DNA from: an uncultured Oscillospiraceae bacterium
GTDB taxonomy: Bacteria; Bacillota; Clostridia; Oscillospirales; Oscillospiraceae
Assembly (NCBI GenBank): GCA_949935795.1
Contig: CATLFX010000006.1
Location: 1-64,000 of the forward strand
Length of the DNA stretch: 64,000 bases
Direction of reading: 5' to 3'
In this document: in pieces, positions 1 through 64,000 of the stretch
Position numbering within the stretch: the stretch's first letter is position 1
Layout: every line of letters starts with the position of its first letter
Program-made: the position numbers and the translations under genes
The notes under the pieces: model-generated
The model's database searches: none
Told to the model about the DNA's origin: nothing
Seen by the model: the letters and a program-made list of their open reading frames with translations, nothing else

Positions 1-491
1 GCGACCTGTTCTTCTCCGGCCAGCGGCCCGCCGTCAACGTGGGCCTGTCCGTGTCCCGTGTGGGCGGCGACGCCCAGACCAAGGCCAAAAAGGCCGCCGC
101 CGGGGCCATCCGGCTGGAGCTGGCCCCGTACCGGGAGATGGAGGTGTTCACCCAGTTCTCCAGCGATCTGGACGACGCCACAAAACGCCAGCTGTCCTAC
201 GGACAGGGGCTCATGCGGCTGCTGCGGCAGCCCCAGTACGCCCCCCTGTCCCACCACCAGCAGGTCATTGTCCTCACCGCCGCCATGGACCACGTGATGC
301 AGGACGTGCCGCTGAACAAAATGGACGATTTCCGAACCGGCCTGCTGGCCGCGGTGGAGCAGGAGGGCGCGGACCTGTGCGCCCGCATCGACCAGACCGG
401 CAAGCTGTCTGAGGACGACCGGGAGGAGATTTTGGACCTGGCCCGGGCGTACCTGGCCCGGTTCCAGGCTGTCGGAAAGCAGGGCGGTTGA
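1..491 (+). CDS. atpA: F-type ATP synthase subunit alpha, C-terminal part
   Basis: Partial gene running in from the left edge; the first complete codon in frame is at base 3, so the track's Met at 39 is internal. The first residues (QRPAVNVGLSVSRVGGDAQ) are the conserved alpha-subunit signature after the nucleotide domain, followed by the helical C-terminal domain. Alpha carries the non-catalytic nucleotide sites of the F1 hexamer on the inner face of the membrane. It is followed one base later by the gamma gene, in the usual alpha-gamma-beta-epsilon order. The N-terminal two thirds and the upstream Fo and delta genes lie outside the window. Confidence 0.97.
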   Translation, partial: DLFFSGQRPAVNVGLSVSRVGGDAQTKAKKAAAGAIRLELAPYREMEVFTQFSSDLDDATKRQLSYGQGLMRLLRQPQYAPLSHHQQVIVLTAAMDHVMQDVPLNKMDDFRTGLLAAVEQEGADLCARIDQTGKLSEDDREEILDLARAYLARFQAVGKQGG

Positions 492-492
492 C

Positions 493-2806
<2,314 letters not shown>

Positions 2807-2807
<1 letters not shown>

Positions 2808-3220
2808 TGGATACCTTTCAGGTGCACATCCTGGCCGCCGACAAGACGCTGTATGAAGGGCCATGCGTCAGCCTCACCATCCCTGCCAGCGACGGGGAGC
2901 GGGGCATCCTGGCCCACCACAGCAGCATGATGGCCGCCATCGTGCCGGGGCTGCTGCGCTACCAGCCGCCGGGGCAGGAGGTCCAGCTGGCGGCGGTGTC
3001 CCCCGGCATGGTGAAGGTGGAAAATAACGAGGTTCTGGTGCTGGTGGACTCCGCCGAGCGGCCCGAGGAGATCGACGAGGCCAGGGCCCGCTGGGAGGCC
3101 GACCAGGCCCGGGAGGCGCTCCTCCAGAAAAAGAGCCGCCAGGAATACCAGCTGGCCCAGTCCACCCTGGCCCGGGCGCTGAACCGCCTGCGGGTGAAGG
3201 GCCGCAGCCCCAACATCTGA
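2807..3220 (+). CDS. atpC: F-type ATP synthase subunit epsilon
   Basis: 137 residues from the ATG at 2807, which overlaps the beta TGA; the track's GTG at 2804 is less likely. It has an N-terminal beta-sandwich (FQVHILAADKTLYEG, then GERGILAHHSSMMA) and a two-helix C-terminal domain rich in Arg/Ala that in this family acts as an ATPase brake. It is the last gene of the atp operon: the next gene has its own promoter. No clear terminator follows; only about 80 bases separate the two genes. Confidence 0.95.
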
Positions 3221-3228
3221 GCCTGGTC

Positions 3229-3257
3229 TTGATAAATTTTCCAATCTGTGTTATCCT
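3229..3257 (+). promoter_or_regulatory. sigma-A type promoter for the phosphatase-fold gene
   Basis: TTGATA, 17 bases, TATCCT directly after the atpC stop, about 45 bases before the start codon at 3301. An AAAGGA ribosome site follows. This suggests separate transcription from the atp operon. Confidence 0.5.
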
Positions 3258-3300
3258 CTCACCATGAGGACAGGCTTTTGCGGAGAAAGGACGTGGGCTT

Positions 3301-4383
3301 ATGGTGAAAAAGGTGCTGAAATGGGCCGGCATCGTTGCCGGCGCGGCGGTGCTGGCTGTAGTGGGCTTTATCCTGTGGCTGACAATCACTGAGTACCGCC
3401 CCGCCGCAATTGAAGATATCGTGGATGTCAAAGACAGCGGAGCGGAACACATCCTTGCTGTTGGGGACAGTTTCACGGTGCTGACTCAAAATACTGGTTA
3501 TGCCGGTCTGGGCAAGGATTCCGATTTCTTTATGGACGGCGGCAGGGATGTAAAGCCGTCCAAAGATCAGGTGAATACCAATGTGGTGGGGCTGGGCGCG
3601 CAGATTGAAGACCAGTCGCCGGACGTGTGCTTACTCCAGGAGGTGGATGACCTGTCCGACCGCACTTATAACACAAACCAGCGTGCCTTTTACTTTTCCA
3701 CTATCTCTGACAGCGCAAACGGCCCTTGCACTGATGCTTACGCCCTGAACTACTGCTGCAACTTCGTCCCCTATCCCCTGCCCCCCATCGGCAAGGTACG
3801 CAGTGGTCTGCAAACCATCAGCGTTTTCCCCGTGGAGAAGGCCCAGCGCGTCGCCCTGCCCTGCCCCTTCTCCTGGCCGGTGTCCACCGCCAATCTGAAG
3901 CGGTGCCTGCTGGTCAGCCGGGTGCCGCTGGAGGGCTCCGATAAGGAGCTGGTGCTGGTCAACCTCCACCTGGAGGCCTACGACGGCGGCGAGGGCAAGG
4001 CCGCCCAGACCAAGGTGCTGGCGGACCTGCTCACCGCTGAATATGAGAAGGGGAACTATGTCATCGCCGGGGGCGACTTCAACCAGACCTTCCCCGGCGC
4101 GCTGGACGCCTTTCCCATCCAGGACCCGTCCCTGTGGACTCCCGGCGTGCTGGAGGCGGACATCCTCCCCGAGGGCTGGCAGTTCGCCTGTGATCTGTCC
4201 GTCCCCAGCTGCCGCCTGCTGAACCACCCCTATGACCCGGACCCGTCGGGCAACCAGTTCTACGTCATCGACGGGTTCATTCTCTCCCCCAATGTGCGGC
4301 TGGACAGCGTAGAGACCATTGACCGCCAGTTCCAGTACACCGACCACAACCCGGTATCCGCCCGGGTGACGCTGGAACCGTAA
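3301..4383 (+). CDS. membrane-anchored endonuclease/exonuclease/phosphatase family protein
   Basis: 360 residues. A single N-terminal membrane segment (residues about 7-27, VLKWAGIVAGAAVLAVVGFI) should anchor the protein with the catalytic domain outside. Family motifs are present: the QE pair in VCLLQEVDD, GGDFNQT, and the terminal DHNPVSARV, which together bind metal and cleave phosphodiester bonds in DNase I-like or sphingomyelinase-like enzymes. The substrate cannot be told from sequence. The first 150 codons have visibly lower GC and less biased codons than the neighbours. Monocistronic: own promoter, and a terminator after the stop. Confidence 0.85.
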   Translation: MVKKVLKWAGIVAGAAVLAVVGFILWLTITEYRPAAIEDIVDVKDSGAEHILAVGDSFTVLTQNTGYAGLGKDSDFFMDGGRDVKPSKDQVNTNVVGLGAQIEDQSPDVCLLQEVDDLSDRTYNTNQRAFYFSTISDSANGPCTDAYALNYCCNFVPYPLPPIGKVRSGLQTISVFPVEKAQRVALPCPFSWPVSTANLKRCLLVSRVPLEGSDKELVLVNLHLEAYDGGEGKAAQTKVLADLLTAEYEKGNYVIAGGDFNQTFPGALDAFPIQDPSLWTPGVLEADILPEGWQFACDLSVPSCRLLNHPYDPDPSGNQFYVIDGFILSPNVRLDSVETIDRQFQYTDHNPVSARVTLEP

Positions 4384-4397
4384 CTGAATACCGCTCA

Positions 4398-4429
4398 AGA
4401 GCGCCGGAGGCTTCTCCGGCGCTCTTTTT
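4398..4429 (+). terminator. rho-independent terminator
   Basis: Perfect 12-bp stem AGAGCGCCGGAG/CTCCGGCGCTCT with a GCTT loop and a T5 tail, 15 bases after the preceding stop codon. Confidence 0.9.
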
Positions 4430-4476
4430 CATGTTTCCCCGGAAACTGCGCATGCTATGGAAAAGGGGGAACGACC

Positions 4477-6195
4477 ATGGACATTTTTCAGCTTCTGAGC
4501 ATGGCGGGCGGACTGTCGCTGTTCCTGTTCGGCATGGACCTGATGGGCCAGGCCCTGGAGCGTCGGGCCGGGGACGGCCTGCGGGACCTGCTGGGCCGCC
4601 TCACCACCGGCCGGGCGGCGGGCCTGCTCACCGGCCTGGGGGTGACGGCGGTGATCCAGAGCTCCTCCGCCGCCACGGTGATGGTGGTGGGCTTCGTCAA
4701 CTCAGGGCTGATGACCCTGCGGCAGTCCATCCACGTCATCATGGGAGCCAATATCGGCACCACCGTCACCCCCTGGCTATTGAGCCTGGCTGGGCTGGAC
4801 GGCGGCAATGTGTTCGTCCGGCTGCTGAAACCCTCCTCCTTCACCCCCGTTCTGGCGGTCATTGGCATCGTGCTCTACATGGCCTTTCCAAACACCAAGC
4901 GCCGGGACACAGGGGTCATCCTGCTGGGCTTCGCCACCCTCATGACCGGCATGGAGACCATGTCCGGGGCGGTGTCCGGCCTGGGGGACTCCCCCGGCTT
5001 CCGGCAGCTCTTTGTTCTGTTTCAAAACCCCCTGCTGGGCCTGCTGGCGGGAGCCCTGCTTACCGCCGTCATCCAGTCCAGCTCCGCCTCGGTGGGCATT
5101 TTGCAGGCCCTGGCCGCCACGGGACAGGTGTCCTACGCCGCCGCTATCCCCATCATCATGGGACAGAACATCGGCACCTGCGCCACCACCCTGCTGGCCG
5201 CCATCGGGGCGGGCAAAAACGCCAAGCGGGCGGCTCTGGTCCACCTGTCCTTCAACACCGCCGGCTCCGCCCTGTGGCTCACGGTGTTTTGGGTGGTGAA
5301 GGCCGCCCTCCGCCCCCCGTTTCTGAATACCTCCGCCTCCCTGGCGGGTATCGCCGCCGTCCACACCGGCTTCAACCTGCTGTGCACCCTGCTGCTCCTG
5401 CCCCTGTCCGGCGCTTTCGAGGGACTGGTCACCCGGCTCATCCCCGACGGCCCCAGGCCCGAGCCCCCCGCCCAGCTGGACCCCCGGCTGCTGGCCGCGC
5501 CCCCGGTGGCCCTGGAACAGTGCCGGGCGGTGGCGGCGAAAATGGCCCAAACCGCCGGGACCGCCCTGCGGAGAGGGATGGCGGCGGTGCGGGAGTTCTC
5601 CCCTGCCCTGGCGGCGTCAGTTCGGGAGCTGGAGAACCAAACCGACCATTACGAGGACATTCTGAGCGCCTATCTGGTGGAGCTCAGCGCCCGGCCCGTC
5701 AGCGGGGCGGACAGCGCCCAGGCGGCCCGGCTGCTCAAGCTCATCGGAGACTTGGAACGCATCTCCGACCACGGGGAAAACCTGGCGGAGTCCGCCGAGG
5801 AGCTGCACAAAAAGGGCATCCGCTTCTCCCCCGCCGCCCGTCGGGAGCTGGACGTGCTGTCCGCCGCCGTGGAGGAGATTTTGGAGCTGGCCCTGTCCGC
5901 CTGGCTGGAGGGGGACAGGGAGCGGGCCGCCCTGGTGGCCCCTCTGGAGGAGGTCATTGACCAGCTCAAGGAGCGGCTGCGCACCAGCCACATCCTGCGC
6001 CTCCAGCAGGGCGGGTGCACCATCGAGGCGGGCTTCGTGTGGTCGGACCTGCTCACCGACCTGGAGCGGGCGGCGGACCACTGCTCCAACATCGCGGAAA
6101 ACGCCCTGGAGCTGGGCCGGCACCCCCTCCGGGAGGCGGACCCGGACTTCCGGGCACAATACGATCGGTTTTCCAAAAAGTACGCCCTGGATTGA
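4477..6195 (+). CDS. Na/Pi cotransporter family protein with PhoU-like C-terminal domain
   Basis: 572 residues. The N-terminal half (to about 320) is hydrophobic with the inverted duplicated QSSSA motifs of the NptA/SLC34-like fold: VIQSSSAATVMVVGFVNSG and VIQSSSASVGILQALAA, each followed by a GANIGTT or GQNIGTC element. These loops coordinate sodium and phosphate in the family. The C-terminal 230 residues are helical, with PhoU-type features (DLERISDHGENLAE and DLERAADHCSNIAENALE). The likely role is sodium-coupled phosphate uptake or phosphate balance at the membrane. It starts after a GGGGGA ribosome site. The long ORF 4431-5960 in another frame is a shadow. Confidence 0.92.
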   Translation: MDIFQLLSMAGGLSLFLFGMDLMGQALERRAGDGLRDLLGRLTTGRAAGLLTGLGVTAVIQSSSAATVMVVGFVNSGLMTLRQSIHVIMGANIGTTVTPWLLSLAGLDGGNVFVRLLKPSSFTPVLAVIGIVLYMAFPNTKRRDTGVILLGFATLMTGMETMSGAVSGLGDSPGFRQLFVLFQNPLLGLLAGALLTAVIQSSSASVGILQALAATGQVSYAAAIPIIMGQNIGTCATTLLAAIGAGKNAKRAALVHLSFNTAGSALWLTVFWVVKAALRPPFLNTSASLAGIAAVHTGFNLLCTLLLLPLSGAFEGLVTRLIPDGPRPEPPAQLDPRLLAAPPVALEQCRAVAAKMAQTAGTALRRGMAAVREFSPALAASVRELENQTDHYEDILSAYLVELSARPVSGADSAQAARLLKLIGDLERISDHGENLAESAEELHKKGIRFSPAARRELDVLSAAVEEILELALSAWLEGDRERAALVAPLEEVIDQLKERLRTSHILRLQQGGCTIEAGFVWSDLLTDLERAADHCSNIAENALELGRHPLREADPDFRAQYDRFSKKYALD

Positions 6196-6217
6196 CCTTC
6201 CCTGTCAGATTCTGAGA

Positions 6218-6246
6218 TTGACAGACAGACTCCGCGCCGTTACAAT
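6218..6246 (+). promoter_or_regulatory. sigma-A promoter for the MATE gene
   Basis: Consensus TTGACA, 17-base spacer, TACAAT; the start codon GTG lies 40 bases downstream behind an AGGGAGG ribosome site. The same hexamer pair and spacing recur upstream of the dockerin gene at 21988. Confidence 0.75.
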
Positions 6247-6286
6247 AGAGCGGGACCTGACTGATTTCACAGAGGGAGGCGGCGGC

Positions 6287-7651
6287 GTGAACAGAGACCT
6301 GACAAAGGGCCCAGTGATGGGCTCCATGCTGGCCTTTGCCGTCCCCATGATTCTGGGCGACCTGCTCCAGCAGTGCTACAACGTGGCGGACACCCTCATT
6401 GTGGGTAAATACCTGGGCAAAAACGCCCTGGCGGCGGTGGGCTCCTCCTTCACCCTGATGACCTTCCTCACCTCCATCCTGCTGGGGCTGTGCATGGGCA
6501 GCGGGGCGGTGTTCTCCATCCGCTTCGGCCAGCGGGACGAGGACGGGCTGCGGGAGGGGGCCCACGCCGCCTTTGCCCTCATCGCCGGATTGACGCTGGT
6601 GCTGAATATCACCGCCTTCCTGTGCCTGGACTGGGTGCGGGTCTTCCTCCGGGTGCCGGAGGAGGTGTGGGGGATGATGCGGGAGTACCTGGCCGTCATC
6701 TTCCGCGGCATCGCCGCCACCTTTCTTTACAACTACTTTGCCTCCTTCCTCCGGGCGGTGGGCAATTCGGTGGCGCCGCTGATTTTTCTGGCGGCGTCCG
6801 CCGGGCTGAACATCGCCCTGGACCTGTGGTTTGTGCTTGGGCTCCGCCGGGGCGCGGCGGGGGCGGCGGAGGCCACCGTCATCGCCCAGTACGCCTCGGG
6901 AACCGGAATCGCCGCCTACACCCTGGTCAAATACCCCCAGCTCCGGCCCGGCGGCGGGCGGTTCCAGGTCAGGCCCGCCCGCGTTCGGGAGATCGCCGGG
7001 TTCTCCATCCTCACCTGCGTCCAGCAGTCGGTGATGAACCTGGGCATTCTCATGGTCCAGGGGCTGGTGAACAGCTTCGGGCCCACGGTGATGGCGGCCT
7101 TTGCCGCCGCCGTGAAAATCGACGCCTTCGCCTATATGCCCGTCCAGGACTTCGGCAACGCCTTCTCCACCTTCATCGCCCAGAACTACGGCGCGAAGCG
7201 GGAGGACCGTATCCGGGCGGGGCTGAAGGGGGCGGCACTGGCCTCCATGGCGTTCTGTATCGCCGTCTCCGCCCTGGTATTTGCCTTTGCCCAGCCCCTG
7301 ATGGGCCTCTTTGTGGAGGCGGGAGAGGCGGAGACCATCCTGGAGGGGGTCCGTTACCTGCGCATTGAAGGGGCGTTCTACTGCGGCATCGGCTGCCTGT
7401 TCCTGCTCTACGGCCTGTACCGGGCCCTGGGCAGGCCGGGGATGTCGGTGGTGCTCACCGTGGTCTCCCTGGGCTCCCGGGTGGCCCTGGCCCATCTTTT
7501 GTCCGCTATCCCCGCCATTGGGGTGGCGGGCATCTGGTGGTCGGTGCCCATCGGTTGGGCGCTGGCGGACGGAGTTGGCCTGCTCTATTACCTGGCCCGG
7601 CAGAGACAGCTCTTCGCCTGGGACCGGGCCGATTCTCCCCAAAGCGTATAG
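6287..7651 (+). CDS. MATE family efflux transporter
   Basis: 454 residues from a GTG (VNRDLTKGPVMGSMLAF). The track extends this frame back to 5957, but that part overlaps the previous gene and lacks a ribosome site, whereas AGAGGGAGGCGGCGGC precedes the GTG. About twelve membrane segments in two bundles; the start LTKGPVMGSMLAFAVPMILGDLLQQCYNVADTLIVGKY is typical of the DinF/NorM-type branch, where an ion gradient drives drug or metabolite export. The substrate is unknown. No partner gene is adjacent; it seems to be a single-gene unit. Confidence 0.93.
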   Translation: MNRDLTKGPVMGSMLAFAVPMILGDLLQQCYNVADTLIVGKYLGKNALAAVGSSFTLMTFLTSILLGLCMGSGAVFSIRFGQRDEDGLREGAHAAFALIAGLTLVLNITAFLCLDWVRVFLRVPEEVWGMMREYLAVIFRGIAATFLYNYFASFLRAVGNSVAPLIFLAASAGLNIALDLWFVLGLRRGAAGAAEATVIAQYASGTGIAAYTLVKYPQLRPGGGRFQVRPARVREIAGFSILTCVQQSVMNLGILMVQGLVNSFGPTVMAAFAAAVKIDAFAYMPVQDFGNAFSTFIAQNYGAKREDRIRAGLKGAALASMAFCIAVSALVFAFAQPLMGLFVEAGEAETILEGVRYLRIEGAFYCGIGCLFLLYGLYRALGRPGMSVVLTVVSLGSRVALAHLLSAIPAIGVAGIWWSVPIGWALADGVGLLYYLARQRQLFAWDRADSPQSV

Positions 7652-7720
7652 CTTTTTCCCGCTGGATGTGGTACAATACCGGCATATCACGCGCAAGCAC
7701 AAAAAGGAAGTGGAATACAT

Positions 7721-10700
7721 ATGGCGGAAGATCGGAATGACGCCCTCCTGCCCGACGGGCAGGAGACTATGATGGTCTATATCAACCCGGAGGTCATCCA
7801 GAGCCTGGCGGATATGTCCGCCAAAAAGGAGCGGGACTTCCGGGAACTGCTGGAGGCCGCCGAGGAGGGCGACCTGGACGCCCAGTACCGGGCGGCTATG
7901 AACTACTGCAACGGCACCGGAGGGGCCCAGCGGGATGAAAAGCTGGCCTTCTATTGGTTTCAGAAATCGGCGGAGGGGGATTACATCGCCGCCCAGTACG
8001 GCCTGGGCCTGTGCTACCTGCGGGCCATCGGCACGGAAAAGGACCTGGAGCGGGGGACCCGGCTGCTGGCCCAGGCGGCGGAGCAGGGCTATCCCCCCGC
8101 CCAGTGCGAGCTGGGGCTGTGCTACGAGCTGGGCACCGGGGTGGAGATGGACAAGGAGCGGGCGGCGGAGCTCTACCGGGAGGCGGCGGAGCAGGAGCAC
8201 GCCCCCGCCCAGTGCAATCTGGGGTTCTTCTACTACCGGGGCATCGGGGTGGAACGGGACTACCAGGAGGCGGTGGGCTGGTTTGAGAAAGCCGCCCAGC
8301 AGAGCTATCCCCGGGCCCAGACCCTGCTGGGGGAGTGCTATGAGCACGGCCTGGGGGTGGAAAAAGATCTGGACCGTGCCCTGGAGCTCTACCGGACCGC
8401 CCATGAACAGGACTACGACGCCGCCACCTGCGCTTTGGGCGTGTGCTACGACCAGGGCACCGGCGTGGAGCGGGACGAAAAGCGGGCGGCGGAGCTCTAC
8501 CGCCAGTGCGCCGACCAGGGCTACGCCAAGGGGCAGTTCCTGCTGGCCCAGTGCTACGAGCTGGGCCAGGGTGTGGAGCAGGACCTTGTAAAATCCGCCC
8601 AGCTCTACCGCCAGGCCCACGAGGATGAGTACCCCCCCGCCACCTGCGCCCTGGGCCTGTGCTATGAGCTGGGCCAAGGGGTGGAGCGGGACCTTCCCCG
8701 CGCGGCGGAGCTCTACCGGCAGGCGGCGGAGATGGGCTACGTGCCCGCCCAGTGCAACCTGGGCTTCTGCTATTACCGGGGCATCGGCGTGGAGATCAAC
8801 GACAAAGAGGCCGTCCACTGGTTCCAGCTGGCCGCGGAAGAGGGCTATCCCCGGGCCCTGGGCCTGCTGGGGGACTGCTACGACTTCGGCTACGGAGTGG
8901 AGGTGGACCACACCAGGGCCGTCCAGCTCTACCGGGCCGCCAGCGAGGGGGGCTATCCCCCCGGCACCTGCTCCCTGGGGCTGTGCTATGAGCTGGGCCA
9001 GGGGGTGGAAAAGGACCTGGACCGGGCCCTGGAGCTGTACCAGCAGGCCGCCGACGCCGGAGACGCCCGGGCCCAGTGCAATCTGGGCTACTGCTACTAC
9101 CGGGGCATCGGCGTGGCGGAGAACAACGATCTGGCCGCCGCCTGGTTTGAGAAATCCGCCCAGCAGGGCCACAGCCGGGCGCTGTTCCTGCTGGGCCAGT
9201 GCTGCGAGGGCGGCTACGGCGTGGACGTCGACCTGGAGCGGGCCGCACAGCTGTACGCCCAGGCGGACGAGAAAGGCCACCCCGCCGGGTCCTGCGCCCT
9301 GGGACTGTGTTACGAGCTGGGCCGGGGGGTGGAGATGGACAAGGCCAAGGCGGCGGAGCTCTACCGCAAAGCCGCCCAGGGGGGGGAGGCCCGGGGCATG
9401 TGCAACCTGGGCTTCTGCTACTACCAGGGCATCGGCGTGGAGCGGGACGAGGCGGAGGCCGTCCGCTGGTTCCAGAAGGCGGCGGACGAGGGCAATCCCC
9501 GGGCCCAGCAGCTGCTGGGCGAGTGCTACGACGGCGGTTTCGGCGTGGAGAAGGACGAGGACAAAGCCTTTCAGCTGTACCGCCAGTCCCACCAGGGGGG
9601 CTATCCCGCCGGGACCTGTGCCCTGGGGCTGTGCTACGAGCTGGGCCAGGGGGTAGAGCGGGACCTGCCCAAAGCGGTGGAGCTCTACCGCCAGGCGGCG
9701 GAACAGGGCTCCGTCCAGGCCCAGTGCAACCTGGGCTACTGCTACTACCGGGGCATCGGCGTGGACGAGGACAACGACCAGGCCTTCCAGTGGTTTTCCA
9801 AGGCCGCCCAGGCGGGCCAGCCCAGGGCCCGCCAGCTGCTGGGGGAGTGCTATGAGAACGGCTACGGCGTGGAGCCCGACATAGACAAGGCGGTGGAGCT
9901 CTACCGCCTTGCCCACGAGCAGCACTTTGCCGCCGCCACCTGCTGTTTGGGCACCTGCTACGAGTACGGCAAGGGTGTGGCGGTGGATAAGGCCAGGGCG
10001 GCGCAGCTGTACAAGGAGGCCGCCGAGAGCGGCAGCGCCTGGGCCATGTGCAATTACGGCTACTGCCTGTATCAGGGCATCGGCGTGGAGATGGACGACG
10101 CCGCGGCGGCGGAGTGGTTCCGCAGGTCGGCGGCGCTGGGCAGCGCCCGGGCTCATTTCCTGCTGGGGGAGTGCTGCGACTACGGCTACGGCGTGGACCA
10201 AGATTATGAAGAGGCCGCCCGGCTGTACGCCATTGCCCACCAGGGGGGCTACCCCCCTGCCGCCTGCTCCCTGGGTCTGTGCTATGAGCTGGGCCGCGGC
10301 GTGGAAAAGGACCTGGACACCGCGGCGGAGCTGTACCGCATAGGGGCGGAAAAGGGCAACGCCCGGGCCATGTGCAACCTGGGCTTCTTCTACTACCACG
10401 GCATATCCGTGGAGGAGGACGACCGCGAGGCGGCAAAATGGTTTGCCAAAGCCGCCGAGCAGCAGTTCCCCCGGGCGCAGTTCCTGCTGGGGGAGTGCTA
10501 TGAAAACGGCTACGGGGTGGAAAAGGACGAAAAAAAGGCGGTGGAGCTGTACACCCAGGCCCACAAGGGCGGGCACCTGGACGGCACCTGCTCCCTGGGT
10601 TCCTGTTACATGAAGGGTACGGGCGTGGAAAAGGACCCGTTCAAGGCCGCCGCCCTCTACGGAGAGGCCGCCGCCCAGGGCAGTCCCCGGGGGCTGTACC

Positions 10701-10930
10701 TGAAAGCCAGATGCTGTGAGCTGGGCCAGGGGACGGACCGGGACCTGGAAATGGCCCGGACCCTCTACCAGCAGGCGGCGGACAAGGGCTACAAGAAGGC
10801 CGTAGACGCCCTGGCCGCCCTGGAGGCCCCCCAAACGCCGGTACACAGCGGACAGCGGGCACGGGAAGTCCCCGAAAAAAAGCCGGAGGCCCCCAAAAAG
10901 CGCTCCTGGTGGCCGTTTAAAAAGAAATAA
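7721..10930 (+). CDS. giant SEL1-repeat protein (27 repeats)
   Basis: 1069 residues, no signal peptide or membrane segment, so cytoplasmic. Residues 1-54 form a short acidic head. Residues 55-1026 are 27 consecutive 36-residue SEL1-type (TPR-like) units with no insertion or deletion, consensus LGxCYxxGxGVExDxxxAxxLYxxAA. From unit 8 to 25 they follow a strict three-unit order: LGLCYELG, then NLGFCYYRGIG, then LLGECYxxGYG. The tail (1027-1069) is Pro/Lys rich and ends WWPFKKK, possibly binding nucleic acid or membrane. SEL1 arrays scaffold protein-protein contacts; the partner is unknown. A TACAAT -10 box lies at 7672 but no good -35. A strong terminator follows. Confidence 0.93.
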   Translation: MAEDRNDALLPDGQETMMVYINPEVIQSLADMSAKKERDFRELLEAAEEGDLDAQYRAAMNYCNGTGGAQRDEKLAFYWFQKSAEGDYIAAQYGLGLCYLRAIGTEKDLERGTRLLAQAAEQGYPPAQCELGLCYELGTGVEMDKERAAELYREAAEQEHAPAQCNLGFFYYRGIGVERDYQEAVGWFEKAAQQSYPRAQTLLGECYEHGLGVEKDLDRALELYRTAHEQDYDAATCALGVCYDQGTGVERDEKRAAELYRQCADQGYAKGQFLLAQCYELGQGVEQDLVKSAQLYRQAHEDEYPPATCALGLCYELGQGVERDLPRAAELYRQAAEMGYVPAQCNLGFCYYRGIGVEINDKEAVHWFQLAAEEGYPRALGLLGDCYDFGYGVEVDHTRAVQLYRAASEGGYPPGTCSLGLCYELGQGVEKDLDRALELYQQAADAGDARAQCNLGYCYYRGIGVAENNDLAAAWFEKSAQQGHSRALFLLGQCCEGGYGVDVDLERAAQLYAQADEKGHPAGSCALGLCYELGRGVEMDKAKAAELYRKAAQGGEARGMCNLGFCYYQGIGVERDEAEAVRWFQKAADEGNPRAQQLLGECYDGGFGVEKDEDKAFQLYRQSHQGGYPAGTCALGLCYELGQGVERDLPKAVELYRQAAEQGSVQAQCNLGYCYYRGIGVDEDNDQAFQWFSKAAQAGQPRARQLLGECYENGYGVEPDIDKAVELYRLAHEQHFAAATCCLGTCYEYGKGVAVDKARAAQLYKEAAESGSAWAMCNYGYCLYQGIGVEMDDAAAAEWFRRSAALGSARAHFLLGECCDYGYGVDQDYEEAARLYAIAHQGGYPPAACSLGLCYELGRGVEKDLDTAAELYRIGAEKGNARAMCNLGFFYYHGISVEEDDREAAKWFAKAAEQQFPRAQFLLGECYENGYGVEKDEKKAVELYTQAHKGGHLDGTCSLGSCYMKGTGVEKDPFKAAALYGEAAAQGSPRGLYLKARCCELGQGTDRDLEMARTLYQQAADKGYKKAVDALAALEAPQTPVHSGQRAREVPEKKPEAPKKRSWWPFKKK
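7883..10798 (+). repeat. coding tandem array, 27 x 108 bp, higher-order 324-bp period
   Basis: The DNA under the SEL1 units is itself repetitive: segments such as CTGTGCTACGAGCTGGGCC recur about every 324 bases. The three-unit super-repeat spans units 8-25 as six consecutive triads, with one further triad at units 3-5. Such an array can gain or lose triads by recombination. Confidence 0.85.
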
Positions 10931-10935
10931 CAAAC

Positions 10936-10968
10936 AAGAGGGACCCAGCCGCGGCCAGGTCCCTCTTT
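10936..10968 (+). terminator. rho-independent terminator of the SEL1 gene
   Basis: Stem AAGAGGGACC/GGTCCCTCTT with a 12-base loop, starting six bases after the stop codon; the T tail is short. Confidence 0.75.
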
Positions 10969-10977
10969 GCGTTATCC

Positions 10978-11145
10978 TTAAGGAACCTCTGAACAAATGC
11001 GTCTGCGGCGCTTTGCAGATCTTTTCCACCACAACTTCGTTGTGATTTCTTGAAATAAACACAATTATTCCTGCGAAATCCCGCCTCGTTGTGGCGAAAA
11101 ATCTCTCGCAAATCGCTCTTGCCGATTTATTCAGAGGTTCCTTAA
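10978..11145 (+). mobile_element. 168-bp MITE-like repeat, copy 1
   Basis: Begins TTAAGGAACCTCTGAACAAAT and ends with its near-perfect inverse (ATTTATTCAGAGGTTCCTTAA), so it has terminal inverted repeats of about 20 bp including TTAA at each outer end. The interior carries a small hairpin (CACAACTTCGTTGTG) and no open frame of note. An almost identical copy of the same length lies at 12106-12273 in opposite orientation. This architecture fits a non-autonomous miniature transposable element; the mobilising transposase is not in the window. Confidence 0.8.
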
Positions 11146-11177
11146 ATCTGAGCCAGTGCCGTGGAAACTCCGTCTGG

Positions 11178-11996
11178 TCAATACCGCTCCATCACGTGGA
11201 TGCGGAACTGCCCGGTGACGGTGAGGCCGTCCAGCGCCGACAGCCGCTCTGCCCCCGCTTTGGGGCTCTTCCAGTAGTAGGGGGTCATGCGGAACAGGTC
11301 CTGGACGCTCCGGCTGTCCGGCAGGGTAAACCGGACCTCCACCGGGACCACGTCCAGGTAGCGGAAACCGGGGTACTCCTCCCGCTTCTCCTCGTTCTCA
11401 TAGGGGCGGTCGTACACCGCCTCTTTCAGCTCCCACAGGTGCCGGGGGCCGGGGACCACATAGAGAAACCTGCCCCCTGTCCGCAGCACCCGGGCAAACT
11501 CCGACCCCGCCAGAGGGGAAAAGCAATCCGCCAGCAGGTCCACGGACCCGTCCGCCACCGGGAGGTGGTACACCGTCCCCACGGCCAGCTCCGCCCCCGG
11601 ACAGCGCCGGGCCGCCCGCTTCACCGAGGGCTTGGACAGGTCCACCCCCGCCGTCCGGCCCCCCTTGGCAGCGATCACCCCTGCCAGGGTCTGAGTGTAC
11701 CAGCCCTCTCCGCAGCCCGCGTCCAGCAGGGCGGCCCCGGCGGGGGCAAGCTCTGAGACCAGTCCGCACAGCCTGTCCCGCAGGGGCCCATACCAGCCCC
11801 CCTCCAGAAACCGGGTGCGGGCGGCGGCCATCTCCTTGTCGTCCCCCGGGCTTTTGGAGTGGCGCAGGTTGGCGGGGAGCAGGTTCACGTAGCCCTCCCG
11901 GGCCAGGTCGAAACTGTGGCCGTTTTGGCACAGATACCGTCCCGGCTCCCTCACCAGCGCCCTGCCGCACACGGGACAGCAAAACAGGCTCTCCAT
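11178..11996 (-). CDS. rlmA: RlmA-like 23S rRNA (guanine-N1) methyltransferase
   Basis: 272 residues. The N-terminal zinc knuckle (CPVCGRAL, then CQNGHSFDLAREGYVNLL) and the element LRHSKSPGDDKEM are characteristic of the RlmA/TlrB family. A Rossmann methyltransferase domain follows, with the SAM-binding motif LLDAGCGEGWYT near residue 95. These enzymes modify a guanine of 23S rRNA helix 35 and can affect macrolide or tylosin binding; which guanine this one targets is not evident. The gene stands alone between two inverted 168-bp repeats, so it may have moved as cargo. A TATAAT box precedes it. Confidence 0.85.
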   Translation of the reverse strand: MESLFCCPVCGRALVREPGRYLCQNGHSFDLAREGYVNLLPANLRHSKSPGDDKEMAAARTRFLEGGWYGPLRDRLCGLVSELAPAGAALLDAGCGEGWYTQTLAGVIAAKGGRTAGVDLSKPSVKRAARRCPGAELAVGTVYHLPVADGSVDLLADCFSPLAGSEFARVLRTGGRFLYVVPGPRHLWELKEAVYDRPYENEEKREEYPGFRYLDVVPVEVRFTLPDSRSVQDLFRMTPYYWKSPKAGAERLSALDGLTVTGQFRIHVMERY

Positions 11997-12033
11997 GGGT
12001 CCTCTCCCCTCTCGCTTCCAATTGCTTGGGACT

Positions 12034-12063
12034 ATTATACCACAGTTCTTGGCCCTGACGCAA
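12034..12063 (-). promoter_or_regulatory. probable promoter of the rlmA-like gene
   Basis: On the minus strand TTGCGT, 18 bases, TATAAT, about 38 bases before the start codon; a GAGGGGAGAGG ribosome site follows. The -35 is imperfect. Confidence 0.4.
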
Positions 12064-12099
12064 GGCTCCCCTCGAAGCGCAACGCTTCAAGGGGAGCCT
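12063..12099. other. long hairpin without T tract
   Basis: 17-bp arms AGGCTCCCCTCGAAGCG and CGCTTCAAGGGGAGCCT, one mismatch, 3-base loop. No poly-T tail on either strand, so it is not a clear terminator; it lies just upstream of the methyltransferase promoter and just outside repeat copy 2. Confidence 0.5.
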
Positions 12100-12105
12100 C
12101 CATAT

Positions 12106-12273
12106 TTAAGGAACCTCTGAATAAATCGGCAAGAGCGATTTGCGAGAGATTTTTCGCCGCAACGAGGCGAGATTTCGCAGGAATAATTGTGTTTATTTCA
12201 AGAAATCACAACGAAGTTGTGGCGGAAAAGATCCGCAAAGCGCCGTAGACGCATTTGTTCAGAGGTTCCTTAA
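12106..12273 (-). mobile_element. 168-bp MITE-like repeat, copy 2 (inverted)
   Basis: Same length and ends as copy 1 at 10978, read on the opposite strand with only scattered base differences by eye. Its right-hand TTAA provides the TAA stop codon of the anti-sigma-like gene at 12270. Together the two copies enclose the rlmA-like gene as a 1.3-kb inverted-repeat unit. Confidence 0.8.
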
Positions 12274-13124
12274 GGGAACAGGTCCAAAATAGTTTTGAGG
12301 TCGGCCTCAATATCCTCCGGGCTGTCCGGAGAAACGATGCCGCGTGTAGTGGTAGTCACCTCATAGCGGATGCTATCTTTGACAAAAATTCCAATATACT
12401 CATAACAGGTGACCTTTTCCTGCGGTCCTTTCTCCAATGGATATCCCACCCTGACAATCCCCGCCGTGACACCGTTGGACATGGGGTAGTCCTCCAGATG
12501 CTCGACTGTGAATCCGGAATATCCGTAAAATCCTCCGCCCATGGAACCGAATTTTTCATCATCCACGATGGGCAGATTCTCCGTGGGGATGTATGCCTGA
12601 ATCTTCGGTTCGATTTGCCTTCCCGTTTCGCTGTCGATATATCTGGCGGAGCAAAAAGCATAGACTGATTGCAGTTTGTTATCGTTATCGCGGTCCAGAC
12701 ATGAGCTCAGACGAATCGGCGACTGGCCCGGAAACACTTCAAACGGGAACGTTTGCTCCGGCCAGATCCAGGGGATGCCGTCACCCAAATAGGCTTTTGC
12801 CTCTTCCCAGGTATCAAATTTCCTACTAACGTCCCCGTTCTCGCAGTCTGCCAGCAGTTGCGTGGAAAAGCTGTCCACGGGGAATTTGGTAAACTCACCA
12901 TATACTTTATAGCCGGCGAACTCCCTGCCGGAGTATACCTCAACCCAAAAATAACGGACGGCGGCAAAGGTAGTCCCCACCAGCGCCAGGCACAGGCAGG
13001 CGGCGGTCAGCGCCCCCCGGACCCCTTTGGAAAACCTGCGCTTGACAGGGGTCTGGATATCGGCCTCCTCCACCAGGTCGGGAGGCAGGGCGTTCATCAG
13101 CTCCAAAATCTGCTCTTTTTTCAC
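12270..13124 (-). CDS. anti-sigma-like single-pass membrane protein
   Basis: 284 residues. The cytoplasmic N-terminus (MKKEQILELMNALPPDLVEEAD) is followed by one membrane helix near residues 36-56 and a 220-residue extracytoplasmic region that I do not recognise. Its start overlaps the ECF sigma factor stop by four bases, the standard arrangement for a cognate anti-sigma factor. GC content and codon use are clearly lower than in the sigma gene. The stop codon lies in the terminal TTAA of repeat copy 2, so the original C-terminus may have been altered by the insertion; the frame closes cleanly after LKTILDLFP. Confidence 0.7.
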   Translation of the reverse strand: MKKEQILELMNALPPDLVEEADIQTPVKRRFSKGVRGALTAACLCLALVGTTFAAVRYFWVEVYSGREFAGYKVYGEFTKFPVDSFSTQLLADCENGDVSRKFDTWEEAKAYLGDGIPWIWPEQTFPFEVFPGQSPIRLSSCLDRDNDNKLQSVYAFCSARYIDSETGRQIEPKIQAYIPTENLPIVDDEKFGSMGGGFYGYSGFTVEHLEDYPMSNGVTAGIVRVGYPLEKGPQEKVTCYEYIGIFVKDSIRYEVTTTTRGIVSPDSPEDIEADLKTILDLFP

Positions 13125-13669
13125 AAAAAGCCCTCCTTTCGCAATTGTTCACGCAATTTGTTCCGCGCCCGGAACAGGGCGCTCTTGGTCTTGCTCACCG
13201 ACCACCCCAGGCGGCGGGCGGCGTCCTCCACGCTGTCGCTGTACCAGTACCGCCGGACAAAGGCGACGCGCACCTGCCTGGGCTGGTCCCGGAGGAACCG
13301 CTCCACCGCCTCCTGGAGGGCCCGGAACTCCGCCTCTCCCATGGGGTCCGAGCCCGCTGGGAGGCAGGAAGCCAGTTCCAGGGCGGCTTCGTCCACAGCG
13401 GGCGGGCGGCGGCTGTTCTCCCGCCCCATGGCCAGGGCCCGGTTGCGGACCACGGCGGCCAGCCAGCCCTTGAACCGCTCCGGCCTGGCCGGTGGGATGG
13501 CCCGCCACACCGCCAGCCAGCAGTCGTTGAGGCACTCGTCCACGTCCCGCGGGTCGGACAGCACCCCGGCGGCCACCGCCCGGCAATAGGGGCCGTACCG
13601 CTCCGCCAGAGCGGGCACCGCCTCCTCTGAGCGGGCCAGGAACAGCTCCACCAGCTCCTGGTCGGTCAT
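13121..13669 (-). CDS. ECF-type RNA polymerase sigma factor
   Basis: 182 residues, sigma-70 family of extracytoplasmic-function size. Region 2 includes the RDVDECLNDCWLAVWRAIPP helix (DVEEVLxxxFLxxWR-type, about residues 41-60). Region 4 near the C-terminus has SVEDAARRLGWSVSKTKSALFRARNKLREQL, the promoter-binding helix-turn-helix. It is co-transcribed and overlaps with the downstream membrane protein, which probably holds it inactive until an envelope signal arrives. A GAAGGGAG ribosome site precedes the ATG. Confidence 0.92.
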   Translation of the reverse strand: MTDQELVELFLARSEEAVPALAERYGPYCRAVAAGVLSDPRDVDECLNDCWLAVWRAIPPARPERFKGWLAAVVRNRALAMGRENSRRPPAVDEAALELASCLPAGSDPMGEAEFRALQEAVERFLRDQPRQVRVAFVRRYWYSDSVEDAARRLGWSVSKTKSALFRARNKLREQLRKEGFL

Positions 13670-13723
13670 GGCTTGTCACTCCCTTCTCAATGGACTGCAA
13701 AAGCGCTTTCTGCCTATATAGAG

Positions 13724-13765
13724 TGCCCCTGGAGGCCGCCGGTTGCGTCCAGGGGCAAATTTTTT
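13724..13765 (+). terminator. hairpin with T tract on the plus strand
   Basis: 10-bp stem TGCCCCTGGA/TCCAGGGGCA followed by AATTTTTT on the plus strand. No plus-strand gene precedes it, so on the minus strand it may only form a leader stem near the sigma gene. Confidence 0.4.
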
Positions 13766-13766
13766 G

Positions 13767-13800
13767 CAAAAAAAGCCGCCCGGATCTCCCGGACGGCTTC
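13767..13800 (-). terminator. terminator of the REC-GGDEF gene
   Basis: On the minus strand the stem AAGCCGTCCGGG/CCGGGCGGCTT with an AGAT loop is followed by a run of seven T, 13 bases after the stop of the response regulator gene. Confidence 0.85.
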
Positions 13801-13812
13801 TGATGTATCCGA

Positions 13813-14730
13813 TTATTTCTCCCGCCACTGCTCTCCGCTGGCGCCGTACCACACCACCATATTGCGGCCAAACCGCTTGGCGTCGTACAGCATGGTGTCC
13901 GCCATTTTCAGGCAGGTGTCGTAATTGTCCTCCTGCTTGGGCAGGACGGTGACGCCCCCCGCGCTGATGGTGAGCCACGGCCCCACCTCGGGGTTGTGGG
14001 GAATGTGCAGGTCCTCCACCGACTGGCGGACAGACTTCATAAACTCGTAGGCGGTCTCCCCTACCGACCCCATGAACACCGCCACAAACTCCTCCCCGCC
14101 ATACCGGGCAAACAGATCGGTGGAGCGCTTGAAGTGGGCGGAGGCCGCTTTTGCCACCGCCGTGATGGCCCGGTCCCCCGCCGGGTGGCCGAAGGTGTCG
14201 TTGAACACCTTGAACTTGTCAATGTCAAACATGCACACGGAGAAGGGCAGGCCGAACCGCACCGCTTCCCGCCACCGGGCGATGCTCCGCTCCTCATAGC
14301 TCCGGCGGTTGGCCACGCCGGTGAGCCCGTCCACCATGGCCTGCTCCATAAACTGGGTCCGATAGCGGTACAGCTGAACATGGGTGTTCACCCTGGCCTT
14401 GATGATGGCCGGATTGAAGGGCTTGGTCACGTAGTCCACCGCCCCCAGCACCAGTCCCCGCTCCTCATACTGCACATCCGCCAGGCTGGTGATGAGGATC
14501 ACCGGCACATACCGGGTGGCCTCGTCGGCCTTCAGCGTCTGAATCAGCTGGAAACCGTCCATCCCCGGCATGACCACGTCCAGCAGGATCAGCGACCATC
14601 CCCCCTCCCTGGCCGCCTGAAGGCCCTCCTGGGCCGTGTGGCGGGCGGTGAGCTCATAGTCGTCCTTCAGAATGGAGCAAAGGAATGTGGTTTGCACCGG
14701 GCTGTCGTCAATAACCAGAATTTTATCCAT
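13813..14730 (-). CDS. response regulator with diguanylate cyclase (REC-GGDEF)
   Basis: 305 residues. The receiver domain (1-120) has the acidic pocket DDS, the phospho-acceptor Asp in LLDVVMPGMDGF (near 52), ITSLA, and the Lys of DYVTKPF. The GGDEF domain (about 135-300) reads YGGEEF at about 213, an active-type variant, with FDIDKFKVFNDTFGHPAGD at the metal/GTP site. The predicted activity is phosphorylation-dependent synthesis of cyclic di-GMP. No obvious RxxD inhibitory site stands out. It follows a stand-alone PAS gene and a hybrid kinase on the same strand, its likely signalling partners. Confidence 0.93.
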   Translation of the reverse strand: MDKILVIDDSPVQTTFLCSILKDDYELTARHTAQEGLQAAREGGWSLILLDVVMPGMDGFQLIQTLKADEATRYVPVILITSLADVQYEERGLVLGAVDYVTKPFNPAIIKARVNTHVQLYRYRTQFMEQAMVDGLTGVANRRSYEERSIARWREAVRFGLPFSVCMFDIDKFKVFNDTFGHPAGDRAITAVAKAASAHFKRSTDLFARYGGEEFVAVFMGSVGETAYEFMKSVRQSVEDLHIPHNPEVGPWLTISAGGVTVLPKQEDNYDTCLKMADTMLYDAKRFGRNMVVWYGASGEQWREK

Positions 14731-14802
14731 GGGTTTTCCCTCTCATCTGTTTCCTCCGTCCCCACAGCCGGGGCGGTACCGATTTAGAAAAATGGGAACG
14801 GT

Positions 14803-15309
14803 TCAGCTCCGCTCCTGCCGCCGGTCGTGCATGCCGCCGGTGAGGTCCTGGGCCACGTAGACCGCCGTCCGGGGCAGGTCGTCCGGGCCGGTGCGGGCCA
14901 GCACCACCGATGCCCGCACCCATCTCCAGGGGTCGTCGGGAATCCCGGGCTCATCCTCCAGCCGCCGGTACTCCACCGCCACGCAGGGCTGCCACCACCG
15001 CAGGCTGCCCCGCAGGTTTTCCATGCTGATGGTCTGTAGGTACAGCTCCCGGTCGTCCGGGTGGATAAAGTGGTTGGCGTAGATCTGCAGGGCGGCGGTG
15101 CAGTTCACCTCATTGCCCAGCAGGTCCTCCACCCGGCGCAGCTGGGTCACCGCCCGGAAGGTGTCCTGTTCCAGGTTCAAATAATAGGTGGAGAAAAACA
15201 GGCTGCTCAAGCCGCTGATGATGTAGGCCCAGTCCTCCACCAGCTCCGGGCTGTGCTTGGTGGCCTCCGGCAGAATTTCCTTCAGTTTTTCCGGGTCCAT
15301 GCTCTCCAT
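14803..15309 (-). CDS. stand-alone PAS-like sensor protein
   Basis: 168 residues, soluble. From about residue 40 (STYYLNLEQDTFRAV) to the end it resembles a PAS fold, with ANHFIHPDDRELYLQ close in pattern to the second PAS region of the adjacent hybrid kinase (VDMWVHPEDRELVTK). There is no output domain, so it may be a ligand-binding adaptor or a remnant of a larger PAS-GGDEF protein. It starts behind a GGAGGAGGGGGAAC ribosome site. The call rests on local pattern only. Confidence 0.6.
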   Translation of the reverse strand: MESMDPEKLKEILPEATKHSPELVEDWAYIISGLSSLFFSTYYLNLEQDTFRAVTQLRRVEDLLGNEVNCTAALQIYANHFIHPDDRELYLQTISMENLRGSLRWWQPCVAVEYRRLEDEPGIPDDPWRWVRASVVLARTGPDDLPRTAVYVAQDLTGGMHDRRQERS

Positions 15310-15552
15310 GTTCCCCCTCCTCCAAACAGCTGGTCCACGTCAAATCCCTCCGGCGTTTTCCGAAACTGTCTATCCGCTTCCGGCCCGCTGTCCTCCACAG
15401 CGTACCATATCTGGCATTATAGCACAGATAAAACCACAAATCAATGTGTTGTTTCGTCAATCGCGAAATTTTCATTCTCTGGCCCTGGACAGAGATTTTT
15501 TCTGCTCAAAGAACCGCTGAAAGCAGTAAATAATCATTTACCGATACCGCAA

Positions 15553-15588
15553 TATGGATGGCGGCCTTGTCCAAGGCCGCCATCCATA
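15553..15588. other. perfect 17-bp intergenic hairpin
   Basis: TATGGATGGCGGCCTTG, TC, then its exact complement; no T tract. It lies seven bases after the hybrid kinase stop (minus strand), so it could be a transcript-end stabiliser or a weak terminator. The rest of 15310-15595 shows nothing else I can support. Confidence 0.55.
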
Positions 15589-15595
15589 CTGCAAT

Positions 15596-17785
15596 TCAGG
15601 TCTCACCCGGCGTCCAGGTCCGGCCCGTCAGCTCCTCCATGGTGCGCAGGAGCAGGGCCAGATCCATGGGCTTGCGCAGGTGGGCGTCGATACCGCACTC
15701 CCGGGACTTGCGCAGGTCCCGCTCCAGCGCGTTGGCGGACAGGGCGATGATGGGCACCCTGGCCTTTGCCTTGTCGGGCAGAGCCCGGATGGCCACCGAC
15801 GCCTGCCAGCCGTCCATCACCGGCATTTGCAGGTCCATAAGCACCACGTCGTAATAGCCGGGGGCGGAATCCCGCATTTTTTCCAGGGCGATCATCCCGT
15901 TTTCGGCGGGGTCGATCTCAAACCCCAGCTCCCCCAGCAGCTCCATTTCGATCTCCCGGTTGATCTCGTTGTCCTCCGCCAGCAGGATGCGGAACGCGGC
16001 CCCCTCCTCCGCCTGCTTGCGGGCGGAGGCGTGCCATGCCTGGACCCGGAAGCGGAAGGCGGCGGTAAAGGTGCTTCCCTTGTCTATCACGCTCTGGACG
16101 CTGAGCACGCCCCCCATCATGTCCACGATGTTCTTGGCGATGGTGAGGCCCAGGCCGATGCCGTGGACGCCTCCCAAGGTGGTGTTCTTCTCCCTGCTGA
16201 AAGGCTCAAACAGCTTATCCAGAAACTCGGGGCTGATGCCGATGCCGGTATCCTCCACCGTGATGCGGTAGACGGCGTACTCGTTGGCCGACTCCTCCCC
16301 CTCCTCCACGCGGATGGACACCCGGCCGCCGGGATTGGTGTAGGTCAGGGCGTTGTTGGCCAGATACATCACCAGCTGGCGCAGCTTCTCCTCATCGGTG
16401 AACACGATGTTGTGCCGCAGGGAGTCGCAGTCCAGGGTGAAAGAGATGTCCTTCTCCTCGGCCTGGGGCTCCAGGAAGCTGTACACGCCCCCCACGGTCT
16501 GGCGCAGGTCACACTCCGTCTCCTCAAGCTCGGGGGACTCGTCCAGGGAGGACACCTCCAGCACCTTGTCGATCATATCCAGCAGCTGGCGGCTGGCGGC
16601 CTCCACCCGGTCCAGGTAATCCGCCGCCTCCGCGGTGTTCTCCAGATTCAGCTTCGCCAGGGAGGTGAAGCCGAAAATAGCGTGGAGGGGGGTGCGCATG
16701 TCGTGGGACATGTTGGACAGGAAGGTGTTCTTGCTGTTGATGGCCAGGTTGGCCTTGGCCAGCGCCTCGGCCAGCAGGGACTGCTGCTCCATCTGCTGCT
16801 GGATCTCCTCGTCCACCCGGCGGTAGCCCATCACCACCTGGCAGACACCCTCCTCGTGGCTCACGTTCACCACCCGGAGCTGGATGTATTGCAGCTCGCC
16901 GGACACTACCACCCGGTAGTTGATATAAAAGGTGAGGCAGTCCTCCAGCTTTTCCTTCATATACTCCGGGGAGGTGGCCTTGGTCACCAGCTCCCGGTCC
17001 TCGGGGTGCACCCACATGTCCACATAGCCCGAGGCGTAGCTGGAATACGCCCGGTCGGTCAGCTTGTTGTAGAACAGAGCGGCCGTGCGCACGCTCAGCC
17101 GGTAGGGAATGACCTGATCCCGGTCCAGGTCCACATAGCAGATGGCCTCGTAGTTGACGCTCAGACCCTCGATGACCTCCAGCTGGCGGAGATACTCCTC
17201 ATTGATGAGGGTGCGCTCCTTATCGTACTCCTCAATGAGGTGGCGGAGCTTCCGCTCCCGCTCCAGCCGCTCGTTCATCAGGCGGGTCTTCTCCTCCATC
17301 TGACGCTCCCGCTTCTCCGTGGCGTCCCCCAGAAAGACATAGAAAATGTCGCCCGCCGACTCACTGTGGGCAAAGTGGCCGTAGTCCTCAATCCAGCGGA
17401 TAGCGCCGTCCTTCCGGCGAATCCGATACTCCACGTAGTCAAGATCGTACTGGCTGGCCTCAATTTGGCTCTGAATGCTCTCCTCCACCGCTTTCAGGTC
17501 CTCTGGGTGCACCAGCCCTTGGAAGGAGTTGCCGGTGTGGGCCCGGAATTCCTCCAGGGTCTCGCACTGGAAGATGCGCAGCAGGCCGCGGTTGGCGTAG
17601 ATGATCTCCTCCCCCTGATCGGCCCGGTAGATGAGAAAACCGCCGGGCATTTCGTCCATAAAATGAATGAACGCGCCGGTCATCTCGCCGTTCTGGGGGA
17701 GTTCATCTCTGGAGGCGCCATCCGGCTGGCACAGCACCCGCAGGACCTGCTCGATAAAAAAACGCTCATGCGCCTGGTCGCTCAT
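15596..17785 (-). CDS. hybrid sensor histidine kinase/response regulator
   Basis: 729 residues from the ATG at 17785, preceded by AGAGAGGAG; the track start at 17935 adds 50 residues with no ribosome site. Order: PAS (about 35-155), coiled coil (155-205), PAS-like region (205-330), HisKA with NMSHDMRTPLHAI (His near 359), ATPase domain with N box YLANNALTY, DTGIGIS and GIGLGLTIAKN, then a C-terminal receiver with DNEINREIE and LMDLQMPVMDGW (Asp near 649). There is no membrane segment, so it senses a cytoplasmic signal. Phosphate could pass to its own receiver and then to the neighbouring REC-GGDEF protein. Confidence 0.93.
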   Translation of the reverse strand: MSDQAHERFFIEQVLRVLCQPDGASRDELPQNGEMTGAFIHFMDEMPGGFLIYRADQGEEIIYANRGLLRIFQCETLEEFRAHTGNSFQGLVHPEDLKAVEESIQSQIEASQYDLDYVEYRIRRKDGAIRWIEDYGHFAHSESAGDIFYVFLGDATEKRERQMEEKTRLMNERLERERKLRHLIEEYDKERTLINEEYLRQLEVIEGLSVNYEAICYVDLDRDQVIPYRLSVRTAALFYNKLTDRAYSSYASGYVDMWVHPEDRELVTKATSPEYMKEKLEDCLTFYINYRVVVSGELQYIQLRVVNVSHEEGVCQVVMGYRRVDEEIQQQMEQQSLLAEALAKANLAINSKNTFLSNMSHDMRTPLHAIFGFTSLAKLNLENTAEAADYLDRVEAASRQLLDMIDKVLEVSSLDESPELEETECDLRQTVGGVYSFLEPQAEEKDISFTLDCDSLRHNIVFTDEEKLRQLVMYLANNALTYTNPGGRVSIRVEEGEESANEYAVYRITVEDTGIGISPEFLDKLFEPFSREKNTTLGGVHGIGLGLTIAKNIVDMMGGVLSVQSVIDKGSTFTAAFRFRVQAWHASARKQAEEGAAFRILLAEDNEINREIEMELLGELGFEIDPAENGMIALEKMRDSAPGYYDVVLMDLQMPVMDGWQASVAIRALPDKAKARVPIIALSANALERDLRKSRECGIDAHLRKPMDLALLLRTMEELTGRTWTPGET

Positions 17786-17813
17786 GGGTCCAACTCCTCT
17801 CTCTAGCCTTAGA

Positions 17814-17842
17814 ATTTTACCACAAAAAAGAGCGTTTGTCAT
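17814..17842 (-). promoter_or_regulatory. promoter of the hybrid kinase
   Basis: Minus strand ATGACA, 17 bases, TAAAAT, about 28 bases before the ATG. Confidence 0.5.
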
Positions 17843-17917
17843 TATCTTCGGAAAAATAAAATAAATTTTCCATTGAATTTCTATATTATGCTTTTTTCTT
17901 CCAGGGCAAATAGGGGC

Positions 17918-17946
17918 TTGCCATCTCCCCCGCAATCCAATATAAT
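17918..17946 (+). promoter_or_regulatory. promoter of the aldo/keto reductase gene
   Basis: TTGCCA, 17 bases, TATAAT, then GGGAGG and the ATG at 17980. Confidence 0.65.
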
Positions 17947-17979
17947 CCTGATATACAATATTTTTGGGAGGAACCCACC

Positions 17980-19170
17980 ATGATGACCAACGATTTTCAC
18001 GGCGTCCAGCTCTCCCGGCTGGGCTTTGGCACCATGCGCCTGCCCCTGCTCCCCGGTCAGACCGACCCCGCCGCCATCGACGAGAAGCGGGTGGACGAGA
18101 TGATCGACTACGCCCTGGCCCACGGCGTCAACTACTTTGACACCGCCCACCCCTATCACGGGGGGCAGTCGGAGCGGGTGGTGGGGCGGTCCCTGGCCCG
18201 CTACCCCCGGGAGAGCTGGTATCTGGCGGACAAATACCCCGGCCACCAGATCGCCAGCAGCTACGATCCCGCCGCCATGTTCGAGGAACAGCTGGACAAG
18301 TGCGGGGTGGACTATTTCGATTTTTACTTACTGCACAATGTGTATGAGAACTCCATTCAGGTGTACACGGACTCCCGGTGGGGCATTGTGGACTACTTCG
18401 CGGAGCAGAAGCGGCTGGGCCGCATCAAGCACCTGGGCTTCTCCTGCCACGGCAGCCTGGACACCTTGGCCGCCTTCCTGGACTACTGCGGGGACAAGAT
18501 GGAGTTCTGCCAGCTCCAGCTGAACTACCTGGACTGGACCCTCCAGCAGGGGAAGGAGAAATATGAGCTGCTCACCGACCGGGGAATCGCCGTGTGGGTG
18601 ATGGAGCCCATCCGGGGCGGCAAGCTGGCCAGCCTGTCCCAGGAACAGATGGAGACTCTGCGCCGCCTCCGGCCCGATGACAGCGCCGCCGCCTGGGCTC
18701 TGCGGTTCCTCCAGGGCCTGTCCAATGTGAAGATGATCCTCAGCGGCATGTCCAACCTGGAGCAGATGGTGGAGAACGTGGACACCTTCACCCAGGACCG
18801 TCCGCTGACCGCCTCAGAGATCGGCGCCCTGCTGGCCCTGGCGGAGGATATGAAGGACGCCATCCCCTGCACCGCCTGCCGCTACTGCTGCGACGGCTGT
18901 CCCATGGGGCTGGACATCCCCGCCATGATCGCCGCCTGCAACGAGGCCCGATTTGCCCTCAGCTCGGGCATCCGCATGCGCTTTGACGCCCTGCCGGAGG
19001 ACAAGCGGCCCGCCGCCTGCATCGCCTGCGGCAAGTGCGCCCAGATCTGTCCCCAGGGCATCGATGTTCCCGCCGTCCTCAAGGAGCTGGCCCAGGCCAT
19101 GGAGAAGATCCCCGACTGGGCCCAGGTGTGCCGCCAGCGGGAAGAGGCGGCCCGGCGGGACCGGGGCTGA
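17980..19170 (+). CDS. aldo/keto reductase with C-terminal 4Fe-4S domain
   Basis: 396 residues. Residues 1-275 form the AKR barrel: GFGTMRLPLL at the start, YFDTAHPYHGGQSERVVG around the catalytic Asp/Tyr, and VWVMEPIRGGKL. Residues about 290-365 carry two cysteine clusters (CTACRYCCDGCPMGLDIP and CIACGKCAQICPQGIDVP), a ferredoxin-like module. Such fusions are common in anaerobes and probably couple reduction of a carbonyl substrate to ferredoxin-level electrons; the substrate is unknown. Single gene with its own promoter; a terminator shared with the convergent PHP gene follows. Confidence 0.92.
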   Translation: MMTNDFHGVQLSRLGFGTMRLPLLPGQTDPAAIDEKRVDEMIDYALAHGVNYFDTAHPYHGGQSERVVGRSLARYPRESWYLADKYPGHQIASSYDPAAMFEEQLDKCGVDYFDFYLLHNVYENSIQVYTDSRWGIVDYFAEQKRLGRIKHLGFSCHGSLDTLAAFLDYCGDKMEFCQLQLNYLDWTLQQGKEKYELLTDRGIAVWVMEPIRGGKLASLSQEQMETLRRLRPDDSAAAWALRFLQGLSNVKMILSGMSNLEQMVENVDTFTQDRPLTASEIGALLALAEDMKDAIPCTACRYCCDGCPMGLDIPAMIAACNEARFALSSGIRMRFDALPEDKRPAACIACGKCAQICPQGIDVPAVLKELAQAMEKIPDWAQVCRQREEAARRDRG

Positions 19171-19209
19171 CGCCCCTCTCCCCTTCCGCCGCTCCGTCAG
19201 TCAAAAACA

Positions 19210-19256
19210 GGCCCCGTCCTTTGGTCAGCGCCAAAAGACGGGGCCGTTCTTGTTTT
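19210..19256. terminator. bidirectional terminator
   Basis: GGCCCCGTC/GACGGGGCC stem with further pairing of CTTTGG and CCAAAAG inside, T-rich on the plus side and AAAAAC before it on the other, between two convergent genes. Confidence 0.8.
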
Positions 19257-19265
19257 AGACAGACT

Positions 19266-19985
19266 TCAGAATCCGATGAAGGCCTTAAATGCCTCCACGT
19301 CCGTGTTGAGGATCAGCTTCTCCTCAAAATCCACCGCGCTGAGCAGGGCGCAGGCCGCGTCAAACCGGCCCACCGCGCTGGGGTCATGGGCGTCGGAGTT
19401 GACGATAATGGGGACCTCATACCGCCGGCACAGGGACAGCATCTCCTTGTAATTTTTCACACAGCCAGGGCGGCTGTCCGGGTGGCGCAGGGAGCTGTTG
19501 TTCACCTCCAGCGCCACATGGCATTCCTTCGCCGCCCGAACCAGCCGGTCATACTCCAGCGGGGTCTGGTCGCTGTCCGGATGGGAGACAAAGCACACCT
19601 TCTCATGCCTCATGCAGGAGATCAGGTTATCCGTATTCTTCTCCGCCCCCGCGTCCTTGTAGCACAGCAGATGAATGCCCACAATGGCGTAATCCAGCCG
19701 CTTCAAATACCGCTGGGGCAGGGACAGGCTCCCATCGTCCAGCACGTTCACTTCACAGCCGTGGACAATCTCCACCCCGGACAGGCGGCGGGGCACCGCC
19801 GTCAGATTGCAGAAATAGATGGGGTCGCAGGTCCCCGGAATCCCCGGGCCGTGCTCACTGATCCCCAAAAGGTCCAGCCCCCGCTCCCCCGCCGCCGCGG
19901 CCATCTCCCGGATGGTGCCGTAGGCGTGGCCGCTGGCCAGGGTGTGGGTGTGGATATCCAGCCGAAGCGCGCTTGTGTCTATCAT
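19266..19985 (-). CDS. PHP-domain phosphoesterase (YcdX/histidinol-phosphatase-like)
   Basis: 239 residues. PHP metal-site motifs are visible: DIHTHTLASGHAYGT at the start, GISEHGPG, VHGCEVNV, FVSHPDSDQTPLEYD, and VNSDAHDPSAVG near the end. These bind a multinuclear metal centre that hydrolyses phosphate esters. It is short for a DNA polymerase PHP and fits the small YcdX-type family. The natural substrate is not evident. It is convergent with the reductase and divergent from rubrerythrin. Confidence 0.85.
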   Translation of the reverse strand: MIDTSALRLDIHTHTLASGHAYGTIREMAAAAGERGLDLLGISEHGPGIPGTCDPIYFCNLTAVPRRLSGVEIVHGCEVNVLDDGSLSLPQRYLKRLDYAIVGIHLLCYKDAGAEKNTDNLISCMRHEKVCFVSHPDSDQTPLEYDRLVRAAKECHVALEVNNSSLRHPDSRPGCVKNYKEMLSLCRRYEVPIIVNSDAHDPSAVGRFDAACALLSAVDFEEKLILNTDVEAFKAFIGF

Positions 19986-20053
19986 CTGTGATTACTCCTT
20001 AAATAATAGAATTGCCGGAATGCCTCCCGGCCGAAAAAATATGGAAAAAACAC

Positions 20054-20082
20054 TTGCAATTCCATCGGCGTTCTGGTATAGT
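20054..20082 (+). promoter_or_regulatory. rubrerythrin promoter
   Basis: TTGCAA, 17 bases, TATAGT; the Fur/PerR-type box begins five bases after the -10, over the likely transcription start. Confidence 0.65.
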
Positions 20083-20086
20083 TAAA

Positions 20087-20101
20087 TAAGAATGATTCTC
20101 A
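20087..20101 (+). promoter_or_regulatory. Fur/PerR-type operator
   Basis: TAAGAATGATTCTCA is a 7-1-7 inverted repeat matching the Fur-family pattern TGAnAATnATTnTCA with one mismatch. In clostridia rubrerythrin is a classic PerR target, so peroxide derepression is the likely reading; Fur itself cannot be excluded. Confidence 0.6.
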
Positions 20102-20155
20102 ATAAGGGAATCTCTCAAACCGTCCTACATATTAAAAATCAGGAGGAATACCATC

Positions 20156-20689
20156 ATGGAACTGAAGGGCAGCAAAACCGAGGCCAATCTGTGGAAAGCG
20201 TTCGCCGGGGAGTCCCAGGCCCGCAACAAGTACACCTACTTCGCCAGCCAGGCCCGCAAAGAGGGCTACGAGCAGATCGCGGCCATCTTCGAGGAGACCG
20301 CCGGCAACGAGAAGGAGCACGCCAAGCTGTGGTTCAAGGCCCTGGGCGGCATCTGCACCACCGCTGAGAACCTGATCGCCGCCGCCGAGGGCGAGCACGA
20401 GGAGTGGACCGAGATGTACAAGGAGATGGCGGCCACCGCCCGGGAGGAGGGCTTCATCGCCCTGGCCGACACCTTTGACGCCGTGGCCAAGATCGAGAAG
20501 AGCCACGAGGACCGCTACGTGAAGCTGGCTGAGAACCTGGCCAACAGCGAGGTCTTCAAGCGCTCCGAGGTCAAGGTGTGGTACTGCCGCAACTGCGGCC
20601 ACCTGGAGTACGGCCTGGAGGCCCCCGCCGAGTGCCCCGTCTGCGCCCACGCCCAGTCTTTCTTTGAGCTCAAGGCTGAGAATTACTGA
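20156..20689 (+). CDS. rbr: rubrerythrin
   Basis: 177 residues. An N-terminal ferritin-like four-helix domain carries the diiron ligands (ESQARNKYTYFA, EETAGNEKEHAK, then the second Glu pair before ED RY). The C-terminal rubredoxin domain has CRNCG and CPVCAHAQSFFE, four Cys for one iron. The enzyme reduces hydrogen peroxide to water with electrons from NAD(P)H-linked rubredoxin reductase, protecting anaerobes. It starts after an AGGAGGA site; the promoter carries a Fur/PerR-type box. Confidence 0.96.
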   Translation: MELKGSKTEANLWKAFAGESQARNKYTYFASQARKEGYEQIAAIFEETAGNEKEHAKLWFKALGGICTTAENLIAAAEGEHEEWTEMYKEMAATAREEGFIALADTFDAVAKIEKSHEDRYVKLAENLANSEVFKRSEVKVWYCRNCGHLEYGLEAPAECPVCAHAQSFFELKAENY

Positions 20690-20701
20690 TCCCGTCCCGT
20701 C

Positions 20702-20737
20702 AAAAGGGCCGTGCCTTCCAGGAGGCGCGGCCCTTTT
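20702..20737 (+). terminator. rubrerythrin terminator
   Basis: Stem AAAAGGGCCGTGCCT/AGGCGCGGCCCTTTT with a 6-base loop, 12 bases after the stop. Confidence 0.85.
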
Positions 20738-20835
20738 CCTATCCGGCCTTCCCCGCCGTGAATTTTTCCATCCTGGGCCGATCCATCGGCAAATCCGCCC
20801 GTTCCCGCATATACTGGGGCAAAGGGGGGCTTGGT

Positions 20836-21111
20836 ATGAGGCGGTGCGGCGGAAATTCTTCTCAGGCGCAGGGCAGCAATCTGGTGGCCGTCGCCGCGGC
20901 CCTGTCCATTTTCATCGCCCAGGGCAAAACGCCGGACGAACTGGCCATATTGGCCTCCCTCTTCGACCTGATGCGCAGCAATATCGCGCTGATGGCGGTG
21001 AACACGGCCAGCGACGACATACAGCCCAACCTGAGCAACACCGGCTCCGCTGCCGACCGGGCCGGGTTCTTCGACTCCCTCATCGGCCCCTCGTCCGATC
21101 TCTTTGGATGA
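20836..21111 (+). CDS. small hypothetical protein
   Basis: 91 residues from the ATG at 20836 (AAAGGGGG ribosome site); the longer track form from 20758 has none. The central helix-rich core [23 protein letters not shown] and [17 protein letters not shown] looks like the small unnamed proteins often found in gut Clostridia. No catalytic motif. Its 3' end overlaps the convergent uridine phosphorylase gene by about 30 bases. Confidence 0.6.
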
Positions 21112-21853
21112 GCAGCTTCACCGCCTCGATCCCCACCCGGATGGCGGACTCGGTGTCCTCGTCCCGTGCCTGGTCCAGCCCGGCGGCGTTGCGCTCCTGG
21201 TTCCAGATCACGTGGAACGCCGACCCGCACCGTACGCCCCGGGCGGCGGCCACGGTGAACAGCGCCGCGCTCTCCATCTCGGAGGCCAGCACGCCCAGGC
21301 GCTTCCAGGCCTCCCACTTGCTCTCCAGCTCGTAGGACACCGGCATACGCCCCGGCGAGTGCTGGCCGTAGAAGGAGTCCTTGCACTGCACCACCCCGGC
21401 GTGCCAGCGGCGGCCCGACGCTTTGGCCGCGTCCACCAGGGCGGCGAGCACCTCATAGTCCGCCACCGCCGGGAACTCCAGGGGGGCATATTCCCGGCTG
21501 GTACCCTCCATCCGCACCGCCCCGGTGGCAATGACGATGTCGCCGCTGGACACATCCAGCTTAATGCCTCCGCAGGTGCCCACCCGGACGAAGGTGTCCG
21601 CCCCCAGGTTGGCCAGCTCCTCCATGGCGATGGCGGCGGAGGGCCCGCCGATGCCGGTGGAGGTGACGGTCACCCTCTCCCCCAGCAGGGTCCCGGTATA
21701 AGTGACATACTCCCGGTTGGTGGTCACATGGACGGGGTTGTCAAAATAGCGGGCGATCTTCTCGCTCCGGCCCGGGTCGCCGGGGAGCAGACAGTACCGC
21801 CCCACCTCGCCCTCTTTGCAGTTGATGTGAAACTGCCGTTCAGACGCGATCAT
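21080..21853 (-). CDS. udp: uridine phosphorylase family nucleoside phosphorylase
   Basis: 257 residues from the ATG at 21853 (the track form adds 49 unlikely residues). The phosphorylase core VRVGTCGGI binds phosphate; [19 protein letters not shown] and [15 protein letters not shown] (the ribose-binding Glu-Met-Glu segment) match uridine phosphorylase more than purine phosphorylase. It splits uridine with phosphate to uracil and ribose-1-phosphate for pyrimidine salvage. No neighbouring salvage genes. Confidence 0.85.
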
Positions 21854-21987
21854 GGCCGCACCTCTTTCCTCATTTTTGATAATTACATTATACCGCCTGC
21901 TCCGGGAAAAAGCAAGGCACATCGCCGGGGCAGTGAAGCGCTCATCCGGCGCGGCTGTAAAATTTTCCGTGGAAACGCCGATTCTGA

Positions 21988-22016
21988 TTGACAGGACCAC
22001 TCCGGCATATTACAAT
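21988..22016 (+). promoter_or_regulatory. promoter of the dockerin/M60 gene
   Basis: Consensus TTGACA, 17 bases, TACAAT; start codon about 62 bases downstream behind AAGGAG. Confidence 0.75.
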
Positions 22017-22077
22017 AAAGTCCCACATAATTATTTGATTTACATAACGTGGAAGCGATCAGTAAGGAGTGGCAAAT

Positions 22078-25000
22078 ATGAAAACAGCGAAGCGATTGAT
22101 TTCCGGGATGCTCAGCCTGTTGATGGTGTGCTCCCTCTGCCTGACGGGCCTGCCCGTCTCCGCCAGAGCGGACGACGCCCCGGCCCTCACCGGCTCCATC
22201 GGGCTCATCCTCCGGTTCGACCTGCCCCAGACGCCGGAAAACGCCGCCGGACGGGATATCCGGCTCCAGGTCACCAGCGGCGGGAAGGACATCACCGTTC
22301 CCCTCCCTGACGGAACGGCGGACGTTCCCGTTGAGGTGGACAACATCAGCGGCGCCCCGCTGACCAACGAGAACGTATTGGGCTATTATAAGGTAGCGCT
22401 CACCGGCCTGCCCGCCGGACAGACCTATCAGGTGGCTCTCACCGGGACGGGCTATAAGACCTTCCAAACCTCCGTCAAGCTGGAGGGCTTCTCAAAGCTC
22501 CTCATCGCGGGCACCGGGGGCGGCACCTTCTCCCTGGGCGATGTAAACGGCGACGGCAAAATCGACAAGGCTGACCTGACCGCCATGGACGGCAAGCTGG
22601 GCGGGGACGACCTCGCCTATGACCTCAACGGAGACGGCAAGGTGGACGCCGTCGATCTGGCCTACATCAGCCACAACATCGGCTTCACCGGCCAGGTCCA
22701 GGCGCTGGACACCGCCGCCATCGTCTCTCCCACACTGGACACCAATGCCGTCACCATTGAGGGCAGCACGGCCAGCCTGTTTCAGGACGAGGGCGAGGTG
22801 AAGCTGACCCCAAAAACGGCGGACGCAAAAAAGATCTCCCTGCCCATTGACCTTGGCGCGAACGCTGTGGAGATGAGCCAGATCCAGATCACCTGCCCCG
22901 ACGCCTCCGGCGCTGTCCAGAAGGGAACGGCCCTGGTGGAGCTGGAGGATAAAACCACTCTTACCGTGCCCTTTGGCGCCACCCTCCCCGAGGGAGTCCA
23001 CGCCATCGGCAGGACCGTGGGAGAGCGGGTGATTACCATCGACCTGGGCAAGCGGGTGCCGGTGAAGAAGGTCACCATCACCGTCACCGCCACCCAGGGC
23101 AACGCTGGGTTTGCCGTGGTGCGCCAAATCGAGTTTTTAAAGGACATCGTGCCGGAAAATCCCAAAAACGACCAGCCCCGGATTGTGTCCGCCGTGCCGG
23201 GGGACAAGCAGGTGGCCTTGGAGTGGACCGCCGTGCGCAACATCACCGGCTATGTCATCCACTACGGCACCAGCGGCAAGCTGGACCGGCAGATGCCCGC
23301 CAGCTCCACCCAGGCCACGGTCACGGGGCTGGAGAACCTGAAATCCTACCAGTTCCAGGTCACCCCCGTCAACGACGAATGGAGCGGTATGCCCTCGGCG
23401 GCGGTGTCCGCCACACCCCAGCCCTCCAAGGTTCCCGGCGCGCCCTCCAATATTTCCGTGACCCCCGCCGACCAGTCCCTGCGGCTGAGCTGGGGCAAAA
23501 CCGAGGACGCCGCCTATTACCAGGTGTTCTACCGCGAGAAGGGGCAGAATGACTTTGCCCAGTACGGAGGCAATCTCTCCGGCACCTCCGCTTTCCTCAC
23601 CGAGCTCACCAACGGCACTGCCTATGAGGTGGCCGTGAAGGCGGGCAACGGCAAGGGCACAGGCCCCTACTCCGCCATTGCCTCCGGCACCCCCAAGAAG
23701 GAGTCGCTGGACATGCCCGACCTGCCCCAGCAGGACCGCATTGACAACAGCCACGTAATCGAGGTCACGATGACCAATCCCAACAATGTAAACCGAAGCC
23801 TCTGCCCCGGCTTTGCCCCCAAGCAGGTGGTGGACGGCGACGCGGCCACCTACTGGGTCGCCCGGTCCTTCTGGGAGAGCATGGAGTTTACCTACACCTT
23901 TGATGAGCCTCAGGACATGAACTACGCCATCTGGGTCCCCTATCTCCAGGGCGACTATAAGTACATGATGGCCCGCTACTCGGTGACGGCCAAGGACGAG
24001 GAGGGCAATGTGATCTCCTCCGGCACCTATCCGGCTCCCGCGATGACAGACAAAAACTACTCGGTGCTCACCTTCCCCATGGTCAAGGGAGTGAAGCAGC
24101 TGTCCATCAGCCTGGCCCAGGTGGAGGGGCGCAGGTCGGTCAATATCGCCGAGATGGCCTTCTACAAAAGCGACACTCTGGCGGAGGATATCGCCGCCCT
24201 CTTCACCGACGGCTCCTTCACCGCCCTCAAGAGCGGCGTGACCCCGGAGCAGGTCAGCGGCCTGTCCGACCGGCTGGAGGCCAGGGCCGACTTCTACCTG
24301 GACCTGGAGCGCATGCGCGACGAGGTGAAGCTGGCCCAGGCGCTGCTGGACGGCGGCGCCTCCGCCCTGGGCCTGGTCAAAAACGACTTCCAGCGCCGGG
24401 ACGGCAGTCTGGACAGCCAGTTTGGCCAGAGCGCCAGCAATCTCCAGCCTCTGGGGGTGACCGCCAAGGCGGGGGCCGCAGTGGCCGTCTACGCCCAGCT
24501 GCCCGGCGACAAACCGGTATACCTGATCCCCACCCAGTACTACGGCGAGTCCGGCATCTGGCGGGGCGCGGCCATTGAACTGGTGAACGGCCGCAACTAC
24601 ATCACCGTGCCCCAGATCGGCTCCCTGACCGATGAGCGGGGCGGCCCGCTGTACCTCACCTACGCCGGAGAAAATCCCCAGGGCATCAAGCTCCAGGTTC
24701 GGGGAGACAGCGGCGCCTTCACCGTGCCCGTGCTGGAGCTGTCCAACTGGTACAAGATGGATGAGGCCGCCCGCAAAGCCGCCGTCCGGACCTATGTGAC
24801 CCAGCTGGAGTCCTATGTGAGCGCCTTGAATTCCCCCAATTTGCAGCTTGACATCCGCAACGTCACCGAGATCTCCACCCCCAGCGTGCTGCTGTCCATC
24901 CCCGCCTCCCAGGCGCTGTCCGGGCTGAAGGGGCCCGGCGCGTCGGCGGATCAGATGGCCGACGCCATGTATCAGAACGTGCTGGCCTGGGAGGACGAGC

Positions 25001-26898
25001 TCTTCGTGGCCAACAAGGTCCAGGGCACCATCGGCTCCGATATGAAGACAGCCGATTACCGCTATCCCATGACCACCCGCCAGAACATCCGCTACATGCG
25101 CATGTTCGCCGGGGCCTTCATGTACGCCGCCGGAAACCATGTGGGCGTGGGCTTCGGCTCCACCTCCGGGCTGGTGTGCGGCAAACCTGTGTCCGCCACC
25201 GGCCAGGGCAAGGCCAACGGCCTGTTCGGCTGGGGCATCGCCCATGAGATCGGCCACAACATGGACAAGCTGGGCAAGGCGGAGATCACCAACAATATCT
25301 ACTCCCTGGCAATTCAGGCCTACGACGGCGGCTCCATGGCCCTGCCCACCCGGCTGACCAACAGCAATATCTGGGATAAAGTCTATGAAAAGACCGCCGC
25401 TGGGCGGCCCGGCTCCGCCGGAAACGTGTTCGTCCAGCTGGGCATGTACTGGCAGCTCCACCTGGCCTACGACAACGGAGACCAGCCGCTGAATTTCTTC
25501 AATCAGTTCTTCAAGGCCTGGAAGGCCGGAGAATTCAAGGACGGCTTCACCTATGACGAACGGGTGGCCCTCATCGCCTCCAAGACGGCCAACAAGAACC
25601 TGACGCAGTTCTTCACCCGCTGGGGCATGACCCTGGGCGGGGAGGCAGAAAAAGCCATGGCGGCTCTGCCCAAAGAGGAGCGCGCCGTCTGGTATCTCAA
25701 CGACGGTTCCTACGCCGCGCGGCTGGCGGGGACCAAAAAGGCCGATATGTCCGTCACCCTGTCCGCCGAGGTCAAGGAAAATAAAGCCACGTTGACCATC
25801 CAGGGCGGAAATGAGTCCATCCTGGGCTATGAAATCCATCGGAACGGCAAGTCCATCGCCTTTACCACCGGGACAACCTACACCGACGATCTGGGCCCCG
25901 CCAACAACCTGACCTACGCCTACAGTGTGGTTCCCGTGGACAAGCTGGGCAACATGGGCGATGAGGCCAAGGCCAACGAGGTGCGCGTCGCCTGGGATAC
26001 CGCCATCGACTCCAGCCGGTACGACGTGGCCCTGGAGAACGGCACGGCCACCTTTACCATGAAGAACGGCGCGGTCCCCGTCACCGGCGTGAAAATCACC
26101 GGGACAGCGCTGGCCGGAACCTACACCGTGGAGATCAAGGCCAGCGCCTCCGACGCCAATTGGACAACCGTCAAAACCGGCGGGCTTTCCGGCAGCGAGA
26201 CGGTGGGCTACTTCACCAAGCCCAAGGCGGACGCCTCCGACACCCGCATTTGGACCTACGACGCGGCGGTGGTGCGGGTCACGGGACTTCCCGAGAAGGC
26301 CCAGGCCGTCCTGCTGAGCGACCCCGGCGACCGGGTGGACTTCTACGGCGAAGGGGCCGTGGCGGGCAGGCTGGCCAACGACTACACCTACACGGACGAG
26401 AAAAACAAGACACAGACCATTAAAAAGGGTACGCTGGTCATCATAGGGACCTATCGCGGCGACCCGGTGTACAATTTCGTGGAGATCAAAGGCCGGTACG
26501 ACACCACCGGCGAAGCCCAGGAGGACGAAGCGGGCGGCGGCGCCACTCAGACAGAGCGGCTGATGAACGGCTATTCCCTGCTCTTCGCCGAGATCCCCGC
26601 AGACGGCGCGGTAAGCGACATCAGCGACGGCTTCTGGCTCTTTGTGCCCGACCTGGAGGCGGAGAAAAAGCTGATGGAACAGAGCGCCCCGCAGTCTGAC
26701 ACGGACGGCCCGGCCCAGGACGATCCGCAGAACAGCGCTCTCCCCCAGGGCCCGATGGAAATCAGCGCGGTACTCCGCCGCACCGACACCCCCAGCAGCG
26801 CGGAAGAAGACCGAAACACCAGCCGGACGCTTTGGGTCAGCTTCCCCGGCTATGACAACCTGCCCCAGATCGATCTGAAGGGCGGGGCCGCCCAATGA
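22078..26898 (+). CDS. secreted dockerin-containing M60-like (mucin-type) metallopeptidase
   Basis: 1606 residues from the ATG at 22078 (AAGGAG eight bases upstream; the GTG at 22069 overlaps that site). Signal peptide 1-31. Type I dockerin at about 153-205 with two calcium loops (DVNGDGKIDKADL and DLNGDGKVDAVDL). Two fibronectin III domains at about 367-540, then a discoidin-like region (557-701). The peptidase domain holds HEIGHNMDKLGKAE near residue 1056, the HExxH plus distal Glu zinc signature of the M60/enhancin-like family, known for cleaving mucin-type glycoproteins. More beta domains follow. No membrane anchor of its own. The dockerin implies docking to a cohesin; the next gene encodes an SLH surface protein and lies 14 bases on. 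Confidence 0.92.
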   Translation: MKTAKRLISGMLSLLMVCSLCLTGLPVSARADDAPALTGSIGLILRFDLPQTPENAAGRDIRLQVTSGGKDITVPLPDGTADVPVEVDNISGAPLTNENVLGYYKVALTGLPAGQTYQVALTGTGYKTFQTSVKLEGFSKLLIAGTGGGTFSLGDVNGDGKIDKADLTAMDGKLGGDDLAYDLNGDGKVDAVDLAYISHNIGFTGQVQALDTAAIVSPTLDTNAVTIEGSTASLFQDEGEVKLTPKTADAKKISLPIDLGANAVEMSQIQITCPDASGAVQKGTALVELEDKTTLTVPFGATLPEGVHAIGRTVGERVITIDLGKRVPVKKVTITVTATQGNAGFAVVRQIEFLKDIVPENPKNDQPRIVSAVPGDKQVALEWTAVRNITGYVIHYGTSGKLDRQMPASSTQATVTGLENLKSYQFQVTPVNDEWSGMPSAAVSATPQPSKVPGAPSNISVTPADQSLRLSWGKTEDAAYYQVFYREKGQNDFAQYGGNLSGTSAFLTELTNGTAYEVAVKAGNGKGTGPYSAIASGTPKKESLDMPDLPQQDRIDNSHVIEVTMTNPNNVNRSLCPGFAPKQVVDGDAATYWVARSFWESMEFTYTFDEPQDMNYAIWVPYLQGDYKYMMARYSVTAKDEEGNVISSGTYPAPAMTDKNYSVLTFPMVKGVKQLSISLAQVEGRRSVNIAEMAFYKSDTLAEDIAALFTDGSFTALKSGVTPEQVSGLSDRLEARADFYLDLERMRDEVKLAQALLDGGASALGLVKNDFQRRDGSLDSQFGQSASNLQPLGVTAKAGAAVAVYAQLPGDKPVYLIPTQYYGESGIWRGAAIELVNGRNYITVPQIGSLTDERGGPLYLTYAGENPQGIKLQVRGDSGAFTVPVLELSNWYKMDEAARKAAVRTYVTQLESYVSALNSPNLQLDIRNVTEISTPSVLLSIPASQALSGLKGPGASADQMADAMYQNVLAWEDELFVANKVQGTIGSDMKTADYRYPMTTRQNIRYMRMFAGAFMYAAGNHVGVGFGSTSGLVCGKPVSATGQGKANGLFGWGIAHEIGHNMDKLGKAEITNNIYSLAIQAYDGGSMALPTRLTNSNIWDKVYEKTAAGRPGSAGNVFVQLGMYWQLHLAYDNGDQPLNFFNQFFKAWKAGEFKDGFTYDERVALIASKTANKNLTQFFTRWGMTLGGEAEKAMAALPKEERAVWYLNDGSYAARLAGTKKADMSVTLSAEVKENKATLTIQGGNESILGYEIHRNGKSIAFTTGTTYTDDLGPANNLTYAYSVVPVDKLGNMGDEAKANEVRVAWDTAIDSSRYDVALENGTATFTMKNGAVPVTGVKITGTALAGTYTVEIKASASDANWTTVKTGGLSGSETVGYFTKPKADASDTRIWTYDAAVVRVTGLPEKAQAVLLSDPGDRVDFYGEGAVAGRLANDYTYTDEKNKTQTIKKGTLVIIGTYRGDPVYNFVEIKGRYDTTGEAQEDEAGGGATQTERLMNGYSLLFAEIPADGAVSDISDGFWLFVPDLEAEKKLMEQSAPQSDTDGPAQDDPQNSALPQGPMEISAVLRRTDTPSSAEEDRNTSRTLWVSFPGYDNLPQIDLKGGAAQ

Positions 26899-26912
26899 GG
26901 AGGTTTACATCC

Positions 26913-28250
26913 ATGAAACGCATTCTTTCCCTGCTCCTGACCGCGGCTCTGGCCGCCGCCCTGCTGGCGTGCCCGGCGGCGGCCGCCGGTTCCGCCCCCT
27001 GGGTCCAGGTAAACGGCCAGTCGGTCAGCCTCCAGGGACTGCCTGAGCAGTACCACGCCGTCCAGATCACCTTTGAACTGAACCAGGCGGCAGACTCCAG
27101 CTCGTTCCGCTTTGACGCCTCCCTGTCCGGCGAAAATATCCACACCACGTACACCGTAAATGGAGACAGCCTGACCCTCTACGTGTCCTCCGGGAGCATA
27201 CTGAACCGGGGCGGCTCCCTCACGCTGGGCTCCCTGTCCGGCCAGGGCCTCGCCTTGGAGCGCGCCTCCGGCCTGAAGCTGACCACCGTGGGCTCCAACC
27301 CCTCCCAGACAAAAACCACCGTCCATGACACCGTGAATAAGACCACCGGCTCTGCCCCGGGCTCCGGCGGGAGCGGCGGGTATGATCCGGGCTCCAGCGG
27401 AGGCGGCGGATACTATCCCGGCTCCGGCGGAAGCGGCGGCGCGGCCCGCTATTCGGTGGGCGCAGCCTCCGTCACTGGCGGCACACTTCAATTCAGCTCC
27501 ACCCGCGCCGCCCAGGGAGAGACGGTCACCGTCACCGCCACCCCCAACTCCGGCTGCCTCTTCCGCTCCCTGTCCGTCACCGACGGCACGGGCCGGGAAA
27601 TCACTATCACCGACCTGGGCGGCGGCAAATGGGCCTTCACCATGCCCGCCTCCGCCGTCACCGTCACCGCCAGCTTCACCCCCGCCCAGTCCGACTCCCT
27701 GCCCTTTGCCGACGTGGGGCCCGGCGACTGGTTCCGAGACGCCGCGGCCTACGTCTACAGCCGCCAGCTGATGAACGGCACCGCCCCCGACGCATTCTCC
27801 CCCTATGAGACCACCACCAGGGCCATGATCGTCACCATCCTGTACCGCTACGAGGGCTCTCCGACGGCGGGAAGCTCCAGCTTCCAGGACGTTCCGGCGG
27901 GGCAGTACTACACCAACGCCGTGGCCTGGGCCGCCCAGCACGGGGTGGTCAACGGCTACAGCGCCGCCCAGTTCGGCCCCAATGACACCATCACGCGGGA
28001 ACAGATGGCGGCCATTCTCTACCGCTACGCCCAGTACAAGGGGATGGACGTCAGCGGCCGGGCGGACCTGTCCCGCTACTCCGACGGAAACCGGGTGAGC
28101 TCTTACGCCAGGGACGCCATGGCCTGGGCCAACCATCAGGCCTTCATCAACGGGGTGGACAGCTATACCCTCCAGCCCGGCGGCTTCGCCAACCGGGCCC
28201 AGGTGGCCACCATCCTCATGCGGTTCTGCCAGTACGCGGAGAACCCGTGA
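26913..28250 (+). CDS. SLH-domain surface protein
   Basis: 445 residues from the ATG at 26913; AGGAGG lies nine bases upstream, and the ATG at 26895 overlapping the previous gene is less suited. Signal peptide 1-25 (MKRILSLLLTAALAAALLAC). Residues 28-130 form a beta-rich module of unknown family. A Gly/Ser linker (about 145-175, GSGGSGGYDPGSSGGGG) leads to a Big/repeat-type beta module, then three SLH motifs (FADVGPGDWFRDAA, FQDVPAGQYYTNAV, RYSDGNRVSSYARDA) that bind pyruvylated cell-wall polymer. The likely role is to display the N-terminal module, perhaps holding the upstream dockerin enzyme. Same transcript as the peptidase. Confidence 0.9.
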   Translation: MKRILSLLLTAALAAALLACPAAAAGSAPWVQVNGQSVSLQGLPEQYHAVQITFELNQAADSSSFRFDASLSGENIHTTYTVNGDSLTLYVSSGSILNRGGSLTLGSLSGQGLALERASGLKLTTVGSNPSQTKTTVHDTVNKTTGSAPGSGGSGGYDPGSSGGGGYYPGSGGSGGAARYSVGAASVTGGTLQFSSTRAAQGETVTVTATPNSGCLFRSLSVTDGTGREITITDLGGGKWAFTMPASAVTVTASFTPAQSDSLPFADVGPGDWFRDAAAYVYSRQLMNGTAPDAFSPYETTTRAMIVTILYRYEGSPTAGSSSFQDVPAGQYYTNAVAWAAQHGVVNGYSAAQFGPNDTITREQMAAILYRYAQYKGMDVSGRADLSRYSDGNRVSSYARDAMAWANHQAFINGVDSYTLQPGGFANRAQVATILMRFCQYAENP

Positions 28251-28293
28251 CCTGCCTTGACCGCTGCCGCACCGCCTGCTAAAAGACAAGCGA

Positions 28294-28325
28294 AACGCCT
28301 CCGCTTCCGGCGGAGGCGTTTTATT
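28294..28325. terminator. bidirectional terminator
   Basis: Stem AACGCCTCCG/CGGAGGCGTT with TTATTTTATT after it on the plus strand; it also lies next to the stop of the convergent minus gene at 28326. Confidence 0.85.
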
Positions 28326-28892
28326 TTATTCCCCGTCAATGGCCGTCCCGTCCAGCAATGGAGATCTCGACTGCTCAAAAGAATATTTGTCCCGTATCAG
28401 GGGGCCCTTGTATTCGTACAGCTCATAGATACATTTGGTCCATGACATTTTTCCCTGCACCACTTTACGGCCCTGATAGGTCCCCACCTGTTCGCTGCTG
28501 ATCGAAGCCCCCATAAGAATCACGAGGCCGCTCAAAAGTATAACGCTGGTTAAACTAAAAGCACACAGGCCCGTGATCACGGCCTTCATGACCCCGCCCA
28601 GCCCGGACAGCCAGCGCCTGGCGTAAACGATCATCAAGATCCCGGTGACCAGCCCCATCAGCCACAGGACCCCGAATATGGTCCACTGGATCCAGGCACG
28701 CCAAGACAATTTGCACTGGTCCAGTCCCCAAGTGACGCCGAGCAGCACCACTGCCAGCCCAGGCGTTCCAAAAAACAGGGGAAACAACCCCCGCCGCTGC
28801 CGGGGCTCCAGTTCGCCCAGGGTGCTAAGGCCGGTCAACGCCAGTGTCAGCAGCGGCCCCCACAAAAGCAAAAACGACATAACCTTCTCCAT
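28326..28892 (-). CDS. membrane protein of unknown function
   Basis: 188 residues. Four hydrophobic segments (about 5-24, 40-57, 68-90, 105-130) followed by a 55-residue polar tail with YQGRKVVQGKMSW. No family recognised and no catalytic motif. It lies 36 bases after a lipoprotein gene on the same strand, so it may be part of a small envelope gene cluster. Confidence 0.65.
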   Translation of the reverse strand: MEKVMSFLLLWGPLLTLALTGLSTLGELEPRQRRGLFPLFFGTPGLAVVLLGVTWGLDQCKLSWRAWIQWTIFGVLWLMGLVTGILMIVYARRWLSGLGGVMKAVITGLCAFSLTSVILLSGLVILMGASISSEQVGTYQGRKVVQGKMSWTKCIYELYEYKGPLIRDKYSFEQSRSPLLDGTAIDGE

Positions 28893-28928
28893 TTCCGCTC
28901 AGCGCACAGCCTATAAAGCGATCTATCT

Positions 28929-29336
28929 TTATACCTCACCCGGGTGCGGCAGCTGGGTGCTGGTGATAAAGGTCAGTCCATCCGCCCCGCCCCGGGCGGT
29001 GACATACCAGCGCTCCCCCTCGGGCGGGGCCTTGTCGATGGTGAGGGAGGCCAGCGCCCCCTCCACCACATCGTTCGCAACTTTGTCGTATACATACACC
29101 GTCACCGGGTACTCCCCCGCCTCGAAGCCGAAGGTCTCCCCCCGCTTCAGGGGGCTGCTGTCAGCGTTCCGGGTTCCCCCATTCTGATCCTGGAAGTCCA
29201 CCACTACCTCCACAATCACCGCATCCGACTGGTTGACGAACACCAGGTCGTAGTCGATCACATCGCCGGCACTGCCGCAGCCGGACAGGGCGGCAAGGCA
29301 CAGCGCCGCCAAAAACAGGCAAAGCATTTTCTTCAT
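28929..29336 (-). CDS. lipoprotein of unknown function
   Basis: 135 residues. Signal sequence with lipobox LSGC (Cys at about 20), so it is lipid-anchored on the outer face of the membrane. The remaining 115 residues are predicted beta-rich (IDYDLVFVNQSDAVIVEVVVDF, then YPVTVYVYDKV), resembling a small Ig-like sandwich. No family recognised. It is 14 bases after another lipoprotein gene, probably one operon. Confidence 0.7.
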   Translation of the reverse strand: MKKMLCLFLAALCLAALSGCGSAGDVIDYDLVFVNQSDAVIVEVVVDFQDQNGGTRNADSSPLKRGETFGFEAGEYPVTVYVYDKVANDVVEGALASLTIDKAPPEGERWYVTARGGADGLTFITSTQLPHPGEV

Positions 29337-29350
29337 CGTGATAATCCTCC

Positions 29351-29812
29351 TTACGTGTCGAATTCGTAGTAGTACAGCCGCTCATTTTTGCTGTCATACA
29401 CCGCCAAAGTGAAATTCCAGGAATAGAGCTGGTGCAGTTCGCTGTCGTCAAAGGGGTCCTGACTCTGGCTGTGGCGGTCATAGAAGTAATAGAATCCCTC
29501 CTCCACCCCCTCCGCCCCGCCCACCAGCTCCAGCGCCTCGGCCCCATTTCCCGACAGGGGCAGGGGCCTCCAGCCGGGGACGTCCGACAGCTGCCCGGCC
29601 AAGCCGCCGATCTCCACCTCCGCCGTGGTCAGGCCGTCGCCGTGGAAGCCGCCGTGGCTGTCCTCATAGCGCGCCAGCGTCCCGGCGGACAGGTCCAAGC
29701 CCAGCGCCCTGCTCATCTGGCGCAGCTCCCGCCCCTCCCGGAACCCTTCATCCCCGCCGCAGGCCGCGAGCACCGCGAAAAGAATCAACATCAGGGTCAA
29801 AAATCGTTTCAT
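29351..29812 (-). CDS. lipoprotein of unknown function
   Basis: 153 residues with signal peptide and lipobox LAAC (Cys near 18) followed by GGDEGF. The mature part has several Tyr-rich stretches (EEGFYYFYDRHS, NERLYYYEF) but no recognised domain. First of a run of three minus-strand genes with the lipoprotein and membrane protein below it. Confidence 0.7.
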   Translation of the reverse strand: MKRFLTLMLILFAVLAACGGDEGFREGRELRQMSRALGLDLSAGTLARYEDSHGGFHGDGLTTAEVEIGGLAGQLSDVPGWRPLPLSGNGAEALELVGGAEGVEEGFYYFYDRHSQSQDPFDDSELHQLYSWNFTLAVYDSKNERLYYYEFDT

Positions 29813-29840
29813 ACCACGTTTTCCTCTCTAAAATAGGCTG

Positions 29841-29871
29841 AAAAAGACCGCCCCCATGGCCGGAGGCGGTC
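29841..29871 (-). terminator. terminator of the HTH/DUF2975 gene set
   Basis: Minus strand stem GACCGCC/GGCGGTC with inner pairing and a T5 tail, 23 bases after the stop of the gene at 29894. Confidence 0.75.
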
Positions 29872-29893
29872 ATGCGGTCTCATTTTTTGGTTT

Positions 29894-30208
29894 TTAGCCC
29901 TCAGACGTCCGGAGACGGAACGCCAATATGCCGTTGAGCCCCAGGGCCACCGCCAGCAGCGCGCCTGAGCAAAGCCGGAACGCGTTGGCGGTGTCCAGGA
30001 AGGCGGAAACGTCCTCAATATCCGCATAGTGGGCCAGCTCAAACACCACCAGGCACAGGGACGCGGCACAGCAGGCCAGGCTCCCCATCCCCAGCATGGA
30101 GAGCGTTTTCTTCTCTTTTTTCAGGAACAGCCCCGCCAGGGCCAGGCCCCACGCCGCCAGCCCAAGCCCGAGCTCACCGACGCCGTGAAACGCGGTAGAA
30201 ATCAGCAT
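29894..30208 (-). CDS. small membrane protein
   Basis: 104 residues from the ATG at 30208, behind AAAGGAGGGG; the track form adds 13 residues overlapping the regulator gene. Three hydrophobic segments with a KKEKK loop between the first two. No family recognised. It is separated by a single base from the HTH gene and so is very likely co-translated with it. Confidence 0.65.
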   Translation of the reverse strand: MLISTAFHGVGELGLGLAAWGLALAGLFLKKEKKTLSMLGMGSLACCAASLCLVVFELAHYADIEDVSAFLDTANAFRLCSGALLAVALGLNGILAFRLRTSEG

Positions 30209-30209
30209 A

Positions 30210-30440
30210 TCAACCCCCTCCTTTCTCATCTTCCGCTTCGGGCACAAACTCCAAAATGTCTCCCGGCTGGCAGTCCAGCGCCTTGCAAATGGCCTCCAGT
30301 GTGGAAAAACGCACCGCTTTGGCCTTGTTGTTTTTCAAAATGGACAGGTTGGCCATGGTCACGTCCACCTTCTGGGACAGCTCCCCCAGGGACATCTTCC
30401 GCTTGGCCATCATCACGTCCAGGTTCACCACAATCGCCAT
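30210..30440 (-). CDS. XRE-family HTH regulator (YozG type)
   Basis: 76 residues. A compact helix-turn-helix with LDVMMAKRKMSLGELSQKVDVTMANLSILKN and RFSTLEAICKALDCQPGDILEF, typical of small Cro/YozG-like repressors. It is paired with a DUF2975 membrane protein just upstream and a small membrane protein downstream; this regulator/DUF2975 pairing is common in Firmicutes and may be autoregulated. Confidence 0.88.
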   Translation of the reverse strand: MAIVVNLDVMMAKRKMSLGELSQKVDVTMANLSILKNNKAKAVRFSTLEAICKALDCQPGDILEFVPEAEDEKGGG

Positions 30441-30450
30441 ACGCCGCCCC

Positions 30451-31041
30451 CTAGATGGTCAGATCGTTTTCCGCCTTGAGCTCCGCCGCCTGCCGGAACA
30501 GGGCGGACATGACCATGAACAACAGCCCGCCCATCAGGAAGATGGGGACGAACAAGGCGTTGTAGGTGAGCAGCGGGGCGATGCTCTGGTAGTAGGCGAA
30601 CCCCCAGATCAGCCGGGCCAGCGCCGCGCCAGAGATCACGAAACAGCACACCGCCGCCCGTTTCAGGCTTTTGGCGTTATCCAATACAAACGGGTCCCCT
30701 TTTAGAATTGTATCCAGCACCCGCTTGCCCTGCCAGAGAATGATGGCGGTACACGTACCGCAGGACAGCAGGAACAGGGTCAGCACCGGCCAATACAGGT
30801 CGTCCGCTGTCAAGGCCAGCATCCAGATAACAGGATTCCAACTGTGAATAGTGAAGCTCAGCCAAAACCCCACGCTCTCCCCGGTTAAAAGCCGCTCCAT
30901 GGTCTGCCCGTCCCACCTGTTCTCCGCCAGCATCCCCGCCAGGGTCGGCACGAAAAGCAGCACAATAATATTACAGACAAACACCACAATCACCATGACC
31001 CGCAGCACCCGGGCCAGCCTCTGCACGGAAGTCTGTTCCAT
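30451..31041 (-). CDS. DUF2975-type membrane protein
   Basis: 196 residues from the ATG at 31041 (AGGTGG upstream), rather than the track's 31092. Four membrane segments (about 12-34, 62-85, 98-125, 150-175). Residues near ILKGDPFVLDNAKSLKRAAVCCF match the FxxxN-type loop of DUF2975 proteins. Function unknown; it forms an operon with the HTH regulator 10 bases downstream. Confidence 0.75.
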   Translation of the reverse strand: MEQTSVQRLARVLRVMVIVVFVCNIIVLLFVPTLAGMLAENRWDGQTMERLLTGESVGFWLSFTIHSWNPVIWMLALTADDLYWPVLTLFLLSCGTCTAIILWQGKRVLDTILKGDPFVLDNAKSLKRAAVCCFVISGAALARLIWGFAYYQSIAPLLTYNALFVPIFLMGGLLFMVMSALFRQAAELKAENDLTI

Positions 31042-31165
31042 TTTCAACCACCTCTTGTCCCACAGTTTACCACCCGTTATATCGTTTGTCAAGCATTTTT
31101 TATTGTTTTTCGATAAATACTTGGCACAGAGAAGCCCCCCGTCATGGGTGGGGGGCTTTGAATGC

Positions 31166-32068
31166 TCAGTTTTCCCAGGGGTCGAACTCGTACACGCCGG
31201 GGACCATGGGCAGGGCCTGGACGGCCTCTTTCCCAGGCGAGCGCCGGAACAGTGCCTTGATCCCCTTTCGGTTCAGGATGGGGAGCAGGATTGCCAGAAT
31301 CAGGATAACCCCCAGGGCAATAACCGATCCCATACCCTCCTCGCCGCCCGGCAGGAGGCTGATGATCTGGCTGAAGCTGTTGAAAAACATGTGGGCCAGG
31401 ACCGACGGCCAGATGGAGCCCGCCCGCAGGTCCATATAGCCGAAAATGCACCCCAGCACAAAGGCGTAGCCGGACCAGACCGGGTGGCCGTGGCACGCCC
31501 CGAAGATGGCGGCGGACAGGAACATGGCCAGCCATCCCGGCATGGCCTGGTTCAGCCGGGTCATGATGAGCCCCCGGAAGATCACCTCCTCCACCAGCGG
31601 GGCCGCCGCCACCACGGCGATAAAGCCCACCACGCCGCCGGAGGTGATACCGGCGGAGGCGTCGCTGTAGCTCTCCAGCCATGCTTCCGGCAGCGAGGCC
31701 AGCACCGAGTTTACCGCCAAAAACAGCGCCGGGGCCAGACACACGCCGCTCCACAGGATGGGCCCGTCCACCCGCCGCAGCCACAGGGCCTCGCTGAACC
31801 TTTTCCGGCGAATGAGATAAAACAGCATCACGATAAACAGAGTCAGCATGTTGGCAATCAGGGAAAAGGCCATAGACTGCTCCAACAGCAGCTGGGTGAC
31901 GGCCTCCTGGTCCATCGTGCCCCCCTCCATGACCGTCTGGATGGCACTGGCAATCATCACCGGCAGCATCACCAGCACCTGAGTCCCCAAAAACAGGGCC
32001 AGATAACACAGGGATTTCAGCAGGGCCAGCAGCACTTGGGCCGCCCGCTCCCCTGCACCGGGTTTCAC
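31166..32068 (-). CDS. CPBP family intramembrane glutamic endopeptidase
   Basis: 300 residues with about eight membrane segments. The family's three catalytic motifs are visible: EEVIFRGLIMTRL (motif 1, Glu-Glu and Arg), FGACHG (motif 2, His) and a later SVLAHMFFN (motif 3, His/Asn). Known members process prenyl-CAAX proteins or confer bacteriocin self-immunity; the substrate here is unknown. Its start overlaps the sirtuin gene stop by four bases, so the two are co-translated. Confidence 0.88.
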   Translation of the reverse strand: MKPGAGERAAQVLLALLKSLCYLALFLGTQVLVMLPVMIASAIQTVMEGGTMDQEAVTQLLLEQSMAFSLIANMLTLFIVMLFYLIRRKRFSEALWLRRVDGPILWSGVCLAPALFLAVNSVLASLPEAWLESYSDASAGITSGGVVGFIAVVAAAPLVEEVIFRGLIMTRLNQAMPGWLAMFLSAAIFGACHGHPVWSGYAFVLGCIFGYMDLRAGSIWPSVLAHMFFNSFSQIISLLPGGEEGMGSVIALGVILILAILLPILNRKGIKALFRRSPGKEAVQALPMVPGVYEFDPWEN

Positions 32069-32787
32069 AGCGCAATCCCTCCCAGCACCTTACCGATGGA
32101 GTCGTGGATCACCAGGTCGGCCTGACCATCGTAGGGGGTGGGGTCCCGGTTAATGAGCACCAGCTTATTTCCCCGGTAATAGTTGATGAGCCCCGCCGCC
32201 GGGTACACCACCAGGGAGGTGCCGCCGATGATGAGCACGTCCGCCCTGGCAATGGCCCGCACTGCGCCCTCGATGGTGTCCTGGTCCAGCCCCTCCTCGT
32301 ACAGCACCACGTTCGGCTTCACCAGTCCGCCGCACACCGGGCAGCGGGGCACTCCTTCTCCCTGCGCGATGAAGTCCACACCGTAAAAGGTACGGCACTT
32401 GGTGCAGTAGTTGCGGTGGACCGAGCCGTGGAGCTCGTACACCGTCTGGCTACCCGCCAGCTGATGGAGGCCGTCAATGTTCTGGGTGACCACCGCCTTC
32501 AGCTTGCCCGCCCGCTCCAGCTCCGCCAGCTTCAAATGGGCGGCGTTAGGCTTAGCGTCCAGGCAGAGCATCTTATCCCGATAAAAACGGTAAAATTCCT
32601 CGGTGTTTTGGACGAAATAGGTGTGGCTCAGGATGGTCTCCGGCAACTGGTCGTATTTCTGGTTGTACAGGCCGTCCACACTGCGGAAGTCCGGGATGCC
32701 GCTCTCGGTGGACACCCCCGCCCCGCCAAAAAACACGATATTATCGCTGTCTTGAATCCATTTCTGCAATTGCTCCTGCGGCGACAT
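32065..32787 (-). CDS. cobB: NAD-dependent protein deacylase (SIR2 family)
   Basis: 240 residues from the ATG at 32787 (GGAGGGAACAGCC upstream); the longer track frame runs back into decayed repeat sequence. NAD site GGAGVSTESGIPDFRS, catalytic TQNIDGLHQLAG with the following ELHGSVHRNYC, and a four-Cys zinc site (CTKC and CPVCGG). It removes acyl groups from lysine with NAD as co-substrate and regulates metabolic enzymes. The acyl preference (acetyl or succinyl) is not clear. Confidence 0.9.
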   Translation of the reverse strand: MSPQEQLQKWIQDSDNIVFFGGAGVSTESGIPDFRSVDGLYNQKYDQLPETILSHTYFVQNTEEFYRFYRDKMLCLDAKPNAAHLKLAELERAGKLKAVVTQNIDGLHQLAGSQTVYELHGSVHRNYCTKCRTFYGVDFIAQGEGVPRCPVCGGLVKPNVVLYEEGLDQDTIEGAVRAIARADVLIIGGTSLVVYPAAGLINYYRGNKLVLINRDPTPYDGQADLVIHDSIGKVLGGIAL

Positions 32788-32857
32788 GGCTGTTCCCTCC
32801 TTTGTGTGGATTATAGCACACCGCGCCCAAAAAGAAAAGCCCTCTCCACGGAAGGGC

Positions 32858-32930
32858 GTGCCTGATAAAGAAGTTTTCTTTGTCGGGTGGCAACCGCATA
32901 ATACTACAGTGTCATGCGGTTGTCTTTTTG
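32858..32930 (+). repeat. inverted hairpin repeat, copy A
   Basis: About 73 bases containing GGCAACCGCATAATACTACAGTGTCATGCGGTTGTC, an imperfect hairpin. The reverse complement recurs at 33259-33332, so the two copies bracket the recombinase remnant. They read like the ends of a decayed element. Confidence 0.75.
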
Positions 32931-33140
32931 CTGTACCGGCTAAATTCCGACGAAAAATCAATCTCCCCGATGAAGTTATAATGTACGTCGATGCGCTGGA
33001 CACGGTGGCCGCCGGACTTATCGGGAGCATGGACAACGATTTTCTCCACAAACTCCCGCAAAAGCGCCGGGGTCAAGCTCGGTGGGCTGGGTGTACTTCT
33101 TCACAATTTTCAAAAAGCTCTGGACATTGACCGCCTGCGT
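32912..33140 (-). pseudogene. remnant of a serine recombinase C-terminus (DUF4368-like)
   Basis: Read on the minus strand, this stretch gives VQSFLKIVKKYTQPTELD, then after a one-base shift near 33070 LLREFVEKIVVHAPDKSGG and HRVQRIDVHYNFIGEIDFSS, ending at TGA inside copy A. This matches the C-terminal domain of Tn4451-type large serine recombinases as I know them. All catalytic parts are missing and a TAG precedes the fragment, so it is dead. It is a trace of a past insertion between the sirtuin and nifJ genes. Confidence 0.7.
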
Positions 33141-33258
33141 CTAAGCTCCTTGAACTAAGGATAGCTCTTATTTTTGGTGCTGATAATGGCTCTTTTTTTC
33201 CTGCCCTCCTGCACAACTTTTCGCGCCCTTTTACACAAGCTTCATTTTACCGAAAACA

Positions 33259-33332
33259 CAAAAAGGCAACCGCATGACACCGTAGTATCATGCGGTTGCC
33301 ACCCGACAAAGAAAATTTCTTTATCAGGCACG
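33259..33332 (-). repeat. inverted hairpin repeat, copy B (also nifJ terminator)
   Basis: Reverse complement of copy A with a few changes. On the minus strand the perfect-looking stem GGCAACCGCATGATAC/GTGTCATGCGGTTGCC is followed by TTTTTGTGTTTT about 50 bases after the nifJ stop, so it can serve as its terminator. Confidence 0.75.
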
Positions 33333-33382
33333 TGCTTTTTTGAGAGGGGCTGTTTTGATGCCGTTGAAATTGCGGGAAGCTC

Positions 33383-36928
<3,546 letters not shown>

Positions 36929-36949
36929 AGGCGTTTTTCCTCCTTTTCA

Positions 36950-36969
36950 TATGAGAACGTTCCCTCATA
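36950..36969 (-). promoter_or_regulatory. palindrome in the nifJ leader
   Basis: TATGAGGGAACGTTCTCATA on the minus strand: outer arms TATGAG/CTCATA and inner AACGTT, offset by two bases. It lies about 20 bases upstream of the start codon, between promoter and ribosome site. It could be a repressor operator; no family assigned. Confidence 0.35.
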
Positions 36970-36994
36970 CGGTCCGTTCCGTTTCGCGGTAAAT

Positions 36995-37023
36995 AGTCTA
37001 TCACATCCCTCATGAATTTGCAA
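36995..37023 (-). promoter_or_regulatory. nifJ promoter
   Basis: Minus strand TTGCAA, 17 bases, TAGACT. The 5' leader is about 60 bases and includes AAAAGGAGG. Confidence 0.6.
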
Positions 37024-37104
37024 TTGAAAATGCTCATTTTTTCCGTAAAGTTTCTGCGGAATTCGGCTTTCCAATCCTTTCCTGCCAGGCGCTCCCGGCG
37101 GGCC

Positions 37105-37133
37105 TTGCGAAATGGGACAAATCGTGGTAAAGT
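37105..37133 (+). promoter_or_regulatory. promoter of the comM-like gene
   Basis: TTGCGA, 17 bases, TAAAGT, then GGAAAGGAGG before the ATG at 37163. Confidence 0.5.
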
Positions 37134-37162
37134 ATTGAAAAAAGGAAAGGAGGCCCGCGCTT

Positions 37163-38686
37163 ATGGTTTGCAATGTGACCTCCCTGGGGCTGAACGGGGT
37201 GGCGGGCTATCCAGTGACCGCCGAGTGCGCCCTGTCCGGGGGCCTGCCCGCTTTCGACGTGGTGGGCCTGCCCGACGCCGCCGTCAAGGAGGCCCGGGAG
37301 CGGGTGCGCTCGGCCATCAAGTCCAGCGGGTTTGACTTCCCCGTCTCCCGCATCACGGTGAACCTGGCCCCCGCCGACCGGCGCAAGGCGGGCACGGTGT
37401 ACGACCTGCCCATCCTGGTGGGCATTTTGGCCGCTGGGAGTCAGCTTTCCCTGAAAGAGGAGAAAAATTCCGCTTTTATTGGAGAGCTGTCCCTGGACGG
37501 GCGGCTGAGGCCGGTGTCCGGGGTACTGCCCATGGCGCTGGCGGCCCAGCGGGCGGGCATACGCCGCCTGTTCGTCCCCGCCGACAACGCCCCCGAGGCC
37601 ACTTTGGCCGACGGGCTGGAAGTTCTCCCAGTCCGCACGGTGGAGGAGCTGGCCCGGCACCTGTCCGGGGAGCGGCCCATCTCCCCCGCCCCGGCGTGGC
37701 GGGACGACCTGCCCCCCGTCCAGGGGCCGGATTTCAGCGAGGTAAAGGGTCAGGAGCAGGCCAAACGGGCGCTGGAGGTGGCCGCCGCGGGAGGGCATCA
37801 TGTGCTCATGTCGGGCAGTCCCGGCTCGGGCAAGTCCATGATGGCCAAGCGCCTGCCCTCCATCCTGCCCGACATGACCCGCTCGGAGGCCCTAGCCTGT
37901 ACGGAAATCTACTCCGTCATGGGCCTGACCTCCAAGGAACACCCCATGGTGCGCCGCCGCCCCTTCCGCTCCCCCCATCACACCATCTCCGCCGCCGGGA
38001 TGACAGGGGGCGGGTCCAATCCCCGGCCCGGAGAGATTTCCCTGGCCCACAACGGAGTTCTGTTTTTAGACGAGCTTCCCGAATTTCACTCCGACGTTTT
38101 AGAGGTCCTGCGCCAGCCCCTGGAGGACGGCCAGACCCAGATTTCCCGTGTGTCCGGCTCGGTGACCTACCCCAGCCGCTTTATGCTGGTGTGCGCCATG
38201 AACCCCTGCAAGTGCGGGTGGTACGGCCACCCCTCGGGGCGGTGCACCTGCACGGAACAGGCGGTGCGGCGGTACTTATCCCGGCTGTCCGGCCCCATGC
38301 TGGACCGCATCGACATCTGCGTGGACGTGCCCTCCCTGGATTACGACGAGCTGTCCGGCAGCGCCCCGCCCGCGGAGAGCTCCGCCGCCATCCGGGCCCG
38401 GGTCAACGCCGCCCGGGCCATCCAGGTCGCCCGGTACGGCCCCGACGGTCCCGCCTGCAACGCCCAGATGGGACCCCGGGAGCTGCGGGACTACTGCAAG
38501 CTGGACCAGTCCTGCCAGCAGCTCATCCGGGGAGCTTACGACCGGCTGGGCCTCACCGCCCGGGGATACGACCGCATTCTGCGGGTGGCCCGGACCATCG
38601 CCGACCTGGACGGGGCGGAGGACATCGCGGCGCACCATCTGGCGGAAGCGCTGCAGTACCGTCCTCCAGAGCATTTGAGAGCATAA
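37163..38686 (+). CDS. comM: YifB family Mg chelatase-like AAA ATPase (ComM)
   Basis: 507 residues. The N-terminal YifB domain reads FDVVGLPDAAVKEARERVRSAI and ITVNLAPADRRK. The AAA core has a Walker A loop SGSPGSGKSMMAKRLP near 218 and Walker B VLFLDELPEF; the C-terminal Mg-chelatase lid includes a MNPCKCGWYG Cys pair. In naturally competent bacteria ComM is a hexameric helicase that extends the recombining DNA branch. Whether this organism is competent is unknown. Monocistronic; a terminator follows. Confidence 0.93.
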   Translation: MVCNVTSLGLNGVAGYPVTAECALSGGLPAFDVVGLPDAAVKEARERVRSAIKSSGFDFPVSRITVNLAPADRRKAGTVYDLPILVGILAAGSQLSLKEEKNSAFIGELSLDGRLRPVSGVLPMALAAQRAGIRRLFVPADNAPEATLADGLEVLPVRTVEELARHLSGERPISPAPAWRDDLPPVQGPDFSEVKGQEQAKRALEVAAAGGHHVLMSGSPGSGKSMMAKRLPSILPDMTRSEALACTEIYSVMGLTSKEHPMVRRRPFRSPHHTISAAGMTGGGSNPRPGEISLAHNGVLFLDELPEFHSDVLEVLRQPLEDGQTQISRVSGSVTYPSRFMLVCAMNPCKCGWYGHPSGRCTCTEQAVRRYLSRLSGPMLDRIDICVDVPSLDYDELSGSAPPAESSAAIRARVNAARAIQVARYGPDGPACNAQMGPRELRDYCKLDQSCQQLIRGAYDRLGLTARGYDRILRVARTIADLDGAEDIAAHHLAEALQYRPPEHLRA

Positions 38687-38690
38687 AGGA

Positions 38691-38722
38691 AACCCGCCCC
38701 CAGCTGGGGGCGGGTTGTTTTT
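38691..38722. terminator. bidirectional terminator
   Basis: Perfect 13-bp palindromic stem AACCCGCCCCCAG/CTGGGGGCGGGTT with GTTTTT after it, between the convergent comM-like and DUF624 genes. Confidence 0.88.
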
Positions 38723-38726
38723 CAGC

Positions 38727-39425
38727 CTAGCCGTCCGTCTCCTCTTCCAGGTGGAACACGTGCTTTTCCAGCCCCGGCCAGGCGGCAAAGCAGGCGGCCA
38801 GCCAGAAGAGGGAAAACCCGATGGACGCCAGCACAAAAGTGGAATAGGGGTAGGCCAGCAGGTAGGCGGCGGTCAGCGCCGCCAAAAAGGCCAGCGCCGC
38901 CAGGTGCTGGGGCATACGCACCAGCACCAGCAGCAGGGCGCTGCGGATGGACTCCCCCAGCCCCAGCTCGGAGAACTCCAGCAGGGGGAACAGGGAGAAC
39001 AGGGACATGACCACCACCCCCATCAGCACCAGCAGCACCAGCGCCGGAGCGGCCCAGATCCCATTGTCCGCCATGCTCCGGCCATAGGCTGCGGCGGCAA
39101 AGCCGCTGCCCGCCAGCAGCAGGGCCATCACCGCCCCCGCCGCCATGGTCCGCCAGAAGCCCGTCCGGAAGGCCGACCACCAGTCGGGCCACAGGTCCAG
39201 GGGCTTTCCCCGCAGCAGGAGAACGCACACCCGGGTGAGGGCTTTCAGCGCGGCGGGTATGGTGACCAGGGGCAGGCAGAACAGGCAAAATAGAACGTTG
39301 GCCTTCACCAGCGTCCACCAGTGCCAGCGCAGGATATCCCACAGCAGCCTCAGCCCTTTTGGGCGGGGCCCGGACGGGCCCTCTCCCCGGCCGTTTCCCT
39401 CATACAGCGCCTGATACCACCCCAT
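38727..39425 (-). CDS. YesL/DUF624 family membrane protein
   Basis: 232 residues, five or six membrane segments; the opening RLLWDILRWHWWTLVKANVLFCLFCLPLVTIPAA is typical of DUF624 (YesL) proteins, which occur next to sugar ABC transporters and glycan lyases. The function is not established; a role in transport or sensing of the same substrate is a guess. Last gene of the lyase operon, 24 bases after the heparinase-type gene, with an AGGAGGGG ribosome site. Confidence 0.85.
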   Translation of the reverse strand: MGWYQALYEGNGRGEGPSGPRPKGLRLLWDILRWHWWTLVKANVLFCLFCLPLVTIPAALKALTRVCVLLLRGKPLDLWPDWWSAFRTGFWRTMAAGAVMALLLAGSGFAAAAYGRSMADNGIWAAPALVLLVLMGVVVMSLFSLFPLLEFSELGLGESIRSALLLVLVRMPQHLAALAFLAALTAAYLLAYPYSTFVLASIGFSLFWLAACFAAWPGLEKHVFHLEEETDG

Positions 39426-39449
39426 AGGGCTCCCCTCCTGTCATCTGTG

Positions 39450-41459
39450 TCAGCGGGCCAGCACCGTGCCGATCTCCTCGCCGGCGGCCTCGTCGAATAC
39501 CTCCACCCCGCCGAAGCCGCAGCAACCCCCGGCGTTGAAGGTGTCGGTGGGGCTGGCGTACTCCATGTGGGAGACAACCACCACCCAGCTCCGCTCTCCC
39601 TTGCGGATGCGCAGGGCCTCAATCTCCCGGTCCTCAAATTGGATGCCCTTGAAGTTGGAGGTCACCGGCAGCTTCTCCACGCACAGCGGCTCCGGCTCTC
39701 CCGTCCGGTCCAGGGCAATCACGGTGAGCACGCTGGCAAAGCCCTCTCCCTGGACCGCCGTCTCCAGCACGGGACCCTCCGCCGCGTGGTTGTAGTGCCG
39801 GGCCACCCGCCCCGTTTTCAGCTCAGTGGCCACCGGAACAGAGGATAGCAGCCGCAGACGGGCGGTGCAGGACCGCCCCTCCCAGACAAATCCGCCCTCC
39901 TGGGCGGCCAGCGTCCCGGTCTCCCCCCAGTGGAAGAACTGGCGGTAGGTGTGGGGCCCTCCGGCATAGAACTCGTCCACGGCGATCATCACGTCAGGCT
40001 TCAGGAAAATGAGCCGACGGTTGACGAACACCCCCTGCTCATACCAGCCCAGGTGCCCCCCCTCGGCGTAGCCGTACCGGCCGCCGCTGTAAAAGACCCG
40101 GTTCACCGCCCGGCTGAGGTGTCCGCACTCCCAGCTGTCCTTGCAGTCGTAGAGGGGAACGCCCTCCACCGCCACCGTGTTGTGGCCGGACACATCCTTG
40201 AACTCCCGGCGGTCAGGGCCGAACACGTAGGTGTACCGCCCGCTGTCCGTGAGCACGTCCTCCCCAAAGGCGGACAGGTCGAAGTGGAGCTGGTCGGAGT
40301 GGCCGTGGCCCGCCCCCAGCAGGCCGCAGTGGAAGCGGACCCAGGCGTCCTCCGGCCCCCAGCCGGACCGGAATACATAGTTGCCGCTGTCCGTCAGGGC
40401 AAAGTCGGTCTGGGCGGGGGCCTGGGCGGGCATGGCCTCGTACCGCCCCGCTTCCCCGGCCCCCAGCTCCCAGGCGCTGTCCAGGTCCAGCCTGGGGTAG
40501 CCGGCGGATTTCAGCGCCCCGTCCTGGAAGATGGCCGCGGCCAGGGTCACCAGGTCCCGCTGGTCGATGTCGTCGCTGTCCCCCATCATGGGCTCCCCGC
40601 CGCCCGGCTTCTGCCAGGCCAGCGCCGTACGGGCCATGGCGTGGACCGCCTCTTCCATGCCCTGGGGCAGCTCCTCCCCCCGGCGGCGGGCCAGCAGCAC
40701 CACGTCCAGATAGCACCGCATGACCTCGTTGTGGTACATGGGGGACTGCTCCCAGTGGACCCCGTCCGGGTAGACCTGGATGCGGCGGTTCCGCTCCAGC
40801 CGCTTCAGGGCGGTAGCCCGGTACTGGGCCGTCCTCTCGCTGACGGGCAGGTGGCACCCGGCCACGTACAGCCCGTGGTTGGCCAGCACCCCCCAGTTGC
40901 TCATCAGGTTGAAGGTGTTCCACACCTCCATAATGTACTCGGCGTGGTCGGTGAGGGACCAGATGAATTTGTCCATCACCGCCTCCGTGATATAGGGGCT
41001 GCCCTCGAAGTACCGCATGGCCTTGCACCAGTTCTCCATGCGGATGCCCGCCTCGATGGACCGCCACGCCGGCGCGCAGGCGGGGTCGTCCCGGCGTACC
41101 GTGTCCACCCAGTGGACCAGCTGCTCCGCGAAGGCCTTGGCGTACTTTTCGTCTCCCGTCACGGCGTAGGCCTGGCCCAGGCAGGGCCAGAACCGCATCC
41201 GGTTAAAGGCGTAGATGAATTCCGGGTCGTTTCCAGGCTGGCGCAGCCAGTCGATGGGGCCGTCGAACACCTCGGGGACGTGGGTCTGCTCCATATCCCA
41301 GCGCAGCTGGAACACGAACTTGTTCTCCGCCGCCAGGTCCGCCGTGCGCAGCACCGTGTCCAGCTCCTCCCGGCAGTTGGTGCGGACATATTCCGCCGCC
41401 GCGTCCCTGTCGTCGAAAAAGGTGCGGCGGTTCTGGTCAAAAAACAGCTTTGGGTCCAT
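39450..41459 (-). CDS. heparinase II/III family polysaccharide lyase
   Basis: 669 residues, no signal peptide, so intracellular. Residues 1-330 form an alpha/alpha toroid (WLRQPGNDPEFIYAFNRMRFWPCLGQAYA, GIRMENWCKAMRYFEG). The C-terminal beta-sheet part has the family core GAGHGHSDQLHFDLSAFGEDVLTDSG near 375-400 and SGHNTVAVEG, with His and Tyr residues suited to beta-elimination. It should cleave uronate-containing oligosaccharides to products with a 4,5-unsaturated uronate, the substrate of the GH88 gene just upstream. The exact glycan (heparosan, hyaluronan, chondroitin or alginate-like) is not decided by sequence. Confidence 0.88.
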   Translation of the reverse strand: MDPKLFFDQNRRTFFDDRDAAAEYVRTNCREELDTVLRTADLAAENKFVFQLRWDMEQTHVPEVFDGPIDWLRQPGNDPEFIYAFNRMRFWPCLGQAYAVTGDEKYAKAFAEQLVHWVDTVRRDDPACAPAWRSIEAGIRMENWCKAMRYFEGSPYITEAVMDKFIWSLTDHAEYIMEVWNTFNLMSNWGVLANHGLYVAGCHLPVSERTAQYRATALKRLERNRRIQVYPDGVHWEQSPMYHNEVMRCYLDVVLLARRRGEELPQGMEEAVHAMARTALAWQKPGGGEPMMGDSDDIDQRDLVTLAAAIFQDGALKSAGYPRLDLDSAWELGAGEAGRYEAMPAQAPAQTDFALTDSGNYVFRSGWGPEDAWVRFHCGLLGAGHGHSDQLHFDLSAFGEDVLTDSGRYTYVFGPDRREFKDVSGHNTVAVEGVPLYDCKDSWECGHLSRAVNRVFYSGGRYGYAEGGHLGWYEQGVFVNRRLIFLKPDVMIAVDEFYAGGPHTYRQFFHWGETGTLAAQEGGFVWEGRSCTARLRLLSSVPVATELKTGRVARHYNHAAEGPVLETAVQGEGFASVLTVIALDRTGEPEPLCVEKLPVTSNFKGIQFEDREIEALRIRKGERSWVVVVSHMEYASPTDTFNAGGCCGFGGVEVFDEAAGEEIGTVLAR

Positions 41460-41486
41460 GAAAACCCCTCCTTATCTCGTTGCCGG

Positions 41487-42641
41487 TCACCAGTAGGGGT
41501 CCCAGTCCCCGGCCAGCCGGGTGAGGGCCTCCATGTAGTAGAAGTCGCCCCAGGAGGTGCACTCGTCCACCCCCTCGGGGAAGCAGGTGTTGTAAGGGCT
41601 CTTCTTGCTGTAGGTGCCGTGGAGGATCAGGCCCGCGCCCTCCACGGGGGTCTCCACGGCGTAGTCGGCCGCCAGACTGCCCACCATCTCCCGGGCCAGC
41701 TTCTCGTACCGGGCGGTCTCCCCGGCGGGCAGGACCCGGACCGCCTCCAGCAGGCCGCAGGCCACGATGGCCGCGGAGGAGGAGTCCCTGGGCTCGCCGC
41801 TGTCCGGCTGGAAGAGCATGTCCCAGCAGGGGACCAGGTCCTCGGGCAGGCGGGTGAGGTAGAAGTCCAGCGCCCGCTTGAAGGCGTCCAGCGCGGCGGG
41901 GTCCTGGGTGTACCGCCAGCTCAGGATGGAGCCGTACACCGCCCAGGCCTGGCCCCGGGCCCAGAAGCTGTCGTCCTTATAGCCCTGGCAGGTGCGGCCA
42001 TGGCTGGGGGTGCCGTCCTTGTTCATGTAGAAGGTGTGGAAGGTGGAGCCGTCGGGCCGGAAAGAGTTTGCCATGCAGGTGGCGGTGTGTTTTTTCGCGA
42101 TATCGGCGTATTTCCCGTCCCCCGTCTCGTTGCTGGCCCAGTACAGCAGGGGCAGGTTCAGCAGGCAGTCGATGATGAAGCGGTAGTTGACGGGCGAACC
42201 CATCCGGCCCCAGGCCTGGATGAACTCCCCCTTGGGCTGGAAGCGGCTGATGAGCTGGTCCGCCGCCAGGATGGCGGCCTCCCGGGCCTTCTGGTCCCCG
42301 GTGAGCTTGTACGCCGCCACACAGGCGGGGGTGTACAAAAAGCCCATGTCGTGGTGGGCCACCTTCACCTTCCGGCGGATGCGCCGGTCAAAGCTGTCCG
42401 CCAGGGTCAGCCCCGCCTCCCGGAACGCCTGGTCATGGGTGCGCTCATAGGCCAGCCAGATCTCCCCCGGCCAAAAGCCGCAGGTCCACTGGTCGTTCCT
42501 GCAGGTGGGATAGATATTGTTCACGCTGGAGTGGTTCTGGCACCTTTTGGTGTACTTGGGCAGGTTGAGCCGCACCTGCTCCACGGCGCGGTCCAGCGCG
42601 GCCTGGACACGCTCGTTGGTGATGGGAAGGGGTCTGCTCAT
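41487..42641 (-). CDS. GH88 unsaturated glucuronyl hydrolase
   Basis: 384 residues, no signal peptide. GH88 landmarks: CRNDQWTCGFWPGEIWLAYE (conserved Asp near 69), KVAHHDMGFLYTPAC, and NYRFIIDCLLNLPLLYWA with the second catalytic Asp near 160, then DDSFWARGQAWAVYG. The enzyme hydrates the vinyl ether of 4,5-unsaturated uronyl disaccharides, releasing an amino sugar or other partner and an open-chain uronate. It sits between the permeases and the lyase, as in glycosaminoglycan loci of Firmicutes. GH88 rather than GH105 is my preference because of the toroid motif pattern and length. Confidence 0.9.
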   Translation of the reverse strand: MSRPLPITNERVQAALDRAVEQVRLNLPKYTKRCQNHSSVNNIYPTCRNDQWTCGFWPGEIWLAYERTHDQAFREAGLTLADSFDRRIRRKVKVAHHDMGFLYTPACVAAYKLTGDQKAREAAILAADQLISRFQPKGEFIQAWGRMGSPVNYRFIIDCLLNLPLLYWASNETGDGKYADIAKKHTATCMANSFRPDGSTFHTFYMNKDGTPSHGRTCQGYKDDSFWARGQAWAVYGSILSWRYTQDPAALDAFKRALDFYLTRLPEDLVPCWDMLFQPDSGEPRDSSSAAIVACGLLEAVRVLPAGETARYEKLAREMVGSLAADYAVETPVEGAGLILHGTYSKKSPYNTCFPEGVDECTSWGDFYYMEALTRLAGDWDPYW

Positions 42642-42673
42642 GGAAAGGACACCTCTTTCTCACAGTATAGCAA

Positions 42674-42710
42674 TTGCCAAGGGACGGGGGAGATACCCGC
42701 CCCTTGGCAA
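42674..42710 (-). other. intercistronic hairpin between permease and GH88 genes
   Basis: TTGCCAAGGG/CCCTTGGCAA stem with an inner CGGG/CCCG pair and one mismatch; no T tract. It may separate transporter and enzyme expression by RNA processing. Confidence 0.5.
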
Positions 42711-42731
42711 CAGGCAGTGTATAAGTCGATT

Positions 42732-43565
42732 TTACCCTTTCAGGCCGCTGCTGGCAATACCCTGGACGAAGTATTTTTGCAGCGCCAGGAACACGATGAG
42801 CACCGGGATCAGCGCCACCACCGACGCGGCCATGATGAGGCCGTACTCGGCGGAATACTGGCCGATGAACATACGCAGTCCCAGCTGGAGGGTCTTCTTG
42901 GACTCGGTGTGCAAGTAGAGCAGGGGGCCCAGGAAGTCGTTCCAGGTGTTGACGAAGGTGAAGATGGTCAGCGTGGCCAGGCTGGGCTTGGACAGGGGCA
43001 GCATGATCCGCCGCCAGATGCCGTACTCGCTGAGGCCGTCGATGCGGGCCGCCTCGCACAGCTCGTCGGGTATGCCGTCATAGAACTGCTTCATCAGGAA
43101 CACGCCGAAGGCGGAGAACGCCTGGAGGCAGACCATGGCGAGGAGCTTGTCATTGAGGCCCATGCCGCTCATCATCAGGAACTGGGGCACCATGTACACC
43201 TGCCAGGGCATGGCGATGGTGGCGATGTAGCCCAAAAACAGCAGGTTGCGGCCCTTGAAACGGAGCTTGGCGAAGGCGTAGGCCGCGAAACTGGAGGTGA
43301 GCAGCTGGAGCAGGGTGACCACCACCGTCAAAATGGCGGTGTTGCTGATGAACTTCATCAGGGGGATCTTGGTCCAGATGTTCACGTAGTTCTGCCACTG
43401 GGGCTCGGCGGGGATCCACTGCATGGGCCAGGCGAACACGTCCTTGTTCAGCTTCAGCGACGCGGACAGCATCCAGGCGAAGGGGATGATGGTGAGGATG
43501 GACAGCAGAATCAAAATCACATACACGGCGACCTTTCCGCCGGTGATGCCGGACTTCTCTTTCAT
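42732..43565 (-). CDS. carbohydrate ABC transporter permease (MalG type)
   Basis: 277 residues, six membrane segments. The EAA loop that contacts the ATPase is present as ELCEAARIDGLSEYGIWRRIMLPLSKP. N-terminal KVAVYVILILLSILTIIPFAWMLSASLK is typical of the second permease of CUT1 sugar importers. With the next gene it forms the channel for the imported oligosaccharide. Follows the first permease by 16 bases. Confidence 0.93.
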   Translation of the reverse strand: MKEKSGITGGKVAVYVILILLSILTIIPFAWMLSASLKLNKDVFAWPMQWIPAEPQWQNYVNIWTKIPLMKFISNTAILTVVVTLLQLLTSSFAAYAFAKLRFKGRNLLFLGYIATIAMPWQVYMVPQFLMMSGMGLNDKLLAMVCLQAFSAFGVFLMKQFYDGIPDELCEAARIDGLSEYGIWRRIMLPLSKPSLATLTIFTFVNTWNDFLGPLLYLHTESKKTLQLGLRMFIGQYSAEYGLIMAASVVALIPVLIVFLALQKYFVQGIASSGLKG

Positions 43566-43581
43566 ATGCGCTCCCCCTCCC

Positions 43582-44517
43582 TTATTCGTTCATGGACTTC
43601 TCGCCCCGGAACTGGATCAGCGTGACGATGAGCACCAGGATGAACAGGATCATGGCCATGGCGCTGGCGTAGCCGAAGTTCCGGGAGGTGAAGGCCGCCT
43701 CGTAGATGTTGCCCACCAGGACCCGGGTCTTGCCGCCGGGGCCGAAGTTGGTGATCATCAGGAAGATGTCGTACACCTTGAAGCACTGGATGGTGAGCAT
43801 CACGGTGACAAAGAAGGTGGTGGGCCGCAGCTGTGGCATGGTGACGTACCAGAACCGCTGCCAGGGGTTGGCCCCGTCCAGGGCCGCCGCCTCATAGAGG
43901 TCCGGGTTGACCCCCTGGAGGCCCGCCAGGTAGATGATCATGTAGTAGCCCATGAACTTCCAGATGGAGAACAGGATCACGGTGCCCATACAGACGAACC
44001 AGTTGGGGTCCGCCGACCACCGGGGCAGGTTCTCCACCCCCAGGCCGGACAAAATCATGTTGACGGGGCCCATGGAGGGGTTGAACAGCATGTTCCACAC
44101 GGCGGTGACCGCCACCATAGAGGCCACGTAGGGGAAGAACATCATGGTGCGGAAGAAGTTCCGGGCGTGGATCTTCTGGTTGAGCAGGATGGCCAGCCCC
44201 AGGGAGGCCGCCATGGTCAGGGGCACGGTAATGACGGCGTAGGCGATGGTGTTGAACAGGGCCTGGGTGAATTTGGCGTCCTGGAACAGGTCGGTGAAGT
44301 TCTGGAGCCCCACGAACTCGATGGGGTTCTTCCAGGAGCCGTCCCAGGACAGGAAGGCCAGGGCGATGGCCATCACCATGGGCACCAGGGTGAACACGGC
44401 GAAGCCAATGAAGTTGGGGGCGATGAAACTGTAGGCCACCAGATTCTTGGCGACTTCCCGCTTTTTCCGGGACCGTATGACGGCCTCAGAGGCCGCCGGA
44501 GTCTGGGTCTTTTGCAT
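43582..44517 (-). CDS. sugar ABC transporter permease (MalF/UgpA type)
   Basis: 311 residues with an N-terminal cytoplasmic extension (MQKTQTPAASEAVIRSRKKRE) and six membrane segments. EAA loop: DLYEAAALDGANPWQRFWYVTMPQLRP. First permease of a CUT1 importer, between the binding protein and the second permease. No ATPase gene is present in the locus; a shared MsmK/UgpC-type ATPase is the usual solution in Firmicutes. Confidence 0.93.
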   Translation of the reverse strand: MQKTQTPAASEAVIRSRKKREVAKNLVAYSFIAPNFIGFAVFTLVPMVMAIALAFLSWDGSWKNPIEFVGLQNFTDLFQDAKFTQALFNTIAYAVITVPLTMAASLGLAILLNQKIHARNFFRTMMFFPYVASMVAVTAVWNMLFNPSMGPVNMILSGLGVENLPRWSADPNWFVCMGTVILFSIWKFMGYYMIIYLAGLQGVNPDLYEAAALDGANPWQRFWYVTMPQLRPTTFFVTVMLTIQCFKVYDIFLMITNFGPGGKTRVLVGNIYEAAFTSRNFGYASAMAMILFILVLIVTLIQFRGEKSMNE

Positions 44518-44547
44518 GGAATCCTCCTCTCTAGTCAGTCAAAACGC

Positions 44548-44582
44548 AAGCCGGCGGAGCGGAACTCCGCCCCGCCAGCTTT
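44548..44582 (-). other. hairpin after the binding-protein gene
   Basis: Minus strand AAGCTGGCGGGGCGGA/CCGCTCCGCCGGCTT followed by GCGTTTTG: a stem likely to stabilise the binding-protein message or partly terminate it, giving excess binding protein over permeases. Confidence 0.55.
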
Positions 44583-44610
44583 GATTGGTCTGTGGGAATC
44601 CGGTATTCGC

Positions 44611-45951
44611 TTAGCCCAGCAGAGCGCCGACCTCGTCGTTCATCTTCTGGATGCCCTCGTCGATGGTCATGGCGCCGGTCATGATGCCGTCATGGGCCTC
44701 GTTGAGCACGCCCTCAATGTCGGCGGCCTTGTCGTGCATGGGCATCTCCAGGTAGACCTGGGTGGTGCTCAGGGCTTCCTTGCTGTTCTCGTCGGTGGGG
44801 AAGCCGTCCATCTTGGCCAGCTCATCCAGCACGGCGTCGCTCTTGATGGCGGGGAAGGTGCCGGTCTTGGCGATGATCTCGGCGCCCTTCTCGCCGCCCA
44901 CGAACTTCACGAAGTCCAGGGCCGCGGCCTGCTTCTCAGAGGCGGCGTTCACCGCCACGGAGGTGATGGTGCCCAGCGTGGTGCCGGCGGCCACCCCTTC
45001 GGGATGGGGATACTTCACGATGCCCCAGTTGGTGGCCAGGGACTCGCCGGACTTCACCTTCTCGATCTGGGTGGGGATGAACCAGCTGCCCATGTTCATC
45101 ATGGCGACCTGGTTGTTGAAGAACACGCCGGAGTAGTGGGTGGAGGTGGCCTTCAGGGTGCCGTAATCCTGGCAGATGCCGTCGTTCTGCTCGGCCAGGA
45201 CCCACTCATAGGTGGACTTCATGAAGTCGTAGTTGCCGTCCACCACGGTGTGCTCGCCGTCCAAAACGGCGAACAGAGAGGGAGCGGAGCGCCAGGTGTG
45301 GAAATGGGAGCCGTACACCTTGTCGGCACCGGTGCCGCTGGTGACCTTGCGGGCCAGCTCGTCATACTGGGCGATGGTCATATCGTTGGTGGGGTAGTCC
45401 ACGCCGGCGGCGTCAAACAGGTCCTTGTTGTAGTACACCACCCAGTGGTCGGAGCGGAAGGGCAGGGCGTAGAACTTGCCGTCCACAGTGATCTGCTCGA
45501 TGGTGCCGCCGTACAGGGTGGAGTCGATGCCCTCGCCGCTCAGGTCGGACAGGTAGCCGCCCTTCACCAGGTTGGCGTAGCCGGGGATGTCCTTCACGCA
45601 CACCACGTCCAGGTCGGCGTTGCCGGTGAGCTGGGTGATGAGGGCGTTCTGGTAGTCGCTGGAGCCCAGGTCCACCATCTCGATCTTCACGTTGGGATGG
45701 TCGGCCACGTAGGCGTCGATGAGGGGCTGGTAGTAAGTAGTCAGGTTGATGTCCCACACGGCCCACTTCAGGGTGACTTCCTCGTCACCGGCGGGCTCGC
45801 TGCCGCCCTCGGGGGCCTTGCTCTCGGCGGACTGGCTGTTCTCAGGGGCCTGAGAGCTGTCGCCGGTGTCGTTGCCGCCGCAGGCGGCCAGTCCGGCCAC
45901 CATCAGCAGGGCCAGCATGAGAGCCATGGCTTTTTTCCACATTTTCTTCAT
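44611..45951 (-). CDS. extracellular solute-binding lipoprotein of a sugar ABC importer
   Basis: 446 residues. Signal peptide with lipobox AGLAAC (Cys near 24), an acidic Ser/Glu-rich linker to about 60, then a family 1 binding protein fold (VTLKWAVWDINLTTYYQPLIDAY, VVCVKDIPGYANLVKGGYL, WRSAPSLFAVLDG). It captures the glycan fragment at the cell surface and passes it to the two permeases downstream. First gene of the operon SBP-permease-permease-GH88-lyase-DUF624. Upstream lie two direct CATATACT repeats, a candidate site for the divergent response regulator. Confidence 0.93.
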   Translation of the reverse strand: MKKMWKKAMALMLALLMVAGLAACGGNDTGDSSQAPENSQSAESKAPEGGSEPAGDEEVTLKWAVWDINLTTYYQPLIDAYVADHPNVKIEMVDLGSSDYQNALITQLTGNADLDVVCVKDIPGYANLVKGGYLSDLSGEGIDSTLYGGTIEQITVDGKFYALPFRSDHWVVYYNKDLFDAAGVDYPTNDMTIAQYDELARKVTSGTGADKVYGSHFHTWRSAPSLFAVLDGEHTVVDGNYDFMKSTYEWVLAEQNDGICQDYGTLKATSTHYSGVFFNNQVAMMNMGSWFIPTQIEKVKSGESLATNWGIVKYPHPEGVAAGTTLGTITSVAVNAASEKQAAALDFVKFVGGEKGAEIIAKTGTFPAIKSDAVLDELAKMDGFPTDENSKEALSTTQVYLEMPMHDKAADIEGVLNEAHDGIMTGAMTIDEGIQKMNDEVGALLG

Positions 45952-46091
45952 AAAAGGGCCTCCATTCTATCCAATTTCCCGTCGGAACGGGTTCGCTGGT
46001 GATATTTTATGCAGGAAGCCGGGAAAATGGTATGTAAAATTTTAAGGTGGACCGATATTTTTTCTATGGTTTTTTCCCCGCGCTCCAAAAA

Positions 46092-46120
46092 CATATACTA
46101 TTTTCAGATTTTCATATACT
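46092..46120 (-). promoter_or_regulatory. direct repeats, candidate response-regulator site
   Basis: CATATACT occurs twice, 21 bases apart (two helical turns), in an AT-rich stretch between the divergent binding-protein and kinase genes. AraC-type response regulators bind such tandem sites. A TAAAAT box for the binding-protein gene lies at 46039-46044 with no good -35, as expected for an activated promoter. Confidence 0.45.
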
Positions 46121-46158
46121 TTTTATGGATTCCAATAAAATCCAATCACTTTTTACGA

Positions 46159-46187
46159 TTGACAACCGGCTGGATTCCACGTAACAT
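46159..46187 (+). promoter_or_regulatory. promoter of the sensor kinase gene
   Basis: TTGACA, 17 bases, TAACAT; start codon about 35 bases on, behind GGAAGGGGGCGGAGG. Confidence 0.65.
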
Positions 46188-46221
46188 ACCTTATATAAAC
46201 ATACCGGAAGGGGGCGGAGGT

Positions 46222-48027
46222 ATGCGCGGGCGGTTCGGGTCCATCAAGTTCCGGGTGGTGGCGGTGGTGGTGCTGTTCACTCTGGCCAGCGCCCTGGCCT
46301 CCGTCACCCTGTCTCTGCGCCACTTTCAGCGCTCCGCCCGGGAGGGGCTGCTCCAGTCCGCCGAGTTCAACCTCAATCTGGTGGCGGGAGTGGTGAACCG
46401 GGATCTGGACGCCCTGGGCACCCTCCGGGACTGGTGCGGCGTTGACAGCCGCGTCAGCGCCTATATCTCCGGCGCCTCCTCCGGGGTGGCGAACGGCGTG
46501 CGGGCCTTTTCCGCCATGAACGGGCAGGTGCAGCTCAACCGGGCCTATCCCTACCTGCTGCGCACCGTGGCGGTGAGCCAGGACTATCAGCGCATCCTCC
46601 AATGCGGCTCGGGCACCACGGCGGGCATCCCGCTCAACCCCTACACCATCAACCGCCTGGAGCGTCTGGAGTCCGGTCTGGGAACCAGGCAGTGGGCGGG
46701 CGTCATGGTCGACCCTTTTACAGACGTGGGCGGCAGCCATATCCTCTACACCTGCGGACCCATCCACCAGGGCCTGGGGCGGGGCCGCCCGGCGGTGGGT
46801 ACGGTGTTCCTCATGGTGTCCACCGCCATCGTCACCGACTCCATCACCAGCTACCAGCTCCCGGAGGGGTGCGCCCTGTGGCTGACGGTGGGCGGGGAGT
46901 CCTTCGCCCTGGACGGCTCCCTGTCCCCCATTGAGGCCCCCGCCTCCAGCTCCCCCACCCGCGACGCCACCTTCAATGCCAGGACCCGGGTGAACCAGTG
47001 CGCGGGGGCGGACGGGGCCCGGTTTTTGTCGGTGAGCTGCCCTGTGGGCGCGTCCGGGCTGTGGCTCACCCAGACCATCTCTCCCAAGACGGTGAACGCC
47101 AGCCTGCAAGACCTGTACGGCAGCCAGCTGCTGCTGCTGATCTTGTGCTCCGTCCTCATCGGGGCCGCCATGCTGTGGGTGCTCAGCCGCTCCATCAACC
47201 GGCCCATCCTCCGGCTCCAGTCCCGGATGGAGGCCATCTCCCAGGGGGACTTCTCCCCCGACCCCTCCATCGAGTGGGACAACGAGCTGGGAGACGTGGG
47301 CCGGGGGGTGAACCACCTGTCCCAGTCGGTGGAGGAGCTGATGAAGCGCCGCCTGGCCGACGAGAAGGCCCGGCAGGACCTGGAATACCAGATGCTCCAG
47401 AGCCAGATCAACCCCCATTTCCTCTATAACTCCCTGAACTCCATCAAATGGATGGCCACCATCCAGAACGCCGACGGCATCGCCGAGATGATTACCAGCC
47501 TGGCCCACCTGCTGAAAAACGCCTCCAAGGGCCAGAAGAGCCTCATCCCCCTGTCGGCGGAGCTGGAGCTGCTGCGGGACTATTTCGTCATCCAGAAGTA
47601 CCGCTACGGCGGGGCCATCGTCATGACAGAGGATATCCAGCCGGGACTGGATAATGCCCTCATCCCCCGGTTTACCCTCCAGCCCCTGCTGGAAAACGCC
47701 ATTTTCCACGGCATCGAGCCCAAGGGGGGCGCGGGGGCGGTGGCCCTCACCGTCCGGCGGGAGGGGGACGCACTGGAACTGACCATGACCGACGACGGGG
47801 TGGGCATGGAGCCGGAAAAGGCCGCCGCCCTGCTCAGCGGAGAGGAGGCGGGGCCGGTGGGCCTGTTTCAAAAGATCGGGCTGAACAACGTCCACCGCCG
47901 CATTCAATATGAGTTCGGCCCGGATTGGGGGCTGTCCATCCAGAGCGAGCCGGGACGGTTTACCCGCGTCACCGTCCGCCTGCCCTGCCGGACGGACGGC
48001 CCGGAGGAAAAGGAGGAGATCGTATGA
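46222..48027 (+). CDS. YesM-type sensor histidine kinase
   Basis: 601 residues from the ATG at 46222; the track's 46009 start adds 71 AT-rich residues upstream of the promoter and is rejected. Membrane segment at about 10-32, an extracellular sensor region (35-300), a second membrane segment (LLLLILCSVLIGAAMLWVL, near 305), HAMP, then the His_kinase domain with QSQINPHFLYNSLNSIKWMA (phospho-His) and a Walker-type ATPase end (DDGVGMEPEKA, GLNNVHRRIQYEFG). It probably senses an extracellular oligosaccharide or the loaded binding protein. Overlaps the response regulator start (ATGA). Confidence 0.93.
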   Translation: MRGRFGSIKFRVVAVVVLFTLASALASVTLSLRHFQRSAREGLLQSAEFNLNLVAGVVNRDLDALGTLRDWCGVDSRVSAYISGASSGVANGVRAFSAMNGQVQLNRAYPYLLRTVAVSQDYQRILQCGSGTTAGIPLNPYTINRLERLESGLGTRQWAGVMVDPFTDVGGSHILYTCGPIHQGLGRGRPAVGTVFLMVSTAIVTDSITSYQLPEGCALWLTVGGESFALDGSLSPIEAPASSSPTRDATFNARTRVNQCAGADGARFLSVSCPVGASGLWLTQTISPKTVNASLQDLYGSQLLLLILCSVLIGAAMLWVLSRSINRPILRLQSRMEAISQGDFSPDPSIEWDNELGDVGRGVNHLSQSVEELMKRRLADEKARQDLEYQMLQSQINPHFLYNSLNSIKWMATIQNADGIAEMITSLAHLLKNASKGQKSLIPLSAELELLRDYFVIQKYRYGGAIVMTEDIQPGLDNALIPRFTLQPLLENAIFHGIEPKGGAGAVALTVRREGDALELTMTDDGVGMEPEKAAALLSGEEAGPVGLFQKIGLNNVHRRIQYEFGPDWGLSIQSEPGRFTRVTVRLPCRTDGPEEKEEIV

Positions 48028-49641
48028 CCGGCGTACTGTTGGTGGACGACGAGCCCCTGGTGCTGGTGGGGATACAGTCCATGCTGAAATGGGAGGACTA
48101 CGACGCCCAGGTGGTGGGCACCGCCCGAAACGGGGCCCAGGCCCTGGAGCTCATCCGGTCCCTGCGGCCCGACCTGGTCATCGCCGACATCAAGATGCCG
48201 GTGATGGACGGGCTGAAATTGATGGAGACCGCCCAGGATACCTTTCAAGACCCGCCGCTGTTCATCCTGCTCACCAGCTTCGAGGAGTTCGCCTTTGTGA
48301 AGGAGGCCATCAGCCGCCAGGCGGTGGATTACCTCATCAAGCTGGAGCTGACCCAGCAGGCGCTGCTGGGCGCTCTGCGCAAGGCCCAGGAGCGCCTTGC
48401 GGCCCGGCGCCACGCCGAGCCGCCCCACCGCCGCCCGCCCACCGAGCGGTTCGGGATGCAGCCCTTTTACGACCGCTTCTTCATCCGGCTGTTCAACAAC
48501 CTCTTTGAGAGTGAGGAACAGCTCCGGGCCCAGCAGCAGGAGCTGGGGGTGGACTTCTCTTTTGACGCCTACGCCGTGTGCTACTGCGAGCTGCCCGACC
48601 TCACCGCCCAGTCCATGAGCCAGGAGCGGCTGATGAACCTGTACTCCTCCACCACCCGCATGGCCTGGGAGACCGCCACCCGGTTCATGGCCTGCTACAT
48701 CACCCCCCTGGACCCCCGGCACTTCAACATCACTTTCTGCCTGTCCGAGCAGGAGGCCCCCATCTACCAGAAGGCGGTGGGCGCCGTGCTGGACAAGGTG
48801 GTGGAGGTGGCCTACAACTATTTCAGCGTCCGCCTGCTGTGCCGGGTGGGGGCCAAGGTGGCCCGGCCCATGGAGCTGGGCTGGTCCTACTACACCGCCC
48901 GCCTGTCCCTGTCGGAGCAGGGGACGGGGGAGGACGCGGTGGCCTTCTACCAGGGGGAGGGCAGCGCCGACGCGGACAGCGTGTTCGACATGGCCCTGTA
49001 CCGGGAGCCCCTCACCCGGGCCTTTGAGGACCAGGACGCCGGGGCACTGGAGCAGATCATGGACCAGATCATCGACAGCGTCCGCGCCCATCCCGCCCGG
49101 CGGCTCCAGGCCATGGACGCGGCCTGCAACCTGCTGTTCCTCTGCCTGAGCCAGTTCGCCAACGGGGAGGAGATCGTCTCCCAGATCTTTGAAACCGAGC
49201 CGGAGGGCTACCGCTGCGTCTACCGCCAGCGGACCATCCCGGAGATCACCGACTGGATTGCCCGGCTGCGCACCGGGCTGGTCCAGGCCCTGCGCTCCCA
49301 GCGCCAGGGGTACAAGGACCAGCTGATCCGCCAGATCAAGTCCTACATACAGGCCAACCTGGGCCAGCGGCTGACGCTGAACAACGTGGCGGCGGTGTTC
49401 GGCTTCTCCCCCCAGCTATCTGTCCCAGCTCTTCGCCCGCCACTCCGACCAGACCTTTGTGGAGTACGTCAACGGGGAGAAGATCCGGGCGGCAAAAGAG
49501 ATGATGCGGGAGGAAAACGTGAAGTTTTACGAAATCGCCGAGCGGCTGGGCTTTGAGAACGCTTTCTATTTCAGCAAGGTATTCAAGAAGATCGAGGGGT
49601 GCTCCCCCAGGGAGTACGTCCAGCGGCTCAAGCAGGACTGA
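48024..49641 (+). pseudogene. AraC-type response regulator (YesN-like), frameshifted
   Basis: REC domain 1-120 with VDDEP and VIADIKMPVMDG (phospho-Asp near 54), a 270-residue middle region, and a C-terminal AraC HTH domain. The HTH is split: frame 1 runs to AAVFGFSPQ and then turns into unrelated sequence ending at 49556, while the rest (YLSQLFARHSDQTFVEYVNGEK to REYVQRLKQD) lies in the +1 frame to 49641. The break is at a run of six C at 49408-49413; five C would restore one frame of 538-539 residues. It may be a real mutation, phase variation or a sequencing error. Without repair the second HTH helix pair is lost. Confidence 0.85.
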
Positions 49642-49654
49642 TTGGGGTATGAAG

Positions 49655-49688
49655 AAGGGCCGGCCTCCGATGGAGGCCGGCCCTTTTC
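49655..49688. terminator. bidirectional terminator
   Basis: Stem AAGGGCCGGCCTC/GAGGCCGGCCCTT with a short loop and TTTT, between the convergent regulator and uxaC genes. Confidence 0.88.
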
Positions 49689-49715
49689 TGTCCCGTTTGA
49701 AACCGCTGTTTTGGC

Positions 49716-51149
49716 TTACAGCCCGAAATAGCGGGCGGCGTTGTTGTAGCACACGCCCTCCACGATCTTTTTCAGGGAGGCGTCGTGGTTGGGATACTCG
49801 CCGTTCTCCACCCAATCGCCGATCAGGTTGCAGAGGATGCGGCGGAAGTAGTCGTGCCGGGCGTAGCTCAGGAAGGAGCGGGAGTCGGTGAGCATACCCA
49901 CGAAGTTGCCCAGCAGGCCCAGGTTGGCCAGGGAGCGCATCTGCTCCTCCATGCCGGACTTGGTGTCGTTGAACCACCAGGCGGAGCCGTGCTGAATCTT
50001 GCCGGGGATCTCATCGGTCTGGAAGCAGCCGATCAGGGTGCCCAGCTGCTCATTGTCGGCGGGATTCAGGGAGTACAGGATGGTCTTGGGGCACTGGCCC
50101 TCCGCGTCCAGCGCGGACAGCAGGCGGGCAATGCTGCCGCCGCAGGTGTTCTGGGAGATGGCGTCGAAACCGGTGTCGGGACCCATCTTGGCGAACATCC
50201 GCTCGTTGTTGTTGCGGATGCAGGAGTAGTGGATCTGCATGGCGATGTTCAGGCGGTAGTACTCCCTGCCCAGGTGGAGCAGGATGGCGGTCTGATAGCG
50301 CTCGGCCTCCTTGGTGCTGACCTCCTCGCCCGCCATGGCTTTCTGGAACGCCTCGTCGGCCTTTTTGGGGGAGCAGGGGCGGAAGGGCACGTAATCCAGG
50401 CCGTGGTCGCTGGCCCGGCAGCCCAGCTTGGCGAAGAACTCCAGGCGCTGGGTCAGGGCGGCGCACACGTCCTCCACGCTGTTCAGCTTGTCCTTGCCCA
50501 CGCTGGCGGCCAGCTTGCCGATATACTCCACAAACCCGGCCTTGTTGATGTTGATGGCCTTGTCCGGGCGGAAGGAGGGGCACACCTTCACGTCGATGGA
50601 GGGGTCGGCGGCGATCTTCTCGTGCCACTCCAGGGAGTCGATGGGGTCGTCGGTGGTGCCGATCATGGCCACGTTGGCCTTCTTGATGATGCCCCGGACG
50701 GTGAGGTCGGGATCATGGCGCAGCTTCTCATTGCAGAAGTCCCAGCACTCCTGGGCGGTCTCCGGGGTCAGGGGCTTGTCGTAGCCGAAGAACTGGCGCA
50801 GCTCCAGATTGCACCAGTGGTACATGGGGTTGCCGATGGCCATCTCCAGGGCCTCGGCGAACTTCATAAACCGCTCGAAGTCGGGCTTGCCGCCGGAGAC
50901 GTAGTCCTCGGGGACCCCGTTGGAGCGCATGAGGCGCCACTTGTAGTGGTCGCCGAAGTAGGTGCCGTCGGGGTTTTTGCCCCCCAGCCACAGCTGGACC
51001 AGGTTGTCGAACCGGCGGTCCTCATAGATCTCCTGGGGGGGGATGTGGCAGTGGTAGTCCACCAGGGGCATGTGCTCGGCGTAGTCGTGGAACAGGTGCT
51101 TGGCGGTGTCGGTGCCCAGCAGGAAGTCCTTGTCCATAAACTCTTTCAT
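49716..51149 (-). CDS. uxaC: glucuronate (uronate) isomerase
   Basis: 477 residues, typical of UxaC. Metal-site motif YHCHIPPQEIYED near 33 and later conserved segments (SFRPDKAININKAGF, RASDHGLDYV, LHLGREYYRLNIAMQIHYSC and GSAWWFNDTKSGMEEQ). It interconverts D-glucuronate and D-fructuronate, or galacturonate and tagaturonate. In this locus it would handle uronate released from saturated ends of the glycan. Reductase and dehydratase for the next steps are not in the window. Third gene of the eda-kdgK-uxaC set, after a 160-base gap with hairpins. Confidence 0.95.
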   Translation of the reverse strand: MKEFMDKDFLLGTDTAKHLFHDYAEHMPLVDYHCHIPPQEIYEDRRFDNLVQLWLGGKNPDGTYFGDHYKWRLMRSNGVPEDYVSGGKPDFERFMKFAEALEMAIGNPMYHWCNLELRQFFGYDKPLTPETAQECWDFCNEKLRHDPDLTVRGIIKKANVAMIGTTDDPIDSLEWHEKIAADPSIDVKVCPSFRPDKAININKAGFVEYIGKLAASVGKDKLNSVEDVCAALTQRLEFFAKLGCRASDHGLDYVPFRPCSPKKADEAFQKAMAGEEVSTKEAERYQTAILLHLGREYYRLNIAMQIHYSCIRNNNERMFAKMGPDTGFDAISQNTCGGSIARLLSALDAEGQCPKTILYSLNPADNEQLGTLIGCFQTDEIPGKIQHGSAWWFNDTKSGMEEQMRSLANLGLLGNFVGMLTDSRSFLSYARHDYFRRILCNLIGDWVENGEYPNHDASLKKIVEGVCYNNAARYFGL

Positions 51150-51234
51150 AGTTGCGCACTCCTTTTCCTCGAAAATGAGAACTCTGAAACGCAGGGGAAG
51201 GGGCCGGAACGGCAGGCCCCCTTTTTATCCCCCC

Positions 51235-51302
51235 AGGCAAAGCGCAGCTTTGCCGCTAAAAGTTTTCTTTTGATACTTTTCTTTTTCAAAAGAAAAGTAT
51301 AC
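51235..51302 (-). other. hairpin pair between kdgK and uxaC
   Basis: Two stems: GGCAAAGC/GCTTTGCC and a 13-bp ATACTTTTCTTTT/AAAAGAAAAGTAT. They could attenuate or process the message between kdgK and uxaC. The second resembles an AT-rich intergenic palindrome often repeated in gut Clostridia. Confidence 0.5.
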
Positions 51303-51310
51303 CCTTGCCC

Positions 51311-52339
51311 TTACCGCTGGATTCTCCCCGACCCGTCGCCGCCGGCCAGCTTCTCCACCTCGGCCACGGTCACCATGTTGTAGTCGCCCTCGATGGAGTG
51401 CTTCAGGGCGGAGGCCGCCACGGCGAACTCCACCGCCGCCTGGGTGGACTTACCGGACAGCAGGGAGTAGATCAGCCCGCCGCCGAAGGAGTCGCCGCCG
51501 CCCACGCGGTCAATGATGTGCAGGTCGTACTTCTTGGAGAAGCAGAACTCACCGCTCTTCACGTCGTAGAGCATGGCGGACCAGCCGTTGTCAAAGGCGG
51601 AGTGGGACTCCCGCAGGGTGATGGCCACCTTCTCAAAGCCGAACTTGTCCGCCAGCTGCTTGGCCACGGACTTGTAGCCCTCGTGGTTGATCTCGCCGCC
51701 GTAGATGTCGGTGTTCTCCGCCTCGATGCCGAACACGTCCTTGGCGTCCTCCTCGTTGGAGATGCACACGTCCACGTACTGGCACAGGTCGGTCATGGCC
51801 TCGCGGGCCTGGTCCCGGGTCCACAGCTTGCCGCGGTAGTTCAGGTCGCAGGAGATCTTCACGTTGTGGGCCTTGGCGGCCTTGCAAGCCTCCCGGCAGA
51901 TGTCCACCACGTTGGGGCCCAGGGCCGGGGTGATGCCGGTGAAGTGGAACCAGTCTACGCCCTCGAAGATGGCGTCCCAGTCGAAGTCGGAGGTGCTGGC
52001 CTCCTGGATGGCGGAGTGGGCCCGGTCGTAGATGCACACAGAGCCGCGCTGGGAGGCGCCCTTCTCGTTGAAGTAGATGCCCACCCGGTCGCCGCCGCGG
52101 ACGATCTTGGAGGTGTCCACGCCGTAGCGGCGCAGGGAGTTCACCGCCGCCTGGCCGATGGCGTGGGCGGGGAGCTTGGTGACGAAGGAGGCGTCCAGGC
52201 CGTAGTTGGCCAGGGAGACGGCCACGTTGGCCTCGCCGCCGCCGAAGGAGAACTCCAGGTGGTCGGCCTGAACAAAGCGCTCGTAGTTGTAGGGCTGGAG
52301 ACGGATCATGAGCTCGCCGAAGGTGACTACTTTAGACAT
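51311..52339 (-). CDS. kdgK: 2-keto-3-deoxygluconate kinase (PfkB family)
   Basis: 342 residues. PfkB fold with FGELMIRLQPYNYERF at the start, the glycine-rich FSFGGGEANVAVSLANYG, and the C-terminal signature DRVGGGDSFGGGLIYSLL (catalytic Asp). The N-terminal pattern is that of KDG kinases rather than fructokinases. It makes KDPG from 2-keto-3-deoxygluconate with ATP, feeding the aldolase just upstream (43-base gap). Context with eda and uxaC supports the substrate. Confidence 0.88.
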   Translation of the reverse strand: MSKVVTFGELMIRLQPYNYERFVQADHLEFSFGGGEANVAVSLANYGLDASFVTKLPAHAIGQAAVNSLRRYGVDTSKIVRGGDRVGIYFNEKGASQRGSVCIYDRAHSAIQEASTSDFDWDAIFEGVDWFHFTGITPALGPNVVDICREACKAAKAHNVKISCDLNYRGKLWTRDQAREAMTDLCQYVDVCISNEEDAKDVFGIEAENTDIYGGEINHEGYKSVAKQLADKFGFEKVAITLRESHSAFDNGWSAMLYDVKSGEFCFSKKYDLHIIDRVGGGDSFGGGLIYSLLSGKSTQAAVEFAVAASALKHSIEGDYNMVTVAEVEKLAGGDGSGRIQR

Positions 52340-52382
52340 GTTACATTCCTCCTGAAATTTTTATAATTGCATTGCGCGCTTC

Positions 52383-53345
52383 TTACTTCTGCATCAAATG
52401 AATGGCGAAGCCGCACACCTCGTCCTTGACGTAGATGGCCTTGGTCTTGCCCTTGGCGTCCACCACCCGGCTGTCCTCCAGGAACTCCACGCCCTGGCGG
52501 CCCAGATGGTACACCGCCCGGTCCACGCTGTTGGTGGCGATGGCGATGTGGCCGTGGGTCCCGCGGCCTGGCTTCTTCATGCACTCCACGGCCTTGCCCG
52601 CGAAGATGGAGGAGTTGCCCGCCTTGTAGTCAAAGCCGAACAGGGCGCACAGGGTCTTGGCGGTGCGCTCCGCCTCCCCCTCGTCGGCGCAGTTGACGCC
52701 GATGTGGGCCAGCTCAAAGCCCAGCATGGTCTTGACGGCCTCCTTGCACATGGCGGTGATCTCGTCCCATTTCTCCGCTTTGATGAGGTCGCTCTTGCAC
52801 ATCCAGGTGCCGCCCACCGCCACGATCTGGTCGTAGCCCAGGTAGTCGTTGACGTTCTTGGCGCTGACGCCGCCGGTACACATCCACTTGGCGCTCTTCA
52901 GGGCCGCGCCGATGTTCTTCAGCATGGCCACGCCGCCGTTGGCCTCGGCAGGGAAAAACTTCAGGGTGTCGCAGCCCTGGTTCATGGCCTGCTGCATCTC
53001 GCCGGCGGTGGCGGTGCCGGGCATCATGATGCCGCCCTTGTCGATGACGTGCTGAGTGACGTTGGGGTCGTAGCCCGGCGCCACGATGAAGGTGGCCCCG
53101 GCGTCCATGGCCCGGTCGGCCTGCTCACAGGTCAGCACCGTGCCCGCGCCCACCAGCATCTCGGGCACTTCCTTGACGATGGCGCGGATGGCGTCCTCGG
53201 CAGCGGCGGTGCGGAAGGTGATCTCGGCGGCGGGCAGTCCGCCGGCCACAAGGGCCTTGGCCAGGGGGACCGCCTGGGCGGCGTCCTCAATGGCAATGAC
53301 GGGGATAATGCCGATCTCATAGACTCTTTTCAGCGTTTCGTTCAT
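52383..53345 (-). CDS. eda: KDPG/KHG aldolase fused to a C-terminal VOC-like domain
   Basis: 320 residues; ordinary Eda is about 210. Residues 1-212 are the class I aldolase: IIPVIAIEDAAQAVPLAKAL, AAEITFRTAAA (Glu45 region), VGAGTVLT, and the Schiff-base Lys in CDTLKFFPAEANGG near 133. Residues about 213-320 (LGFELAHIGVNCADEGEAER, HGHIAIATNSVDRAVYHL, CGFAIHLMQK) look like a vicinal-oxygen-chelate (glyoxalase-like) fold, a fusion of unknown purpose. The aldolase splits KDPG into pyruvate and glyceraldehyde-3-phosphate. First gene of its operon. Confidence 0.9.
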   Translation of the reverse strand: MNETLKRVYEIGIIPVIAIEDAAQAVPLAKALVAGGLPAAEITFRTAAAEDAIRAIVKEVPEMLVGAGTVLTCEQADRAMDAGATFIVAPGYDPNVTQHVIDKGGIMMPGTATAGEMQQAMNQGCDTLKFFPAEANGGVAMLKNIGAALKSAKWMCTGGVSAKNVNDYLGYDQIVAVGGTWMCKSDLIKAEKWDEITAMCKEAVKTMLGFELAHIGVNCADEGEAERTAKTLCALFGFDYKAGNSSIFAGKAVECMKKPGRGTHGHIAIATNSVDRAVYHLGRQGVEFLEDSRVVDAKGKTKAIYVKDEVCGFAIHLMQK

Positions 53346-53417
53346 ACCTGTATCCCTCCATATAATTTTTCCTGCGCGGGTCTTTCGCGGGTCCTTTGGG
53401 ATTTCCTGCTTGTCTCT

Positions 53418-53445
53418 ATTATACGTCTTGTATACTAGAATTCAA
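53418..53445 (-). promoter_or_regulatory. eda operon promoter with embedded operator
   Basis: Minus strand TTGAAT, 16 bases, TATAAT. Between the hexamers lies CTTGTATACTAG (53427-53438), a 12-bp palindrome with one mismatch that resembles UxuR/ExuR-type FCD-GntR sites (TTGGTATACCAA). The divergent GntR/FCD gene starts 150 bases away, so it is the likely repressor. Confidence 0.6.
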
Positions 53446-53530
53446 TTGGAAGAATCGTAAAACTTTCGGGCGCATTTTTGTGCAAGTTCCTATACTGCCG
53501 CCACCCCAGCTTTTTTCGCTGGCACACTAG

Positions 53531-53559
53531 TGGACAAAAGTGCCGAACTGTGGTAGACT
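53531..53559 (+). promoter_or_regulatory. promoter of the GntR gene
   Basis: TGGACA, 17 bases, TAGACT; ATG at 53596 behind GGGAGGCGGAGG. Confidence 0.5.
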
Positions 53560-53595
53560 GTACCTGTTATATTGAAATTTCGGGAGGCGGAGGTC

Positions 53596-54270
53596 ATGAA
53601 GCTGCTGGAGCGGCTCCCCCGGGAGAGCGGCGGGGAATACGCCCTGCGCACCATCAAGGAGAACATCATCAGCCTGGAGCTGGCCCCCGGCAGCCAGATC
53701 AGCGAAAACGAGCTGGCCGCCGAGATGGGGTTGTCCCGCACCCCCGTGCGGGAGGCCCTGATGGAGCTGTCCAAGGTGAAGATCGTGGACATCCAGCCCC
53801 AGAAGAAGAGCACCATCCCCCTCATCGACTATGATATGGTGGAGGAATCCCGGTTCATGCGGGACCTGCTGGAGTGCGCCGTGGCGGAGCTGGACTGCGA
53901 CATGGCCTCCCCCGCCGACCTGGAGCGGCTCAGCGAGAACATCCGGCTCCAAAGCCTCTACCTGGACGATTTTTACACCAGCCAGCTGATGGCGCTGGAC
54001 AACCAGTTCCACGGGATGCTGTTCGACATCGCCAAAAAATCCCAGGTGTACGCCCTGATCCAGAACATCTCTATCCATTTCGACCGGGTGCGCACCCTGG
54101 CGCTGTCGTCGGTAAAGAGCGGGAAAATCGTTCAGGACCACGTGGACCTGGTGGACGCCATCCGCCGCAAGGACCCAAAGGCCGCCCGGGAGCTGATGGT
54201 GCTGCACCTCAACCGCTACGACCTGGACGCCGCCGCCCTCCGGGCGGCCTATCCCCAGTATTTTAAATGA
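53596..54270 (+). CDS. GntR/FCD family transcriptional regulator of uronate genes
   Basis: 224 residues from the ATG at 53596 with a strong ribosome site; the track's TTG at 53572 lies before it. N-terminal winged helix (YALRTIKENIISLELAPGSQISENELAAEMGLSRTPVREALMEL), C-terminal FCD ligand domain with metal-type His residues (FHGMLFDIAKK, DHVDLVDAIRRKD, VLHLNRY). FCD members include UxuR, ExuR and KdgR-like regulators answering to uronates. It faces the eda operon, whose promoter holds a matching palindrome. Confidence 0.9.
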   Translation: MKLLERLPRESGGEYALRTIKENIISLELAPGSQISENELAAEMGLSRTPVREALMELSKVKIVDIQPQKKSTIPLIDYDMVEESRFMRDLLECAVAELDCDMASPADLERLSENIRLQSLYLDDFYTSQLMALDNQFHGMLFDIAKKSQVYALIQNISIHFDRVRTLALSSVKSGKIVQDHVDLVDAIRRKDPKAARELMVLHLNRYDLDAAALRAAYPQYFK

Positions 54271-54375
54271 TCTACGGTACGGAAAACGCAGAACGGCGGC
54301 GAGGAGGCTCACACCCCCCCGCCGCCATCCTGTTCCGCCGGTATCATCATACCAGTTCAAAAGGGGGCACGCAAT

Positions 54376-54441
54376 ATGGTCCATCTGCTTTTGGCCGCCA
54401 TGGTGGTCACTCACGAGGCCCTGCTGCGCCGCTGCGGCTGA
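54376..54441 (+). CDS. possible 21-residue microprotein
   Basis: ATG to TGA behind AAAGGGGG; hydrophobic (VHLLLAAMVV). It lies between GntR and the convergent deacetylase gene, with a GC-rich hairpin-like stretch at 54293-54325 upstream. Too short to judge coding; could be chance. Confidence 0.2.
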   Translation: MVHLLLAAMVVTHEALLRRCG

Positions 54442-54443
54442 AC

Positions 54444-56300
54444 TCAGCCGCCCTGCTCCAGCAGCTCCAGCAGCCCCTCCCCCGTCAGGTCCAGGGCCTC
54501 AATATCATAGCGGTTCATGGCCCGAAGGGTCTGGGGCAGGCCCTTCACCAGGGTGTTCACCCCTGGGATGGTGGTGACGGTGGCGTAGAAGCCCTCCCGG
54601 GCCAGCAGAATCTCGCTGAGGGGGGAGCACTGGCCGTAGGGATAGGCCAGGATATCCACCGAATGGCCCAGGGCGGGCTCCACCACCTCCCGGAACTGGG
54701 CGCAGTCCCCCTGAAGGAAGGCCACATAGTCCTTTTCGCTCTCGTCCTCCCGCTGGAGGACGCCGTGGCGGATAGGGTCCGGGTCCCGGTCCTTCACCTC
54801 GTGGATGTTGTAGCCGTGGCTGCCGATGGTAACCAGGCCGGTGTCCTCCAGCTCCCTGGCCTGCTCCGCCGTGAAGTGGGGAGTCATGGCCACGCCGGTG
54901 TCCTTATAGGTGTCCTTGCCCACCGAGCAGCCGATGACATAGATGGCGGCTTTCATGCCGTATTTTTCCAAAATGGGCAGGCCGGTCTCCAGATTGCTGG
55001 TATAGCCGTCGTCAAAGGTAATTACCACCGGGCGGTCCGGCAGCTCCTTTCCCTCCTCCACGTAGGCCCGCAGGTCGGCCATGGTGACGGAGGTGTACCC
55101 CGCCCCTTTCAGCGCCGCCAAATGCTCGTCCAGCCGCTCCCCGGACACCGTGTCCTCCGACAGGTGGTGGTACATCAGGATGGGCACCTGAGCGGTATAG
55201 GGCTGGTCCTCCGCCTGGGCGCTGGCCCTCTCCAGCTGGACGGAGCCGTTGTCCGCCGTGCGGTACACGCCGAAGTCCTTGGGATAGTATGCCGAGCTGT
55301 CCTCAAACATCCGGGCCAGCATCATATCCCCCACAGCGGTGCGGAACCGGGCGGGATCGTAGAAATACCGTGGGTCTTGGCTCACCGAGCCCGCAGTGAA
55401 ATCCCAGCAGGGGGTTACCCGGGCCAGGGTGGCCAGAAATTCCTCCACTTCAGCCCTGGAAAACCGGTCCAGATAACCGCCATAGACCGGGGCCGCCACC
55501 ACCACCAGGTCCACCCCTCTTGCCTCACACAGGATGCGAATGGCGGCGACGCTATTGGCGCACTCTCCTTTATAAACCAGCGGGGCGGCCTCGGGCAGGT
55601 CGGTAAAAGCGGGGTTCTGGGTCAGGTAACCCTCCAGCCCCGCCGCGCCGATGGCCTCCACATCACGGGCGCAGTAGTCGACGGCCCCGGTGGCGGCGTC
55701 AAACACGTCAAAGGAGTTGGGAATCACGCTGTCCGTGCCCATCCGTTTCAGCTTGCTCAGGCTGTAGCGGGGGTTTGCAAACAGATAGCGGAGATAAAAG
55801 CCCACCGGGGAGGCGCCTCGGTCCAGCTGCCAGGGCAGGGCGCTGGTGACGGCCTGCCCGCCTCCCTGATCGTCCCAGGTCCGGGCGCTGTCCACCGTCA
55901 CATTGAGCACCAGGTGCTTGACCTCGTAATTTTCAATGAGCCAGAAGATATAGCGCCGTATCTCCTCCATATTCTGGGTGTTCAGGGTCAGGTTGTAGAA
56001 TTTGGCATCAAAGTATTTGTTCAACGACTCCGTGGACCAGGCCCCGGCGGAGGGCCCGCCGATGACGTAGGAGTCGAACTCCTCATGGTGCTGCCCCAGG
56101 TAGGAGAATTTGGCGGTCTGAGGGTTTCTGGTCATATCGTAGGACCACCAGCCCAGCAGCCGGTCGCCGAACACCCCGAAGGGGTCCACGATCAGGTTGA
56201 GCAGCGTCCAGCCCGCCAGGCAGGCCGCCGCCAGCGCTCCCAGCACGATGGCCGCCGTTTTCAAGGGGCTGGGCTTCCTCCGTTGTCTCTGATCAGCCAT
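54444..56300 (-). CDS. membrane-anchored SGNH-like/polysaccharide deacetylase fusion
   Basis: 618 residues from the ATG at 56300. N-terminal membrane helix (about 10-33), then a region (60-330) with VIGGPSAGAWSTESLNKYFDAKFYN and HLVLNVTVDSA, which resembles DltD/AlgX-type SGNH acyltransferase-like domains. Residues about 385-618 form a NodB deacetylase: VPILMYHHLSED, VVITFDDGYTSNLETG (metal Asp pair) and VTIGSHGYNIHEV (His). It probably modifies an exported or wall glycan: de-N-acetylation coupled with an esterase or acyl-transfer step. Monocistronic; its terminator side faces GntR. Confidence 0.85.
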   Translation of the reverse strand: MADQRQRRKPSPLKTAAIVLGALAAACLAGWTLLNLIVDPFGVFGDRLLGWWSYDMTRNPQTAKFSYLGQHHEEFDSYVIGGPSAGAWSTESLNKYFDAKFYNLTLNTQNMEEIRRYIFWLIENYEVKHLVLNVTVDSARTWDDQGGGQAVTSALPWQLDRGASPVGFYLRYLFANPRYSLSKLKRMGTDSVIPNSFDVFDAATGAVDYCARDVEAIGAAGLEGYLTQNPAFTDLPEAAPLVYKGECANSVAAIRILCEARGVDLVVVAAPVYGGYLDRFSRAEVEEFLATLARVTPCWDFTAGSVSQDPRYFYDPARFRTAVGDMMLARMFEDSSAYYPKDFGVYRTADNGSVQLERASAQAEDQPYTAQVPILMYHHLSEDTVSGERLDEHLAALKGAGYTSVTMADLRAYVEEGKELPDRPVVITFDDGYTSNLETGLPILEKYGMKAAIYVIGCSVGKDTYKDTGVAMTPHFTAEQARELEDTGLVTIGSHGYNIHEVKDRDPDPIRHGVLQREDESEKDYVAFLQGDCAQFREVVEPALGHSVDILAYPYGQCSPLSEILLAREGFYATVTTIPGVNTLVKGLPQTLRAMNRYDIEALDLTGEGLLELLEQGG

Positions 56301-56430
56301 TTGTGTCTCCCCCTTATGTCCAAAAATTGATATCCAGGTTTCCGTCACAATTTGCAGGAATCGTGTCATTTTACCATGCCGTCATTTTTCTGTCAATCCG
56401 ATGGGCGGCGCAGGCATTGAAAATAACGGA

Positions 56431-56472
56431 AAGCGGCGGCGGAGCCGGTTTTGGCTCCGCCGCCGCTTATTT
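56431..56472. terminator. bidirectional terminator
   Basis: 16-bp stem AAGCGGCGGCGGAGCC/GGCTCCGCCGCCGCTT with a GGTTTT loop and ATTTTCC, downstream of the recombinase gene (minus strand) and upstream of the deacetylase gene. Confidence 0.8.
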
Positions 56473-56499
56473 TCCGCGAAACGGGGAATGCTGAGATGG

Positions 56500-58170
56500 T
56501 TACTTCAGGCCGTTCTCGTAGGCCTCGATCATCTTCTTGAACGTGTGACCCGTACGACGTTTAAGATTGGTGAGGTATTTGTCCGTGGTCTCGCCGGTGA
56601 AAATCTTGATCTGGAGGCGCATGGCCCCGTCCTCCTCGGGGGTCACAAAGATCTTGTCGATGTATTTGTCCACAAACTCTTTGTTGACGATGCCTTGGGC
56701 GGCGTCCCGCTCGGCCTCCCGGAGCACCCGGCGGATGGTGTCGATGTGCTTTTTGAACTCCGCCTTGGACAGCTGCTGCTGTTCCAGGTCATAGATCTGC
56801 CACTGGGCCTGGTCGATCTCCCGGTCGCACTCCTTGTTCATGGACAGGAAATCTTGGTCGGACAGCTGGCCCGCCGCGTTGTAGCCCAGCAGCTTGCTCT
56901 TCTTCTTCTGGGACAGCTCCACCTGCTGACGCAGGGCGTCGAGCTGTCGGGTCAGCTCTCCCCCGTCCTCCAGGGATCTGTACATCTCGATATATTCCTC
57001 TATCAGCGCCTCGGCGTTTGCCTCCGTCTCCCGGAACACCTCGAACAGCAGGGGTTTCAGTTCCTCCTCGTAGATCGCCACGGAGGCGCAGGAGTCCGCG
57101 CCGTTTTTGATCTTGCCGGAGCACACCCACTTGCTGTTTTTGTTCCCCGCCCGGTCCTTGGACTCCCGGCGGTAGTAGGCCGCGCCGCAGTGGGTGCAGA
57201 ACAGCTTTCCCGTCAAGAGGTTGGCGTGGTTGCAGATGCCCTGGCGGTTTTTCACGTCCTCGCTCCGCTTTTTGAGAACGGCGTTGGCCTGGTCCCACAG
57301 CTCCTCCTCCACGATGGCGGGGACGATCTCCCCTGTCTCGTCCTTGAACATCACCCACTCCTCCGGGGGGAGGAATTTCTGCTTTTTGGTGAACAGGTCG
57401 ATGACCTTCACCTTGTTACCCACGTAATAGCCTTTGTATTTGGGGTTGGAGATCATCCCGGACATGGTGGTGTGGGCGATCTTTTTGCCGTTGTGGTTGC
57501 GGTAGCCCTTCCCCCAGAACAGCGTTTCGATCTGCTTCATGGAGTATTCCCCGGTGGCGTACAGCTCGAACAGCTCCCGCACCATGGGGGCCTCTTCCTC
57601 GTCGATGACCAGCCGCCCCTTGTCCTTCTGATATCCGAAAATGCGGTTGTTGCCCAGCACCACGCTGTTTTTGATGGCCTGGGCATGGCCGAACTTCACC
57701 CGGCTGGACAGCTTGCGCAGCTCGTCCTGGGCGATGCCGGACATAATGGTCAGGCGCAGCTCGCTGTCCTCGTCGAAGGTGTTGATGTTGTCGTTCTGGA
57801 AGAATACACCCACGCCCGCCCCCAGCAGCTCCCGGGTATAGAGGATGGAGTCCAGCGTATTTCGGGCAAAACGGGTGATCTCCTTGGTGATGATGAGGTC
57901 AAAGAGGTCCGCCCTGCCGTCCTCCACCATGCGGTGGAAATTCTCCCGCTTCTTGGTGGTGGCGGCGGACAGGCCCTCGTCAATGTAGCCCTCCACATAC
58001 TCCCAGGCGGGGTTTTTGCGGATGAACTCCTCGTAGTAGGATATCTGATTGCCCAGGGAGTTGAGCTGTTCGTCGCTTTCGGAGGACACCCGGGCATAGA
58101 AAGTCACCCGGAGGGGGATGTCGTATATGCTCCTGGTCTTGAGCTGCTGGCGTACGGTGTGTATGTCCAT
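56500..58170 (-). CDS. large serine recombinase
   Basis: 556 residues. Resolvase catalytic domain (about 20-170): FYARVSSESDEQLNSLGNQ with the nucleophilic Ser, then DEGLSAATTKKR, TKEITRFARN and DELRKLSSRVKFG. The recombinase domain (180-290) has NRIFGYQKDKG and YKGYYVGNK. A zinc ribbon (CTHCGAAYYRR and later Cys) and a long coiled coil follow. Members excise or insert integrative elements or act as DNA-inversion switches. No other element genes lie beside it, so it is either orphaned or domesticated. A TTGCAT-17-TATAAT promoter precedes it. No frameshift is visible. Confidence 0.93.
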   Translation of the reverse strand: MDIHTVRQQLKTRSIYDIPLRVTFYARVSSESDEQLNSLGNQISYYEEFIRKNPAWEYVEGYIDEGLSAATTKKRENFHRMVEDGRADLFDLIITKEITRFARNTLDSILYTRELLGAGVGVFFQNDNINTFDEDSELRLTIMSGIAQDELRKLSSRVKFGHAQAIKNSVVLGNNRIFGYQKDKGRLVIDEEEAPMVRELFELYATGEYSMKQIETLFWGKGYRNHNGKKIAHTTMSGMISNPKYKGYYVGNKVKVIDLFTKKQKFLPPEEWVMFKDETGEIVPAIVEEELWDQANAVLKKRSEDVKNRQGICNHANLLTGKLFCTHCGAAYYRRESKDRAGNKNSKWVCSGKIKNGADSCASVAIYEEELKPLLFEVFRETEANAEALIEEYIEMYRSLEDGGELTRQLDALRQQVELSQKKKSKLLGYNAAGQLSDQDFLSMNKECDREIDQAQWQIYDLEQQQLSKAEFKKHIDTIRRVLREAERDAAQGIVNKEFVDKYIDKIFVTPEEDGAMRLQIKIFTGETTDKYLTNLKRRTGHTFKKMIEAYENGLK

Positions 58171-58203
58171 CGCGGGTCCTCCAAAGTTCGTTTTATCATG
58201 ATT

Positions 58204-58232
58204 ATTATAGCAGTAGTTTTTCTAAAATGCAA
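58204..58232 (-). promoter_or_regulatory. recombinase promoter
   Basis: Minus strand TTGCAT, 17 bases, TATAAT, then GGAGGACCCGCG before the ATG. Confidence 0.7.
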
Positions 58233-58547
58233 GTGCTGTGCCGTCTTTGCGTCAACCCTTCCGATATGGCAAAATAGATTCAGCAAAGCCTTTCACAGAG
58301 CACTATCATCTCTCAACGCTGCGGCCAAACGATCAAAGGACCGAAATCGAACGGCATTCCCGCTCTGCAATTACCAAAGCGGGGCAGCCTGGCCTCACTG
58401 CTCTACGGAACTGTTGAATACTGACGATGTATTTTTTGATCCGCAAGCGGACAAGATAATACGGAAGCCGTGCCGGCCATGGCATCAACCGTTTCCAAGC
58501 AGATCCCAAGTACATATTATAACTGAAACGGCACGGGGGAAAGCCAT
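58233..58547. other. non-coding stretch with mixed base use
   Basis: No gene supported. Base composition is lower in GC than the surroundings and no frame stays open with a ribosome site. It may hold an attachment site or decayed ends of the element that brought the recombinase; I cannot show either. Confidence 0.4.
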
Positions 58548-58694
58548 ATGTCCACGATCCTTACGAAAGAACAGGCCGCCCGGCAGATCTGGCTGCTTTA
58601 TTTCAACCGGACATTGCTGGAACGGGGCGTCATCACAGAAAAGCAGCACAACCAGATGAAAGTGAAGATCCTGAGTCAGCCCGGCAGCGGCTGA
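58548..58694 (+). CDS. 48-residue SHOCT-like small protein
   Basis: Too short for the ORF track. ATG behind GGGGGAAAG; 48 codons to TGA. The sequence (MSTILTKEQAARQIWLLYFN, then RTLLERGVITEKQHNQMKVK) has the LLExGxITxxxxxxMKxKIL pattern of SHOCT-like motifs, which occur as small proteins near recombinases of clostridial integrative elements. Divergent from the serine recombinase and followed by a terminator, which supports a real gene. Confidence 0.65.
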   Translation: MSTILTKEQAARQIWLLYFNRTLLERGVITEKQHNQMKVKILSQPGSG

Positions 58695-58715
58695 GCTCCG
58701 AACTCATGGCAAAAG

Positions 58716-58752
58716 GCGCCGCCTGTGCAATACCGGACACAGGCGGCGCTTT
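58716..58752 (+). terminator. terminator of the small SHOCT-like gene
   Basis: 12-bp stem GCGCCGCCTGTG/CACAGGCGGCGC with a 10-base loop and TTT, 21 bases after the stop. Confidence 0.75.
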
Positions 58753-58897
58753 GCTGCTGCTCTGCACTTTTTTGCTGTGGGCCAGCCGCTTAAACCTGAA
58801 ATTATATGAAATTGTAAGAAAACGCCGAAGAAATTTTGTCGTTTTTGAGCGGGGGGGTGTAACAACAATCAGGTGCTGCCTTGCTCGAAAAGAGTGT

Positions 58898-59653
58898 TTA
58901 CGATTTGCTGTTTCTGTTGCGGACAAACACTTGGGTGCCCTGGTATTTGGCGTTGTGCCGTTCGTCGATCTCGAAGCCGTCCAGGGCGGCGATGAATTTG
59001 GACAATTTCGCGTATCCATAGTTGCGAGAATCGAAATCCGGCTGTTTTTTGATGAGCAGAGTTCCCAGGTCGCCCAGGTAGGCGTAGCCGTCCTCGTCGG
59101 CCAGGTCCTCCACCGACTGGGCAATGAGCTCCTGAACGGTGAGGGCGGGGGACTCTGCGGGAGAGGTTTTCTTTTTGGCGCTCTTCCCCGCTGGAGCGGA
59201 GGGCTCCGGCTTTTCCGCAGCCTTCAGCGACTCGATGTACACGAACTTGTCACAGGCCACAATGAAGGGTTTGGGGGTTTTCTTCTCTCCCATGCCGTAC
59301 ACCTTCATCCCCGCCTCCCGCAGCCGGGTGGCCAGCCGGGTGAAATCGCTGTCGCTGCTCACCAGCACAAAGCCGCCGCAGTTGCCGGAGTACAGGATGT
59401 CCATGGCGTCGATGATCATGGCGGAGTCGGTGGCGTTTTTGCCGGTGGTGTAGCTGTACTGCTGGAAGGGGGTGATGGCGTGCTCCAGCAGCAGGGGCTT
59501 CCAGCTGCCCATGTTGGGGGCGGTCCAGTCGCCGTAGATGCGCTTGATGGTGGCCGAGCCGTATACCGCCACCTCCGCCATGATCTCCCGCAGGGCGGTG
59601 CGGGGGGCGTTGTCCGCGTCGATGAGGACGGCAAGGCGAAGTTCGCTTTCCAT
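58898..59653 (-). CDS. NYN domain nuclease with C-terminal OST-HTH/LOTUS domain
   Basis: 251 residues from the ATG at 59653 (AAAGGAG upstream), not the track's 59803. NYN fold (1-150) with the acidic site LAVLIDADNAP, DSAMIIDAMDIL and FVLVSSDSDFTRLATRL, typical of LabA/DUF88 RNases. A charged linker (about 160-185) leads to a LOTUS/OST-HTH domain (LTVQELIAQSVEDLADEDGY to IAALDGFEIDE), which binds RNA. The likely role is RNA processing or decay; the target is unknown. It stands alone. Confidence 0.88.
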   Translation of the reverse strand: MESELRLAVLIDADNAPRTALREIMAEVAVYGSATIKRIYGDWTAPNMGSWKPLLLEHAITPFQQYSYTTGKNATDSAMIIDAMDILYSGNCGGFVLVSSDSDFTRLATRLREAGMKVYGMGEKKTPKPFIVACDKFVYIESLKAAEKPEPSAPAGKSAKKKTSPAESPALTVQELIAQSVEDLADEDGYAYLGDLGTLLIKKQPDFDSRNYGYAKLSKFIAALDGFEIDERHNAKYQGTQVFVRNRNSKS

Positions 59654-59754
59654 GTCGGTTCTCCTTTGAATGTGTTGATATAGTATATCACATATGGGAG
59701 GGAAAGGCCAGGGCAAAAAGACTCGTAAAATGGGACGTGTCCGGGCCTTTGTAA

Positions 59755-59812
59755 AAAACAGCCCCGCCGCGGAGGGACAGACGGCACATACCTGATCCCT
59801 CAACGGCGGGGT
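59755..59812 (-). terminator. terminator of the fakA gene
   Basis: Long stem CCCCGCCG...CGGCGGGG with inner GAGGGA/TCCCTC pairing; on the minus strand it is followed by TGTTTTTT, about 60 bases after the fakA stop. Confidence 0.7.
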
Positions 59813-59874
59813 TTGGTCTTTAAAATGGTTATTGGATGGTATCCTGTTTCTGCCCTGACGCTGCCGCCCGCTGC

Positions 59875-61560
59875 TTATTCAGCGGAGATCATATAGTAGT
59901 AGACGGGCTGGCCGCCGGACAGCAGGGTGATTTCGGCGCTGGGACACGCCTTCTGGAAAATGGACAGCGCCTCGTTGGCCTGGTCCTCGGTCACGTCCTC
60001 GCCGTAGAAGATGCTGATGAATTCGGCGTTCTGCTGGCTGTCCGCCTTGGCCAGCCGTTCCAGCAGGGAGCCGATAGCCCGGTCAGTGCCGAACAGCTGG
60101 CCCTCCGCCAGGGCCATGTAGTCTCCCTCGTGGATGTCGAAGCCGTCGAAGTCGGAGTCCCGGGCGGCGTAGGTGACCTCGGAGGTGCGCACGTTCTTCC
60201 GGGCCTCCTCCATGGCGGCGGCGTTGGCCTCGGTGTCCGCCTCCGGGTCCAGCACCAGCATGGCGGAGATGCCCTGGGGCACGGTGCGGGTGGGCACCAC
60301 CACCACCTCTTTGCCCTCGATGAGGCCCACGCACTGTTGGGCGGCCATGATGATGTTCTTGTTGTTGGGCAGGACAAACACCACCTCGGCGGGGGTGCGG
60401 GCGATCTCCCGCAGGATGTCCTCGGTGGAGGGGTTCATGGTCTGGCCGCCGGAGATGATCCCGTCCACCCCCAGGTCGCGGAAGACGGAGGCCATGCCCT
60501 CGCCGGCGCTGACCGCCACCACGCCGTACTTCTTTTCCGGGGCGGCGATGGCCTCCCCCTGGGCCTCCTGGGCCTCCAGCTCGGCCTCAATTTGCTCCAG
60601 GTCGTCAGTGCTCTGGGCCTGCTTGCCCGCGGCCAGCTCCTCGGCCTGGGTGCGCATGTTCTCGATCTTGGCCAGCTCCAGGGTGCCGTACTTCTGGGCC
60701 TCGGACAGGGCCGCGCCGGGGATGTCGGTGTGGACGTGGACCTTGAAGGCCTCGTCGTCCTCGCCGATGACCAGGCTGTCGCCGATGCTGTTCAGGTAGG
60801 AGCGGAAGGGCTCGATGGACTTGTTGGCGGTCTTGCGGACGATAAACACCGTGTCAAAGGTGAAGGTGATGTCCTCCTCGGACAGGGCGGCAAAGTCGGC
60901 GGACTCCTTCACGGGCAGGGAGTCGTCCTCCTCGGCGGGGACGGGCAGGCCCCGCAGCTCGTCCAGCATGCCCTGGAGGATGGTGAGGAAGCCTTTGCCC
61001 CCCGCGTCCACCACCCCGGCTTTTTTCAGCACCGGGTTCTGGTTCACCGTGTCGGCCAGGGCAACCTGTCCCTGGTTGATGGCGGCCTCCAGCACCGCCT
61101 CCACGCTGTTGTGCTCCTGGGCGGCCTCGGAGGCCTTGGCGGCGGCCAGCCGGGACACGGTGAGAATGGTGCCCTCGGCGGGCTTCATCACCGCCTTGTA
61201 GGCGGCGGACACGCCCTCATTGAGGGCGGCGGCGAACGCCACGCCGTCCGCCTCGTCCTTCTCCTTGAAGCCCTTGGACACCCCCCGGAACAACAGGGAC
61301 AAAATCACGCCGGAGTTTCCCCGAGCTCCCCGGAGCAGGGCGGAGGCGTTGATGGAGGCCGCTTTGCCGATGGACTGGGCGGGCTTCTTTTTCGCCTCGG
61401 CGGCGGCGGTGCCGATGGTGAGGGACATATTGGTGCCGGTGTCCCCGTCGGGGACGGGGAACACGTTCAGATCGTTGATGGCCTGCTTCTGGGCGTTGAT
61501 GGAGGCGGAGCCGTGGATGACCATGCGCTGGAACAGCGCGCCGTCAATGATATCTACCAT
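59875..61560 (-). CDS. fakA: fatty acid kinase catalytic subunit, DAK2/DegV-related (YloV)
   Basis: 561 residues. DAK2 (DhaL-like) domain 1-205 with the nucleotide/Mg motif NVFPVPDGDTGTNMSLT and LRGARGNSGVILS. A middle linker rich in Glu/Ala (about 320-350) and a C-terminal FakA/DegV-like region (VAVSAGEGMASVFRDLGVDGIISGGQTMNPSTEDIL). Family members phosphorylate fatty acids bound by a FakB/DegV protein, or act as dihydroxyacetone-kinase relatives. The preceding Asp23-family gene is its usual partner (YloU-YloV). No FakB in the window. Confidence 0.88.
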   Translation of the reverse strand: MVDIIDGALFQRMVIHGSASINAQKQAINDLNVFPVPDGDTGTNMSLTIGTAAAEAKKKPAQSIGKAASINASALLRGARGNSGVILSLLFRGVSKGFKEKDEADGVAFAAALNEGVSAAYKAVMKPAEGTILTVSRLAAAKASEAAQEHNSVEAVLEAAINQGQVALADTVNQNPVLKKAGVVDAGGKGFLTILQGMLDELRGLPVPAEEDDSLPVKESADFAALSEEDITFTFDTVFIVRKTANKSIEPFRSYLNSIGDSLVIGEDDEAFKVHVHTDIPGAALSEAQKYGTLELAKIENMRTQAEELAAGKQAQSTDDLEQIEAELEAQEAQGEAIAAPEKKYGVVAVSAGEGMASVFRDLGVDGIISGGQTMNPSTEDILREIARTPAEVVFVLPNNKNIIMAAQQCVGLIEGKEVVVVPTRTVPQGISAMLVLDPEADTEANAAAMEEARKNVRTSEVTYAARDSDFDGFDIHEGDYMALAEGQLFGTDRAIGSLLERLAKADSQQNAEFISIFYGEDVTEDQANEALSIFQKACPSAEITLLSGGQPVYYYMISAE

Positions 61561-61589
61561 AGTCGGAAGTCCTCTCTTTCTGGGCCGGG

Positions 61590-61940
61590 TTAACCGATCA
61601 CCATGGAATCCACGCAGACGTTGACGCTGCGCACCTCCACCCCGGTGAGGCGGTGGACGTTATATTTCACTTCGTTCTGGATGGACTCGCCCACCGCCAT
61701 CAGGTTCACCCCGTTGTCCACGATAATATGGAGGTCGATGGAGATGGAGTGGTCGTCGTTGTAGACGATTTTGACGCCCTTGGACATGGACTCCTTGCGC
61801 AGCAGGTGGACCAGGCCGTCAGTTCTGGAGCGGAACGCCATGCCCTTGACGCCGTAGCAGCTGGTGGCCACCGCCCCGGTGAGGTTGGAGTACACGTCGC
61901 TGGTGACCCGGACGAGACCCTTTTCAGTTTGTATTTTCAT
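61590..61940 (-). CDS. Asp23/Gls24 family protein (YloU)
   Basis: 116 residues from the ATG at 61940 (AAGGAAGG upstream). DUF322 core: GLVRVTSDVYSNLTGAVATSCYGVKGMA and ISIDLHIIVDNGVNLMAVGESIQNEVKYNVHRLTGVEV. These small proteins are linked with envelope stress and usually precede fakA (yloV), here by 29 bases. Exact function unknown. Confidence 0.9.
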   Translation of the reverse strand: MKIQTEKGLVRVTSDVYSNLTGAVATSCYGVKGMAFRSRTDGLVHLLRKESMSKGVKIVYNDDHSISIDLHIIVDNGVNLMAVGESIQNEVKYNVHRLTGVEVRSVNVCVDSMVIG

Positions 61941-61994
61941 GGGAACCTTCCTTTCTTTACCTGCAAGAGGGTTGCCTTCCAATTTTGCTATCCT

Positions 61995-62023
61995 ATTGTA
62001 TTCCATTTCCGCTGAAAATACAA
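61995..62023 (-). promoter_or_regulatory. promoter of the yloU-fakA operon
   Basis: Minus strand TTGTAT, 17 bases, TACAAT, about 55 bases before the start. Confidence 0.6.
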
Positions 62024-62131
62024 GTCTGTTTTCTCACCGCGGGTTTGGGCTTTTCCGCCGCTTTTTTAGATAAATAGACCAAAAAGGCGTTCCGGCGGCC
62101 CGTGGACGGCGTTCCGGCGGGCTTCTTTTGC

Positions 62132-62160
62132 TTGCGCGGAGGGAAAAGACCTGCTATAAT
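62132..62160 (+). promoter_or_regulatory. promoter of the WYL regulator gene
   Basis: TTGCGC, 17 bases, TATAAT; AAAGGAGGGG and ATG at 62219 follow. Confidence 0.55.
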
Positions 62161-62218
62161 ATCCCTGTTTATCGGACTGTATTTTTGCTAGGATGTGGGG
62201 TGAAAGGAGGGGTTGGCC

Positions 62219-63265
62219 ATGGCCAAGAGCGCCAATCAGAAACGGAAGCTCCTGCTGCTGGCCAAGCTGCTGCTGGAGCGCAGCGACGACGAGCACCCGT
62301 TGACCCGGCAGGAGATGCAGGAGGAGCTGAGCCTGTGGGGGCTGAGTGCCGAGCGCAAAACCATTTATGACGATATGGACCAGCTCAGGGAGCTGGGGCT
62401 GGACGTGCAGTCCCGCCGGGGGCGGAACGGGGGCTGGTACATCGGGGCCAGGGACTTCGAGCTGGCCGAGCTGAAACTGCTGGTGGACGCGGTGCAGTCC
62501 AGCCGGTTTCTCACCAGGCGCAAAAGCGAAGCGCTGATCCACAAGCTGGAGGGGCTGACCAGCGTCTATCAGGCCCGGCAGCTCCAGCGGCAGGTGTACG
62601 TGGACCGGCGGGTCAAAACCATGAACGAGAGCATCTTCTATAACGTGGACAAGCTCCAGGGGGCCATTGCGGTCAATAAGGTGGTGTCTTTCCGCTATTT
62701 TGAGTACAATATCCAGCGGGAGCGGGTGTTCCGCCGGGAGGGGGGCCGGTACAAGCTGACCCCCTACGGCCTCATCTGGGACAGCGAGAACTACTATCTG
62801 GCAGGATGGGACGAGCTGCACCAGGAGGTGCGCCACTACCGGGTGGACAAGATGTCGGACATCGTGGTCTCCCAGACGGAGGGCCATCCCCGGGGAAAGT
62901 GGACGGCGGAGGGCTATACCCGGAAGCACTTCGGCATGTTCTCCGGCAGGCCCTGCCAGCTGCGGCTGCGGTGTGAGAACCGGCTGGCCGGCGTGGTCAT
63001 CGACCGTTTCGGGATGGAGGTATCCCTGGTCCCCGATGGGGACAGCCATTTTACCGCCGCTGTGGACCTGGTGGTCAGCCCGCCCCTGTGGGGGTGGCTG
63101 TTCGGCCTGGGGCCGGGGGTGGAGGTGCTGGGCCCGGACTGGGCGGCGGCGGATTTTGCCGCCCGGCTGGAGCAGGCGGCGGCGCTGTACCGGGGCCGCC
63201 TGTCCGGCTGTGGAGAGGAAAAAAAGACGGAGGAAAAACCGCCGGAGGAGTGCCGGGAGGAATAA
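62219..63265 (+). CDS. WYL-domain transcriptional regulator
   Basis: 348 residues from the ATG at 62219 (the track's TTG at 62213 overlaps the spacing to AAAGGAGGGG). N-terminal HTH (KLLLLAKLLLERSDDEHPLTRQEMQEELSLWGLSAERKTIYDDMDQLRELG), then a WYL domain with GLIWDSENYYLAGWDEL and YRVDKMSDIVV, and a WCX-type C-terminus. WYL proteins sense nucleic-acid or small ligands and often control DNA repair or defence; no such genes are adjacent. The ligand and targets are unknown. Confidence 0.9.
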   Translation: MAKSANQKRKLLLLAKLLLERSDDEHPLTRQEMQEELSLWGLSAERKTIYDDMDQLRELGLDVQSRRGRNGGWYIGARDFELAELKLLVDAVQSSRFLTRRKSEALIHKLEGLTSVYQARQLQRQVYVDRRVKTMNESIFYNVDKLQGAIAVNKVVSFRYFEYNIQRERVFRREGGRYKLTPYGLIWDSENYYLAGWDELHQEVRHYRVDKMSDIVVSQTEGHPRGKWTAEGYTRKHFGMFSGRPCQLRLRCENRLAGVVIDRFGMEVSLVPDGDSHFTAAVDLVVSPPLWGWLFGLGPGVEVLGPDWAAADFAARLEQAAALYRGRLSGCGEEKKTEEKPPEECREE

Positions 63266-63331
63266 CCCGGCCATAAAATGGGAAGACTGTGCCAAAACGG
63301 GGCCGGCGGCCCGAAATTGGAGGGACTTTCC

Positions 63332-63991
63332 ATGGAGCGTACACAGCTGGGACGGGACTATTACGAGCTGGGTCTGTCGCTGGGCAGGCTGGGCACGGTG
63401 CTGATTGGAAGCGGCGGCGGCTCGCTGGCCCGGGCGCTGGCCCGGACGGCGGGGTGCGGCGCGGCGCTGGCCGGGGGCGAGGTGAAATTTCACGACGGGA
63501 CCTGCGCCGCCTGCGGGGCGTGGCTGGCGGGGTACTATGGCGTGCCCGCGGCCCTCTTTGTCCGGCAGGAGGGGGGGCTGGTGGAGCGCCTCCTGCTCAA
63601 TGGCGAGGGAAAACCCTTCACACCCGTTGAGGATCACGGAACGCTTCCCGCCTGTACCGGGGAGTGGGATCTGTTGGCCGGGACGGACTGCGCCTGGGCG
63701 GCCAGCCGGGCGGGGGAGTACCGGGGAGAGCTGGGACCGGCCTGCGCTCAGGGCCCCGCCGCCCTCACCCTGGCTCTGGAGCGGCTGGGCTATCAGGTGT
63801 CCCGCACCCCCGTCCCAGGCGCGCCCCTGTTCGTCAGCGACCGGGAGGGCTTTACGCTGCGGGCGGAGGAGGGAGGCTGGTCCTTCCGCCTCCAAGGGCG
63901 GGACGCTTTGGAGGGGCTGGCGGACTACGTCCGGCGGCCTCAGGCGGTGCCCGCCTTCCGTCCGGGGCAGGGAGGAAAAACGCAGAGTTAA
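63332..63991 (+). CDS. hypothetical protein
   Basis: 219 residues from the ATG at 63332 (TTGGAGGGA upstream); the track's 63278 start overlaps no ribosome site. Opens MERTQLGRDYYELGLSLGRLGTVLIGSGGG, with a Cys pair CAACGAWL near 56. The mixed alpha/beta pattern and GSGGG loop suggest a sugar-phosphate or nucleotide fold, but I do not recognise a family. It may continue an operon with the WYL gene 66 bases upstream. Ends just inside the window. Confidence 0.55.
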   Translation: MERTQLGRDYYELGLSLGRLGTVLIGSGGGSLARALARTAGCGAALAGGEVKFHDGTCAACGAWLAGYYGVPAALFVRQEGGLVERLLLNGEGKPFTPVEDHGTLPACTGEWDLLAGTDCAWAASRAGEYRGELGPACAQGPAALTLALERLGYQVSRTPVPGAPLFVSDREGFTLRAEEGGWSFRLQGRDALEGLADYVRRPQAVPAFRPGQGGKTQS

Positions 63992-64000
63992 AGAGGGCAT

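Follow-up and report, generated by a model that had tools for sequence, protein, structure and literature searches.

The peptidase gene reported here and the gene that follows it seem to form a two-gene surface docking unit, in which an SLH protein is likely the dedicated receptor of the X-dockerin carried by a secreted M60 metallopeptidase and would display this enzyme one-to-one and non-covalently at the cell surface. The best reading, which we also regard as likely, is that the pair is built on an unrecognised cohesin-like family. There are no binding data, and the binding and its stoichiometry are inferred; the receptor role is proposed because independent lines of evidence agree, namely gene adjacency, two predicted folds, the absence of Pfam cohesins, anchor swaps and same-genus analogues, with strong support from the genes and the folds. 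Both genes lie in the window (the whole stretch of 64,000 nt that was analysed), which is part of contig C6; the assembly comprises 70 contigs and 2.2 Mb and is about 70% complete. A first-pass annotation, made from sequence alone, had already suggested the SLH protein as docking partner, and this suggestion is now supported by computation. Its assignment of the host to a gut Clostridium failed, as the host is an Oscillospirales genome whose relatives are named Flavonifractor, Lawsonibacter, and Oscillospiraceae.

The gene structure is shown (see the table), and the places of the two genes and the 14-base gap given by the first-pass annotation held. The best start for the M60 gene is ATG 22078, which has AAGGAG a short way upstream, and the TGA stop codon of this gene occupies positions 26896-26898. 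The anchor gene starts 14 nt past this stop, at ATG 26913. Since an AGGAGG motif overlaps the M60 stop codon, translational coupling of the two genes is suggested, which we consider likely. These two genes, and no others, lie between a promoter-like match (21988-22016) and a strong terminator-like hairpin (28292-28322).

Table. Features of the two-gene unit (positions in the window)
Feature	Position	Strand	Basis
Sigma-70-like promoter TTGACA-17-TACAAT, 11/12	21988..22016	+	Consensus match only
Secreted M60 metallopeptidase with X-module and dockerin	22078..26898	+	1606 aa from ATG 22078; homologues aligned
X-module, predicted beta-sandwich (~115 aa) immediately N-terminal to dockerin	22174..22533	+	AF2 model pLDDT 95; Foldseek to type II X-dockerins
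Dockerin: calcium loops DVNGDGKIDKAD and DLNGDGKVDAVD with helices	22534..22680	+	Pfam PF00404; conservation in 71 homologues
M60 catalytic domain	25111..25626	+	Pfam, residues 1015-1186; HEIGH (H1059/E1060/H1063) and E1072
Shine-Dalgarno AGGAGG overlapping M60 stop codon	26898..26903	+	Sequence; like arrangement in congeners
Surface anchor protein: signal peptide, cohesin-like N-module, Gly-rich linker, B-repeat, three SLH	26913..28250	+	ORF, Pfam
N-terminal cohesin-like module (~100 aa; proposed dockerin receptor)	26988..27302	+	AF2 pLDDT 90; Foldseek
InlB-type B-repeat, spacer missing from several congeners	27450..27686	+	Pfam PF18998; homologue alignment
Three SLH repeats, cell-wall polymer anchor	27702..28208	+	Pfam PF00395, E 8e-25
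Intrinsic-terminator-like hairpin, 14 pairs and T-rich tail	28292..28322	+	Sequence; closes two-gene unit

The domains of both proteins are likewise shown. From its N-terminus, the peptidase contains a signal peptide (recognised by inspection), the X-module, the dockerin, a Pfam-blank stretch, two FN3 domains, a CBM32-like region (a sub-threshold F5/8 match in Pfam) and the M60 domain. The last of these matches PF13402 with E 5e-17 (62.7 bits against a cut-off of 25.8), and its HEXXH...E zinc motif (H1059, E1060, H1063, E1072) is invariant in 12 congeners, so that membership of Peptidase M60 is met. The nearest solved homologue is a clostridial M60 peptidase (PDB 7jfs, E 4.7e-34), which we take to be ZmpB. 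The enzyme is likely to attack mucus proteins; its mucin target, also assumed in the first-pass annotation, is an inference from M60/ZmpB homology. A Pfam search found no SLH or other anchor domain on the peptidase, and the earlier statement that it lacks an anchor of its own thus held, as did the presence of two dockerin calcium loops on a secreted metallopeptidase, both quoted loops being present.

Dockerin_1 (PF00404) was matched at residues 156-203 of the peptidase with E 4.6e-7 (30.4 bits against a cut-off of 22.9), and the same dockerin scored 37.2 bits in a genome-wide search of the assembly. Dockerin membership, defined by duplicated 12-residue calcium loops and a score over the Pfam cut-off, is met, and the key aspartates of the loops are invariant or nearly so across 71 homologues. 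In the AlphaFold2 model of the X-dockerin (pLDDT 95.3), the X-module and the dockerin form a predicted compact unit. A Foldseek search with this model gave 10 matches below E 0.001, all of which were chains of type II cohesin-X-dockerin complexes or X-dockerin-containing scaffoldin fragments; X-dockerins ranked first, followed by Ig-type folds and not by cohesins. Membership of the type II X-dockerin dyad, in which the X-module is packed N-terminal to the dockerin, is met in the predicted model. The N-terminus of the peptidase is therefore predicted to adopt a type II X-dockerin fold, whereas calcium-dependent cohesin binding is inferred.

The next gene does encode an SLH-anchored surface protein, as claimed earlier, and its signal peptide (by inspection) and three SLH repeats meet the definition of that class. 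The AlphaFold2 model of its N-module, built on 76 homologues, has a mean pLDDT of 89.8 and nine strands. When this model was compared with 350,542 PDB chains by Foldseek, the top 21 matches were all cohesins, led by the non-cellulosomal cohesins of C. perfringens and Archaeoglobus, and more abundant beta-sandwiches (Ig, adhesins) ranked under them. The scores are modest (best E 4.6e-3; TM-scores normalised by query of 0.35-0.59 over the top 21). With this reservation, membership of the cohesin fold (a nine-stranded jelly-roll like solved cohesins) is met, and the N-module is predicted by the model to be of cohesin type; this is fold-level evidence, from which dockerin binding is only inferred. 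Membership of the cohesin family PF00963 is not met. Pfam gave no match to it in the window anchor protein, cohesin was absent from the 25 families shown for the 76 N-modules in a Pfam profile comparison, no cohesin match was obtained against PDB profiles, and hhalign against the cohesins of the genus gave a probability of 1%. Because the receptor fails the cohesin sequence test, we call the N-module cohesin-like by fold and do not file it under PF00963. A weak Lipocalin_4 match of the anchor protein (22.7 bits) was dismissed, as it occurs in only one of the 76 homologues.

The N-module and the X-dockerin were modelled independently, and by their predicted folds they correspond to the two sides of an established attachment system. 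Against the receptor reading, there is no sequence-level link between the N-module and cohesins and the Foldseek E-values are modest. On the same two points rests a rival explanation, that the N-module binds the peptidase off the dockerin, as a chaperone, inhibitor or glycan-binding co-receptor, its cohesin likeness being generic for beta-sandwiches. We consider this very unlikely, since far more abundant beta-sandwiches such as Ig domains and adhesins rank under cohesins, and a search with the second beta-sandwich model, that of the X-module and dockerin, returns X-dockerins and then Ig-type folds rather than cohesins.

The pairing of the two genes is conserved in relatives, as shown by several searches. 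A full-length M60-dockerin protein (60-69% identity) is present in 12 of the 42 genomes of the genus, strong N-module matches occur in the same 12, and in every one the N-module gene is the next gene downstream. A species-level genome collection was also scanned with the enzyme alignment (a single M60 sequence as query gave no match), and the best 80 loci were kept, from genomes named Flavonifractor, Lawsonibacter, Oscillibacter, Butyricicoccus, Neglectibacter, Anaerotignum, and others. Three loci were left out as their contigs end before the partner can be read. In all 77 evaluable loci the next gene carries the N-module (iterated HMM), and in 74 the partner also has SLH, the exceptions being due to a contig end (L095), a broken reading frame (L152) and a transmembrane helix (L141). 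The stop-to-start gap is -4 to +25 nt in 68 of the 77 loci, with start codons chosen heuristically, and the adjacency holds across 35-69% protein identity and several families of the order. To avoid query bias, 295 order-level genomes were searched with the N-module only, which yielded 15 loci in 14 genomes, all beside an M60 gene. An X-dockerin is present at 14 of them; the remaining one (L223 in G125) is a decayed locus, with an enzyme gene that has lost its 5' part and a partner without signal peptide whose frame is broken. These 295 genomes also gave 13 full-length X-dockerin matches, each of them beside an N-module. The M60/anchor pair is widespread in gut Oscillospirales and not a one-off, which qualifies the first-pass view that such a two-gene docking unit would be unusual. 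Most of these relatives are metagenome assemblies, and no near match was found in plasmids. The carriers of the pair include three cultured commensals, Flavonifractor sp. An92 (L094), Flintibacter muris DSM 110149 (L148) and Anaerotignum lactatifermentans DSM 14214 (L110). Locus L152 (Flavonifractor sp. AGMB03687) and L223 seem to lie on one and the same contig.

Conserved operons also arise without direct binding, and this counts against the receptor reading. A further rival holds that the dockerin is an intramolecular calcium-stabilised module only and that the neighbourhood has been inherited without function. The X-module and dockerin are indeed predicted to form a compact unit, but the adjacency persists to 35% protein identity across several families of the order and both genes decay together in one locus, so this rival is all but excluded. 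Among 65 complete pairs, N-module distances correlate with those of the X-module (r 0.89) and the dockerin (0.75); the corresponding values for SLH distances are 0.46 and 0.42. Given M60 and SLH, the partial correlations of the N-module are 0.50 with the X-module and 0.40 with the dockerin. These correlations carry limited weight for the dedicated-receptor reading, as shared ancestry and rate variation could partly explain the similar trees.

An SLH protein beside the peptidase gene by chance was rejected as an explanation, because the 42 SLH repeats of the 2.2-Mb assembly sit in only about 17 proteins, and dozens of genomes have an SLH neighbour in this very position. As a separate observation, these proteins point to an SLH-based surface layer; in this small genome (G000), SLH proteins are found on contigs C2, C3, C5, C6, C9, C19, C20, C22, C28, C33, C34, and C40.

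A genome-wide search for other dockerins and cohesins, proposed with the first-pass annotation, showed that the dockerin of the peptidase is the sole one found in the assembly (about 70% complete) and that no Pfam cohesin is found there. The same holds for the 12 congeners with the M60 pair, which have one dockerin and no Pfam cohesin; eight of them are listed as at least 90% complete. A classical cohesin scaffold elsewhere in the genome, which the first-pass annotation had named, together with a lack of binding, as refuting its proposal, was therefore not encountered. Membership of cellulosomes or mucinolysomes, which combine a multi-cohesin scaffoldin with several dockerin enzymes, is not met, and because there is one dockerin and no scaffoldin, the M60/anchor system is not a cellulosome or mucinolysome. 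It could still be argued that the partner of the dockerin is a different cohesin, unrecognised and encoded elsewhere in the genome, and that the SLH neighbour has a separate co-regulated role, for example adhesion. In favour of this rival, the window assembly is incomplete, and Pfam searches would miss another divergent cohesin just as they miss the N-module, a blindness that also counts against the receptor reading. However, the 12 congeners that carry the pair gave no Pfam cohesin, and the rival leaves both the cohesin-like fold of the N-module and its exclusive adjacency to M60 genes unexplained. We regard it as unlikely.

Swapping of the anchor is shown in several relatives. In G005, G006, G227, and Negativibacillus (L141), the partner keeps the N-module and a C-terminal transmembrane helix with a basic tail replaces SLH; the enzyme and the N-module are divergent in G005 and G006. 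The M60 proteins of G030 and G027 each carry three fused SLH repeats of their own, and the search gave no N-module match in either genome. From the anchor swaps and the SLH-M60 fusions, we therefore conclude that enzyme display is the conserved feature and that the partner supplies an anchor, although the surface location itself is inferred. A point against the receptor reading is that G030 keeps a dockerin-like module although its M60 protein has its own SLH.

Units of one dockerin protein and one anchored cohesin recur in the genus, some of them with recognisable cohesins. Four genomes (G004, G019, G021, and G041) encode a dockerin enzyme of ~2,590 aa directly beside a protein of 400-450 aa that combines a Pfam cohesin with three SLH repeats; Pfam annotation, made for L164, identifies the enzyme there as an S8 subtilase (the loci of this unit are L164, L165, L166, and L167). 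In G001, G002, G003, G005, G016, G018, and G020, a ~675-710-aa protein with a C-terminal dockerin lies beside a protein with a cohesin-like domain, which has a transmembrane segment in G003. The loci of this second unit, present in these seven congeners, are L175, L177, and L238-L242, and its dockerin protein is SH3/cadherin-like.

Two giant reading frames were also observed. In a same-family genome (G320, contig C3:40068-162152; L246-L251, L243), an uninterrupted frame of 40,694 aa contains no N bases and little exact repetition, with 66.6% GC in L243; it opens with a signal-peptide-like stretch, and an EF-hand/dockerin-like loop, DFDGNGILTDAD, lies close to the end. If real, it would be among the largest bacterial proteins. 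The 50.7-kb contig C11 of G029 (L016, L174, L244) is nearly all one minus-strand frame of 16,696 aa, which is Gly/Thr-rich and has a weak N-module match.

In the mechanism that we propose, the peptidase would be secreted and its N-terminal X-module and dockerin would fold, with calcium bound by the two loops. The anchor protein would also be secreted, and its SLH repeats would hold it to the cell wall, with the cohesin-like N-module exposed at the end of a flexible linker. Docking of the X-dockerin on the N-module would then hold the M60 peptidase non-covalently at the cell surface, one enzyme per anchor, where it would probably clip O-glycosylated (mucin-type) proteins.

Such docking has clear parallels. 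In cellulosomes, a type II X-dockerin fastens the scaffoldin to cohesins of cell-surface proteins, many of which are held by SLH (PMC12484212). The present pair resembles this joint (PDB 2b59, 5k39, 4u3s; PMC12484212) in its predicted X-dockerin dyad, its cohesin-type module with SLH and its proposed role in cell-surface attachment, but here the X-dockerin is directly on an enzyme without any scaffoldin, and no similarity of the receptor module to known cohesins can be detected at sequence level. The complexes between X82 cohesins and FIVAR-dockerin glycosidases of Clostridium perfringens (PDB 2jh2, 2vo8, 2jnk) are a similar non-cellulosomal use of cohesins and dockerins in host-glycan degradation, and the N-module has some of its closest fold matches in these cohesins. 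There, both modules are on enzymes and join enzyme to enzyme, whereas here one partner is a non-catalytic anchor. The Limousia mucinolysome (PMC12997984), proposed for mucin degradation, shares cohesin-dockerin organisation in gut Firmicutes; it relies on multi-enzyme scaffoldins, numerous dockerins and anchoring by sortase, in contrast to one enzyme, one anchor and no Pfam cohesin here. Mucin peptidases of the M60-like/PF13402 family (PMC3267712; ZmpB structures 7jfs, 5kdj) have the same catalytic domain, FN3 and CBM32-like modules, to which an X-dockerin and an adjacent dedicated anchor are added here. The 2012 survey defining that family counted 2 dockerin proteins in 415 and showed the anchor of its Clostridium and Bacillus members as unknown (PMC3267712); a gap of this kind is one that docking on a neighbour could fill. 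No description of the M60/anchor pair was found in the open-access literature searched; subscription journals may hold one.

A bolder reading is that the N-module founds a new cohesin class dedicated to enzyme-borne X-dockerins, without detectable sequence kinship to Pfam cohesins, and that gut Oscillospirales use general one-enzyme/one-anchor docking, in which SLH and transmembrane anchors can be exchanged, in place of both cellulosomes and direct anchoring. Taken jointly, we judge these claims more likely than not. Most of what is known about cohesin-dockerin docking comes from scaffolds for cellulose degradation. If our reading is true, there would be a new orthogonal cohesin-dockerin family, of which about 80 natural pairs have been sampled, for specificity studies and display tools, and a one-to-one enzyme-anchor version of such docking, found on a mucin-type peptidase and spread across common gut Oscillospirales, would explain the surface retention of anchorless peptidases.
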